From: an uncultured Verrucomicrobiota bacterium
GTDB taxonomy: Bacteria; Verrucomicrobiota; Verrucomicrobiia; Limisphaerales; JAJXZI01
Length of the DNA: 42,108 nucleotides
Direction: 5' to 3'
Assembly: GCA_903847485.1 (NCBI GenBank)
Contig: CAINDV010001020.1
Coordinates: 1 to 42,108 of the forward strand
Part shown: positions 1 through 42,108 of the stretch, piece after piece
Position numbering within the stretch: the first letter of the stretch is position 1
Layout: each line of letters opens with the position of its first letter
The notes under the pieces: model-generated
Databases searched by the model: none
The model's input: the letters and a program-made list of their open reading frames with translations, nothing else
Told to the model about the DNA's origin: nothing
Made by a program: the position numbers and the translations under genes

Positions 1-629
1 CCAGTGCCAGCAAGGTCGCCAACGCTAACGAACCGTTCCACCCGGCATATTCCGGCACCCGGCATACTGCTACCTATGCCGTTCCCGGCATAGGCGTCAA
101 ACCACTGCTTGAGTTCCTGGCGATCACGGTTGCCGTCCACGATGAGGTTTAGCTCAATGTTGTTGCCAGCATTGCCGAGGCCGAGGCCGCGCACGGTGAA
201 GTTGGAACTGCCAAGGATGGCGTCTTCCACCCCAGCGGTGGCGACGTGATACATCTTTCCGTGAAGGAGGTTGGATTGCTTGATGGTTTTGATGTCCGCC
301 TTGCGCTCGATCCAGTCAGCGCATTCCCTGGCGACGCGCTTCTGCTGAAGCTTATTGGCAAGTTCCAAGCCGTCGGAATCAATGATGAAGGCCTTCTTCT
401 CAGTTTTACTCGGGTCGAGCCGGTTGACGAAGGACGGCTCGCCGAAGAGAAAGTCGAGGTGTTCGATGCAGTCTAATTCCACCTTGAGCGCGTCATAGGC
501 ATAGATGGTGAAGTAGGCCGAGACGATGGAAAGCTTCGATCCGTTCTGCGTTTTCGCCCGGAGGAAGTCGGCGACCGTTCCTCTGGTATGGTTGTCGCGC
601 AGGCCGGAGGTGTTAGTTGGCGTGGGCAT
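1..629 (-). CDS. PLD-like (HKD) N-terminal part of a helicase-type defence protein, partial
   Basis: The frame is open from an ATG at 629 to the window edge, about 209 codons. The visible protein has a phospholipase D-like domain: a stretch reading SIVSAYFTIYAYDAL, a later FLFGEP motif, and an HKD-type block HGKMYHV...DAILGSSNFT near residues 135-160. From family knowledge this N-terminal domain precedes a SNF2/DEAD-type helicase in large proteins of defence islands; the helicase part is not visible. Just after the expected QWFDA motif the reading frame enters a short palindromic element (41-94), so the protein becomes unlike the family. The gene may therefore be truncated or chimeric. The start abuts the stop of a ferredoxin remnant at 630-632. 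The neighbouring higBA pair fits a mobile or defence context. Recognition of the PLD domain is firm; the helicase assignment is inference. Confidence 0.75.
   Translation of the reverse strand, partial: MPTPTNTSGLRDNHTRGTVADFLRAKTQNGSKLSIVSAYFTIYAYDALKVELDCIEHLDFLFGEPSFVNRLDPSKTEKKAFIIDSDGLELANKLQQKRVARECADWIERKADIKTIKQSNLLHGKMYHVATAGVEDAILGSSNFTVRGLGLGNAGNNIELNLIVDGNRDRQELKQWFDAYAGNGIGSSMPGAGICRVERFVSVGDLAGT
41..94. repeat. short palindromic element within the PLD gene
   Basis: A perfect 9-bp stem with a 4-nt loop lies at 73-94 (CCTATGCCG, TTCC, CGGCATAGG). It is preceded at 41-66 by two partial copies of the same CCCGGCAT motif. It is read through in frame by the PLD-type gene and replaces family-typical sequence after the QWFDA motif. 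Confidence 0.6.
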
Positions 630-775
630 TTAGTTGAGAGAGAAGTTTCCAGTGTTATTCGATGCTTTGGTGCGGCGGAGGGCAGTGTTCATGCGGTCGG
701 GTTCGCCGGGGATGGCGGTGGCACAATTCCAAAGACAGGTGCCGCAGTGGACGCATTTCTAGCGGGCGAAGGCCG
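630..775 (-). pseudogene. ferredoxin C-terminal fragment (displaced copy of the oxidoreductase 3' end)
   Basis: On the minus strand this reads KCVHCGTCLWNC, then ATAIPGEPDRMN, and ends in an unrelated tail and TAA at 630-632. It is the second 4Fe-4S cluster region of the oxidoreductase at 1585-3513. The 93 bp at 686-778 match 1632-1724 with seven mismatches and no gaps. The GAG codon before the first Cys codon is TAG here, so the copy cannot continue upstream. No start codon is apparent. I read it as a decayed or displaced 3' end left on the far side of the higBA module. Confidence 0.8.
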
Positions 776-798
776 GCATAGTGAATTGACAATAGAAC

Positions 799-1236
799 TC
801 AAAGCAAAACTCCTGGTTCAACATTGAAACGTCGGGCCAAGGTGCGAATGTGATCCACTGTCAGGCGGCGCTCTCCGCGCAGAAGTTTTGGGCCGAGCGA
901 ACGGTCGCTGCCCAATATCCGCGAAAGATCGGCGGCGGATAGTTCATGTTGTTCGAGTAAGAACTTGAGGGTGTCCAGCGGTGTGCTTTGGGGCCACTTT
1001 ACCTGCTTTCGGTCGTAGGCTTCAATGAAGGAGCTGACCGCTTCCAAATAGTCTGTTTGGTCGGGATTGAGGCGATCCTCGAAGCCTAGAAGGGATTCAA
1101 TGGCATTACAGGCGGCAGCGTAGTCCGAATCGTCATGGAGCGGGCGTGGGACATAGTGCTGGCAAAGCCCTGTGTAATCCTTCGGCAAAGTCACGAAGGA
1201 TTTGGGGCCGGCGTCGGTGCGAATGGTTGTTTTCAT
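799..1236 (-). CDS. higA: HigA-type antitoxin with C-terminal HTH
   Basis: This is a 145-residue antitoxin of the HigA type. The N-terminal half (residues 1-85) is a HigA-like region with the pattern DYAAACNAIESLLG and a 'DYLEAVSSFIEAYD' helix. The C-terminal half (about 88-145) is an XRE/Cro helix-turn-helix (LKFLLEQHELSAADLSRILG). It should neutralise the HigB ribonuclease encoded just upstream and repress the shared promoter by DNA binding. The ATG overlaps the toxin stop by four bases (ATGA at 1233-1236), which indicates translational coupling. Toxin-first order is usual for higBA. The gene is full length and intact, and regulation is probably autorepression by the HigBA complex. Confidence 0.9.
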   Translation of the reverse strand: MKTTIRTDAGPKSFVTLPKDYTGLCQHYVPRPLHDDSDYAAACNAIESLLGFEDRLNPDQTDYLEAVSSFIEAYDRKQVKWPQSTPLDTLKFLLEQHELSAADLSRILGSDRSLGPKLLRGERRLTVDHIRTLARRFNVEPGVLL

Positions 1237-1541
1237 AATTCATTCTTCCAGGTGTCTTGGCTGTATTCGGCATGGGTAAGAAATCGCAGGGCAAAGACCA
1301 TTCCCGTATTGAAATGGACGGCACATAGCAGACGAAACTCATTGCCGCCCACGTTGAACACCGCCACTTTACGCGCGCTTCTTACCGTGGCTAGGTCAGC
1401 GGACGGAAAGGTTTGGCGCATGTCCGCGAAGGAACCCCAACGGACGGGGCGCACTACTTTGACCCATTGGCGCATAGAGGAAGCCGCTCGCGCATGGTCG
1501 TTGGCCCACTGGCGGATGGTGCCTTCGGCGATGATTCGCAT
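1233..1541 (-). CDS. higB: HigB-type mRNA interferase toxin
   Basis: This 102-residue protein is a standard-length HigB toxin of the RelE superfamily. It begins MRIIAEGTIRQWANDH and shows the family landmarks SFADMRQTFPSAD, VFNVGGNEFRLL and FLTHAEYSQDTW; the last includes the histidine near the C terminus that belongs to the HigB signature. The predicted role is ribosome-dependent mRNA cleavage, neutralised by HigA, whose gene overlaps by four bases. The start lies 43 bp downstream of the stop of the ETF-QO-like gene, so the pair could be read through from it, though such modules normally have their own promoter. The pair sits between an intact gene end and a duplicated copy of that gene end, which suggests arrival as a mobile unit. 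Confidence 0.92.
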   Translation of the reverse strand: MRIIAEGTIRQWANDHARAASSMRQWVKVVRPVRWGSFADMRQTFPSADLATVRSARKVAVFNVGGNEFRLLCAVHFNTGMVFALRFLTHAEYSQDTWKNEL

Positions 1542-1584
1542 GGGGACAAATTGTCTTCGGCCAGCCTGGCAGTCAATTTGAAAC

Positions 1585-3513
1585 TCAATTCTCCGCCGAG
1601 TGCAATCCGCCGGTGCCGGCGCGGAAGGCGATGTTCATGCGGTCAGGTTCGCCGGGGATGGCGGTAGCACAATTCCAAAGACAGGCACCGCAATGGACGC
1701 ATTTCTCGCGGTCGAAGGCCGGCACGGGGCCTTCGCCGGGAGTTATGGCTTGTCCGCTACAAGCCTCGATGCAAACCTTGGTGCCGCACTGTTTGCATAA
1801 CTCCGGGTGGAGAAAGACGACATGGTCCGCATAGCCCGGCGGTGCCTGGACCTTACCGCCCATGAGCAAGGCGTCTTGATGGGAGACGAGTAACTGTCCA
1901 TCATAGGGAATCGCCGGCCAGCCGACCTTGTCCATCAGGGCACCGTGGAGTGAGACGCTCTTGGCGCGACATTCCTCGCGGAGGCGGGCGATCTCGTCGG
2001 GTGATATGCGGTCGCGGTAGTAGTCTTCGAGACTCGGAATGCGCTGCCAAGGCGGCACTGGCTCACTGCTTAGGTTGAGACGGCCGTCTGTCAGGCCCGC
2101 CAGTGCCATGCCGATCATGCCGCGGACGACGCCGTGTTGGAAGCCATCGCGTGATTTCTCGGCGGCAATGGCTTCGGCTTCGACCCAACTGGCGCGACGG
2201 AGTTGCACGTAGGTTTCGTCGAGATTTTGCTTGGTGAAAGGTTTCTTCGCTTTGAGCAATTCCAGGACGGCTTGGGCCAATTGAGCGCCGGTGGTCCAGG
2301 CTTCGTCCACGCCAGAGCCGGTGAGGACGTTGGTGCTGCCGCTACATTCGCCGATGCGGGCGTAACCGTCGCCGGTAAGATGCGGTTCGCCGCGGCGGCC
2401 GGATTCGCCGAGGGTCTTGGCACCCCAGGAGCGGAGCTTGCCGCCCTGGAGATATTGCCAGAGGTAGGGATGAAGCATCCAGTGTTGGAGATAGCGATAG
2501 GCGGTGCGCGCGGGGTTGTCGAACCACGACGGCACAAAGATGCCGAGCGACGCGACACGATCGGGGTGGACGTAGAGGAAGCCGAATATCTCTGGTTCGG
2601 GATAGCCAAAGGTGTGCAGCACTGTGCCCGGCTTGAGAGTCGTGTCTGCGGGCAAGTCCACCACGAACTTCATGCCGATGGCCCAATCGCGGGTGTGATG
2701 GCCTTCGGGCATACCGAAGTGGGCGTCCAATTGCTGGCCGATGGCACCGACGGGGCCATCCCCGATAACCGTGAGGGCAGCGCGGATGTCCATGCCGGGC
2801 GTGAAACCGTCGCCGGGGCGGCCTTGTTTGTCCACGCCTTGATCGAGCAGGCGGACGCCGACGACCTTTCGGCCATTAGTGGCACAGGCATCTTGCCTGT
2901 GCGTTGTTTCTGTAACACACAGGCAAGATGCCTGTGCCACTTCCTCGATCAACACTTCCGACACCGGCGTGCCGGGCCAGATTTGCACGGTGCCGGTGCC
3001 TTGCACTTGCGCGCCGACCCATTGCATGAACTGCCCCATAGAAAACACCAGTCCGCCGGTCTTATGGAGGAAACCCGGGGTCCAAGGTAACTCGACCGCA
3101 CTTTGCGAGCAGGGCAGCGCCCATTGCAGCAGCTTGACCATTTCATCCGCCGCGCCGAGGGCCATCGAACGGCGGCTGGCACCCACCGGGTCGAGCAGAT
3201 AGAGCACCTTCTCCTCACCGACGGGCGCGGACATGGGAATGCCGGCGTGGTCAAGGTCGGGGAAAGTGGCGCGCAAGCCGCGGGCTTTGGTGACGACGCC
3301 GGAGACGCCGAAGCCGATGTCATCGGCGCGCTCGTAACAGAGCACTTGCGGTGGCAGGCCGGGCATGACGGCGCTTTCGACGGCGGGGGTGCCGTCGGGA
3401 TTGACGAGTTGCTGGGACAGCGTGGCGAGGAAGCCTGCCGTCGCCGGCCCGAAGCCGACGCAGACGATGTCCACATCCATGCGCTGACGTTCTACGATGG
3501 GTTCGGTGCTCAT
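1585..3513 (-). CDS. FAD-dependent oxidoreductase with 4Fe-4S ferredoxin domain (ETF-quinone oxidoreductase-like)
   Basis: This is a 642-residue flavoprotein. The N terminus holds a dinucleotide-binding motif (VDIVCVGFGPATAGFLATL), the middle has a second flavin-associated segment (VIGDGPVGAIGQQLD) and a GSTNVLTGSGVDEAW stretch, and the C terminus (about 570-642) carries two cysteine clusters, CKQCGTKVCIEAC and CVHCGACLWNC. This is the layout of electron-transfer-flavoprotein:quinone oxidoreductases, which pass electrons from ETF to membrane quinone; the second cluster makes it more ferredoxin-like than classical ETF-QO. Near residues 190-212 a 64-bp perfect palindrome is inserted in frame and adds about 20 foreign residues (AQASCLCV...RQDACAT). 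The frame is kept, so the protein may still work. Homologous fragments of its last 35-50 codons occur at 630-775 and 32193-32300. Confidence 0.82.
   Translation of the reverse strand: MSTEPIVERQRMDVDIVCVGFGPATAGFLATLSQQLVNPDGTPAVESAVMPGLPPQVLCYERADDIGFGVSGVVTKARGLRATFPDLDHAGIPMSAPVGEEKVLYLLDPVGASRRSMALGAADEMVKLLQWALPCSQSAVELPWTPGFLHKTGGLVFSMGQFMQWVGAQVQGTGTVQIWPGTPVSEVLIEEVAQASCLCVTETTHRQDACATNGRKVVGVRLLDQGVDKQGRPGDGFTPGMDIRAALTVIGDGPVGAIGQQLDAHFGMPEGHHTRDWAIGMKFVVDLPADTTLKPGTVLHTFGYPEPEIFGFLYVHPDRVASLGIFVPSWFDNPARTAYRYLQHWMLHPYLWQYLQGGKLRSWGAKTLGESGRRGEPHLTGDGYARIGECSGSTNVLTGSGVDEAWTTGAQLAQAVLELLKAKKPFTKQNLDETYVQLRRASWVEAEAIAAEKSRDGFQHGVVRGMIGMALAGLTDGRLNLSSEPVPPWQRIPSLEDYYRDRISPDEIARLREECRAKSVSLHGALMDKVGWPAIPYDGQLLVSHQDALLMGGKVQAPPGYADHVVFLHPELCKQCGTKVCIEACSGQAITPGEGPVPAFDREKCVHCGACLWNCATAIPGEPDRMNIAFRAGTGGLHSAEN
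2878..2941. repeat. 64-bp palindromic repeat inserted in frame in the oxidoreductase gene
   Basis: Two perfect 24-bp arms (2878-2901 and 2918-2941) enclose a 16-nt loop. Each arm is itself a small hairpin (CACAGGC / GCCTGTG around ATCTT). In translation it gives the 'RQDACAT' type peptide that recurs in hypothetical proteins of Verrucomicrobia and Planctomycetes (family knowledge from memory). There is no transposase and no obvious target duplication. Confidence 0.92.
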
Positions 3514-3582
3514 TGAAATAACTAGGTGTTGCGGTCAAAGGGCGGCGAATGATTGCGTCACCGACAGTGTCTTGGCAAGCGC

Positions 3583-4833
3583 CTACTCTGGCGTCTTGGG
3601 AAGCGGTGCCAGCAGCGGGTCCAACGAGTGCCGGTGGATGCCGAAGAAGTCTTTGAAGCGCAGAATGCGCTCCCGGGCCGCAGTGTCGCGGAAAGGTTCA
3701 CCGACTTTCACCGCCGCCAGCATGAGATTTTTGGGCGTGTGCTCGGAGGCGACGAACTCAATCAACTTCACCCGGTAGCCGGCCCATTCCAGGAACAGCG
3801 CCCGCAAGCCATCGGTCGCCCATTCCGCCATGCGCTCCGCCATGAGGCCGTGGCGCAAGACCTCAGCCAGCGGTTGCGGTTGGCCGAGTTGCGGCCGCAC
3901 TTCCTGGTGACAACACGGAGCCACCACCAGCAAGCGCGCCCGCGCCTCGACGCCGCGCCGGAGGGCGTCGTCGGTGGCGGTGTTGCAGGCGTGCAAAGCG
4001 ATGAGAGCGTCCAGCAGCGGCAGCTCGGCGGAAGCAATATCGCCAGTCACAAAGGTCAAGCCCGCCGCGCCGATGCGTACCGCCACGGAGTTGGCTCCGG
4101 CGGTCAGTTCCGGGCGCGTCTCTACTCCAAGGACGCAGACTGGTCGCTGCCACACGCGGTGGAACAAGTGCCACGCGCCGAAGGTCAGATAACCTTTGCC
4201 ACAACCCATGTCGGCGACAGTGAGGAGCGGCGCGTCTGCGACCGCCGGAGCGCCGGCCCAGCCGCAATCGGCGGCGAGGTGCGCGAGAATTTCTAAGTAA
4301 CGACTGATCTGGTGATGCTTGTCTGCCATCGCGGGACGGATCCTGCCACTGACGTCGGCGATGCCCAGGCCTTCCAGCCAGTCGCGGGCGGAGGCGTCGA
4401 GGAAGGAATGCTTCGCCTCGTCGTGCGAACGCGGTGGGGCAGTCTTGGTCCCCGGGCGGTGAGTAACGAGGTGGACCTCACCGCGAGCGGGGATTCCCAA
4501 TTGCCAGTCCCGCCGGGTAGTGGCTAGGTGGGCGTTGCGGAAAGTGACGCCGAGTTGCGCCCGCACCCAGGCCAGCCCCTCGGTCAGCGGCAGATTACGC
4601 GTCACATCGCGCTGAGGCTGCCGGAACGTGAGCGAGAGGTGCGGCACAGCTTTGAGATCAATCAGGCGGATTAGGATTTTGCCGACGCTGGCCAGTTCGC
4701 CGGTGGCGGGCGCGACCGGGCTGGAAAGCGTGACCCGGACCAGCGAATCATCTGCGCAACTGGCGGCGAGTTGCGCGAGGAAACGTTCAACGGCAGAGGG
4801 TGTGGCACTCAGTGGCGCGACGATTTCGTTCAT
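3583..4833 (-). CDS. class I SAM-dependent methyltransferase (Methyltransf_32-like)
   Basis: This is a 416-residue protein if read from the ATG at 4833; a TTG 87 bp upstream (4920) could extend it, but no ribosome site favours that. The C-terminal half is a Rossmann-fold methyltransferase. Motif I is VADMGCGKGYLTF near residue 207, an acidic strand end is at VLGVETRPEL, and the catalytic-site-like region is DALIALHACNTATDDAL followed by VVAPCCHQEVR. GCGKGYL and ALHACNTATD are typical of the METTL25/RRNAD1-like Methyltransf_32 group, whose bacterial members have no established substrate. The N-terminal 150 residues have no motif I recognise. The gene lies 69 bp after the start of the oxidoreductase gene on the same strand and is probably an independent housekeeping gene. 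A role in RNA modification is a guess. Confidence 0.78.
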   Translation of the reverse strand: MNEIVAPLSATPSAVERFLAQLAASCADDSLVRVTLSSPVAPATGELASVGKILIRLIDLKAVPHLSLTFRQPQRDVTRNLPLTEGLAWVRAQLGVTFRNAHLATTRRDWQLGIPARGEVHLVTHRPGTKTAPPRSHDEAKHSFLDASARDWLEGLGIADVSGRIRPAMADKHHQISRYLEILAHLAADCGWAGAPAVADAPLLTVADMGCGKGYLTFGAWHLFHRVWQRPVCVLGVETRPELTAGANSVAVRIGAAGLTFVTGDIASAELPLLDALIALHACNTATDDALRRGVEARARLLVVAPCCHQEVRPQLGQPQPLAEVLRHGLMAERMAEWATDGLRALFLEWAGYRVKLIEFVASEHTPKNLMLAAVKVGEPFRDTAARERILRFKDFFGIHRHSLDPLLAPLPKTPE

Positions 4834-5081
4834 GGCAATAGTTTCATCGCACCGGCTGGAAGCGGCAAGCGCCAAGTCGGGGAACCGGCGATTTTGTTGC
4901 CCTTCCGAACACTTGGACAAGTATCCGAACAGCAGGGAGGGATGTCCAGATAGTGAGCTGACCCGGAGGTTAGCCTACAGTTCCGCCAGCCAGGGCAATG
5001 GATCGTAAGTCTGTTCAAGGGAGGCTCGCGGTTGACCGGCGGATGGTCTGCGGGGACGGGCGGGAGTTCAGCATAGGGGAA

Positions 5082-6953
5082 CTAACGCCTCGGTGTTTTC
5101 GTGCTTTTCGTCAGACCGTGAAGGGCTTTCTTGACGGACCAATCATTTCGCTGCAACGCACCCTCCGCAAGCTGGCGTGCCACACCGGTCAATTCCTGCA
5201 CGATACGAATGGCGCGGTCGCACAACTTGGCATTCGTGGGCCGCACCTCCACCATCAGGTTTTCGACCACCTTTCCCAACTGCACCATAGACAAGGTCGT
5301 CAAGATATTGAGCAGGAGTTTCGTGGCGGTGCCCGCCTTCAGTCGGGTGGAACCGGTTAGTATCTCCGGTCCTATGGCCGGCGCGATGACGAGTGTTGGC
5401 CGGGTTCCGCGTTTGAACACAAGGTTGGGATTGAAGCAGATAAGAATCGTGGTGGCACCTAACTCGCGCGCCGCGTGCAGCGCGCCCCAGACGAACGGAG
5501 TGCGTCCACTGGCGGCGATGCCCACCACCACATCTTTCCGGCAAACACCGCGGCGGCGCAGGGCCTGTGCGCCGTCGGCGACGTCGTCTTCCGCATCCTC
5601 CTGCGCGCCGTGCCAAGCCTGATCGCCCCCGGCCACAATGGCTTGAGTCATCTCCGGCGAGACACTGAACGTGGGCGGGCATTCATAGGCATCCAGTGCT
5701 CCCAGACGACCGCTCGTCCCGGCCCCGACATAGAACAGTCGGCCGCCGCTACGAAAGGCACGAACCGTGAGTAGAACCGCCTGACTGATTTTCTTTTGCT
5801 CGCGCAGGAGCACCGCCGGAATGGTGGCATCCTCACTGAGCATGAGGCGGATGGCCGCAGCGACTGACATCTGATCTAGCTTGCGCGAGAGCGGATGGCG
5901 CTGCTCCGTGGGCGAGAGACCCCTAGACTGGGGAATCAAATCGGCCGCCGCAGTTGGACGCGGCGTCACCTCGCATTCAGGAACAGCACAAGGTTGTTTC
6001 GCTGACTGATAAGAGGGCGCTTCACTCTGTTGCTGCGCCAGTTGCACCGCTCCCCAGGCACCCTCGCGGGCCAGCAATTTCACCACCGCCCCGGGCCAGT
6101 CGGCCCTAAGCCGGTTCCCCACCTGGCGAGCGAAGCCGGGTTGCTTCTGGAGGACACTGCCGGTGAGCACAAACTCAACTGGGCGGCCCTTCTGCGATAG
6201 GCGGCGCGCGCAGGCGATGGCGTTATGCGAAATCATCTCTACGGACTCAGCCAGAATTTCCAGCGCAATTCTGTCGCGCTCCGCCGCAGCCGCAAATAGC
6301 TCGACGGTCAGAGCGGCCAGCGCGGCTTTATCCGCCTCGCTGGCCCAGGCAATAAGTTGGTTCGGCGATTCTAACTCCAGCACGCGGAGGCATCGCTGGC
6401 CCAGTGCGGGCCAAGTGCCGGTTTCATCAAACGTCCGAAAAACGGCCTGCAGCGTGCGCAGAGCGATGTCATAGCCGCTGCCCCGGTCACCGAGTAGGTG
6501 TCCCCAGCCGCCAGTCAGCACTTTCCCGCCCTGCGCGCTTTGTCCGTAGCACGAGGCCCCGGTGCCACTGATGACAATGACGCGCACTATCTTGGCGGCG
6601 CTCGACTTGTCGCTCGCGGCCGCGAGGGCCGTCTCCAGATCGTTGCCCGCCCAGCACGGGACCGCTGGCCAGATGTGGGTCGCCGCAGCCCGAATACGCT
6701 CCCGGTCTTTCTCGTCCAGCGCCCCCGCCATGCCAATACCGAGCGCTGTCGGGAGCGGCGTCTGACGAGCAATGTTCTGTAGCAGACCGAGCAATTGAGC
6801 TTCACTCAGCAGCCGTAGGTTAGCCGGGGCATTCTCTTCTATCCGCTGCCGGCACTGGCCGTTGGCATCAGCGAGAATAGCCACGCTCTTAGTCGCACCA
6901 GCATCAATTCCGAGAAACAGCGGGATGGGGCGCGGCGTGAGTTTCGATGTCAT
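5082..6953 (-). CDS. fused N-acetylglucosamine kinase (BadF/BcrA ATPase family) and N-acetylmuramate-6-phosphate etherase
   Basis: This 623-residue protein has two enzymes in one chain. Residues 1-310 are a BadF/BadG/BcrA/BcrD-type sugar kinase: the phosphate-1 motif LFLGIDAGATKSVA, adenosine region VIVISGTGASCYG, and GGWGHLLGDRGSGYDIA. A linker of about 45 residues follows. Residues 355-610 are MurQ, with the SIS-domain block GGRLFYVGAGTSGRLG, the ECPPTF signature, AIVAGGDQA, and GSTRLKAGTATKLLLN. The kinase would phosphorylate GlcNAc or MurNAc and MurQ would cleave the lactyl ether of MurNAc-6-phosphate to give GlcNAc-6-phosphate. Both act in the cytoplasm. It is the last gene of the GH20 locus, 44 bp behind its neighbour, which matches an uptake-and-recycling role for amino sugars. 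Separate murK and murQ genes are the commoner arrangement. Confidence 0.9.
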   Translation of the reverse strand: MTSKLTPRPIPLFLGIDAGATKSVAILADANGQCRQRIEENAPANLRLLSEAQLLGLLQNIARQTPLPTALGIGMAGALDEKDRERIRAAATHIWPAVPCWAGNDLETALAAASDKSSAAKIVRVIVISGTGASCYGQSAQGGKVLTGGWGHLLGDRGSGYDIALRTLQAVFRTFDETGTWPALGQRCLRVLELESPNQLIAWASEADKAALAALTVELFAAAAERDRIALEILAESVEMISHNAIACARRLSQKGRPVEFVLTGSVLQKQPGFARQVGNRLRADWPGAVVKLLAREGAWGAVQLAQQQSEAPSYQSAKQPCAVPECEVTPRPTAAADLIPQSRGLSPTEQRHPLSRKLDQMSVAAAIRLMLSEDATIPAVLLREQKKISQAVLLTVRAFRSGGRLFYVGAGTSGRLGALDAYECPPTFSVSPEMTQAIVAGGDQAWHGAQEDAEDDVADGAQALRRRGVCRKDVVVGIAASGRTPFVWGALHAARELGATTILICFNPNLVFKRGTRPTLVIAPAIGPEILTGSTRLKAGTATKLLLNILTTLSMVQLGKVVENLMVEVRPTNAKLCDRAIRIVQELTGVARQLAEGALQRNDWSVKKALHGLTKSTKTPRR

Positions 6954-6997
6954 GCGGGCAATGACTAAAGGGTAAATGCTCTTGCGGTGGTCTGTTG

Positions 6998-9900
6998 CTA
7001 CTTAGTCTCGTCCACGATGAGTTCGACGATGTGGACGGAAGGATTGGCGCTGTTCTTGAGCAGGTTAATGCGGACGTAGCGGGCGTCTGTCTTTGGAAAC
7101 TTCCCGGAGTAACCATTGGCCGTCGCGCGAATTTGATTTTCGGAAAAATCCAGCACCTTGTTCCAGTGCTGGCCGTCCACAGAGACCTCGGCGTTCCATT
7201 GGTAGTAACGACCGCCGTCCCAGTAAGTGATAACGTTGATGAAATTGATTGGTTGGACCTTTTCCAAATCCACCTGTAGCCACTGCGGCGCGGGGCCTCC
7301 GTCCCAGTAACTCTCCGCATTGTCGGCTTGGCCGTCCACGGCGACCTTGGGAGCTTGGCCGTTCGTTGGATCCGGTGATGGCCCGACAGTAACTGGCTTG
7401 CCCGTGGCAAGGTTAGGCCGCGAGGGAATCTTGCTGCGAAACCAACTGCCCACGAGATAGCCTTGCTGTCCACCTTGGCTATCAAAAAGTCCGGCGCGCA
7501 AATACACCGTTTTGTCCACGGTGATGGCCCCGACATAAGTCTGCCAATGTTCGTTGGGCAGGCTGTTGTCGAGAGTATATTTTAACGTCAGCCCTGGACG
7601 ATTAGGACGGAGTGTCAAGGTGAGCGGTTCGGTGAAGGTGTTCTCGTCGCCGACAAACTTGCTCTGCGCCTGAATAGTGACGGTATGCACGAGCTTCTCG
7701 AGCAGGGCATCCGTGTGCGCGAGCCGCGCTTTGAACTCGGCTAAGGTGCCGCCAGCCTGCGGATTCCAGGCGCGTTCGGCCACCAGCGCGAGCCGGTCCC
7801 GCAGACTCTGAATCTCGATGTTCTCAGGGTTTTCCCACGAACAAAGCTGCGTGCCCATCAGCTTCGCGGAGTCAGTAAGGGTGGTGTAATCGGTGGCACC
7901 TTCCCGGCCGAATTTCGGCAGCGCCCAGTCGAACAGGAACTCCAGCGACTTCTTGTTGTCGCGCACGATGTAGAGGGGTGTCCAGGTGGCATTGGCGACC
8001 GCATAGCCGCTCTTCACGATATCGTTCGGGTTACGGCCCTGCGACCACACCATGACCAGCGCGTCCTTCGGAAGCGGATAGGCGCCGCCGGTATTCCAGG
8101 CTTCTTCCCAGACGATGGTCTTCTTGCCGCGTTTCGCGACGACCGCGTGCAGATCAACGATGAATTTGCAATAGAGATCGTGGACGCTCTTGATGCCGAA
8201 CTTCGCCTGAGCCTCCTTGTATTCCGCCGTCTGATCCAGCCCGCCGAGGCCCACTTCGTCCGCGCCTAAGTGGATGTAGGGAGTGCTTTGGAAGACATCC
8301 ATCACCTCGTTCATCAGTACGGTGAGTGCTGCGAGGGTCTTGGGACTGGCGATGTTGACCGTCGAGCCGTTGCCGGGAAGTCCGAAGATGTCCTGGGCAT
8401 CGGCGATAAGTCGGCCGGAATGGCCGGGCAGGTCTATCTCCGGCACGAGATAGACGCCGCGTTCCTGCGCGAACCGCTCCAGCGCTTTCATCTCACCAAG
8501 AGTATAGGGCGTGATGTGCGACTTAGATGCCGGTTCGAAGCGGGCGAACTCCTGGTTGCTCTTGCCGAGGTGCGGAAACTTCGTGGACGGAAACATGAAT
8601 AACTGGTCGTCCGTTAGATGAAGGTGAAGGTAACGAATCTTGTACAGGCGGCACAACTCAATCACCTGCTTGATGCCGCCCGGCGAATGATACTTGCGGG
8701 CAAGGTCAATCAGCGCCCCGCGAAACGGATACGCCGGCTCATCCGCAATGTTCACCAGGGGCACGGTCAGTATGTCGTTCGCGACGCGTAACGCTTGCAA
8801 CAGTGTCACCGTGCCCGAAGCGACACTCTGGTAGCTACCTCCTTTCACGGTAGCCAAATCCTTCACTTCCAAAGTGTAGGCCTCGCCCTTCACGTCTGGA
8901 TCGAGTTGGAGCACTAAATCGCCCGGCTCACCTTTGCCTGAGCCAGTGGCCAGTCGGACGCCGGTGGTAAGAAAGATGTCGTCGGCGAGAACTTTTGCCA
9001 GCGGTGCCAGTTCTGTGCTGGTGGCAAGAATGCGGCTGCCTTTGGTCAAGGTAAGTGATCCTTGGCCCAGTGTCAGTCTTCTGGGCCACGGAACCAACTG
9101 CGGACTTCCTTCCGTCAGGGTAGTCTCCGGAGCAGTGTCCAAGGCTTGCCACACTAAAGTCACAGTGTCCGCCACCTCCTTCACCGTCAGTTCTCTCTTA
9201 TTCCAGTCAATCCTGCCCAAGGCCGCGCGAGTCTCCTTGGCAATCGGCAGCTTCCACTCTCCGGCAAACACCTGGCTAAGATCCTTTTGCGCCGCCACAC
9301 TGGCGCACAACAACCAATACCAGCACTGGTGCAACGCCCCCTCCTTGGTGCCGGGGTTGGAGGTGGGACAAGCGGCTAACTCGTGGAAGAACCGCTTTAC
9401 CCAGGCATCTCCGCCATTCTCGCGACGTAGCCGCAGCATGGCGGAGGCGTAACGCACCGGCTGGTCGGACGGTTCGATTACCTGCCCGCTCCGATCCTTG
9501 ATGCGGCTCACCTTTTCTCCCACCCCAGTGCTCATGGTAAACAGATCGAGGAAGGTCAGCCCGCTCGTGGAAAACAGTGGCTCCACTCCCTCGATCACCT
9601 TCCGTGTTTGTGCATCCGTATCTTCGTATTTCAGCGTGTCCATGCAGACATAGCGCATAAACACTGCAACCCCGGTGATATAGCACGAATGGCGGTCGCC
9701 GAAGGTGTAAAAGTTCCGTCCCATTTCGTAAAACACGTAATGCGGCATGGCTTGGGGGTGGGTTTTGAGTTCGGGATAATTGTGGTCGTAGAACATCGCC
9801 AGTTCAATCCCCGTGGCCCCGACATAGCCACAACCCGCCCCACAGGTCAGCTCGTATCGAGGGACGGCCGCGATGGTGACTTTGCCCTCGAATTGTCGCA

Positions 9901-10201
9901 GGGGACTTGGCATCCGGCCGGTCAGGTCGGCATACAATTGCCAGCCGGCGTCGAGGCGGGAAACCCAGATCCCCATCAAGCTCGGATCTAGAGTGTCGTC
10001 CGTGGTCAGGAAAATAACATTCGCGCCCGTCCAAGGCGTCAGTTGCAGGCTCAGGCCTCGTTCTTCCCAGGACTTAGGCTGAAAGGCGTATTGGGAGTAG
10101 TCGAACCGTCCGCCAGGTTTCAAGGGGGTAACATCTGCGGCCCCCAGATGAGATACGACCAAGGTTAGTAAGAGCAGCAGGATGCGGCGGAATATCGCCA
10201 T
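6998..10201 (-). CDS. secreted GH20 beta-N-acetylhexosaminidase with degenerate M60-like N-terminal domain and C-terminal F5/8C domain
   Basis: The protein has 1067 residues from the ATG at 10201, chosen because MAIFRRILLLLLTLVVSHLGAAD is a clear signal peptide; an upstream in-frame start at 10282 would bury it. Residues 25-320 resemble a gluzincin/M60-like metallopeptidase fold, with HYVFYEMGRN near residue 155 where a zinc-binding HExxH would be expected. Residues 365-500 form a GH20 N-terminal domain. Residues 505-840 are the GH20 barrel, with LHLTDDQ, PEIDLPGHSG and the catalytic Asp-Glu pair in HLGADEVGLGG (about residue 648). The C-terminal 130 residues form a discoidin/F5-8C carbohydrate-binding domain (NLATGKPV ... 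WLQVDLEKVQPINFINV). It should remove terminal GlcNAc or GalNAc outside the cytoplasm. The peptidase part looks catalytically dead and may serve in binding. Confidence 0.88.
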   Translation of the reverse strand: MAIFRRILLLLLTLVVSHLGAADVTPLKPGGRFDYSQYAFQPKSWEERGLSLQLTPWTGANVIFLTTDDTLDPSLMGIWVSRLDAGWQLYADLTGRMPSPLRQFEGKVTIAAVPRYELTCGAGCGYVGATGIELAMFYDHNYPELKTHPQAMPHYVFYEMGRNFYTFGDRHSCYITGVAVFMRYVCMDTLKYEDTDAQTRKVIEGVEPLFSTSGLTFLDLFTMSTGVGEKVSRIKDRSGQVIEPSDQPVRYASAMLRLRRENGGDAWVKRFFHELAACPTSNPGTKEGALHQCWYWLLCASVAAQKDLSQVFAGEWKLPIAKETRAALGRIDWNKRELTVKEVADTVTLVWQALDTAPETTLTEGSPQLVPWPRRLTLGQGSLTLTKGSRILATSTELAPLAKVLADDIFLTTGVRLATGSGKGEPGDLVLQLDPDVKGEAYTLEVKDLATVKGGSYQSVASGTVTLLQALRVANDILTVPLVNIADEPAYPFRGALIDLARKYHSPGGIKQVIELCRLYKIRYLHLHLTDDQLFMFPSTKFPHLGKSNQEFARFEPASKSHITPYTLGEMKALERFAQERGVYLVPEIDLPGHSGRLIADAQDIFGLPGNGSTVNIASPKTLAALTVLMNEVMDVFQSTPYIHLGADEVGLGGLDQTAEYKEAQAKFGIKSVHDLYCKFIVDLHAVVAKRGKKTIVWEEAWNTGGAYPLPKDALVMVWSQGRNPNDIVKSGYAVANATWTPLYIVRDNKKSLEFLFDWALPKFGREGATDYTTLTDSAKLMGTQLCSWENPENIEIQSLRDRLALVAERAWNPQAGGTLAEFKARLAHTDALLEKLVHTVTIQAQSKFVGDENTFTEPLTLTLRPNRPGLTLKYTLDNSLPNEHWQTYVGAITVDKTVYLRAGLFDSQGGQQGYLVGSWFRSKIPSRPNLATGKPVTVGPSPDPTNGQAPKVAVDGQADNAESYWDGGPAPQWLQVDLEKVQPINFINVITYWDGGRYYQWNAEVSVDGQHWNKVLDFSENQIRATANGYSGKFPKTDARYVRINLLKNSANPSVHIVELIVDETK

Positions 10202-10362
10202 GATGGATCCATTCAAGACGGCGCGGGCCGGTCCCGCTGCCGCACGCATTCCGATTGTCGTTATCATTACAGTTCTGTTCATTATATTTCCGTTGGTTAT
10301 TGTTACCTGTCTTGACTCATTGAATCACATCCTGCACGCGATTGAATTCTTGGCGAGTTGTC

Positions 10363-13300
10363 TCACGGCGCGACGACGACCTTGCCCTTCCCATTAATCC
10401 ACTTTTCCGCAGCGGCGGTGTAGGTACCGGCGGGTTTCTTGACGTTGTTCACGCTGAGGGCCTTGACGGTCAACACACCGCTGTGGCCCTCGGCGCTATC
10501 GGTCTTGATAGTGGTGTTGCCTGCCATCACCAGCGCGGCCACGGTCTCGCTGCAGCCGTTGAGACTTAGGTAGGCCGCGCCGTTGTTTCCAGCGTTGATC
10601 AGCGTGATGGTGGCGGTGTCCTTGATCTGGTTGCTGTGAATCCAATGCAGGCAGTCGTTGAAACCTTGGCCGCCCACAACCACATCGCCGCTGATGGCAT
10701 CCACGCCGTCGGGCTTCTCCAACTGCACGCGCCCCTTGCGGGCGAGGAACTTGCCAGTGGTCGTGTTGGGATTGTCGCCGGCCAATCGTAACGGGGCGTC
10801 CTTGTAGCCGGTGTACGACGGGCCCATCAGCAGCACCACATCGCCCGTGCCAGAAATCGTTCCCAAGTAGCACAGCGGGTTGCCGTCGCCGCTGTCGAAG
10901 GTGATGGTGTGGCCGTTGCTAACCAGGTCAATGTCGCAGGTTCCCACACCGACCCAGAATTCGGTGTCGCCGGTCATATTGCCAATGTTACCCGAACCGA
11001 TCTGACCAGTGGGGTCACCGTAGCGTCCCTTGACGTTCACGCGCGGATCAATGGTCACGCTGCCGCTGCCCTCCAACCAAGGCTGCGGGGCCTTGTGGCT
11101 GCCGGTGGCGATCTTCTTGCCATAGACGATGAGTTGCTTTACGGCTAGGTGTCCGCCGCTGCCGGTGCGGATTTTGGCCTGGCCGTCAACCATTACCTTG
11201 GCCAGTGCGGCCTTGTGCCCCGCGAGGTCCAGAAAGCACGGCTGGGCCTTGCCATCCAGCGTGACAGTGGCGAAGGGCGCGATTTGTCCGTCGCCAGCCA
11301 ATATGACGGCATCGCCGGCGTTGGCGATGTCGCTGCCGCCCACAAATAAGTTGCCGGGGATGGCAATGACGCCCGCAGGCTTGTTGAGTTTCAGCACGCC
11401 GCGGGATAGAACGGTGTGGCCTTTGTAGGAACTGGTCGAGGGGCCAGTGATCTCCAGGGGCTGCCTAGAGGGGGCCTGTCCGCCCGCGGCAGCATCGAAT
11501 GTCACGGCACCGTTGCCCGTGATGAAGCCGCTGTACGAGGTGGGTTTGTCGCCTGGCGCACAGAAAGTCAGGCCAAACTCGCCCGTCATTACCGGGATGG
11601 CGCAGTCGCCGGTGGCCGGGCCGAAGGTCGTCGCCGCAGTCAGTACTGCGATGTTGTTTTCGCCGATAACCGTATTGGCATTGGTGATCACTCCGGCGGC
11701 GTTGACATACTTCACATTGCCCACCACTACGAAACCGCTGCCTACAATCCAGGTGTTAGCCGAGGTGTACACGCCCTTGGGCAAGCTCTTGCCGTCGATC
11801 GCCAGGGTGCCGACGGTCAGGATACCGCCAGCCTTCTGATCGTCGGTCACAATCTTGGTGTGCGGAGCCATCTTGAGGCTGGCGAAATTATCATTGCAGC
11901 CATTGAGGTTGAGGGTCGCTCCGCCCTTGGGCGAGTCGAGCAGTTCCACAACGGCCGCGTTGTTGAGCTGGTCACTGTTGGCCCAATAAAGGCAGTCGTT
12001 GTCGCCCTGGCCCCCAACGATGACTGTGCCGCCTACGGCGTCCACCCCCGCGTCCTTGGCGAGAGTCAACCGGCCGGACTTGACCAACCAGGTGCCCTGC
12101 ATCGTGTTAGGCTCCTTGCCGCCGAGAATCATCGGAGAGTTACGGAAGTTGCCGTCGGCCCCGCCCATGAAGACCTGCACCTTGCCGGTGCCAGAGATGG
12201 GACCGTTATAGCCCATCGCATTGCCGCCGCCGCTGTCGAAAGTGAGCGTAAATCCCTTGTTAATCACGGCATTCGGCCCGGCCGGGGGCGCCCACTGAAA
12301 GGCCGTATCACCTTTGAGCACCCCAATGTTGTCTTCGCCCAGAGTCTTGGCCGGTTCGGCAACAACGCCGGCAAGCTCGACCATCAGCCGGAGCTTGATT
12401 TCGCGGACAACCATCGGCTCGGCCTGTGGCAAACCGCACCACAGGCGCACGGCCTTGACATTGTTATCGCTTAGAACGGCCTGGGCGGTACCCTTGGCCA
12501 GCTTGGCAACGGCGACATACTTGGCTCCGTCAGCCGAGACCTGCAGTTCCGCGCCCTCCAGCAAGCCCTTGCCGTTGATGCCGGTTAGGACTTCGATGGC
12601 GTACACGAGCGCAGGCTTGGCGAGTTGGATGGTAAGATGATCGCCGGCCTGGGGGGCCGCGGCGGACTTGTAGAAAGTGGCGTCATTCCCGTCTAAGGCG
12701 AACACGGGCTGAAGCATGTCGCGTGTGCCGGCGGAGGCGGTGAAAGCGGCGTCCAGCCGGGCTTTGGGAGGCAGACCGATGAGCTTGCCAACGGCCGCGT
12801 CCTGTGCCTGGAAGCGCGCGGCGAAACCCTGTTCGGTCACGGTATTGTCGGGGCCCCAGGTGCGTTCCTGGCGGGCGGCGACGTTGCGGACCATGCCAGC
12901 TAACACTTCGACCGATTGCTCCCAAGCCACTAACGTGGCACCAATAACCGCGTCGCCCTTCCTAAGCGTGCTGCCGTTGCAGACATACATGCTCCACTGT
13001 TCCCAAGGAACGCCCAAGTTCCACGGACAGGTAATGGTGGCATAGCCCAGGGGAATGAGTTGGCTGGCTGTGTTATTGTTTCCGACCCACGTCATGACGA
13101 TGATGTCTTTGGCCGCCGTGTCGGCCAGGCCTTCCCACTTAATGGCCTTCTTGCCGCGCTTCTTGACCATCTCGTTGACGCGGGCGATGAAGTAGTTGGC
13201 CAGTTCGCCATCGTTCTTGAGGCCATGTTTATCCATGAAGGCCTGGTATCCGCTGTGAAGCGAGACCCGGCCCATAGACACTTCGTCGCTGCCAATGTGG

Positions 13301-14370
13301 AAGTAGGGGGACGATTTGAACACATCGCATATTTCACCGATGATCGCGTCCAAGCCAGGGTAGATTTCCTCGCTGGCCATGTTCATACAGCCCATGCCGA
13401 CAGGCTGTTTGGTTTCGGGATTGAGGGCATCAAAAATCTCGGGCAGCGAGCGCAGGGCGGCCCCGCTGTGGCCGGGCACTTCCAGCTCCGGCACGATCGC
13501 AATGCCGCGCGCGTCGGCATAGGCGACGAGGCTCTTAAGTTCCTCCATCGTGTACACCTTCGGAGCCAAGCCGCCATGGGTGCCATGGTTCTTGGATCCC
13601 AGTTGCGGATACTGGGTGGACGGGAAGCACCATCCCTGGTCGTCGGTCAGGTGCAGGTGCAGATAGCGCACTTTATACACGCGGCAGGTCTCGACCATCT
13701 TCTTGAGCCACTCCGTGGGCTGATACTGTCGGCCACAGTCAACCATCATCGCGCAGTAATCCGCGTGGGGCCAATCCTTGATGGCGAGCTTGGGCAACGC
13801 CACCTGGCCGCCCGACTGACTGATCGCCTGCAGCAGGGTCGTGCTCCCCTCGGCCACCGCGCGGTAGTCGAAGCCTTCCACCACGGCCTGATCACCGATG
13901 GTGACAGTGTGCGCGCCGTCGGTAGTGCGAACCAGTACCGGCGGGCGTGCCACCAGGATTTGCTCGTCGGCCTTGATGGCCTGGTTTATCTTGAGGACGA
14001 TGTCGCTGGCGCGGGGCGGGTCGGCGGCAACGGTGAGATTCAGTCCCGTCAGCAAGTTGATCTCATCAGAGAGGATGTCGGCGATCACCCTAAGTTTGTC
14101 GTCGCCGACGACAATGCGGCTGGCGGTGGTGAGTTTCATCTGTCCTTGTTTCACCTCAATCGCCTTGGGCCAGGGAATGAGGTTGAGGCCGGGATGGGTA
14201 TCTGCCGGGTCACCGCCGGCTGCGGCCCAAGAGGCCAGACTCGTTAGCAACGCGTACGGCAGTAACCAGCGCAAACCTCCTTGCCTATTACTGCCACAAA
14301 TTTGCCGTTGGGACCGCAACTGCGGAACTGACCGGTTGGCCGGGGCGAGAGGAAGCCTGGTCATGTTCAT
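10363..14370 (-). CDS. secreted GH20 beta-N-acetylhexosaminidase with autotransporter-type beta-strand repeats
   Basis: This is a 1335-residue protein. After a long basic N-region a hydrophobic signal segment (WLLPYALLTSLASWAAAG) ends near residue 52. Residues 60-195 are the GH20 N-terminal domain and 200-520 the catalytic barrel, with LHLTDDQGWCFPS, PELEVPGHSG and the catalytic pair in FHIGSDEVSMG (about residue 363). Residues 555-685 look like a galactose-binding/F5-8C fold. The rest (about 700-1335) is three long segments of autotransporter-associated beta-strand (PATR, TIGR02601-like) repeats, with motifs such as GRLTLAKDAGVDAVGG, GVLKLNKPAGVIAIPG and GRVQLEKPDGVDAISG. I see no outer-membrane barrel at the end, so the repeats are probably a stalk or surface adhesive module. 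The next gene upstream carries the same repeats. Confidence 0.88.
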   Translation of the reverse strand: MNMTRLPLAPANRSVPQLRSQRQICGSNRQGGLRWLLPYALLTSLASWAAAGGDPADTHPGLNLIPWPKAIEVKQGQMKLTTASRIVVGDDKLRVIADILSDEINLLTGLNLTVAADPPRASDIVLKINQAIKADEQILVARPPVLVRTTDGAHTVTIGDQAVVEGFDYRAVAEGSTTLLQAISQSGGQVALPKLAIKDWPHADYCAMMVDCGRQYQPTEWLKKMVETCRVYKVRYLHLHLTDDQGWCFPSTQYPQLGSKNHGTHGGLAPKVYTMEELKSLVAYADARGIAIVPELEVPGHSGAALRSLPEIFDALNPETKQPVGMGCMNMASEEIYPGLDAIIGEICDVFKSSPYFHIGSDEVSMGRVSLHSGYQAFMDKHGLKNDGELANYFIARVNEMVKKRGKKAIKWEGLADTAAKDIIVMTWVGNNNTASQLIPLGYATITCPWNLGVPWEQWSMYVCNGSTLRKGDAVIGATLVAWEQSVEVLAGMVRNVAARQERTWGPDNTVTEQGFAARFQAQDAAVGKLIGLPPKARLDAAFTASAGTRDMLQPVFALDGNDATFYKSAAAPQAGDHLTIQLAKPALVYAIEVLTGINGKGLLEGAELQVSADGAKYVAVAKLAKGTAQAVLSDNNVKAVRLWCGLPQAEPMVVREIKLRLMVELAGVVAEPAKTLGEDNIGVLKGDTAFQWAPPAGPNAVINKGFTLTFDSGGGNAMGYNGPISGTGKVQVFMGGADGNFRNSPMILGGKEPNTMQGTWLVKSGRLTLAKDAGVDAVGGTVIVGGQGDNDCLYWANSDQLNNAAVVELLDSPKGGATLNLNGCNDNFASLKMAPHTKIVTDDQKAGGILTVGTLAIDGKSLPKGVYTSANTWIVGSGFVVVGNVKYVNAAGVITNANTVIGENNIAVLTAATTFGPATGDCAIPVMTGEFGLTFCAPGDKPTSYSGFITGNGAVTFDAAAGGQAPSRQPLEITGPSTSSYKGHTVLSRGVLKLNKPAGVIAIPGNLFVGGSDIANAGDAVILAGDGQIAPFATVTLDGKAQPCFLDLAGHKAALAKVMVDGQAKIRTGSGGHLAVKQLIVYGKKIATGSHKAPQPWLEGSGSVTIDPRVNVKGRYGDPTGQIGSGNIGNMTGDTEFWVGVGTCDIDLVSNGHTITFDSGDGNPLCYLGTISGTGDVVLLMGPSYTGYKDAPLRLAGDNPNTTTGKFLARKGRVQLEKPDGVDAISGDVVVGGQGFNDCLHWIHSNQIKDTATITLINAGNNGAAYLSLNGCSETVAALVMAGNTTIKTDSAEGHSGVLTVKALSVNNVKKPAGTYTAAAEKWINGKGKVVVAP

Positions 14371-14446
14371 TCGATCATATTTTCGGTTTAGTTTTCAGTT
14401 CAGGTTTCGGGCGGGACTAAACCCATAAGCGCCTGGGCGGTTGCTA

Positions 14447-16060
14447 TTACTGCTTCCCCAAGGCTCTGAAGATACCATCGCCGATCAGGTTGGCGAGCAA
14501 AATGTTACCTGGGCCGGTAGGGTGAACACCATCATAGGTGAGGAAGCCCGATGTCTTGATGTAGAGCGTCCCGTCCACGCGGAGTTGGGCATTGTGATTC
14601 TGGAGGTAAGCGACATAGGCCTTGCGGAGATCTACCAGGGTGGTGCCGGTGGCTTGCGTCACCTTGCGCGTGACTTCGGAATACGCCTCGATCTTGGGAT
14701 CGTCGCCGTTGTTCCCGTCGGACAACTCGCCATGCACGGTCATTGTGGCCAGCACCGGTACGGTCTTGTTAGCCTTCGCGGATGCGATGAGGTCGCTCAG
14801 GGCTTTCTCGAAGACCTCCGGGGTGGTGTTCCGCCACCAGACGTCGTTGATGCCGATGAACACCACGACCACATCCGCCTTGTCCGCGCTGATCATTTCG
14901 GCGAAAGGCTTCTGGGCACTGTTACCGGGAAAGGCACTGTTGGTTACCCCGTCACGGACCTGTAACACACCGCCGCCATTGATCCCGCGGTTGACCAGTT
15001 TGACACTCCTGCTCTGGGTGCCTTCGCCCGTCTTGATCGCCTGATTGATCACTCCAATGAAGCCGTCCTGCCAGGTAATGGAGTCCCCGAAGAAGTCGAT
15101 CGTCAGACCGTCCTTAAGGGGGCTTCCTTTGCCCGTGAGGCTGGCCAGACCTGGCACCTTGTAGAGTTTGGCGCGTGTAACCTCGGCCTTGGGCGAGACG
15201 TCGAACGGCGGGTTGATGGCCCTGACCAGCACGTCCGGGACCAACTGTCCGTCGCGCGTCATCTGGGCGGCATACAGACCCGCGGGCAGGCCCGCAGGCT
15301 TGTCGAACCCGATGCGGGCAATCTGTTCCTTGCTGAGACCTTTGCCGTCCTTGCCAAAGGTCAGTTTGTCCTTGCCAGGTTTGTAGCTGAGAATCGTCAT
15401 GGTCTTGGTGAGCTCCCACGGACAGGCGCTGCAATCGCCTATGGTTAGCATCGCGGGTTTGTCACCCATGTCTATCACAGAGTGAGAGCCTATCGTCAGT
15501 GAAGCGAATTTCTCGTCGTGGCCGCGGAGTTCCAGCCCACTTACGCCAGTGCCGCTCAACGTGACGCTCGCGGCGTCATTGATCTGGTGAGACTTGTTGA
15601 GTTGAACCATCGCGCTTTCCTTGGTGCCGATGATCAGGTCGCCGGGGATGGCGTCCAAGCCGGCGGGCTTATCCAAGTCGAGCACGCCTCGGGTCAGCGT
15701 GAAGGTGCCTCGGAAGGTGTTGGGCTTGTCTCCACTCAGGACCGAGGGTGCCACCTGGGGCACGCCGCCACCGCGCCACTCGAACGAACCTTGACCTGTG
15801 ATTGCGCCACTGAAGACTGTGTGGTTGCCCCCGCCGGTTTCCATCACGAACGCATGGCCGTTGAGGTCGATGTCGCCGGGCACCATGCCGGTCCGCCATC
15901 CGAACGTCGCGTCGCCGACCAGATTGTAACTGGCATCTTTGCCAAATTCTTCGTTGGGATTCTCGTGGTTCCCGGTGATGTCGGTGGCACGGGCCAGACC
16001 CGCCGCTGACGCTACGCACGCCGCCGCCAGAACGATAACTCGCTTCATAAGTGCTCTCAT
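14447..16060 (-). CDS. secreted SGNH/GDSL hydrolase with N-terminal beta-strand repeats
   Basis: This is a 537-residue protein with a signal peptide (MKRVIVLAAACVASAAGLARA). Residues 27-220 carry PATR-type beta-strand repeats (GVLDLDKPAGLDAIPGDLIIG) closely like those of the neighbouring GH20 at 10363-14370. The C-terminal 230 residues form an SGNH hydrolase: block I IDFFGDSITW with the nucleophile serine near residue 325, block II NRGINGGG, block III VFIGINDVWW, and block V DGVHPTGPGN with the catalytic Asp and His. Such enzymes are esterases and often deacetylate sugars, which would suit removal of O-acetyl groups from an amino-sugar polymer before GH20 action. It lies 76 bp upstream of the GH20 gene and 47 bp downstream of the GH20-like gene, so it is probably part of one transcript. 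The exact substrate cannot be told. Confidence 0.87.
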   Translation of the reverse strand: MRALMKRVIVLAAACVASAAGLARATDITGNHENPNEEFGKDASYNLVGDATFGWRTGMVPGDIDLNGHAFVMETGGGNHTVFSGAITGQGSFEWRGGGVPQVAPSVLSGDKPNTFRGTFTLTRGVLDLDKPAGLDAIPGDLIIGTKESAMVQLNKSHQINDAASVTLSGTGVSGLELRGHDEKFASLTIGSHSVIDMGDKPAMLTIGDCSACPWELTKTMTILSYKPGKDKLTFGKDGKGLSKEQIARIGFDKPAGLPAGLYAAQMTRDGQLVPDVLVRAINPPFDVSPKAEVTRAKLYKVPGLASLTGKGSPLKDGLTIDFFGDSITWQDGFIGVINQAIKTGEGTQSRSVKLVNRGINGGGVLQVRDGVTNSAFPGNSAQKPFAEMISADKADVVVVFIGINDVWWRNTTPEVFEKALSDLIASAKANKTVPVLATMTVHGELSDGNNGDDPKIEAYSEVTRKVTQATGTTLVDLRKAYVAYLQNHNAQLRVDGTLYIKTSGFLTYDGVHPTGPGNILLANLIGDGIFRALGKQ

Positions 16061-16107
16061 GTTTCTTTCAAATAATCATTTCTATGTTCAGCCTGGCTCC
16101 GCGAGCT

Positions 16108-18666
16108 TCACGGCTGCACCGGAACCACGCCGGCATAGTCCCTGCCAATACGGATTTCGTCAATGACATAGCTCCCGCAGCCGTACGGTTGCATCCCGAT
16201 CGAGAGCGTGTCGGACTCGGGGTTGTCGAAGCTGCGTGTGATGACGTTGGCGTCCGTGTCACCAGGCTGTTTGCCGGGCGTAGGGTTGACCCACATGTGA
16301 ATCAGGTCGTTGCCTCTGTGGAAGGTGTAGCGCACGACAATGAGATAGGTTTGGTCGGCCAGCATTTTGCCGCCGCCGGAGGCGGTGTAGACCGAGAGCC
16401 CGTCACCCCAACCCTTGCCGACATTGGCATGCCCGATGTTCACCGCGATCTCGCCGATTTCGGGCTTTTGAGCGCGAATGAGATAACTCGTCCAGATTTG
16501 CGTGCCGTCTTGTCCATACGGGCTGGCCAGGTTGCGCTGGACTTTGACATGCGGTGGCCGCCGGCGATTAGTTTCGTCCGCGTCGGTGGACTCCACCTGC
16601 AGCGCGCGCCCGCTGGTCTTCAGGCCAGGGTAAGTTAGACCGGTGGTCGTGATGAGCAGCGGGGCATTGAATTCTTCAACCTTCCAAGCCGTTTTGAAAC
16701 CGGTGCCACCGTGGAGTGTGTCAAGCGCGGTCCCGGCGGGATAGTCGAAAGACTCGTATGCGATGGGAATCGTCACGCCTGCACCTGTCGAGCCTTTGGC
16801 GGGCTGGCCGAATTCCGATGCTCCTATCGGATTGATACTGCGCACCCAGTAGAAGTACGTATGCCCGGCATTGACCTTGTCGTCGCGGAAGGTGTTGAAT
16901 TGCGTTAGGAACGAGGCGGGGATCTTTCCCGAGATCGGCTGAGCTTTGGCTGAATCGGCCGTGTCCGCGCGATAGACCTGGTAGTATTCGGGATAGTTGT
17001 CGCTCTCCGCACACCAAACATCCACGGCGGCAGGCAGGCCGCCCTGGGTGGCAGTCACACACCCAGGCGGGCTGGAAGGACGGCGTTCGCGAATGAGGTG
17101 ATTGACCAGCGGCGAGACCTGCGCAAACGCGGCGGCGGCCTTCTCCCACGCGCCCTTGGGATAGGGCCAGGGCTGCAAATTCCAGATGTGCTCGGCAAAG
17201 AACGCAATACATGGAACAATCATCTCCAGGTGCCCTTCGCTCTGAGAGGGGTCGGCAAAATCCCACGTAGCCAACATGCTGCCGATGATGCCGTTCTGTA
17301 AGTGCGAGCAGTCGCGGGCTTTGATAGGCTCGCCGAAGGTTCCTTCGCCCCCAAAGCGGCTGAGGTGAAACTCGTCAAAGATCCACTTACCCTGATTCTG
17401 GGCCTTGCTACGACTGCCGGACAGCACGTAGAGTGGCGTCCAGGACACATTGCAAAGCTCGTAACCAGCCGCCAGCAATCCCTCCGGCGTTCCGCCCCAA
17501 GTGGCGCTGTAAAAGTCCACAACTATGTTCTTCTGGTGCGGGGTGAGATCGGGGTCCGCATCGCCGGGACCGTTCCAATACATCATCTTGATGTCGGGAT
17601 TCTTTTCCTTCAGGAAGCCCAGCATCCTGACGGCCTCTTGGCTGTTGCACCCGCCCTCTCCATAGACCGGGCCGATGTGGTAGTAAGGCAGTTTGCCGTC
17701 GGGCCAGCTCCTGGCGAACTGATCGTAGGACCGTTGGGTCACTACCTTGACAAAATTCCAGAAGCGCGGATCGTCCGCCAGATCACCCTTGATCTCGTAT
17801 TTGCCTTGGTGGTCAACTTCGTCCACATAGCAGGCAAACGTATCGTTCGTGTTGAAGTCCACAGTTAGCGCGGCCGGCCAAAACGGATCGTTGGGCCTCA
17901 TTTCATTGTGCGGCAGGAGGCCCACGCCTCGCTCTTTTGCATAGGCAATCACGTCCTCCATCTCCTGCTTGCTCCAGGCCGAATGCTCTTTGAGAAGCTG
18001 GGGATCTGCCCCATTGCTGGAGTCCATGACCGCCCCCACCCATAAGGCCTCCGTAGTGTGTAACTGGAGCACCCGGACCTTGTAGAACCGCATGAGTTCG
18101 ATGACCTTCTTGACCCACTGAGGTGAGTGATAGCCTCCGCGGATGGAGACTTGCAGCGCCCGAAACGCGCGGTCGGCGGCGTCCTCGACCGTCATGTGCG
18201 CGATCTTCAGTCCATCCCCATCCCTTTCGAGCGTCTGTAAGACCGTCATCATCCCGAAGGCGACGGCCTGGTAAGTTCCGCCCTCAATGGCTACCGTCTT
18301 GCCCACGGAGATGCGGTAGGCGTCGGGTCCCTTGAGTTTGGGGTTGTCCGCCACCAACCTCAATGCAATGTCTCCGGCCGCCGCTGGTGCCGACCCGGTG
18401 GGCAAGGTCACCCGATGCACCCGTTCAATGTCCGACGCAAACACCTTGGCCAAGGGCTCTAGGTCGGCCCCTTGGGCAACGATGCGGCTCCCCGCCCGGA
18501 GGGAAAGGCTGCCGTTTCCGAGGGTGATCACCTTCGGCTGAGGCAGGATGGCGGGGGCCGCGTTCAAAGGTTGGCGAGAGATCCCCAGGCAGAGAGTAAG
18601 CAGGGAGACAAAGACTAGCGCGATGACCGGCCACTTGTGGAAGAAAAGGGCAGGTTTGGCGCTCAT
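16108..18666 (-). CDS. secreted GH20-like protein lacking the canonical GH20 catalytic signatures
   Basis: The frame has 852 residues from the ATG at 18666, chosen because a lysine-containing N-region and hydrophobic segment (WPVIALVFVSLLTLCLG) follow. The frame stays open upstream to 18975, but that part includes repeat DNA and lacks a signal. The N-terminal GH20 domain (PAILPQPKVITLGNGSLSL...) and barrel-like region (AFRALQVSIRGGYHSPQWVKKVIELMRFYKV) are recognisable. However, LHLTDD is replaced by LHTTEAL, the PGHSG motif by HNEMRPNDPF, and the Asp-Glu pair by HIGPVYGEGG. A fibronectin-like segment (about 560-650) and a C-terminal concanavalin/LamG-like domain follow. It is the first gene of the five-gene locus. 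It could be a binding protein or use different catalytic residues; DUF4838-like relatives are another possibility. Confidence 0.75.
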   Translation of the reverse strand: MSAKPALFFHKWPVIALVFVSLLTLCLGISRQPLNAAPAILPQPKVITLGNGSLSLRAGSRIVAQGADLEPLAKVFASDIERVHRVTLPTGSAPAAAGDIALRLVADNPKLKGPDAYRISVGKTVAIEGGTYQAVAFGMMTVLQTLERDGDGLKIAHMTVEDAADRAFRALQVSIRGGYHSPQWVKKVIELMRFYKVRVLQLHTTEALWVGAVMDSSNGADPQLLKEHSAWSKQEMEDVIAYAKERGVGLLPHNEMRPNDPFWPAALTVDFNTNDTFACYVDEVDHQGKYEIKGDLADDPRFWNFVKVVTQRSYDQFARSWPDGKLPYYHIGPVYGEGGCNSQEAVRMLGFLKEKNPDIKMMYWNGPGDADPDLTPHQKNIVVDFYSATWGGTPEGLLAAGYELCNVSWTPLYVLSGSRSKAQNQGKWIFDEFHLSRFGGEGTFGEPIKARDCSHLQNGIIGSMLATWDFADPSQSEGHLEMIVPCIAFFAEHIWNLQPWPYPKGAWEKAAAAFAQVSPLVNHLIRERRPSSPPGCVTATQGGLPAAVDVWCAESDNYPEYYQVYRADTADSAKAQPISGKIPASFLTQFNTFRDDKVNAGHTYFYWVRSINPIGASEFGQPAKGSTGAGVTIPIAYESFDYPAGTALDTLHGGTGFKTAWKVEEFNAPLLITTTGLTYPGLKTSGRALQVESTDADETNRRRPPHVKVQRNLASPYGQDGTQIWTSYLIRAQKPEIGEIAVNIGHANVGKGWGDGLSVYTASGGGKMLADQTYLIVVRYTFHRGNDLIHMWVNPTPGKQPGDTDANVITRSFDNPESDTLSIGMQPYGCGSYVIDEIRIGRDYAGVVPVQP

Positions 18667-18805
18667 CTTCGGGTTGTGGCACCAGGCTTTCTGCACAGTA
18701 TGACCGTCTTCAACAGTTCGCCCGTTCTGTCGCATACTAATCTTTGTGGAAACATTTACCAGCGCAGCGTGCAAAATATCGGGTGTAACGTCAAGAAACC
18801 AAACT

Positions 18806-18833
18806 GTTATCAGCTCCACTCCCAGCGGGTCAA
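18806..18833 (-). promoter_or_regulatory. possible sigma-70-type promoter of the amino-sugar locus
   Basis: On the minus strand TTGACC (18828-18833) is followed after 16 bp by GATAAC (18806-18811), about 140 bp ahead of the first gene's ATG. The rest of 18667-18918 shows no gene. This is a weak pattern match only. Confidence 0.25.
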
Positions 18834-18925
18834 ACTCGATTCCCACGCCCGAAGATGGACGGCCGTAGGCCCCGATGTTGGCTTGGCTTCTGATCGGAGC
18901 AGACACAGAGAAGAGTCTCAGAGCA

Positions 18926-19050
18926 TGTTTGAAAAGTCCCCCCAGTGGTAGGGCGAGGCTTCTGCCGAGCCTCAACGACAGCGGCAGTGCGACGTTACCG
19001 AACGGCTCGGCAGGAGCCTCGCCCTACACCGCTGGGCGACTTTTCAAACA
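18926..19050. repeat. palindromic element, copy 1 of the TGTTTGAAAAGTC family
   Basis: Outer 13-bp arms TGTTTGAAAAGTC (18926-18938) and its complement (19038-19050) are perfect. Inner 24-bp arms (18948-18971 and 19004-19027, GTAGGGCGAGGC...) differ at one position. A related element lies at 19318-19452. Sequence just after it (around 19057-19140, 'AGAACTCCTGCCCCGTGGCC') resembles the centre of the repeat at 26303-26828. Confidence 0.88.
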
Positions 19051-19148
19051 CACTCTCAGAACTCCTGCCCCGTGGCCTTGGTGGGAAGAGGCACGTGGAA
19101 TGGGCGTGCCCCCCCCCCACCCCTTCCCTCCACTGCCGTTGACTTGAA

Positions 19149-19315
19149 GAATGACCGGATGCGCGCCGTTTAGTGCCAGCTCCGTAGGAGCGCCATGTTG
19201 ATAGCCACGTCCAGCCCAGAAATCTCCCCAGCCCCGGAGGGGCGAAATGTCTTGGCGGGGTACATGCATTCCGCCCCTCCGGGGCTGGCACTGAACGGCG
19301 CGCATCCGGTCATTC
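19149..19315. repeat. 167-bp palindromic element (GCGCGCCGTT family)
   Basis: The 32-bp terminal arms (19149-19180 and 19284-19315) match with one mismatch. The interior holds further small hairpins built on CCCCGGAGGGGCG. It separates two copies of the TTTGAAAAGTC family. No transposase or open frame belongs to it. Confidence 0.88.
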
Positions 19316-19317
19316 CT

Positions 19318-19452
19318 TAGAGCCTGTTTGAAAAGTCGTCAGCGGTAGGGGAGGCTCCTGCCGAGCCTCTACGGCAGCCGCCGCGCGCTGGTTCCAAAAG
19401 GCTCGGCAAGAGCCTTGCCCTACCGCAGCAGGCATTCTCAAACAGGCTCTAA
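19318..19452. repeat. palindromic element, copy 2 of the TGTTTGAAAAGTC family
   Basis: Perfect 15-bp terminal arms TTAGAGCCTGTTTGA (19318-19332) and its complement (19438-19452) flank inner arms based on GGTAGGGGAGGCTCCTGCC. The right arm encodes the last residues and the stop codon of the XRE regulator that ends at 19438. Confidence 0.88.
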
Positions 19453-19803
19453 GGGCCATTTAGAACCGACTCCTTTACGAACAAAAACCGGGGACGTGAT
19501 CTCGCGCAGGGCAGGCAGGCGTTCAACACGTCCGGGCAGGGCGGCGGGGCGGCAGGCGCTTGACGATGAGCTTGCTCTCCGGCGGGGCCGGGGCCAGAAG
19601 TTGCCAGAGACTTCCAACCCGTAGGCGTGGGCCAGCCACTCCAAGGTGGACAGACGCAACTCCCGATTCCGACCGGCCTCGACAGCTTGGTAATACTTGT
19701 AGGAAATGCCGGAACGCTCCGCGAAGGCTTCCGGCGTCAGCCCGTGAGCCGCGCGCAGTTCCCAGAGCCGGGCCAGGAGGTGCGTCAGAGTGAACTTGGC
19801 CAC
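19438..19803 (-). CDS. XRE-family HTH regulator next to the restriction-modification gene
   Basis: This is a 121-residue protein starting at a GTG (19803); no better ATG exists in frame. Residues 6-65 are an XRE helix-turn-helix: LLARLWELRAAHGLTPEAFA, then SGISYKYYQAVEAGRNRELR and LSTLEWLAHAYGLEV. The following 55 residues are arginine/serine/proline-rich and unlike a domain. The final WPLEPV and the stop come from the arm of a palindromic repeat, so the natural C terminus has probably been replaced. It is transcribed divergently from the MmeI-like gene with 76 bp between starts, the usual position for a controller-type regulator, so it may regulate that gene. This link is inference. Confidence 0.78.
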   Translation of the reverse strand: MAKFTLTHLLARLWELRAAHGLTPEAFAERSGISYKYYQAVEAGRNRELRLSTLEWLAHAYGLEVSGNFWPRPRRRASSSSSACRPAALPGRVERLPALREITSPVFVRKGVGSKWPLEPV

Positions 19804-19879
19804 TCACGCTGGTGTCGGCGCTGTCCGCCTCCAGGTCCGCCTTGCTTTTTCTGCCACCGCCGTGCCACGCTATGCCGCG

Positions 19880-22723
19880 ATGCCTCTCTCGTGGAATGAA
19901 ATCAAGCACCGCGCCATCGCCTTTTCCAACAAGTGGAAAGACGAGACCCGCGAGTCCGCCGAACGCCAGTCCTTTTGGAATGACTTCTTCAACGTCTTCG
20001 GCGTAGAACGCCGCTGCGTCGCCAGCTACGAGGAGCCGGTGAAGAAGCTCTCCGGTGACTGGGCTTACATTGATCTGTTCTGGCCCCGCACCCTGCTCGC
20101 CGAACACAAAGGCGCGGGCAAAGACCTCGGCAAAGCGCACGCCCAAGGCATGGAATACATCCGAGCCCTCGCCGACAGTGGGCGCGGCCACGAAGTCCCC
20201 CGCTACCTCATCGTCTCCGACTTCCAGCGGATTGCCATTCACGACCTGGAGCCGGGGCCAGACCCCGACGCGCCCCTCTTCCAGCGCCTGCCGCCTTCCT
20301 TCGAGTTTCCCCTGGCTGACTTCCATAAGCACATCCGCCACTTCGCCTTCATGGCGGGCTACCAACAGCACCGGCTTGATCCCGAAGATCCCGCCAACGA
20401 AGACGCCACCCGGCTTATGTGCGCCTTGCACGATGCCTTGGAGGCCGGCGAATACGGCACCGACACCACCGGCCACGCGGGCCATGAGTTAAAGCAATTC
20501 CTTGTCCGCCTGCTCTTCTGCCTCTTCGCCGAAGACAACGGCATCTTCCCCAGCCGCGCCTTACAGTTCTATCTCCAAGACCACACCGCCGCCGATGGCT
20601 CCGACCTTGGCCCGAAGCTCGGCCAACTCTTCGCCGTGCTCAACACCCCCGAAGACCGCCGCCAGAAGAATCTCGACCCGGAGTTACTCCAGTTCGCCTA
20701 CATCAATGGCGATCTCTACCGCGAGCGCCTGGCCCTTCCCGCCTTCACCACGGCCATGCGGGAGCAACTCCTCGCCTGCGCCGCCTTCGATTGGTCCCGT
20801 ATCTCTCCCGCCGTCTTCGGCAGTCTCTTTCAGGCGGTAATGGATAAGAAGGAACGCCGCCAGATCGGTGCCCACTACACCGCCGAGCGCAACATCCTCA
20901 AAGTCATCCGCTCCCTGTTCCTCGATGACCTCCGCGCCGAATTCACCCGCGCCAAAGCAGCCAAGATCGGCCAACGCGAGCGCCTTATCGCCCTCCAGAA
21001 AAAGATCGCCACCTTGCGCTTCCTTGATCCCGCTTGCGGCTGCGGCAACTTCTTGGTTATCACCTACCGTGAGTTACGCGCCTTGGAACTGGAAATCCTC
21101 CTTGCCCTCCACAGCGGCCAGCAAGAAATGACTCTCGACGAGGTCAACAAACTCTCACTCCTCGACGTGGATCAGATGTTCGGGATTGAGCTGGAGGAAT
21201 TCCCCGCCCGCATTGCCGAAGTCGCCCTCTGGCTTACCGACCACCAGGCGAACATGGCGCTCAGCGTAGCCTTCACACAGCTCTACCGTCGCATCCCGCT
21301 GCGCAAAAGCCCGCACATCCACGTCGCCAACGCCCTCCGCACCGACTGGCGCACCATCCTGCCGCCGACGGAGTGCAGCTATGTGCTCGGCAATCCGCCG
21401 TTCGTCGGGAAGCATTTGCTCAACGCCGATCAGCAAATGGATATGGATGCCGTGTGGGGAGAATTGAACGGCGCTGGCTTTCTCGACTACGTGACCGCGT
21501 GGTATCGCAAAGCCGCCGAATACATCCACGGAACTCGCATCGTAGTCGGCTTTGTGTCCACGAACTCCATCTCACAAGGCGAGCAGGTCGGCATTCTCTG
21601 GACGGAACTTTTCAACCGCTTCCGCATCAAGATCCACTTCGCACACCGGACTTTCGCGTGGGTGAGTGAAGCGCGCGGAAAAGCACACGTCCATGTCGTC
21701 GTCATCGGCTTTGGATGCTTCGATGTTCCGCAGAAGCGCATTTACGATTACGACACTGACCCAGAAACACCGACAATCTCTCCCGCCGCGAACATCAGCC
21801 CCTATCTCATCGAAGGCTCTGACTCCGCCTTGCCCATTCGGCGGAAACCCATCTGCAATGTTCCGCCAATCGTGAACGGGAACAAGCCAGCCGACGGCGG
21901 ATTTCTTATCGTAGAGCAAGAGGATCGTGCGGACTTCGTCCGAGATAACCCCGGCGTCGCGCCGTATCTCAAGCCTATGCTCAGTGCCGACCAATACCTC
22001 AATGGCGAGGAACGCTGGGTTCTATGGCTTGTTGGTGCTCCGCCGCAACTTGTTCGCGACAATCCCGGATTGCGCGCCCGCGTTGAAGGCGTTCGTGAGT
22101 TTCGTTTGAAGAGCCCGAAGGCTTCCACGAAGCGCATGGCGGACAAGCCAACGCTGTTCGACCAAATCCGTCAGCCGACGCGGCCTTACATTGTCATTCC
22201 GCGACACTCCTCAGAGAACCGGCGCTACATCCCGTTTGGATACTTCGGCCCGGAGACAATTATCAGCGACAGTTGCACCGCCGTTGCTGATGCCGAAATA
22301 TTCCACTTTGGCGTTTTGTCTTCAGGAATGCACATGGCTTGGATGAAGCAAGTCTGCGGAAGATTGGAGAGCCGATTCCGCTACTCCAACAAGATCGTTT
22401 ACAACAACTACCCCTGGCCCATAACGCCGACGGCGGTTCAGCGTATGGCGGTGGAGAAGGCCGCCCAGCGGGTGCTCGACGCCCGCGCCGCCTACCCCGC
22501 CGCCACGCTGGCCGACTTATACGACCCGCTGGCCATGCCGCCCGCCCTAGCTGCCGCCCACACCGCGCTGGATAAGGCGGTGGATAAGTGCTACCGCAGC
22601 GACCCTTTCCCCAGCGACCGCGCCCGGGTGGAGCACCTCTTCGCCCTGTACGAGCAACTCACCGCCCCGCTTGCCCCCACCGCCCGCCCCAAAACCCGGC
22701 GGCGCAAGAGCAACTCTCCCTGA
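19880..22723 (+). CDS. MmeI-like type IIL restriction-modification enzyme (nuclease plus DNA methyltransferase)
   Basis: The protein has 947 residues from the ATG at 19880; an in-frame GTG at 19790 would overlap the divergent regulator. The N terminus carries a PD-(D/E)xK nuclease, D65-X9-E75-H-K77 (IDLFWPRTLLAEHKG), the same spacing as in MmeI. Residues 170-310 are a helical connector. The N6-adenine methyltransferase has motif I LDPACGCGNFL near residue 382 and motif IV GNPPF near 505. A target-recognition region and a C-terminal helical part (LDARAAYPAATLADLYDP) follow, as in the family. One chain should both methylate and cut. Length and motifs look intact. It is one of very few plus-strand genes and sits between repeat-rich segments, consistent with horizontal gain. 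Confidence 0.92.
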   Translation: MPLSWNEIKHRAIAFSNKWKDETRESAERQSFWNDFFNVFGVERRCVASYEEPVKKLSGDWAYIDLFWPRTLLAEHKGAGKDLGKAHAQGMEYIRALADSGRGHEVPRYLIVSDFQRIAIHDLEPGPDPDAPLFQRLPPSFEFPLADFHKHIRHFAFMAGYQQHRLDPEDPANEDATRLMCALHDALEAGEYGTDTTGHAGHELKQFLVRLLFCLFAEDNGIFPSRALQFYLQDHTAADGSDLGPKLGQLFAVLNTPEDRRQKNLDPELLQFAYINGDLYRERLALPAFTTAMREQLLACAAFDWSRISPAVFGSLFQAVMDKKERRQIGAHYTAERNILKVIRSLFLDDLRAEFTRAKAAKIGQRERLIALQKKIATLRFLDPACGCGNFLVITYRELRALELEILLALHSGQQEMTLDEVNKLSLLDVDQMFGIELEEFPARIAEVALWLTDHQANMALSVAFTQLYRRIPLRKSPHIHVANALRTDWRTILPPTECSYVLGNPPFVGKHLLNADQQMDMDAVWGELNGAGFLDYVTAWYRKAAEYIHGTRIVVGFVSTNSISQGEQVGILWTELFNRFRIKIHFAHRTFAWVSEARGKAHVHVVVIGFGCFDVPQKRIYDYDTDPETPTISPAANISPYLIEGSDSALPIRRKPICNVPPIVNGNKPADGGFLIVEQEDRADFVRDNPGVAPYLKPMLSADQYLNGEERWVLWLVGAPPQLVRDNPGLRARVEGVREFRLKSPKASTKRMADKPTLFDQIRQPTRPYIVIPRHSSENRRYIPFGYFGPETIISDSCTAVADAEIFHFGVLSSGMHMAWMKQVCGRLESRFRYSNKIVYNNYPWPITPTAVQRMAVEKAAQRVLDARAAYPAATLADLYDPLAMPPALAAAHTALDKAVDKCYRSDPFPSDRARVEHLFALYEQLTAPLAPTARPKTRRRKSNSP

Positions 22724-22792
22724 GCCGAAGAGCGCCAAAAGAACAATTGCCTGGCAGCTAAAACCGTTTATGTTTAAGCAGTTACAACCTAT

Positions 22793-23026
22793 ATGAGCGA
22801 ACTCAAGCAAGTTGATTGGCGGAAGGATGCTAAATTGACCGACTTCGGCCCGGACGACGAAGAGCTTGCACAGACTCCACAAGATGTGATTGACGTTCTG
22901 GGGTTTGACCCGAAAGAGTTATTCAGTGAACCTCATCCCGCCGCCAGCACCAACGGGCAACGGTTCTATCGGGCACGGGCGGTGGAGTTACGGCAACCGG
23001 GAGCGACTGACCCCTTTACGGCGTAG
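22793..23026 (+). CDS. small hypothetical protein downstream of the MmeI-like gene
   Basis: This is a 77-residue frame with a start 69 bp after the restriction-modification stop. The first 45 residues are acidic (WRKDAKLTDFGPDDEELAQT, then DVIDVLGFDPKELF) and look protein-like; the last 30 are arginine- and proline-containing and may be read-through into non-coding DNA. I do not recognise a family. The position suggests co-transcription with the enzyme gene. The DVIDVLGFDP segment might be a short helical interaction motif, but no function can be assigned. Confidence 0.5.
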   Translation: MSELKQVDWRKDAKLTDFGPDDEELAQTPQDVIDVLGFDPKELFSEPHPAASTNGQRFYRARAVELRQPGATDPFTA

Positions 23027-23255
23027 TCCGCCCCCTTCGCGCTTATTGGCCGGGACGCCTACGCCGGGGGCCTCCACGGCCCCCCCAGTGCCGGGCCGGC
23101 GTGGAAGGGTTCGCGGCGCATGGGAAAGATTGTCTTGGCTGGCGTTTTCAACGATTATTGGAACTCTTCGGCGGCGGTGCCATAACAAATCTTGCAGGTT
23201 CGCGGAAATCGCCTACAAACCCCTTGCGGCACAAGCGCAAGCGAGAGCCGACCCC

Positions 23256-23577
23256 GCCGAAAGGCATTGGTGGCAACTAGGTGGTGGTGGTGCCGTTCCA
23301 TTTCGCAATGCGGGCATCGGACGCCTGCCGCAAGGCATTGGTGACCTGGTGATCTCGTTCCCAAACTTTTTGAGTTTTTGAGTTTCGGCTTCGCTCCGCC
23401 GAAAGGCATTGGCGACAACACCGGAGTCAAGCGCACATTCGTCTGGCCATAATAGTTCCCGCCCCACCGCCGAAAGGCATTGGTGACTTGATGGAACATA
23501 AAGGGGTCAGTTCTTGGTATTGATAAGTGAGGCGGAGCGTAGCGGGCACCGGCCCGCCGCCGAAAGGCATTGGTGAC
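23256..23577 (+). repeat. five-copy regularly spaced hairpin repeat (period 71 nt), CRISPR-like but not CRISPR
   Basis: The 19-nt core GCCGAAAGGCATTGGTGAC occurs at 23256, 23327, 23398, 23469 and 23559, with start-to-start distances 71, 71, 71 and 90. Copies differ at one or two bases. The intervening 52 or 71 nt are unrelated to each other. The first ten bases form GCC-loop-GGC with a GAAA loop, GCAA in copy 2; both are GNRA tetraloops on the plus strand. The core is shorter than most CRISPR repeats and there are no cas genes nearby. The 23027-23255 stretch ahead of it shows no gene. Confidence 0.82.
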
Positions 23578-23744
23578 ACAAAAATTGGTTTTGACTTGGT
23601 TTGACCAGGTTTAACTAAATGGCAGTGGTCCGACGGGCGAGGGGCTGGCGACTCCTCACCCTGCCCTCTCCTCGACCGAGGAGGAGAGGGTGGAGCGGCC
23701 ACGGATGGCGCGGGTGGCGCGGATGGCGGGCGGGGTTTGCAGCC

Positions 23745-23822
23745 GTAGCGGCGTCTCGGCAGAGCGCCGGATTCTTGGCCCGAGCAAGGGAAGTTGGCGG
23801 CGGTCTGCCGACGCGCCGCTAC
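23745..23822. repeat. palindromic element with GTAGCGGCG arms
   Basis: Arms of 19 bp at 23745-23763 and 23804-23822 match at 17 positions. A shorter hairpin (CCCTCTCCTC / GAGGAGAGGG) lies just before it near 23665-23692. Apart from these, 23578-23924 shows no gene I can support. Confidence 0.7.
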
Positions 23823-23924
23823 GCTGGCAGGGGCGGGAAAAGCCGCCGGAATGGCGGTGGATGGGTTGGTTTGGGCGATTTGGGGCGTTTGGCGGTGGAA
23901 ATCGCGCAAGTTGTTGCAAATGAG

Positions 23925-24218
23925 GCATCTAGGCAGAAACACAAGGCTTCTAGGCAGCGGTACAAGGTTTCTAGGCTGCCAAATAAGCCTTCACGGCACG
24001 CCAACAGGACTTCACGGCTGGCGAACATGGTTTCCAGGCTGCGAAACAGCGTTCCACGATTGCCGGACATGGCTTCACGGAACCGGGACAGCATTCCACG
24101 GCTGCCGGATGGCGCTTCAAGGTTACGCCACGGGATTCCCAGGCAGCGGAACGCGGCTTCACGGTTGCGCCACGGGCCTTCACGGCTGAGAAACAGATTT
24201 CCAAGGCTGGTGGATCGC
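23925..24218. repeat. 21-nt tandem repeat array, 14 units in exact register
   Basis: Fourteen consecutive 21-nt units, without a single insertion or deletion, follow the rough pattern GCTTCACGGCTGCGGAACATG. A fifteenth degenerate unit occupies 24219-24239. Units differ from each other at many positions but keep TTC-(A/C)-(A/C)-GG near their start. Because 21 is a multiple of three, each strand has open frames through it: a heptad x-S-R-L-x-x-x on plus and x-L-E-x-(L/M)-F-x on minus. The array runs straight into a coupling-protein remnant on the plus strand. Confidence 0.88.
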
Positions 24219-24225
24219 GCTTCGC

Positions 24226-24719
24226 GCTTTGGCGTGCTCTCCTCGCTGGGCACGAAGATCGTCCGATTCGAATCGGTCGCCGCGTTGTGGAACACCGCCC
24301 CCTCGGCCCGAAAGTTCACCATCGAGAAGTTCCTGGCCGCCCCCGGCGTGCTGGTGCTGGGTAATGATCCGGTGTTGCGCGACAGCATCTGGCCCATCAA
24401 CGCCCTGCTCCTCGAAGCGCTGACCCAAGAGATTCTGCGCCGGCGATTCTTTGTAGGAGCCGACGTAAGTAGGCTCTGATCGCTGGGAAGTTTGAGCCTC
24501 CTCACGTCGGCTCCTACAGGGTCGGATTGGTTTGTCCTGGATGAATTCCCCGCCATGGAGCGGGTGGATTGCATTCATGACCTGCTGCGGCGCGGTCGCT
24601 CCAAGGGCACCTCGGTGCTGCTGAGGATGCAGGGAGGCATCCACTTCATTGTTGGCAACCCGCGCCGCAGTCCCGAAGCGGTCAATGAGGAGCAGGGTAT
24701 TGGCTGGCTCGTTGATTAG
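24226..24719 (+). pseudogene. TraD/TraG-type conjugative coupling-protein fragment, interrupted
   Basis: The plus-strand frame reads TKIVRFESVAALWNTAPSAR, KFTIEKFLAAPGVLVLGND, then a stop in a palindromic repeat. After the repeat, in the same frame, it reads WFVLDEFPAMERVDCIHDLL and RRGRSKGTSVLL. The WFVLDEFPA Walker-B strand and LLRRGRSKG are typical of T4SS coupling ATPases (TraD/TraM-recognition type). The N-terminal Walker-A half is missing and replaced by the 21-nt array. After residue LLRMQGG similarity is lost. The remnant shows that a conjugative element once occupied this locus. No other transfer gene is visible. Confidence 0.68.
24452..24518. repeat. palindromic element inserted in the coupling-protein remnant
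   Basis: The 25-bp arms TGTAGGAGCCGACGT... (24452-24476) and their complement (24494-24518) match at 23 of 25 positions around a 17-nt loop. The element splits the coupling-protein frame between an ILRRRFF and a DWFVLDEF segment, and introduces an in-frame TGA at 24478-24480 while keeping the downstream phase. Confidence 0.88.
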
Positions 24720-24812
24720 AACATTCGCTGCGGAAGCGGCGCGCGCGAACCATGCAATCGCTGCCGCGAAAACGGCTTGCGGCCACGGGGGATCGGCCGT
24801 CCGAACTCTCGG

Positions 24813-26258
24813 TCATGGGGCCGGCTGGCCACTCTTACCGGCGGGCGCTTCCTCCGGCGCGGTCTGCCAACCGCCGCCCAGAGTCTTGTAGAGTTGGATC
24901 ACAGCGATTAGTTCACTGGCTTGGACCTGGACCTGGGCGCGCTGCGTCGGGTAAAGCTCCTGCTGCGCTTGGAGCACTTCGTAGTAACTGGACTTCCCGT
25001 TGAGATAGCGCTGGGTGGCCAGCTCGACGGAGGAAGTCAGGGCCGCGACGGCTTGCTCGTCGAAGGTGCGGACCTCGGCGAGTTTCTGCCGGGTAATAAG
25101 GGCGTTGGAAACTTCCTGAAAGGCAGTGAGCACGGTCTGCTCGTAGCTGGCTTTCGCCTCGTCGAACTTAGCCTTGGCCGCACGATACTGGGCGCGGAGG
25201 GCACCGCCTTGGAAGAGCGGGCCAGCGAGCGTCGCCCCAACATTCCAGGCACTGGCCGAGCCGCCGGTGAAGGCGGATAACTCCGGGCTGACTTTGCCTA
25301 AGAAGGTGGTCAAGCCAAGCTGCGGGAAGAAGTTCGCGAGGCTCGCGCCGACGTTGGCATTGGCGGAGATAAGTGACTGCTCGCTGGCGAGCACGTCGGG
25401 CCGGCGCTGAAGCAGTTCGCTGGGCAGGCCGGCGGGAATCTCCGGCGGGAGTTGGGGCTGGCTAAGTGAACCGGTGCGCGCGATGGGGCCGGGGCTGCGG
25501 CCCAGCAGAACATTGAGTTGGTTCTCCGTGGTGGCAAGGTCTAACTCCAGTTGCGGAATCCCGGCAGCGGCATTGGCCAGCGCGGCGGAGGCACGGTCGG
25601 TTTCGAGCTTAGAGGCCACGCCTTTGGTGAGCCGGTCGTAGAATATCCGGTAACTGCCGGCGTAGGCATTAGTCGCGGCGCGCTGGATCTGGAGTTCCTG
25701 ATCTAAGTCGAGAAGCTGGAAGTAAGCCGTGGCGACATCACTTACTAGCGTGATCGTGATGCCCCGGCGAGCCTCATCGGTGGCGAGATACTCGGCGCGG
25801 GCGGCCTCACTCAGGCGGCGGATGCGGCCCCAGAGATCAATCTCCCACACGGCGTTAAGCGTCAGCGAGGCGGTGCTTTCGGTGGCACCGCCAAGCGCGG
25901 CAGGATTGTTGAAGGCCGCGTTCTTGCCGCGCCCCACGCCACCGTTGTAGCCGATCTGCGGAAAGAGCGGCGCGCGGGCGGCGACCGCCATATTGCGCGC
26001 CTGTTCGACGCGGGCGACGGCTTTCTTAAGGTCGTAGTTGTTAGTTAGCGCGGTGCGGATCAGTTCTTGCAACGTGGCATCTTTGAAGACTTCCCACCAC
26101 GGTAGGTCGCCCAGTGAGTTAGTGCCTTGGTCGGTGGCGAAGCGGTAACTGGTCGGTGTGTCCACGGCGGGACGTTGATACTTCGGTCCCATGGCGCAGC
26201 CGCCGAGCAGCGCCAAGCCGACGAGGAATCCGAGACAGTGACTAAGGCGTGAGTTCAT
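24813..26258 (-). CDS. RND efflux outer-membrane lipoprotein (NodT/OprM family)
   Basis: This is a 481-residue outer-membrane factor. The N terminus is a lipoprotein signal with lipobox LLGGC (cysteine near residue 21), then the family-typical GPKYQRPAVDTPTSYRF. Two repeated OEP helical segments follow, including DLPWWEVFKDATLQELIRTA, LNAVWEIDLWGRIRRLSEAA and YRAAKAKFDEAKASYEQTVL. It would trimerise as the TolC-like exit duct of a tripartite efflux pump. The adaptor and permease genes lie about 7-14 kb away on the same strand (38085-39281 and 33652-36810), so this gene is probably their partner, separated by unrelated genes and repeats. Length is normal. The upstream side is the long palindrome at 26303-26828. 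Confidence 0.93.
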   Translation of the reverse strand: MNSRLSHCLGFLVGLALLGGCAMGPKYQRPAVDTPTSYRFATDQGTNSLGDLPWWEVFKDATLQELIRTALTNNYDLKKAVARVEQARNMAVAARAPLFPQIGYNGGVGRGKNAAFNNPAALGGATESTASLTLNAVWEIDLWGRIRRLSEAARAEYLATDEARRGITITLVSDVATAYFQLLDLDQELQIQRAATNAYAGSYRIFYDRLTKGVASKLETDRASAALANAAAGIPQLELDLATTENQLNVLLGRSPGPIARTGSLSQPQLPPEIPAGLPSELLQRRPDVLASEQSLISANANVGASLANFFPQLGLTTFLGKVSPELSAFTGGSASAWNVGATLAGPLFQGGALRAQYRAAKAKFDEAKASYEQTVLTAFQEVSNALITRQKLAEVRTFDEQAVAALTSSVELATQRYLNGKSSYYEVLQAQQELYPTQRAQVQVQASELIAVIQLYKTLGGGWQTAPEEAPAGKSGQPAP

Positions 26259-26302
26259 GATGTCAGTTTGCTTACAGTTAAAGGTTGGGGAAGACAGGGG
26301 GA

Positions 26303-26828
26303 AATGACGAATGACGAAGCCCGAAATCCGAAGCTGGCCCTTACAGAGCCGAGTTGCTGGCAGAAAAATGGCGGGTAAAAATGGCGAGATTCTGGCCCAA
26401 AACCAGTGCGGTAGGGCGACGCTTTAGCGGAGCCGCAACCAGAGCGGAGCGCCGACATTCTTGTCGGCGAGACCTTGGACGGTACAGGTTCAGAACTCCT
26501 GACCCGTGGCTTTGGTTGGAAGGGGCGGCTGGAATTAGTGTGGAACTCCCCACCCCCTTCCCTCTCCCCATCGGATGGGAAGAGGGTGCCCGCCAGGGCG
26601 GGTAAGGGGCTTTCGGCGGGCTCACTTGCTTGCCACGGCTCAGGGTTTCTGGGACTGGCCGACAAGAATGTCGGCGCTCCGTCTGGGCAGAAGCTCCGCC
26701 GGAGCGTCGCCCTACCGGCAAGGGGTTTGGGTAAGAGCCTATCCATTTTTACCCGCCATTTTTCTGCCAGTAACTCGGCTCTGTCAGGGCCAGCTTCGGA
26801 TTTCGGGCTTCGTCATTCATTCGTCATT
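26303..26828. repeat. about 526-bp nested palindromic composite repeat
   Basis: Outer arms of about 80 bp (26303-26384 and 26743-26828) match almost completely, differing by a 4-bp duplication and two substitutions. Inner arms around GGTAGGGCGACGCT...GGAGCGCCGACATTC (26408-26468 and 26659-26720) are also complementary. The centre carries an AGAACTCCTGACCCGTGG motif shared with about 19057-19080, and a CCCTCTCCCCATC hairpin. The outermost parts contain the CCGAAATCCG/TCGTCATT motif seen elsewhere in the window. It fills 26259-26867 with no gene. Confidence 0.88.
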
Positions 26829-26867
26829 TGTCATTTGTCATTCGTCATTCCAAGTGTGGTCGGCAGT

Positions 26868-27632
26868 TCAAGGTTTCGCTTGGGGCACCGCGCCTTCCTG
26901 GATGTATTTCACCAGGGACTTGGCGATGGCTGAACCCATAGCTTTGACATCCCGTTCCGTCTCGCCGCGGGAGATGACAAACTTAGCGGCCATGGCGTAG
27001 GGGTTCATCATGACCAGGCCGCCAGGCGTATGCTTCTGGCCATTGTCCGAACCTATGCAGAGGAATGGCTGGCGCGGGTTGTTCGCCAGATCGGACACGA
27101 TGACTTCGATGGAAACTTTGCCCGAACCGGCACCAAACCCGACGGTGGCCTCTTCGACGCGGTTGCCTTCCTGCACCCGCTCGAACCAGCCACCTAATAG
27201 CCAGCCATCCTTGGGCAAGGAAGCGTCGGCGGGGAAGAAATCCGGCCTTAGTCCGGTGACACTGGGACGGCGCTCGGCCTTATAGCCAGCTTTCTTCAAG
27301 TCGCTGGTAATCGTCTCGCCGAGTGTCTGGATAATCTTTTTCGCCTTGGACTCCGAGTCGTCGCCACGCATGGCTTGGGCGTCCTGCCGCAGGCGAGCCA
27401 GCGGGCCGCCGCCCAAGCCTGCCTTCTCCGGGAGCGTCGGCGAACGCTGGATCATGCCTAGCGGAAGATAGAAGTCGGTGACATAGATGATCTTCGGTGC
27501 GTTGGTGGCCGGGAGCGCCCCGACGGGGGTGTTATCCACCACGCTAGGTTTGCGGCTGGAACTTCCGGCGCAACCGCCGAGCAACGCCCCGGCTGCCAGC
27601 AGCGTAAGAGCGCTTTGGATTCTTAGTTTCAT
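26868..27632 (-). CDS. DUF4410-domain lipoprotein
   Basis: This is a 254-residue protein with a lipoprotein signal (LTLLAAGALLGGCAG, cysteine near residue 21). The body matches the DUF4410 pattern: KIIYVTDFYLP at the start of the domain, LGETITSDLKKAGYKAER in the middle, GWLLGGWFERVQEGNR, and FGAGSGKVSIEVIVSDL in the second half. From family knowledge DUF4410 proteins are exported, of unknown function, and resemble proteins of the GNA1162/YcfL-like group that build on outer-membrane complexes. It is an intact single gene. Its 3' end lies 40 bp beyond the large palindrome, and 120 bp of non-coding DNA separates it from the channel-like gene upstream. Confidence 0.82.
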   Translation of the reverse strand: MKLRIQSALTLLAAGALLGGCAGSSSRKPSVVDNTPVGALPATNAPKIIYVTDFYLPLGMIQRSPTLPEKAGLGGGPLARLRQDAQAMRGDDSESKAKKIIQTLGETITSDLKKAGYKAERRPSVTGLRPDFFPADASLPKDGWLLGGWFERVQEGNRVEEATVGFGAGSGKVSIEVIVSDLANNPRQPFLCIGSDNGQKHTPGGLVMMNPYAMAAKFVISRGETERDVKAMGSAIAKSLVKYIQEGAVPQAKP

Positions 27633-27752
27633 GTGTTCAAGCGGTTCAGTAATTCGGCCGGCCGCTGGCGCAACCGCGCCCGCACCCGCAACGACATATT
27701 GCCGTGCCCAAGCCCCGGCGTCCAGCGCGGCGAGTGGCCGAGTGACAGCGGT

Positions 27753-28310
27753 TCATGGCGGGACGTGCGGGCAGTTTGGTGGCTTGTTCGCAAGGAGGGG
27801 GGCCGGCACCGCCGCCAACGCATGTTTCTGCCGCTGCTGTTTGAGCAGTTGCATCTGTTGATCTTGAAACTCCTGCGCCAGCGCCAGCAGCACGGCCGTG
27901 GACCAGGCGAAGCCCAGCAGGCCCGCCGTGGCGATCATACCTTCGAGCAACCGCCAGTTCAGGGGCAGGTTAAACGAGCTTCCCACCGTCGTGTATTCGT
28001 TCAGAGCGAAGTATCCGGCGGTGCTGAAATTGACGAAGCAATGTTTCCACTGGAAAAAGCCCGCCCACATTATGATTTCGACGATGTGGACTAACATGAT
28101 CAGCCAGCTTGCCAGGATGAGCTTGAACATACCAGCGGCGAACGCCGGTTGGTGCGCAAACCTGGCCTTGAAGGCGTTGCTGAAACGCAAGGTCCAAAGC
28201 ATACCGAAGCTGTGGATGCCCAAGGTGAGGGCGACCAGCACGACTCCCCAGATGATCTCCTCTATCCCTGCTACGTATTGCAATTCGATGACGGGACTGT
28301 TAGTTGACAT
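27753..28310 (-). CDS. ion-channel-like small membrane protein
   Basis: The protein has 185 residues from the ATG at 28310; an earlier in-frame start at 28364 would add 18 non-hydrophobic residues. Three hydrophobic segments are visible: EEIIWGVVLVALTLGIHSFG, MFKLILASWLIMLVHIVEII, and MIATAGLLGFAWSTAVLLAL. Between the last two lies YFALNEYTTVGSSFNLPLNW, which has the position and look of a pore loop with a TTVGSS segment where potassium channels have TVGYG. The C-terminal tail is glutamine-rich and cytosolic. It is best described as a two-pore/ion-channel-like protein of unknown selectivity. It sits 19 bp downstream of the MscS-type gene, so the two probably form an operon. Confidence 0.7.
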   Translation of the reverse strand: MSTNSPVIELQYVAGIEEIIWGVVLVALTLGIHSFGMLWTLRFSNAFKARFAHQPAFAAGMFKLILASWLIMLVHIVEIIMWAGFFQWKHCFVNFSTAGYFALNEYTTVGSSFNLPLNWRLLEGMIATAGLLGFAWSTAVLLALAQEFQDQQMQLLKQQRQKHALAAVPAPLLANKPPNCPHVPP

Positions 28311-28329
28311 GGTAAAACTAACGGTTGGC

Positions 28330-30912
28330 TCACGAGCGTGGAGCAGCCGTCCCGCTGGCCTCATTCGTCGGTGAAGCCGGCTCCTTGGCGTCGCTCCGGG
28401 GAATCACTTGGACGGGGATCGGCTTATCAGCCGTGAGACGCATGTCGCGCTGGGGGAAGGGGATGGCGATGCCGTTTTCGGCAAACGCGCCGGCAATCAT
28501 GTGGCGCAGGTCGCTGGCGATCTGCGCGGCGTTGTGCTTCACGACATCCACCCAGTAACGTAACTCGAACGTCAGGGCGCTGTCGCCGAACTCCATGAAG
28601 AGCATTTGCGGCTTCGGCTCCTTATTCACCAAGCCGTGACGTTCGGCCACCTCGCCGAGCAGTTGCACCACGCGGCGCGTATCGGAGCCATAAGCTACGC
28701 CGACAGTGACCGTGAACCGCACGGTGCGGTTAGAGTAGGTCCAGTTAGTCAGGTTGTTCTCCAGTAAGGCGCTGTTGGGTATTAGTGTCTCGGTGCCATC
28801 CCAGCGCTGGATCACGCTCGAACGGAGGCCAATCCCAGTGACTGTGCCGCGCTGGCCAACGACATCCAACACGTCCCCGACCCGGAACGGGCGCTCGAAT
28901 AGGATGATAATGCCACTGATGAAGTTCTTGAGTAGGTTCTGGGTGCCGAACCCCACGCCGATGGCCAGGGCGCCGCCGGCAAAGGCGAAGACGGTCAGCG
29001 GAATCTTAACCGAGACTAGGCTGAACGCGATCAAGCAGAGTAGCAGCACCACCCGCACCCAGCGGCGGATCAGGCTCGCTTGGTTCGGCTCAATCTTAAG
29101 CCGCTTTACCGCCAGCGGCTCGACCAGGCGCGCGACCAGTCCAGTAAGCCAATAGCCCACGACGAGAATGAGCACGGCCAGGGTTATCTTGCCCACGGTG
29201 ACGGGGCGTTTGCCGTAGATGGACTGGCCGTCCACGATGATCGTGTCCTCGGCCACGAACAGTTCAAAACGCCACAGCTTGGAGACGAAGGTGGAAGTCT
29301 CGGCGAATAGATCCTTCACCCGCCCGGTGAAGGGCAGCGCCTGACGGTCAAAGTCGAGTGCCTCCCGCCAGCGCGAGACTACTTGCTCACGCTTCTCCAG
29401 GTTTTGCAGCGCGCGCTGGTACAAAGCCTCCCGCTGCTGGTAGGTCTCCAACCGTTCCCGCGTCAAGGCCGGGTCCGCCGCGGCGTCGCCCTGGTTTTGC
29501 AGGCGATTCTGCTGTTCGGTGACCTGGCTGGCCGCGAGCTCAATCTGCTGCCGGTAGTACGGTTTGGCCGCCTGGATAAGTCCGCTCACGCGGGTTAGTC
29601 GCTGGTAGGCCCGTTGTAACTCGGCGAGATCGCGGCTGCCGAACACGGCCAGCCGCATCTGCCACATCTGGAGCTCGCCGCCCAGACTCTCGAAGAGTTG
29701 TCGTAACACGGTCAACCGCTGGATACTGGTCTGCGCTTGGAGACCCCGCACCTCCACCACTTCCTGGAGGTGAAGCAGGACAGCCGCATTAGTAGTCCCG
29801 GCGAACTGCTCTTGCAGGGCGTGGCGCAGGTGTTCCCGGGCCTCAGTCAAGGCCCGCTGGCACGCCTCGATATTGGTGTCCGCTGCCTGAACCTCTTGGT
29901 CAAGTCGGCGTTGTTCTCTGGCTAAGTTGTCCAGGACTTTGTCGAGGTGCGCCTGAGTAAAGGTAACCTGCTGGGCGGCCACAGCCAGTTGTCGCTTGGT
30001 GGCGGTCAAGCGCTGACTAACCTCAACCATCTCTTCGGTGGCGATCTGGCGCTTCGTTTCTAAGGACGCGAGCGAGGCAGCCGCCGTGCGCTGCCGCGCT
30101 TGCTCCAGTTCCCGCTGCCAGGCCAGACGTGCGACGAGGGTGGGATCTTTGGTCCCTTCCGATTGCTCGGCGAAGCGGCGGAGCTTTTCGTCGGACTCCT
30201 TCAGGGCCGCTTGCGCGTCGGCCAGGAACTCTTCGATCACGGTGCGCGTGATCTCGGCGGCTCTGACTTTGGCATTGAGGGATTGGAGGGCGTTCCGTAA
30301 GTCGTCCACTAATAAGACCGAATACGGCGGCGGCTCCGCGAAACCGGTCCAGGAGTTGACGGTGCTCGCAAGATCCTGCTGCCGCTGCCGGGCGGCCTCC
30401 AACGCGGCCAGGTCCTCCAGGTGAAGCTGGCAGGTGCGGACTAATCGTTGCAGCACGGAACGGTAATCTATGGCTTCCGGCACCGTGGCACCGGCCGGGA
30501 GGTTGCTGGAAGTGTTCTGGGCCGCCTGGGCACGGCTCAAGTCAGCCTGGGCTTCCGCGAGTTTGGCCCGCAGGCTGGCGGCTAGTTCACCCACTCCTAA
30601 GCTGACGCCGTTGGTGGCCAGGCGCGGCGTTACGTCGCCCGCCAGCAATCCGCCAGCACTAAGCCGGGCCGATTGCGCCACTGCGTTGCTGGCCAAAACC
30701 AGACAGCAGAGGAGGACGATGAAAAACCCGAAATCCGAAATCCGAAATCCGAAATCCGAAATGGCTTCCTGCCGTTGGTCGAAAGCTGCTCTTTCTGGAA
30801 GGCGACTTAGACAAAGTGATTCGGATTTCGGATTTCGGATTTCCTTCGGATTTCGGATTTCGGATTTCGGATTTTCCCCCTCTCCCCCGCCATTGTAAAT
30901 TCCGGTTCTCAT
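28330..30912 (-). CDS. large mechanosensitive channel (MscS family, MscK-like)
   Basis: This frame has 860 residues. A long periplasmic coiled-coil region (about 90-560, Q/A/L/E-rich) precedes transmembrane helices and the MscS core. Landmarks are VFAFAGGALAIGVGFGTQNL, LLKNFISGIIILFERPFRVG and SVIQRWDGTETLIPNSALLE. This fits the extended MscK/YnaI-type architecture, which opens on membrane tension to release solutes. The start is uncertain. Residues 14-68 are encoded by tandem CCGAAATCCG-type repeat DNA in frame (RNPKSE..., FRISDFGF), directly fused to a hydrophobic export signal (FFIVLLCCLVLASNAVAQS). The natural start may have been overwritten. Downstream the ion-channel-like gene follows within 20 bp. 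Confidence 0.88.
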   Translation of the reverse strand: MRTGIYNGGGEGENPKSEIRNPKEIRNPKSESLCLSRLPERAAFDQRQEAISDFGFRISDFGFFIVLLCCLVLASNAVAQSARLSAGGLLAGDVTPRLATNGVSLGVGELAASLRAKLAEAQADLSRAQAAQNTSSNLPAGATVPEAIDYRSVLQRLVRTCQLHLEDLAALEAARQRQQDLASTVNSWTGFAEPPPYSVLLVDDLRNALQSLNAKVRAAEITRTVIEEFLADAQAALKESDEKLRRFAEQSEGTKDPTLVARLAWQRELEQARQRTAAASLASLETKRQIATEEMVEVSQRLTATKRQLAVAAQQVTFTQAHLDKVLDNLAREQRRLDQEVQAADTNIEACQRALTEAREHLRHALQEQFAGTTNAAVLLHLQEVVEVRGLQAQTSIQRLTVLRQLFESLGGELQMWQMRLAVFGSRDLAELQRAYQRLTRVSGLIQAAKPYYRQQIELAASQVTEQQNRLQNQGDAAADPALTRERLETYQQREALYQRALQNLEKREQVVSRWREALDFDRQALPFTGRVKDLFAETSTFVSKLWRFELFVAEDTIIVDGQSIYGKRPVTVGKITLAVLILVVGYWLTGLVARLVEPLAVKRLKIEPNQASLIRRWVRVVLLLCLIAFSLVSVKIPLTVFAFAGGALAIGVGFGTQNLLKNFISGIIILFERPFRVGDVLDVVGQRGTVTGIGLRSSVIQRWDGTETLIPNSALLENNLTNWTYSNRTVRFTVTVGVAYGSDTRRVVQLLGEVAERHGLVNKEPKPQMLFMEFGDSALTFELRYWVDVVKHNAAQIASDLRHMIAGAFAENGIAIPFPQRDMRLTADKPIPVQVIPRSDAKEPASPTNEASGTAAPRS
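30722..30874. repeat. inverted tandem CCGAAAT repeat in the 5' end of the MscS gene
   Basis: About four direct copies of a CCGAAAT-based 10-mer (30722-30762) face about five complementary copies (30821-30874) across a 58-bp spacer. All are read in frame by the MscS-type gene. Related copies occur near 26303, 26800, 33582 and 36831. Confidence 0.88.
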
Positions 30913-30922
30913 TCGCCCGGCC

Positions 30923-31103
30923 TCACTTCATGCCCTGCCTGACATCAATCAACAGTTGGTCCGCATAGTCTATCCGGATGAGGCCCAGGCGGGGGAACTC
31001 CAGATCGAGAATGACATAGATAGTAAGCGACATGATGAAGGCGAAGCCGAGGATGTGGAACCAACTGAACTGCGGAGCGTCCAGAAAGCAAATTCCTATC
31101 AAT
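30923..31103 (-). pseudogene. C-terminal fragment of a bestrophin-like/DUF4239 membrane protein
   Basis: The minus strand reads LDAPQFSWFHILGFAFIMS, LTIYVILDLEFPRLGLIRID, then YADQLLIDVRQGMK and a TGA at 30923-30925. ILDLEFPRLGLIR is the typical end of DUF4239 (bestrophin-like) proteins. The frame is closed by a stop just upstream and no start is available, so about 200 N-terminal residues are missing. The first 12 codons are shared with a second copy at 32513-32550, so the fragment was split by the island that follows. Confidence 0.68.
31066..31103. repeat. 38-bp direct repeat, copy A
   Basis: This copy is identical at 36 of 38 positions to 32513-32550, in the same orientation (shared core TCCAGAAAGCAAATTCCTAT). 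It marks the left boundary of the AT-richer island 31104-32512 and lies in the bestrophin-like fragment. Confidence 0.9.
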
Positions 31104-31127
31104 AAAATTCAAATCGCTAAATGCTTG

Positions 31128-32171
31128 TCATATAAATTCGATTTCTTTACCCTGCCAGTAACTGGCGATACGTCCCATTTGGACGTAGGTTTCCATCCCC
31201 CCGCAGTGCACCCCGCGTGCCTCTATAAACTGCACGAGCGAACTGTCAGGCATACAAGTTCCTGAAGAATCAGATACAACCATTAAGGCTATCGGTGGTC
31301 TTCCGGCGGAAATGTCAGCATCAGCCATTGCCCGTAATGCCCCAAGAAGCGTAGCCTGATGTTCTATGCTTTCAGAGTATCTCGCTCCTAATACTCTTGG
31401 TCCTATATCCTCATAAAATGTTGGACTCCTTCCATTCACCTTCACATGTTCGACAAGAATAAGATATAAGATTTTCAGCCATTCGTTGGTGTCCTTATCG
31501 AAAGCATTCAAGCACACTTTAACGGTGGTTGAAGTCTCGGGATTTGAATCGGTTGGGTTGCGATTCTTATCAGAAGGTATTTCAAGATCACGAAGAGTTT
31601 CAATCTCGGATATTGAATATGATTTTCCACACCGGCAAATGGCGGCGTTTGATTTAAAATCAAAGTCATCAGATCTTATTCCGAGAGCATATTTTGATAA
31701 AAACGCTCTGTCCTCTGGAGACTGATAAGGTTGAATAGCAGAACGTGTATTCTTAAGATACAGTGTGCAATATGTCCTGCCACATTTGCATCTGAAGACG
31801 ACGTCCCTGCAATGCCTACAACGCACATACTCGCCAAGTGAAAAAGTCGCGGTAACATCCCATTCATGTCCATCCTTTTTGATCCCTCCGCAGAGACGAC
31901 ATATGCAGCCATTCCATTTGTGCCCTTCCTGACGAGTCTTGCCGCATTTCAAACATTTGCAACCTTCCCAAGAGTGAACAGCGGCCTGCATTTTGTCGCA
32001 TTTGGCGCACTTCTCGCAATCCTTGGAATAATCGTGGTTCTCGTCACGCGTCTTATTGCATATCCCACATTTGCAACCAGCCCACTCGTGGTCTTGATCG
32101 CGGTTCTTTCCACATACTGAACATTTGCAATCCGTCCATTTGTGGAATCCTAATTTGCATAACAGGCTCAT
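31128..32171 (-). CDS. protein with five tandem zinc-ribbon-like repeats and a novel C-terminal domain
   Basis: This is a 347-residue protein. Residues 9-105 hold five repeats of about 18 residues with the pattern H-(K/E/S)-W-x-x-C-K-C-x-x-C-G-K-x-R, for example HEWAGCKCGICNKTR and HSWEGCKCLKCGKTR. A further cysteine set (CRHC, CKCGRTYC) follows at about 118-136. The C-terminal half (220-347) contains YEDIGPRVLGARYSESI, LLGALRAMADADISAGRPP and ALMVVSDSSGTCMPDSSLVQ. That combination weakly recalls domains with an MGMT/ATL-like 'PP-lvV..-SG' layout, but I do not recognise the family. A good ribosome site (AAGGAA, 32178-32183) precedes the ATG. Base composition is clearly AT-richer than its neighbours, and it lies between 38-bp direct repeats, so transfer is likely. 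Cysteine spacing suggests metal binding and perhaps nucleic-acid or protein contacts. Confidence 0.75.
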   Translation of the reverse strand: MSLLCKLGFHKWTDCKCSVCGKNRDQDHEWAGCKCGICNKTRDENHDYSKDCEKCAKCDKMQAAVHSWEGCKCLKCGKTRQEGHKWNGCICRLCGGIKKDGHEWDVTATFSLGEYVRCRHCRDVVFRCKCGRTYCTLYLKNTRSAIQPYQSPEDRAFLSKYALGIRSDDFDFKSNAAICRCGKSYSISEIETLRDLEIPSDKNRNPTDSNPETSTTVKVCLNAFDKDTNEWLKILYLILVEHVKVNGRSPTFYEDIGPRVLGARYSESIEHQATLLGALRAMADADISAGRPPIALMVVSDSSGTCMPDSSLVQFIEARGVHCGGMETYVQMGRIASYWQGKEIEFI

Positions 32172-32177
32172 AGTTTT

Positions 32178-32183
32178 TTCCTT
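32178..32183 (-). promoter_or_regulatory. Shine-Dalgarno site of the zinc-ribbon gene
   Basis: AAGGAA lies 6 nt ahead of the ATG at 32171. A clear site like this is unusual in this window, where most starts lack one, and it supports the start chosen. Confidence 0.6.
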
Positions 32184-32192
32184 GTTTGTATA

Positions 32193-32300
32193 TTAATTCT
32201 CCACCGAGTGTATTCCACCTGTGCTGGCGCGGTTGGCGATGTTCATGTGTTCGGGATTGTTCGGATTAGCCTGCGAACAATTCATCAGGCACGCGCCACA
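32193..32300 (-). pseudogene. second ferredoxin C-terminal fragment
   Basis: The minus strand reads CGACLMNCSQANPNNPEHMN then IANRASTGGIHSVEN and a stop. It matches the end of the oxidoreductase at 1585-3513 (CGACLWNC...MNIAFRAGTGGLHSAEN) but is more diverged than the copy at 630-775. No start or upstream cluster is present in frame. The stop is 21 bp ahead of the zinc-ribbon gene start on the same strand. Confidence 0.75.
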
Positions 32301-32373
32301 GCGGGAAGTTGATTTAGACATTGCCGGATTTGGGTTTGTTTGCTGCTTTTTCGTATTCACGCAAAGTTTTTTC

Positions 32374-32487
32374 CTATTCCGCGATGCGTTCCTCGATTTG
32401 CCTGCGGTCGGCGAGGTGTTCGTCCATTTCCATTTTCGGAAACATGGACTCCGCGTAATACGGCAGATGGCCGGAGGTTTTATACAT
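32374..32487 (-). pseudogene. probable threonyl-tRNA synthetase fragment
   Basis: A 37-codon frame begins MYKTSGHLPYYAESMFPKME. The pattern xYxTSGHxPYYxxSMFPxM is characteristic of the class II catalytic core of ThrRS. A TAG ends it, but the same frame continues with a charged helical stretch (EKTLREYEKAANKPKSGNV). It is far too short for an enzyme, so it is a relic or a chimeric piece. Confidence 0.5.
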
Positions 32488-32512
32488 TTTGTCTTGGGCT
32501 GGTTTCTGGCGT

Positions 32513-32550
32513 TGAACTGAGGAGCATCCAGAAAGCAAATTCCTATCAAT
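32513..32550. repeat. 38-bp direct repeat, copy B
   Basis: This is the partner of 31066-31103, same orientation, two mismatches. It begins inside the PPK2 stop codon region and marks the right edge of the island. Confidence 0.9.
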
Positions 32551-33475
32551 GCTCTTGCTGGGTAGCCTCCGGCTCGGTCGGCTTACCCTGCTTCTCCTTG
32601 GCGGCTAAGAGTTGCTGCCACTTTTTCTTCCCGATCTTCTTCTCTTCTTCCTTCTCCGCGTGATGGTATTGGCGCGTGATGGCCTTGAGGTCCACGGTCG
32701 GTTTCGGGAACTTCATGTCCATCGCTTGCATCGTTTCCGCGACAATCTTCGCCACCGCGAGATTGCGGAACCACTTATTGTCCGCGGGGATGATGAACCA
32801 CGGCGCGTGCTTAGTGCTAGTCTGGCGGAGAAGGTCTTCGTAAGCCTCGGTGTAATCATCCCAGAACTCCCGCTCCGTATAGTCAGTCTCGCTGATCTTC
32901 CAATGACGGGCCGGGTCGTCCAGCCGTTGCTTGAAACGCGCGAGCTGTTCCTCCGGACTGATGTGGAGGAAGAACTTGAGGATGCGCGTGCCATTCGCCA
33001 CCAACCCTTGCTCAAAGTCATTGATCATCGCGAAACGCTTTCCCCAGACCTTGTCGGGAACCAACTTATGCACGCGAGTTACCAGCACGTCTTCGTAATG
33101 CGAGCGGTTGAAGATCACAACCTCGCCCCGCTTTGGCACCTGTTCTTCTATCCGCCAGAGAAAGTCATGCGCGGCCTCTTCTTTCGACGGTGCCTTGAAG
33201 CCGTGGACCCGCGCGCCCTGCGGATTCATCGCGCCAAGCACATGGTTAATAGTGCCATCCTTGCCGGCGGCGTCGAGCGCCTGCAGGCAGATGAGCAATG
33301 ACTGCTTGCCCTCGGCATAGAGCAGATACTGCAAGGCGCGTATTTCCCGGTCGAGTTTCTCGACTTCCTTAGCCGCCGATTTTTTGCGGTCGTGGTCCCC
33401 AGTGAAGTTGGGGTCAATCTTCTTCAAGCGGACCCGGCTGCCGGGCTTTACTTTCAATAGTTTAGTGTATTTCAT
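32546..33475 (-). CDS. ppk2: polyphosphate kinase 2 family protein
   Basis: This is a 309-residue PPK2. The Walker A motif is ALDAAGKDGTINHVLGAMNP near residue 65, the lid/Walker B region is VVIFNRSHYEDVLVTRVH near 125-140, followed by NDFEQGLVANGTRILKFFLH and the family-typical RLDDPARHWKISETDYTERE. Such enzymes transfer phosphate between polyphosphate and nucleotides in the cytoplasm; length and motifs suit a one-domain PPK2 acting on AMP or NDPs, but the class cannot be fixed by eye. The C-terminal 35 residues are lysine- and glutamate-rich. The stop codon overlaps the 38-bp direct repeat, so the gene borders the inserted island without obvious damage. Confidence 0.93.
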   Translation of the reverse strand: MKYTKLLKVKPGSRVRLKKIDPNFTGDHDRKKSAAKEVEKLDREIRALQYLLYAEGKQSLLICLQALDAAGKDGTINHVLGAMNPQGARVHGFKAPSKEEAAHDFLWRIEEQVPKRGEVVIFNRSHYEDVLVTRVHKLVPDKVWGKRFAMINDFEQGLVANGTRILKFFLHISPEEQLARFKQRLDDPARHWKISETDYTEREFWDDYTEAYEDLLRQTSTKHAPWFIIPADNKWFRNLAVAKIVAETMQAMDMKFPKPTVDLKAITRQYHHAEKEEEKKIGKKKWQQLLAAKEKQGKPTEPEATQQEH

Positions 33476-33581
33476 GGTTGTAGAGTAGGATAGCCGGTCG
33501 TTTTGACCAGCTTAATTTGTGGTTTGTCGGCGGGCGACCGGGAGCGAGACTCGACCAACACCAGACCGCCGCCGGAAGCAA

Positions 33582-33625
33582 CGATTCGTCATTCGGATTT
33601 CGGACTTCATTCGTCATTCGCCTAG
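33582..33625. repeat. remnant of the CCGAAAT/CGTCATTC interspersed repeat
   Basis: ATTCGTCATTCGGATTTCGG and a following second CATTCGTCATTCG copy match the motifs at 26303-26330 and 26795-26845. The 175-bp gap 33476-33651 holds nothing else I can name. Confidence 0.6.
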
Positions 33626-33651
33626 GAGTTTGGGCTGAATAGTCGGTTAGT

Positions 33652-36600
33652 TTAGTGAGCCGGCGTGGCGGGCGGGTTAGCTTCAGCGGGCTTGGCCCCC
33701 TCGTGTTTGCCGCCGCCCAGTTTCTCCACCACATAGAACGTGACCGGGATAAGGAAGATCGCTATGGCGCTGGCCGCCAACATACCGCCAATGACGGTGA
33801 AACCCATGACTTGCCGCGAGAGAGCGCCGGCCCCGCTCGCCTTGGCCAGCGGCACGCAACCCAGGATGAAGGCGAAGCTGGTCATCAAGATCGGACGCAA
33901 CCGCAGCCGGGCACCCTCCAGCGTGGCGTCCAACAGCGGTTTGCCTTGCTCATAACTCATCTTACAAAACTCAACGATGAGAATGGCGTTCTTAGCCGCC
34001 AGGCCGATGAGCATGACTAAGCCGATCTGGGCGTAGATGTTGTTCTCGTAGTGGCCGACCATGAGGGCGGCGAACGCGCCGAACACGGCGATAGGCGTGC
34101 CCAGCAGCACGCTGAACGGCAGGCTCCAGCTCTCGTATTGCGCCGCCAGGATCAGGAACACACACAGTAGCGAGAAGCCGAAGATAACCATCGGGGAGAT
34201 GCCTTCCTGCGCCTTCTTCTCCTGGTAACTCATGCCCATGTAGTCGTAACCCATTCCGTCCGGCATGGTCTGGGCGAAGACCTCTTCCAGCGCCTTCATG
34301 GCCTGCGCCGAGCTGTATCCGGGCCGAGCCGAAGCGTTGATCTGGGCGGACTCGTGGAGGTTGTAGCGCAGGGTAAACTCCGGGCCGATGGTGTTAGTGA
34401 CGCTGGTGACGGCGGCCAGCGGCACCATGTTACTGGCGTTGTTGAGGACATAGAACTGGCCCAGGTTCTGGGCGTCGTTGCGGTAATCGCCCTCGGCCTG
34501 CACATACACCTGCCACTGGCGACCGAAGCGGTTGAAGTAGTTCACAAACGCGCCGCCCATGAAGCATTGCATCGTCTGGTAGACGTCCTGAAGCCGCACG
34601 CCTTGCTGCAAGACTTGGTCGCGGTCCACGTCCACATACACCTGCGGCACCGACAGGAGCGCGGTGGTGAACACGCCGGCTAACTCGGGCCGCTTCTGCG
34701 CCGCCGCGATGAACTTAGTTAGATTAGGCACCAGAAACTCAACGCCCTTGCCCGAACGGTCTTCGAGGATGAAAGTCACGCCACCGGACGCGCCGACGCC
34801 GGGAATGGCCGGCGGCGGAAAGGCGAAACCCACCGCGCCGGGCAGCTTGCCGAACTCCCGGTTCAGATGCTCCTTGATGGCGATGTATTGTTCCTCGGGC
34901 TTCTTGCGCTCGTCCCACTTATCCAGTGTGATGAAGAAGAAGGCGCTGTAAGTGTTGTTGACGCCGCTTAACATGCTGAAACCAATGACTGAGGTGTAAT
35001 ACTTGATGCCCGGCGTCTGCTTGAGAATCTCCTCAGCCTGCCTTACCACCTCATCGGTGCGTTGGAGGGAGGCGGCATTGGGCAACTGCACGCCGGCAAA
35101 GACGTAGCCTTGGTCCTCATCCGGCAGGAAGCTCGCCGGCACTCTCTTTCCGAAGAACCCCGCCAGCACGGTCAACCCGACGAGCAGCAGCAGCGCGATG
35201 GCGCTCTTGTGGATCAGCACGCGACACAGGCCGACGTAACCGTCGGTGGCTTTGCCGAAGAGTTGGTTGAAGCCGTCATAGAACTTCTGGAGCAGCCCGG
35301 TGCCCTTGGCCTTGGGCCGGAGGAGCAGGGCGCACAGCGCAGGCGACAGGGTAAGGGCGTTGAACGCGGAGATCACGACGGACACCGCGATGGTCACCAC
35401 GAACTGTTGATAGAGTCGCCCAGTGATGCCGGGAATGAAGGCCGTGGGGACAAACACGGCCGCCAGAATGATAGCGATAGCCATGACCGGGCCGGAGACT
35501 TCCTGCATGGCCTTAAGCGTCGCGTCCTTGGGTGACAAGCCTCTCTCGATGTGATGCTCGACTGCTTCCACCACCACGATGGCGTCGTCCACCACTAACC
35601 CGATGGCGAGCACTAAGCCGAAGAGTGACAGCGTATTGATGGAGAAGCCGAACAGGGGGAATAGCGCGAAGGTGCCGATAAGTGACACCGGCACAGCGAG
35701 CAGCGGGATGAGTGTCGCCCGCCAGCCTTGGAGGAAGATGAAGACCACGATGATAACTAGCGCCAGCGCCTCCACGAGTGTCTTCTGGATTTCCTTCATG
35801 CCCTCCGTCACCGCCAGCGTGGTGTCCAGCGAGACTACATAGTCCATGTCCGGCGGGAAGCTCGCCTTAAGTTTCGCCATGAGCGCCTTGGCGTCGGCCG
35901 CAGCCTGGACGGCGTTGGAATCGGGAAGCTGGTAAAGCGCGACGAGTGCCGAAGACTTGCCGTTGAGCCGCGCCTTCATGCTGTAATTCTGCGCGCCCAG
36001 TTCGATGCGGGCCACGTCCTTCACCCGCACGATGGCCCCGCCCGGCGCGGCGCGCAGCACGATTTCGCCGAACTGTTCCGCCGTTTCCAGGCGGCCTTGC
36101 GCCCGCACCGCATAAGTGAATTCCTGCCCGCTGGGCACCGGCTCGCCACCTATCTGGCCGGCGGGGTTCACGTTGTTCTGGGCCTGGAGGGCGTTGATGA
36201 TTTCCGGCACCGTGATGCCCATTTGCGCCAACCTATCGGGCCGGACCCAGAGGCGGATGGCGTATTGCCCGGCACCGAAGACTTGGACGCTGGCGATGCC
36301 CGGCACGCGGGTCATCTGGTCGTTAATGTTGATGTAGGAATAGTTGGCTAGAAAGATACCGTCGTAGGTGTTGCTCGGCGAATAGAGCGCGAACATGATA
36401 AGTGGCGCGGCGGTGGACTTCTGGACGGTGACGCCTTGGTCAGTCACGGCGGAGGGTAGTTGCGAGTTAGCCTGGCTCTGCCGCATCTGCGCGAGGATCT
36501 GATCGGTGTTCGCGTCGGTCTTGACGTTGAAATCCACCACCAGCTTCATCGAGCCATTGTTGGCGTTCAGGGAATACATGTATTCCATGTTATCCACGCC

Positions 36601-36810
36601 GGACATCTGCTGCTCAATAGGCGTGGCCACCGACTGGTCCACGGTGACGGCGTCGGCACCGGGATAGCTGGCCTGCACCTGGATCTGCGGGTCGGCGATG
36701 TTAGGGAACTGTGCGATGGGCAGGCTGGACATCGCGACCAGGCCGATGATGACCATCAGGATGGCGATGACCATCGCGACGATGGGGCGGTTGATGAAGA
36801 ATTTGGCCAT
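33652..36810 (-). CDS. RND multidrug efflux permease (HAE-1/AcrB family)
   Basis: This is a 1052-residue inner-membrane antiporter. It starts MAKFFINRPIVAMVIAILMV, the standard TM1 of the family, and shows two six-helix repeats separated by large periplasmic loops. The TM4 proton-relay pair is in LVLAIGLVVDDAIVVVEAVE, and motifs GPVMAIAIILAAVFVPTAFI and YESWSLPFSVLLGTPIAVFG match AcrB/MexB. It should export hydrophobic compounds using the proton gradient, with the adaptor at 38085-39281 and probably the outer-membrane factor at 24813-26258. In the usual operon the adaptor is directly upstream; here a nuclease gene (36957-38039) and a repeat lie between, so co-expression may be altered. The C-terminal tail is alanine- and proline-rich. 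Confidence 0.95.
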   Translation of the reverse strand: MAKFFINRPIVAMVIAILMVIIGLVAMSSLPIAQFPNIADPQIQVQASYPGADAVTVDQSVATPIEQQMSGVDNMEYMYSLNANNGSMKLVVDFNVKTDANTDQILAQMRQSQANSQLPSAVTDQGVTVQKSTAAPLIMFALYSPSNTYDGIFLANYSYININDQMTRVPGIASVQVFGAGQYAIRLWVRPDRLAQMGITVPEIINALQAQNNVNPAGQIGGEPVPSGQEFTYAVRAQGRLETAEQFGEIVLRAAPGGAIVRVKDVARIELGAQNYSMKARLNGKSSALVALYQLPDSNAVQAAADAKALMAKLKASFPPDMDYVVSLDTTLAVTEGMKEIQKTLVEALALVIIVVFIFLQGWRATLIPLLAVPVSLIGTFALFPLFGFSINTLSLFGLVLAIGLVVDDAIVVVEAVEHHIERGLSPKDATLKAMQEVSGPVMAIAIILAAVFVPTAFIPGITGRLYQQFVVTIAVSVVISAFNALTLSPALCALLLRPKAKGTGLLQKFYDGFNQLFGKATDGYVGLCRVLIHKSAIALLLLVGLTVLAGFFGKRVPASFLPDEDQGYVFAGVQLPNAASLQRTDEVVRQAEEILKQTPGIKYYTSVIGFSMLSGVNNTYSAFFFITLDKWDERKKPEEQYIAIKEHLNREFGKLPGAVGFAFPPPAIPGVGASGGVTFILEDRSGKGVEFLVPNLTKFIAAAQKRPELAGVFTTALLSVPQVYVDVDRDQVLQQGVRLQDVYQTMQCFMGGAFVNYFNRFGRQWQVYVQAEGDYRNDAQNLGQFYVLNNASNMVPLAAVTSVTNTIGPEFTLRYNLHESAQINASARPGYSSAQAMKALEEVFAQTMPDGMGYDYMGMSYQEKKAQEGISPMVIFGFSLLCVFLILAAQYESWSLPFSVLLGTPIAVFGAFAALMVGHYENNIYAQIGLVMLIGLAAKNAILIVEFCKMSYEQGKPLLDATLEGARLRLRPILMTSFAFILGCVPLAKASGAGALSRQVMGFTVIGGMLAASAIAIFLIPVTFYVVEKLGGGKHEGAKPAEANPPATPAH

Positions 36811-36830
36811 AGGTCAGAGGGGTTGAGTAA

Positions 36831-36952
36831 ATCCGAAACCCGAAATCCGAAATCCGAAAGCAGCCCGAAGCCCGAAGTCCGAAGCGGTGCCGGGTGTCAG
36901 GGCGGGTTGGGTTTCGTACTTCGGATTTCGAATTTCGAATTTCGGATTTGTA
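36831..36952. repeat. inverted CCGAAATCCG repeat between permease and nuclease genes
   Basis: ACCCGAAATCCGAAATCCG-type copies (36835-36885) face complementary TTCGGATTTCGAATTTCG-type copies (36918-36950). This is the same family as 30722-30874 and lies in the 146-bp gap upstream of the permease. Confidence 0.82.
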
Positions 36953-36956
36953 CCGG

Positions 36957-38039
36957 TCATGGCTTTGTTCCCTTCGCCTTCGTGGCCGGGGCCGCCAGTT
37001 GGTAGAACTCGTGCAGCTTCTGTTGGAGCAGCTTCTTGTCCGGTAGGACGGCTTGGTATTCAGCGACGAGCGCCGGAGAAACCGCCCGGCTCAGGGCGTA
37101 TTCGACGACTTCGTTGTCCTTAGTGGCGCAGAGCAACGCGCCGATGGACGGGCGCTCGTGGGGCTTGCGGACATCGCGGTCGAGGGCTTCGAGATAGAAC
37201 TCCATCTTACCCAAGTGCTCCGGCTCGAACTCCCCGACCTTTAAGTCAAAAGCCACCAGCGACTGGAGCGCCCGGTGGTAGAAAACGAGGTCAACGCGAA
37301 AGTCCCGGCCCCCAACTTGCAGGAGGTATTGCTCGCCGACGAAACAGAAATCGCGACCGAGTTCGACGAGGAACTTCTTAAGGTTGGCCACTAACCCCGC
37401 GTGTAAGTCGGCTTCGGAATGGACTTCCGGTAGGTTGAGAAAATCGAGGAGGTAAGTGTCTTTGAAGACGGTTTCGGCGACGGGGTGCAATTCTCTCACC
37501 ACTGGTGAGAGTTTTGGCGGAGATAGGATGGTGCGCTCGAACAGGGCGCCGTTAAGCTGGCGTTCGAGTTCGCGCTTACCCCATTTTTCTCGAATGACTA
37601 GGCGAAGGTAAAACTCCCGTTCTTCTGCGCGTTTGCTCTTGGAAAGGATTAACAAGTTATGCGTCCAAGACAATTGTCGCACCAGTGGTGCGACTTTCTT
37701 GTCGGCCCGGTAAGTTTCGTAGAACTGCCGCATCCGAAACAGACTGGCGCGGGTGAAGCCCTTGATGTCCGGATGATGTCGAGCGATGAAACCAGCCAAC
37801 CGGTCCACCACCCCTTCACCCCAGAAGGCGACTGACAGCTTGCGGCTGATGATCTCCCCGACGCGCCAATACAGGTCTATCAACTCCGTATTAACCGCCT
37901 GCAACGCCCTGGCCCGCGCCGACTGGATCAAACCCACCACTTCCCCGAACGCCTGCGCCTCGCGGCCCGCCGCCGGCGGCCGACTGGCTTTCGCCGGTGC
38001 CTTGACGGGGAGCCGCTTAGTTGACGGTTTCCTCTGCAC
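36957..38039 (-). CDS. YhcG/DUF1016-family PD-(D/E)xK nuclease
   Basis: This is a 360-residue protein of normal length for the family. The DUF1016 N-terminal domain (about 28-165) contains LIDLYWRVGEIISRKL, FTRASLFRMRQFYETY and LSWTHNLLILSKSKRAEERE. The C-terminal nuclease domain (about 185-340) contains FCFVGEQYLLQVGGRDFRVD, LVFYHRALQSLVAFDLKVGE and YLEALDRDVRKPHERPSIGA, giving the D...D-x-K active-site arrangement. Family members are DNA-binding nucleases of uncertain role, often on mobile DNA. It interrupts the adaptor-permease pair of an RND operon, all on the same strand. Its last residues (PATKAKGTKP) resemble the end of the adaptor (PAAKAKGK), a possible trace of insertion at that gene's 3' end. 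Confidence 0.92.
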   Translation of the reverse strand: MQRKPSTKRLPVKAPAKASRPPAAGREAQAFGEVVGLIQSARARALQAVNTELIDLYWRVGEIISRKLSVAFWGEGVVDRLAGFIARHHPDIKGFTRASLFRMRQFYETYRADKKVAPLVRQLSWTHNLLILSKSKRAEEREFYLRLVIREKWGKRELERQLNGALFERTILSPPKLSPVVRELHPVAETVFKDTYLLDFLNLPEVHSEADLHAGLVANLKKFLVELGRDFCFVGEQYLLQVGGRDFRVDLVFYHRALQSLVAFDLKVGEFEPEHLGKMEFYLEALDRDVRKPHERPSIGALLCATKDNEVVEYALSRAVSPALVAEYQAVLPDKKLLQQKLHEFYQLAAPATKAKGTKP

Positions 38040-38084
38040 GTCGTTGTTAAAGGCTGGCCTGACTTGTTACTTGGCGGAAGTTCC

Positions 38085-39281
38085 TTACTTACCCTTCGCC
38101 TTCGCCGCCGGGGCCACGGCCTTCTCGCCCGCCTTCTCCACAAACGGCACCGGGTTCACCACCGCGCCGTCGCGCACCTTCTGGATACCTTCCGCCACCA
38201 CGCGGTCGCCGGCCTTCACACTGCCTTGGATGAGGCCTTGGATGACCCACTCCTGCCCGACAGGCTCGCCGACACTTACCGGCCGCATACTTACCTTGTT
38301 ATCAGTGCCCACGACCGCGACTAACGAGCGGCCTTGCACGTCCGTCACCGCCCGCTGCGGCACGAGGAGGGCATCCTTCTGGGTGTCGAGCAGCGCCCGG
38401 ACGCGGACGAACATACCCGGTACCAGCAGTTTATTGGAATTAGTGAACTCACCCACGACCGTGATGGTGCCGGTCTTCACATCCACCTGGTTGTTGGCGA
38501 ACCGCACGCGCCCCGGCTCGGAATAGACCGTGCCAGTCGCCAGGACCAGTTCCAGTTCCGGGCCTGCGTCGGCGCGCGCCGCCTTGCCTTCGGCCAAACG
38601 ACGCTCCAGCATTTTGGTCACCAACTGCTGGGACACCGAGAAATACACGCGGATCGGATCCATCTGCACCACGGTGGTCAACAGGCCGGTGCCGGGGCCG
38701 ACGAGATCGCCAACCTGGGCCTTGGCCAGGCCGGCGGACCCGGTCACCGGGGCGCGGATGGTGGTGAAGTTGAGATTCAACTCGGCCTCCTTCACCACCG
38801 CTTGGGCGCTGGCCACCTGGCCGTCCGCCGCCTTATCCGCCTGCACGGCGTCGTCCAGTTCCTGCTTGCTGATGGCTTGGGATGCGGCCAGCGGCGTGTA
38901 ACGTTCCACGTCGAGGGCGGTCTTCCCCTTCTGGGCTTGTGCCTCCATGAGTTGCGCCTTGGCCTTGGCCAAAGTAGCCGCAAACGTGGCCGGCTCGATT
39001 CGGAATAGCACCTGCCCGTTAGTCACATCGCTACCTTCCGAGTAGTCCCGACTAATTAGGTAACCACTCACCTGAGCGGAGATCGTGGCATTGACCTCGC
39101 CTTCCAGTGTGCCCACCGCGTCGCGATAAATCGGCACATCCCGCTGCGTCACGGCGACCACCGCGACGTCCGGTGCGGCCAGGGGTTGGGCGGCTTCCTT
39201 CTCCTTGCAACCGGGCAGCCAAACTAACCAAGCCAGCAGCCCAACCGGCGCTGCCATTTTCCGCATCAAATGTCGTGTCAT
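38085..39281 (-). CDS. RND efflux periplasmic adaptor (membrane fusion lipoprotein)
   Basis: The protein has 398 residues from the ATG at 39281; a TTG 18 bp upstream is less likely. A lipoprotein signal (GLLAWLVWLPGCKEK, lipobox cysteine near residue 25) anchors it to the inner membrane. The core follows the HlyD/AcrA layout: first beta strand VAVVAVTQRDVPIYRDAVGT, lipoyl half VLFRIEPATFAATLAKAKAQ, an alpha-hairpin (AQKGKTALDVERYTPLAASQ), second lipoyl half FTTIRAPVTGSAGLAKAQVG, and a beta-barrel plus C-terminal barrel (PVSVGEPVGQEWVIQGLIQG). It links permease and outer-membrane duct. It is the promoter-proximal gene of the efflux cluster. The permease that normally follows directly is displaced by a nuclease gene. 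Confidence 0.93.
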   Translation of the reverse strand: MTRHLMRKMAAPVGLLAWLVWLPGCKEKEAAQPLAAPDVAVVAVTQRDVPIYRDAVGTLEGEVNATISAQVSGYLISRDYSEGSDVTNGQVLFRIEPATFAATLAKAKAQLMEAQAQKGKTALDVERYTPLAASQAISKQELDDAVQADKAADGQVASAQAVVKEAELNLNFTTIRAPVTGSAGLAKAQVGDLVGPGTGLLTTVVQMDPIRVYFSVSQQLVTKMLERRLAEGKAARADAGPELELVLATGTVYSEPGRVRFANNQVDVKTGTITVVGEFTNSNKLLVPGMFVRVRALLDTQKDALLVPQRAVTDVQGRSLVAVVGTDNKVSMRPVSVGEPVGQEWVIQGLIQGSVKAGDRVVAEGIQKVRDGAVVNPVPFVEKAGEKAVAPAAKAKGK

Positions 39282-39417
39282 AGCGTAATTACGTTCCAAC
39301 TAGAGCCCAGACTAGTGCAACGGCGCGCTGGCGGAAAGCAGAAATGCCACGGCCGCGGTTCCAGCTTCCTCCAGTGCTGCTTTCCTCTTTCCGCTTTTCG
39401 AGCAAACTACCCCGCGC

Positions 39418-39861
39418 CTAGAATCCGCCCCATTCGCCCCAGCCAGTCCCGGTTCCCCAGCCCGGCGTGTCGTAACCGCTGGTGACGTCAACCTGCTGAT
39501 TCACGAGCGCCTCACCCCGCGAATCCCGGGCCGCCTGCGCATCTTCCGCCGCCAGTCGCAGACCGTCGAGAGTGTTCTGGTAGGCTTGATACTGGGCCTG
39601 CTTACCCACATAGAGCACGTTCTGAGCGTGGTCCGGATAGACGTAGTAAGCGGTGCCGCTCCGGGTCACGACGGAAACCTTGCCCGCCGGCAGGGTCTTC
39701 ATCTGTTGCTGCTGATCCGGCGTGGTGGCCGGTATGATTTTGAAGCCGGACGAAGCCAGCAGACTGGGCGTGGAATACGCCTTCGACGTCGCGCAACCCG
39801 GCGTCATGGCCACCAGTGCGACCGCTCCCAACACCGCCAATAGGATGGTTTTGTTACTCAT
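39418..39861 (-). CDS. small lipoprotein, paralogue 1
   Basis: The protein has 147 residues from the ATG at 39861; the frame extends upstream to 39927 without a signal-like start. A lipoprotein signal (AVLGAVALVAMTPGC, cysteine near residue 23) is followed by the shared motif LLASSGFKIIPATTPDQQQQ, then KTLPAGKVSVVTRSGTAYYV and YPDHAQNVLYVGKQAQYQAY. The tail is glycine- and tryptophan-rich (GWGTGTGWGEWGGF). It is clearly paralogous to the next gene upstream (39949-40434). I do not know the family. The predicted location is the periplasmic face of a membrane. Confidence 0.8.
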   Translation of the reverse strand: MSNKTILLAVLGAVALVAMTPGCATSKAYSTPSLLASSGFKIIPATTPDQQQQMKTLPAGKVSVVTRSGTAYYVYPDHAQNVLYVGKQAQYQAYQNTLDGLRLAAEDAQAARDSRGEALVNQQVDVTSGYDTPGWGTGTGWGEWGGF

Positions 39862-39948
39862 AAATGATCGTCTTCCGTTGTTGTCTGTATTACTGGTTTC
39901 CGTCGCGTAATGCTGGTAGTTTCGCAAGCCCGACCGTGCTGGTTGCCC

Positions 39949-40434
39949 CTACCACACGCCCCACGGCCCCCACACGCCCCAAGGCCCGCCCCACGCCGCT
40001 CCCCACACGGCGTCTTCGGCAGCATTCATAGCTTGCGACTGCAAGTTCGCTTCCGTGGCGACGCGATTATCGGTAGCGATTTGCCCGTAAACCTTCGCCT
40101 GCTGCTGGCCCAACAGGAGACTCTGATAGGTGTCATACTCAGCATTCCGACCAACGTAGAGTTGCTTGTTGGCGGGATCCGGGTAAACGAAAAAGACCTG
40201 CCCATTCCGCTTCACGAACGAAATCCGGCCCGTCGGGAGAGTCTGGAGATGCTGCTGCTGCTCGGGCGTCGTGGCCGGCATAATCTTGAAGCCGGACGCG
40301 GCCAGCAGGTTCGCGGTTCGGTTCGTCGTCGCACAGCCCGTCACCATGACCCCAAGCGCCACGGTCCCGACGACCAGCACTGCGATCACGGATAAGAGTT
40401 CAAGAATGGTATTTTGCTTCTCGCGCATGGGCAA
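39949..40434 (-). CDS. small lipoprotein, paralogue 2
   Basis: This 161-residue protein has a hydrophobic segment (LLSVIAVLVVGTVALGVMVT) running into a lipobox cysteine (VMVTGC). The shared core is LLAASGFKIMPATTPEQQQH, LQTLPTGRISFVKRNGQVFF and VYPDPANKQLYVGRNAEYDT, matching the neighbour at 39418-39861 almost motif for motif. It ends in an aromatic tail, WGAAWGGPWGVWGPWGVW. The two genes are 87 bp apart on the same strand and arose by tandem duplication. No family name is known to me. The tryptophan-rich end could insert at a membrane interface; that is a guess. Confidence 0.82.
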   Translation of the reverse strand: MPMREKQNTILELLSVIAVLVVGTVALGVMVTGCATTNRTANLLAASGFKIMPATTPEQQQHLQTLPTGRISFVKRNGQVFFVYPDPANKQLYVGRNAEYDTYQSLLLGQQQAKVYGQIATDNRVATEANLQSQAMNAAEDAVWGAAWGGPWGVWGPWGVW

Positions 40435-40528
40435 AGGCTACCGAAGCTTGACGGCGGTTGCAAGGCGGAAAACCGATAAAATTCTTATTCCGCAGGGCGG
40501 CCTCAAGCTCGGTATGGCCCAGGCCCAG

Positions 40529-40757
40529 AACTCCTGAGCCGTGAGCACCAATTCCAACTGGCAAGGAAACGAGGTGAATCCAAGCACGCCGGGTCAGGGG
40601 ACCCGGCCTACAGCAAGGGCGCGGTTCTGTAGGTCCGATGAGGACCCCGGGCCTGTAGAGTCGCGCCTTTGCTTGTAGGCCGGGTCCCCTGACCCGGCGC
40701 GCTGGGACGCATCCCGTTTCCTCGCCGGTTGGAATTGGTGCTCACGGCTCAGGAGTT
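40529..40757. repeat. 229-bp nested palindromic element
   Basis: Outer 43-bp arms (40529-40571 and 40715-40757; AACTCCTGAGCCGTGAGCAC...) match at 41 positions. Inner 26-bp arms (40587-40612 and 40674-40699; CGCCGGGTCAGGGGACCC...) are perfect. The right arm supplies the stop codon of the PAS-protein frame. It fills most of 40435-40748; the rest shows nothing I can name. Confidence 0.92.
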
Positions 40758-41099
40758 TTGAGTCTTCGGCGCGGCGGGCGGGGCCGGCTCGTTTTCCGCG
40801 ATCCAGTAGCGGGGCGTTTCGCCCAACTTGGCGCATAACTCGTTTACTTCGCGTTGGAGTTCAATCATCCGCCGTTCATGACCGACGGCGACCTGGTTGG
40901 ACCGTGTCAGGGCGTCATTGCGGACGCGAAGTTCCTCGGTCTGTTGCCGCAGCGCCGCTTCCGTGTGTCGGCGCTCGGTGATGTCGCGGTAGATATACTG
41001 GTAGTTACCGTCCTGCATCTTTTTGGAACGTATTTCTACTGGCACGGTGGTGCCATCGGGGCGAAGCAAGGTGCGCACATTGACGACGATGCACCCCAT
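40749..41099 (-). CDS. C-terminal part of a frameshifted PAS sensor protein
   Basis: This 116-residue frame continues the PAS protein encoded just upstream in another phase. It holds the second half of a PAS domain (TLLRPDGTTVPVEIRSKKM, then YQYIYRDITERRHTEAALRQ) and a coiled coil (RRMIELQREVNELCAKLGET). The open frame reaches back to about 41178, where LRRVHELFDPQKL joins naturally to the preceding piece. No histidine-kinase or other output domain follows. The final codons and stop (TQNS) derive from the palindrome arm at 40715-40757, so an output domain may have been lost. It is probably not translated on its own. Confidence 0.6.
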   Translation of the reverse strand: MGCIVVNVRTLLRPDGTTVPVEIRSKKMQDGNYQYIYRDITERRHTEAALRQQTEELRVRNDALTRSNQVAVGHERRMIELQREVNELCAKLGETPRYWIAENEPAPPAAPKTQNS

Positions 41100-41131
41100 T
41101 CTTAGCCGGTTATAGTCCAGCGGTTGGGCGT

Positions 41132-42034
41132 TCAGTTTCTGGGGGTCAAATAGCTCGTGGACCCGGCGGAGGAGAACTCCCCCAAATTCCGGCCGGCCAG
41201 CTTCTGCATTTGCGAATTGGCGTGGGTTATCCTCCCATCAGGAGTGCCGAACAAGATTCCGTCCACGGCAAAATGAATGGCGTCCCAGTACTTGGTCCTG
41301 CTCTCCCGCAGCGCCGCCTCGGCCTGCTTGCGTTCGGTGATGTCGCTCAGCACGAGGCGACAGACGAGCGGGACGTCTTCGTCCTGCACTAAGTTGCCCT
41401 CCAGCCGCGCCCAGAAGGCGTGGCCGTCTTTCTTCACCATCCGCAACTCGCAGGCTGGCGGGGGACCGGCCGCCAAGAGTTGTTGGCGGAGCAGGTAATA
41501 AGTGTCCTGGTCCTCTTTGAGGATGAACTGGGAGAATGGCCGTTTGACCAGCGCACTCCGCACCACGCCCAGCAAGGTGGCGGCGGTGAGGTTAGTCTCC
41601 AGGATAACTCCCGGTTCACTGAGGGTGACATAGCCCACCAGGGCTAAGCCATAGAGATCGAAATAGCGGGCCTTGGTGGCGGTTAGTTCCGCCTGCGTCC
41701 GGCGCAGCTCCTCGTTTTGCATCTCCAGCTCGATCTGGTGGACCTGGAGTTTGTGGAGGGTCTCGGGGGTGGCCTCGGGCGCTGCGGGGCGGAGCTGGTG
41801 CGCCGCTTTGGCGCGCTGGCGGAGGGTGGGGGTGGTCGGACTGGTCGGACTGGTTGCGGAGACCCTTGCACTCGGGGCAGGCGGAGCAGCCCCAGAAGGG
41901 TTGGCCGGCATGGGTCCCGTGCTGGGCGGTGCGCTGGCGCATGGGCCGGCCGCAGAGTGGGCAGGCCAAGGTGGCTGGCTGGTCAGACTTGTCTGACGGG
42001 TCTGACTGGCCAAGTCTAAGGACATATAGGTCAC
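41132..42034 (-). CDS. PAS-domain sensor protein, N-terminal part, frameshifted
   Basis: This 300-residue frame opens at a GTG (42034) or, more likely, an ATG at 42025. A coiled segment (TLHKLQVHQIELEMQNEELR) leads to a first PAS domain (FDLYGLALVGYVTLSEPGVI, then FSQFILKEDQDTYYLLRQQL) ending in LVLSDITERKQAEAALRES. A second PAS begins at AIHFAVDGILFGTPDGRITH. It breaks off after LAGRNLG at a run of five G (41179-41183); one extra G would join it to the next frame. The first 80 residues are proline/serine-rich and look like out-of-phase reading, since a zinc-ribbon sequence lies in another frame there. The gene is a sensor fragment, either a pseudogene or a sequencing artefact. Confidence 0.65.
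   Translation of the reverse strand: MTYMSLDLASQTRQTSLTSQPPWPAHSAAGPCASAPPSTGPMPANPSGAAPPAPSARVSATSPTSPTTPTLRQRAKAAHQLRPAAPEATPETLHKLQVHQIELEMQNEELRRTQAELTATKARYFDLYGLALVGYVTLSEPGVILETNLTAATLLGVVRSALVKRPFSQFILKEDQDTYYLLRQQLLAAGPPPACELRMVKKDGHAFWARLEGNLVQDEDVPLVCRLVLSDITERKQAEAALRESRTKYWDAIHFAVDGILFGTPDGRITHANSQMQKLAGRNLGEFSSAGSTSYLTPRN
41862..41969 (-). pseudogene. topoisomerase-type zinc-ribbon piece out of frame with the PAS gene
   Basis: The minus strand in a third phase reads CPLCGRPMRQRTAQHG then AGQPFWGCSACPECKG. This is the CPxCG...FWGCSxxPxCK pattern of topoisomerase C4 zinc ribbons. The phase equals that of the C-terminal PAS piece, not the overlapping N-terminal PAS frame, so a second frameshift may lie near 41850. 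Confidence 0.5.
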
Positions 42035-42108
42035 TTGAGGACTCTGATAGCCTCGGGTATTTCTCGTATCGATGTCAGCTCCGTTCCGGCTCCGCTCCGC
42101 TCCGCCTC

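Follow-up and report, generated by a model that had tools for sequence, protein, structure and literature searches.

The window, by which we mean the whole 42,108-nt stretch analysed, from an uncultured Verrucomicrobiota bacterium, carries five copies of a 19-nt core on the plus strand, at 23256, 23327, 23398, 23469 and 23559. The steps of 71, 71, 71 and 90 nt reported in the initial annotation were borne out. Every copy lies within one mismatch of GCCGAAAGGCATTGGTGAC; over 100 dinucleotide shuffles the chance expectation was 0.03 matches, and no shuffle contained five copies. Reading the array on the plus strand, as had been proposed, is right, and the hairpin loop of copy 2 is indeed GCAA. 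The array neighbours a MmeI-like enzyme, the other neighbours being ordinary genes. A search of the window found no tRNA and no Rfam family, and a domain scan of its larger open reading frames found no cas domain, and no cas gene adjoining the array.

Two points of the original description needed amendment. The 19-nt core stands, but likeness extends beyond it: 18 further nt on the 5' side (GCGGGCAYCGG...), the norm in a second array of the same genome on contig C136, are retained in copies 2 and 5. The DNA between copies, described as unrelated, is so only in part, as several inserts have kin elsewhere in the host genome. The features are the following.

19790-22723: MmeI-like enzyme
23066-23255, plus strand: CRISPR leader, homologous to that of the C136 array (79% over 183 nt)
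23256-23274, plus strand: repeat 1, 3' half only (hairpin GCC-GAAA-GGC and ATTGGTGGC handle region); 5' half lost
23275-23308, plus strand: spacer 1, 34 nt; best host match 20 nt, E 0.03, not strong
23309-23345, plus strand: repeat 2, both halves; 5' half 12/18 against the consensus; loop GCAA
23346-23397, plus strand: insert 2; its last ~32 nt (23366-23397) match a dispersed host repeat, up to the core
23398-23416, plus strand: repeat 3, 3' half only
23417-23468, plus strand: insert 3, antisense to RCC1-repeat genes (WGGNYYGQTNV); homology enters the 5'-half slot
23469-23487, plus strand: repeat 4, 3' half only
23488-23540, plus strand: spacer 4, 53 nt, like a dispersed host GGGGTCAGTTCTTGGTATTGATAA element (80-90% over 40-51 nt)
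23541-23577, plus strand: repeat 5, complete, 37 nt, AGCGGGCACCGGCCCGCC-GCCGAAAGGCATTGGTGAC; 36 nt at 97% to the C136 repeats

The 90-nt step arises because the 53-nt spacer 4 is followed by a full repeat 5. At repeat 1, the slot of the 5' half agrees with the consensus at 5/18 positions, and is gapped when aligned to C136. The end of insert 2, of which dispersed host copies show 87-96% identity, occupies the slot expected for the repeat 5' half, where 17/18 positions are identical to L213.

Searching the organism's own assembly (9.0 Mb in 1379 contigs, a draft, 76% complete with 5% contamination) located the core in one other place only, contig C136. There, eight copies lie 71-76 nt apart and are followed by a truncated ninth, and the repeat is longer than the core, GGCGGGCAYCGGCCCGCC-GCCGAAAGGCATTGGTGAC. 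Divergent from this array are genes for Cas10/Cmr2 (E 3e-60, GGDD present), Cmr3, Cmr4, Cmr5, Cmr6 and Cmr1, a type III-B operon that looks complete, so that a Cas10/Cmr operon is linked to an array of the same repeat. A DUF6036 nucleotidyltransferase gene also lies inside the operon, between Cmr4 and Cmr3 (L009 4890-5549, minus strand). The 183 nt preceding the window array are 79% identical to C136:10695-10877, the similarity ending at the first repeat; this homology marks the sequence preceding the two arrays as a CRISPR leader that they share. By eye, its motif CTTGC...CTACAAA resembles CTTGCGCAGTTG...GGTTACAAA, found directly before the first repeat in other species.

The core was present in 13 of 58 relatives, several of which have long regular arrays, the largest with 74 units (G014). 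Relatives' arrays have normal repeats of 36-37 nt and spacers of 35-40 nt, and keep a fixed period (median 71-77 nt), as the initial annotation had expected of homologous arrays. Those in named genomes come mostly from Verrucomicrobia, Akkermansiaceae, Chthoniobacterales, Methylacidimicrobium and Lentisphaeria records, many of them MAGs; stray single matches beyond these groups are unproven. About 49 regular arrays gave 42 distinct consensus repeats, in which the core holds 2 bits per position except at positions 12, 15 and 16. The first 18 nt of the repeat vary from species to species (0.1-1.4 bits). These 18 nt are nonetheless non-random, because a stem of at least 4 pairs is possible in 23/40 (10 ± 2.3 in shuffles, maximum 18), and the mean folding energy is -3.5 versus -1.6 in shuffles. 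Some sister arrays in other genomes adjoin Cas1 or Card1 genes; Cmr-like genes were seen by eye in L044, L046, L048 and L050, and Cas1 in L048, L050 and L052.

Sequence comparison thus identifies the element as the constant 3' half of a CRISPR repeat. It had been held that the locus only resembles CRISPR and lacks cas genes. This is wrong, since the core is the 3' half of the repeat in about 49 arrays and the array of the same genome adjoins Cmr genes; the cores also prove to belong to a repeat of known kind, an outcome the annotation itself had named as speaking against its reading. A search of the accessible literature returned nothing on this repeat sequence or on III-B repeats of Verrucomicrobia. 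The family contains other arrangements as well. In L101, an array of 66 units interleaves variants of the 5' half (GGGCC.., GTGCC.., CTGCC..), keeping a hairpin in each and the 3' half constant, which suggests a mixing of arrays. In L260 (G035:C99, 3723-4765, minus strand) the core stands in mid-repeat, as GTGCTTCTT-core-GACAGGAAC, and from this sequence the core hairpin appears to be used in a second repeat layout.

In most arrays elsewhere, identity to the consensus is 90-100% in both halves of the repeat. Over the 13 repeats of the two arrays in this genome, the corresponding figures are 97% in the core and 67% in the 5' half. Window copies 1, 3 and 4 and C136 copies 5 and 6 lack the 5' half; within the window, only copies 2 and 5 retain it. 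Four inserts, 2 and 3 of the window and 4 and 5 of C136, show homology to other sequences through the 5'-half slot as far as the core, the period still being 71-73 nt. The window array consists of regularly spaced direct repeats with unique spacers and has a leader on one side, and its repeats are not near-identical over their full length. We file it as a degenerate CRISPR array because its relatives are intact. An insertion at the boundary of the repeat halves, duplicating the core and about 17 nt, was considered and rejected; it predicts similar starts in neighbouring inserts, which occur only in C136 inserts 4 and 5.

Taken together, the window locus is almost certainly a short degenerate CRISPR array belonging to a type III-B (Cmr) system whose genes lie on a separate contig of the genome. 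It shares with type III-B arrays the 36-37-nt repeat, the hairpin before a presumed 8-nt handle, spacers of ~35-38 nt, the leader, a Cas10/Cmr operon in the genome and guides antisense to genes. It differs from them in that the locus is without cas genes, most 5' halves are lost and the spacers resemble host multicopy sequences. The kind of element is known; what is noteworthy here is the half-repeat state together with host-like antisense spacers. Searches that require near-identical 30-nt repeats can overlook arrays retaining the guide-making half.

The hairpin sequence GCC-GAAA-GGC is invariant in 42/42 consensus repeats, and the GNRA rule inferred from copy 2 holds in the homologous loops, GAAA in every one. 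Across the 13 repeats of this genome the stem is unchanged, and the loop differs once (GAAA to GCAA). Stem covariation is uninformative, because the stem never varies among the 42 consensus repeats. It is very likely that the GNRA-type hairpin is a genuine RNA element. The hairpin is followed on its 3' side by ATTGGTGAC, one base longer than the 8-nt handle of type I/III crRNAs, and the predicted 5' handle before the spacers is TTGGTGAC/TTGGCGAC. Cas6-type cleavage is placed at the hairpin foot, and type I and III crRNAs carry an 8-nt handle (PMC3783184), as is also well established. The hairpin here, just before the expected handle, resembles such a site and is a putative Cas6 processing site.

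Besides the Cmr operon, Cas1 matches mark three systems that by eye look like Cas9, I-E-like and I-G-like ones; a further Cas1 match marks a Cas6-RT-Cas1 fusion (L197, G000:C228, 3-3182, plus strand; open frame of 1059 aa with a YADD motif). The only Cas6 domain found by a PF10040 search of the genome is the one in this fusion. Contig C228 ends in GCCAAACGGCATGGGGGTCCGGGCCTCCGTTGTGAC, like the repeats beside the fusion's relatives in G035, and those relatives use a different repeat, in G035 GCCAAACGGC...GTTGTGAC. Cas6-RT-Cas1 systems of the Marinomonas type acquire spacers from RNA (PMC5576922, PMC11014452); the presence of a fusion here is a likeness that could explain transcript-derived spacers, whereas the gene in G035, and apparently here too, adjoins another repeat than the core. 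RNA spacer uptake by the organism's own fusion was not adopted as the source of host-like spacers, since both the relatives and the organism's own contig carry another repeat.

Of the 11 inserts in the two arrays, 6 have matches (E<0.002) at other sites of the host genome, to RCC1 repeats, an FGE-sulfatase, a DruA-domain gene, a DDE transposase and two dispersed elements (gene families by Pfam); local alignment adds C136 insert 5 as a seventh, which is FGE-like. Identity of these matches is 79-96%. All five inserts with a coding match are antisense to the gene (RCC1, FGE twice, DruA and DDE transposase), a small number, with the C136 array holding four of the five, and the two FGE inserts, 89% alike, are not independent. 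As controls, 0/74 spacers of G014 matched their own genome or this genome outside arrays (E<0.1), and 2/12 random 53-mers of the window matched elsewhere in the host (E<0.001). The excess of host matches is clear relative to the G014 array and modest relative to random host DNA.

Phage and plasmid records gave no significant match, and a phage origin of the inserts was rejected; viral contigs yielded three 20-mer matches, weak leads at most. Spacer 1 matches L269 exactly over 20 nt, in antisense to a portal-like phage gene, a match regarded as weak. The match in L270 falls in frame at the end of a DnaB-like helicase (DAEWDNL) and is a lead only, and the L271 match is not in frame and appears fortuitous.

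In type III systems, the guide, which carries the 8-nt handle, base-pairs with a transcript, and targeting is restricted to transcripts from the complementary strand (PMC5576922). The antisense orientation of all five coding matches fits this requirement. Antisense host-matching spacers would be autoimmune at full match, and in Marinomonas there is selection against host-derived antisense spacers (PMC5576922); the matches here are of 79-96%. This imperfection may explain how host-like guides are tolerated, or the guides may stem from mobile relatives of the matched genes. Should the guides act, a type III CRISPR system would here be directed against its host's repeated genes, a situation otherwise expected to be counter-selected.

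Our preferred reading, held tentatively and at somewhat under even confidence, is that the array still makes guides and no longer grows. Transcription would proceed on the plus strand, each core folding into the GCC-GAAA-GGC hairpin. A Cas6-type nuclease would cut at the 3' foot of the hairpin, leaving an 8-nt handle of the TTGGTGAC type on each guide, and the guides would load into Cas10/Cmr and recognise complementary transcripts. The 5' half of the repeat would have decayed or been overwritten in this genome, with hairpin and handle kept. The kept half would correspond to the needs of processing and loading; the lost half, outside the mature guide, probably served uptake. Most guides would then be antisense and similar to gene families repeated in the host or its mobile elements. 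Such a locus would divide a single repeat naturally into two sections, one retained for processing and the other perhaps needed only for uptake.

The main rival, a good deal short of probable and still to be taken seriously, is a dead array, a III-B relic in plain decay that makes no guides and whose core conservation reflects chance or recency. The decayed 5' halves, the odd 90-nt unit, the absence of cas domains from the larger window ORFs, the truncated terminal repeat of C136 and, by eye, some extra sequence between the leader motif and the first repeat all agree with such a relic. Uniform decay, however, would affect both halves, and across the 13 repeats the core is far better preserved, with an unchanged stem, the same pattern appearing in two arrays; a sample of 5 + 8 repeats is too small to establish that the guide half is under selection.

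Another explanation, which we consider unlikely, is a domesticated guide set with degenerate repeats of the CreA/scaRNA type, whose crRNAs would damp multicopy host families (RCC1, FGE, transposons) by partial complementarity. It draws on the six inserts that match multicopy host families, on the uniform antisense orientation of the coding ones, on the lack of such matches in G014, and on the precedent of CreTA, whose repeats keep the handle and lose the adaptation anchors (PMC9458426). In CreTA and ectopic degenerate repeats, as here, degeneration strikes where only adaptation needs the sequence, the handle is kept and the match to a host gene is partial (PMC9458426). Yet CreTA loci contain one or two repeats together with a linked toxin and were studied with type I, whereas these arrays have 5-8 units and belong to type III-B. 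Moreover, matches of 79-96% may derive from related mobile elements, transposase and DruA genes are ordinary CRISPR prey, and the random-fragment control weakens the contrast.

A broader proposal can be offered as speculation of low probability. Verrucomicrobiota would possess a two-module family of III-B repeats, the 3' module fixed (Cas6 hairpin and handle) and the 5' module free, mostly with a second hairpin; in this genome the 5' module would have been dispensed with and spacers would run through its place, giving frozen guides antisense to host multicopy families. A non-CRISPR family of RNA elements with GNRA hairpins, as first proposed from the short conserved part within the window locus, is highly improbable and was rejected in view of the full-length repeats, the leader, the Cmr and Cas1 genes adjacent to sister arrays in the same and related genomes, and the lack of an Rfam match.

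Two further repeats lie beyond the array within the window. At 23931-24186, about 12 imperfect 21-nt repeats, AGGCAGCGGTACAAGGTTTCT-like and without a Pfam match, would encode a peptide with a 7-residue period. At 23744-23823, a 26-nt inverted repeat (88%; CGTAGCGGCG.../...CGCCGCTACG, gap of 28 nt) is probably a dispersed element.

What the first reader, a model, noticed from the sequence alone, without database searches (positions are those of the whole stretch)
31128..32171. Unfamiliar protein with five tandem H-W-C-x-C-C zinc-ribbon repeats
The repeats are nearly regular at about 18 residues and feed into a C-terminal domain I cannot place. Composition and context argue for recent transfer. 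This is the least familiar intact gene in the window.
Basis: partly seen in the sequence, partly recalled or inferred. Interest (0 to 1): 0.58.

Follow-up and report, generated by a model that had tools for sequence, protein, structure and literature searches.

The report
Zinc-array protein with phage-like tail domain
A bacterium of the phylum Verrucomicrobiota carries an intact, probably acquired gene whose protein joins a string of small zinc-binding repeats to a domain otherwise seen alone in giant phages and in some proteobacterial proteins; it is probably a binding or regulatory adaptor rather than an enzyme or toxin, and each half belongs to a family that still has no name.

Summary
An intact 347-aa ORF (31128-32171, minus strand) carries five H-x-W/Y..C-x(1,2)-C-x2-C units at 18/18/20/18/18 residues; shuffles never gave more than two. 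Related arrays suggest a better register: each site is the last Cys of one unit plus His and C-x-C of the next. This uses every ligand, including Cys5, and gives five complete sites plus a sixth closed by C118/C121.

The protein is modular. Similar N-terminal arrays (2 to about 11 units) occur in scattered Verrucomicrobiota, an Atopobiaceae MAG, a MAG of unstated phylum and a virus-labelled contig, each with a different C-terminus, one with HEAT and ankyrin repeats. No Pfam, NCBIfam, PADLOC or PHROG family fits.

GC3 is 0.43 against 0.71-0.83 for neighbours. The gene lies among gene relics between two copies of an order-wide 38-bp repeat, so foreign origin is likely; "recent" is not shown. Best reading: a non-enzymatic, multivalent zinc-array/wHTH-like adaptor. 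It is a new architecture of uncharacterised modules.

The parts
31128..32171 (-). ORF of 347 aa, the finding; intact, ATG start with AAGGA about 8 nt upstream
31809..32159 (-). N-terminal zinc-binding array, residues 5-121: five H-x-W/Y..CxC..C units plus a closing H102...C118-x2-C121
   Evidence: AF2 pLDDT about 70-83 over residues 1-100 with a repeated hairpin pattern
31515..31808 (-). Cys-containing middle region, residues 122-219 (C128-x-C130, C135, C179-x-C181), low-confidence fold; no relative found in 313 genomes of the order
31152..31475 (-). C-terminal domain, about residues 233-340: jumbo-phage / NifU-fusion / standalone proteobacterial domain family, wHTH-like by weak signals
31066..31103 (+). 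38-bp direct repeat, copy 1, 24 bp beyond the stop codon
32513..32550 (+). 38-bp direct repeat, copy 2 (95% identical), overlapping the stop codon of the PPK2 gene
32318..32509 (-). threonyl-tRNA synthetase fragment with an internal stop (relic); an intact homologue lies elsewhere in the same genome
30926..31063 (-). 3'-end fragment of another gene (46 aa), cut at the repeat; homologues sit in larger frames (167 and 262 aa) in two relatives

Best explanation
The gene encodes a modular, non-enzymatic binding protein. Shown by sequence: (1) residues 5-121 form a tandem zinc-ligand array of the kind that opens many otherwise unrelated bacterial proteins; (2) residues about 233-340 belong to a small helical domain family found alone in jumbo phages and alone or fused to NifU in Proteobacteria. 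Inferred: each zinc ion is held by the last Cys of one unit and the His and C-x-C of the next, so that neighbouring units are stapled into a stiff rod; that rod is a multivalent docking surface for a protein or nucleic-acid partner, and the C-terminal domain (wHTH-like) supplies a second binding activity, so that the protein acts as a bridging adaptor or regulator. It was probably acquired by lateral transfer into a recombination-prone spot between repeats and gene relics.
For: Array periodicity beyond chance. Cys before the first H-x-W in 14 of 14 arrays, at residue 5 in 12 of them, and complete ligand use in one register. Array module with unrelated C-termini in other genomes, one with HEAT and ankyrin repeats, i.e. 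protein-interaction partners. C-terminus against phage proteins: phmmer 29 bits in a pairwise test; HMM built from phages only gives the window 21.8 bits against at most 4.0 in 2,000 shuffles; invariant Y, P, G, D, R, P, A, S, P. Phage family against bacterial family: hhalign 96%. wHTH hints: PF01035 in 4 of 13 members, best E 0.0011; HTH_IclR, AsnC, HTH_24 in one; MGMT 1mgt weak. Bacterial members sit beside HTH or XRE genes in P. aeruginosa and Mesorhizobium. No catalytic family found. Composition and context.
Against: Every HTH match is below Pfam cut-offs. The window's own C-terminus has no HTH match and scores only 9.2 bits with the bacteria-only profile, a score one shuffle in 2,000 exceeds, so the link to the bacterial family runs through the phages. 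AF2 models are weak (C-term pLDDT 61, full length 58) and match no PDB fold. No full-length homologue was found, so the pairing of modules cannot be tested for conservation. Zinc binding itself is untested.
Confidence: 0.45

Rival explanations
1. Component of a biological-conflict (immunity-like) system: the variable C-termini behind a common zinc array are sensors or effectors, and the C-terminal domain is related to the alpha-helical VMAP-M0 region of vWA-MoxR-VMAP ternary systems.
For: Arrays are fused to HEAT/ankyrin and other variable C-termini. Two of 13 family members match VMAP-M0 weakly, best E 0.011. VMAP-M regions are reported as highly variable and proposed as invader sensors (PMC7159879). 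The domain is carried by jumbo phages. One array pair lies in an IMG/VR contig next to serine recombinases.
Against: No PADLOC hit; the two immediate neighbours are PPK2 and an MscS-type channel; VMAP-M0 matches are below the Pfam cut-off; the window domain itself does not match.
Confidence: 0.15
2. Zinc (or other metal) storage, buffering or redox-sensing protein: the Cys/His array itself is the function, metallothionein-like.
For: 26 Cys and 10 His in 347 aa, 16 Cys in the first 105; the neighbourhood contains an RND efflux system (from the sequence of ORF 33652-36810).
Against: Strict spacing, conserved Trp and G-K-x-R between ligands suggest a folded recognition scaffold rather than a storage peptide; related arrays carry large unrelated C-terminal domains; the RND pump is separated by PPK2, gene relics and a repeat, and the gene's composition is foreign.
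Confidence: 0.12
3. Stranded, non-functional cargo: an intact ORF lately carried into a gene graveyard and not yet decayed.
For: Flanked by relics of ThrRS and other genes and by a dispersed repeat; no homologue of the middle region or C-terminus in sampled relatives.
Against: Full-length frame with AAGGA upstream of the ATG and every zinc ligand intact, while the neighbouring ThrRS relic carries a stop.
Confidence: 0.15

Closest known systems
Unnamed bacterial N-terminal zinc arrays (MNLKCLxGxHxWxGCKCxxCGKTRDExHDW...), e.g. L105, L107, L108, L112, L113, L049, L052, L048
   Same: M-x3-C-x-x-G-x-H-x-W opening, 18-residue units, C-x-C-x2-C-G-K-x-R spacers
   Different: Different C-termini; none of those examined carries the window's C-terminal domain; unit number 2 to about 11
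Jumbo-phage 127-aa hypothetical protein (Alexandravirus, Sasquatchvirus, Salmondvirus, Yoloswagvirus, Rivsvirus; e.g. AWY08582.1)
   Same: C-terminal domain: Y-x-D-L/I-x-P, G, D-I-x-x-G-R-P-P-hydrophobic-A, V-S, P in order
   Different: Standalone, no zinc array; about 20-25% identical; lacks a counterpart to residues 1-219
Proteobacterial domain fused to NifU (e.g. WP_347309624.1) or standalone (e.g. WP_200883220.1, WP_003114793.1)
   Same: Same motif order Y-x-x-L-A ... D-A-x-x-G-R-P-F-x-A-A ... V-S-R ... L-P-x-x-G-F-F
   Different: Window has lost the FF after the Pro; direct similarity is not significant, the link is through phage sequences
Pfam PF01035, O6-methylguanine-DNA methyltransferase DNA-binding domain (winged helix)
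   Same: Y-G-x-L-A helix region aligned in some family members
   Different: Below gathering score; no PCHR active-site motif; not matched by the window domain itself
VMAP-M0 (PF19916)
   Same: Sub-threshold match in two family members
   Different: Below gathering score and not matched by the window domain itself; no vWA/MoxR gene immediately beside it (PPK2 and MscS)

Membership tests
Bacterial N-terminal zinc-array proteins (unnamed) | Cys before the first H-x-W, near the N-terminus | tested here: met
   14 of 14 arrays including the window; residue 5 in 12 of them
Bacterial N-terminal zinc-array proteins (unnamed) | Tandem about 18-residue units C-x7-H-x-W-x2-C-x-C | tested here: met
Bacterial N-terminal zinc-array proteins (unnamed) | Binds zinc | not testable with these tools
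   needs metal analysis of purified protein
Jumbo-phage / NifU-fusion C-terminal domain family | Profile match to phage members without the window in the profile | tested here: met
   21.8 bits, best of 2,000 shuffles 4.0
Jumbo-phage / NifU-fusion C-terminal domain family | Profile match to bacterial members alone | tested here: inconclusive
   9.2 bits, E 6.5 at Z=1e5; one shuffle reached 13.6
Winged helix-turn-helix domains (MGMT-type, IclR, AsnC) | Pfam gathering-score match | tested here: not met
   Only sub-threshold matches, in other family members
Winged helix-turn-helix domains (MGMT-type, IclR, AsnC) | Predicted fold matches a solved wHTH | tested here: inconclusive
   AF2 model pLDDT 61, helix order compatible, no Foldseek hit
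Known anti-phage defence proteins | PADLOC model match | tested here: not met
VMAP of vWA-MoxR ternary systems | VMAP-M0 profile match | tested here: not met
   Only sub-threshold, in other members of the C-terminal domain family
VMAP of vWA-MoxR ternary systems | Nearby vWA and MoxR genes | not tested
   Only the immediate neighbours were annotated (PPK2, MscS); no full annotation of the window was run

The most novel reading that the evidence does not exclude
The array proteins form a dispersed, fast-shuffling family in which a constant zinc-stapled rod at the N-terminus is paired with ever-changing sensor or effector domains, possibly in an immunity-like role, and the C-terminal domain taken up here is one that jumbo phages also carry, for instance as a decoy or counter-factor.
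Probability: 0.1. Interest if true: 0.75.

Novelty: new variant of a known kind. Interest (0 to 1): 0.38.

Why it matters
Two widespread protein modules without a Pfam or NCBIfam model are delineated and linked: an N-terminal zinc-ligand array with a testable site register, and a small domain shared by jumbo phages, alphaproteobacterial NifU fusions and standalone proteobacterial proteins. Naming them would give an annotation to many 'hypothetical proteins', and the swapping of C-termini behind a constant array raises a concrete question about what the array docks to.

Tried and rejected
Full-length family match: none in Pfam, NCBIfam or PADLOC; two sub-threshold PHROG hits. Full-length relatives by peptide pattern in genome contigs and viral contigs: none. 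C-terminal domain in 320 genomes of the order and 388 of the phylum: only the window itself; the four E 0.008-0.09 hits were judged chance matches in unrelated frames. Middle region: no relative in 313 genomes of the order. Plasmid and phage tblastn with the array: only chance-level matches. Fold search with either AF2 model: no usable hit. PDB sequence match to RPS29e: E 0.56, rejected. Integron-cassette reading of the flanking repeats was considered; no attC-like R'/R'' motifs were seen by eye, and at several other places the same repeat sits just upstream of gene starts, so it was dropped. Papers on tandem zinc ribbons: none held in the library. A profile comparison of A7 with A9 shares rows on both sides and is not used as evidence. 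Two of the query alignments (A5, A6) held a hand-made consensus row and were used only to fish for loci, not as evidence.

Full report
What is there. The ORF at 31128-32171 on the minus strand is intact, 347 aa, with an ATG start and AAGGA about 8 nt upstream. Five units of the form H-x-W/Y..C-x(1,2)-C-x2-C begin at residues 10, 28, 46, 66 and 84, with a sixth H-x-W at 102. No more than two such units arose in any of 100,000 shuffles of residues 1-105.

A better reading of the repeat. Comparing 14 arrays from this and other loci, every one has a Cys before its first H-x-W, in 12 of them at residue 5, and most close with a final C-x2-C. If a site is read as the last Cys of one unit plus His and C-x-C of the next, the window has sites C5-H10-C15-C17, C20-H28-C33-C35, C38-H46-C52-C55, C58-H66-C71-C73, C76-H84-C89-C91, and a sixth C94-H102-C118-C121; no ligand is left over. 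This is an inference from sequence; the AF2 model (residues 1-100 at pLDDT about 70-83, a hairpin in nearly every unit) is compatible but does not decide it.

The array is a module. Of 196 genomes of the order, 8 including the window's own have a match to the protein at E 0.01 or better; the clear matches lie in the array, and the two weakest are doubtful. In a phylum-wide sample with a profile 4 of 388 match. One of the order's contigs is titled Verrucomicrobia bacterium ADurb.Bin118 (contig number, length and sequence agree), which places the window in Verrucomicrobiota. Arrays also occur in an Atopobiaceae MAG, a bacterial MAG (SZUA-191) and an IMG/VR contig with serine recombinases; a Clostridia record was also returned, but my array filter did not recover an array ORF there. 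Their C-termini differ; L105 has HEAT and ankyrin repeats, L112 has about eleven units. None of those examined carries the window's C-terminal domain.

The C-terminal domain. tblastn against phages gave matches at residues 248-324 to a 127-aa hypothetical protein of Erwinia jumbo phages (E down to 0.03), which with its own relatives covers Erwinia, Dickeya and Yersinia phages (57 records). An alignment keeps Y, P, G, Q, D, R, P, A, S, P, W in all members. A profile from phages alone scores the window at 21.8 bits, while 2,000 shuffles of its C-terminus reach 4.0. A weak plasmid hit led to a NifU-fusion in Defluviimonas, and its last domain led to Maritalea and Octadecabacter fusions, each beside a P-loop NTPase gene, and to further proteobacterial loci including small proteins in Agrobacterium, Mesorhizobium and Pseudomonas aeruginosa. 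Phage and bacterial families match at 96% probability. The window against the bacterial family alone is not significant (9.2 bits), so that link is transitive. Members of the family give sub-threshold matches to winged-helix families: PF01035 in 4 of 13, best E 0.0011, and 1mgt in the PDB at E 0.24. I call it wHTH-like as an inference only. AF2 gave a helical model of low confidence and no PDB match.

Context and origin. The gene has GC3 0.434 where five other genes of the window have 0.71-0.83, and the GC drop coincides with the gene. It lies between PPK2 (32546-33475) and an MscS-type channel (28330-30912); no toxin, nuclease or phage gene is next to it. Around it are a threonyl-tRNA synthetase fragment with a stop (intact copy at G000:C607), a fragment resembling the C-terminal tail of the window's own ORF 1585-3513, and a 46-aa 3' fragment of another gene. 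The stretch is bracketed by two copies of a 38-bp repeat that has about 33 matches in the genome and occurs in 23 of 58 sampled genomes including its own, at up to 100% identity. So the site is recombination-prone and the gene probably foreign; timing is not shown. The MAG is 76% complete with 5% contamination, although flanking high-GC genes on the same contig argue against a binning error.

Function. No catalytic family was detected. The most economical mechanism is a multivalent zinc-stapled rod joined to a second binding domain, i.e. a bridging adaptor or regulator. A role in phage-bacteria conflict is possible (jumbo-phage homologues; VMAP-M0 sub-threshold; PMC7159879 describes VMAP-M regions as variable and proposed sensors) but unsupported by the immediate neighbours or PADLOC.

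Verdict. Real, intact, unusual as an architecture, and both ends now placed in families that lack a curated model. It is a new variant built from uncharacterised but recurrent modules, not a categorically new system.

Noticed in passing
window 31066-31103 and 32513-32550; also G000 contigs C840, C495, C970, C1285 and others: A 37-38 bp dispersed repeat (TGAACCGCGGAGCGTCCAGAAAGCAATTTCCTATCAG) gives 33 matches in this genome and is found in 23 of 58 sampled genomes of the order, up to 100% identical. All 10 contigs with two or more matches have them in one orientation. Longer copies (about 71-100 bp) often precede gene starts and in several keep a frame reading LNRGASRKQFPIS.
   Followed up: partly
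window 30720-30885: Inverted arrays of the 7-bp unit ATTTCGG/CCGAAAT inside the start of the MscS-type channel ORF, so that its first residues read NPKSEIRNPK; the true start may lie further downstream.
   Followed up: no
window 32193-32512: Gene graveyard: a ThrRS fragment with a stop, and a fragment ending CGACLMNCSQANPNNPEHMNIANRASTGGIHSVEN that resembles the C-terminal tail of the window's own ORF 1585-3513 (CGACLWNCATAIPGEPDRMNIAFRAGTGGLHSAEN).
   Followed up: partly
L017, L040, L041: On three alphaproteobacterial plasmids a P-loop NTPase gene overlaps a gene (two annotated NifU family, one DUF6522 family) whose C-terminus is the same domain as in the window; a conserved two-gene unit.
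   Followed up: no
L112:1144-2139: A protein with about eleven tandem zinc units, the longest array seen, in a genome (G443) with a second array gene (L107).
   Followed up: no
L048:2495-3800: Two array-like zinc genes in tandem beside serine recombinases in an IMG/VR contig, suggesting carriage on a mobile element.
   Followed up: no
L009, L014-L016, L018: The jumbo-phage homologue keeps its neighbours (a roughly 310-430 aa ORF before it, a roughly 150 aa ORF after it) across several phage genera.
   Followed up: no
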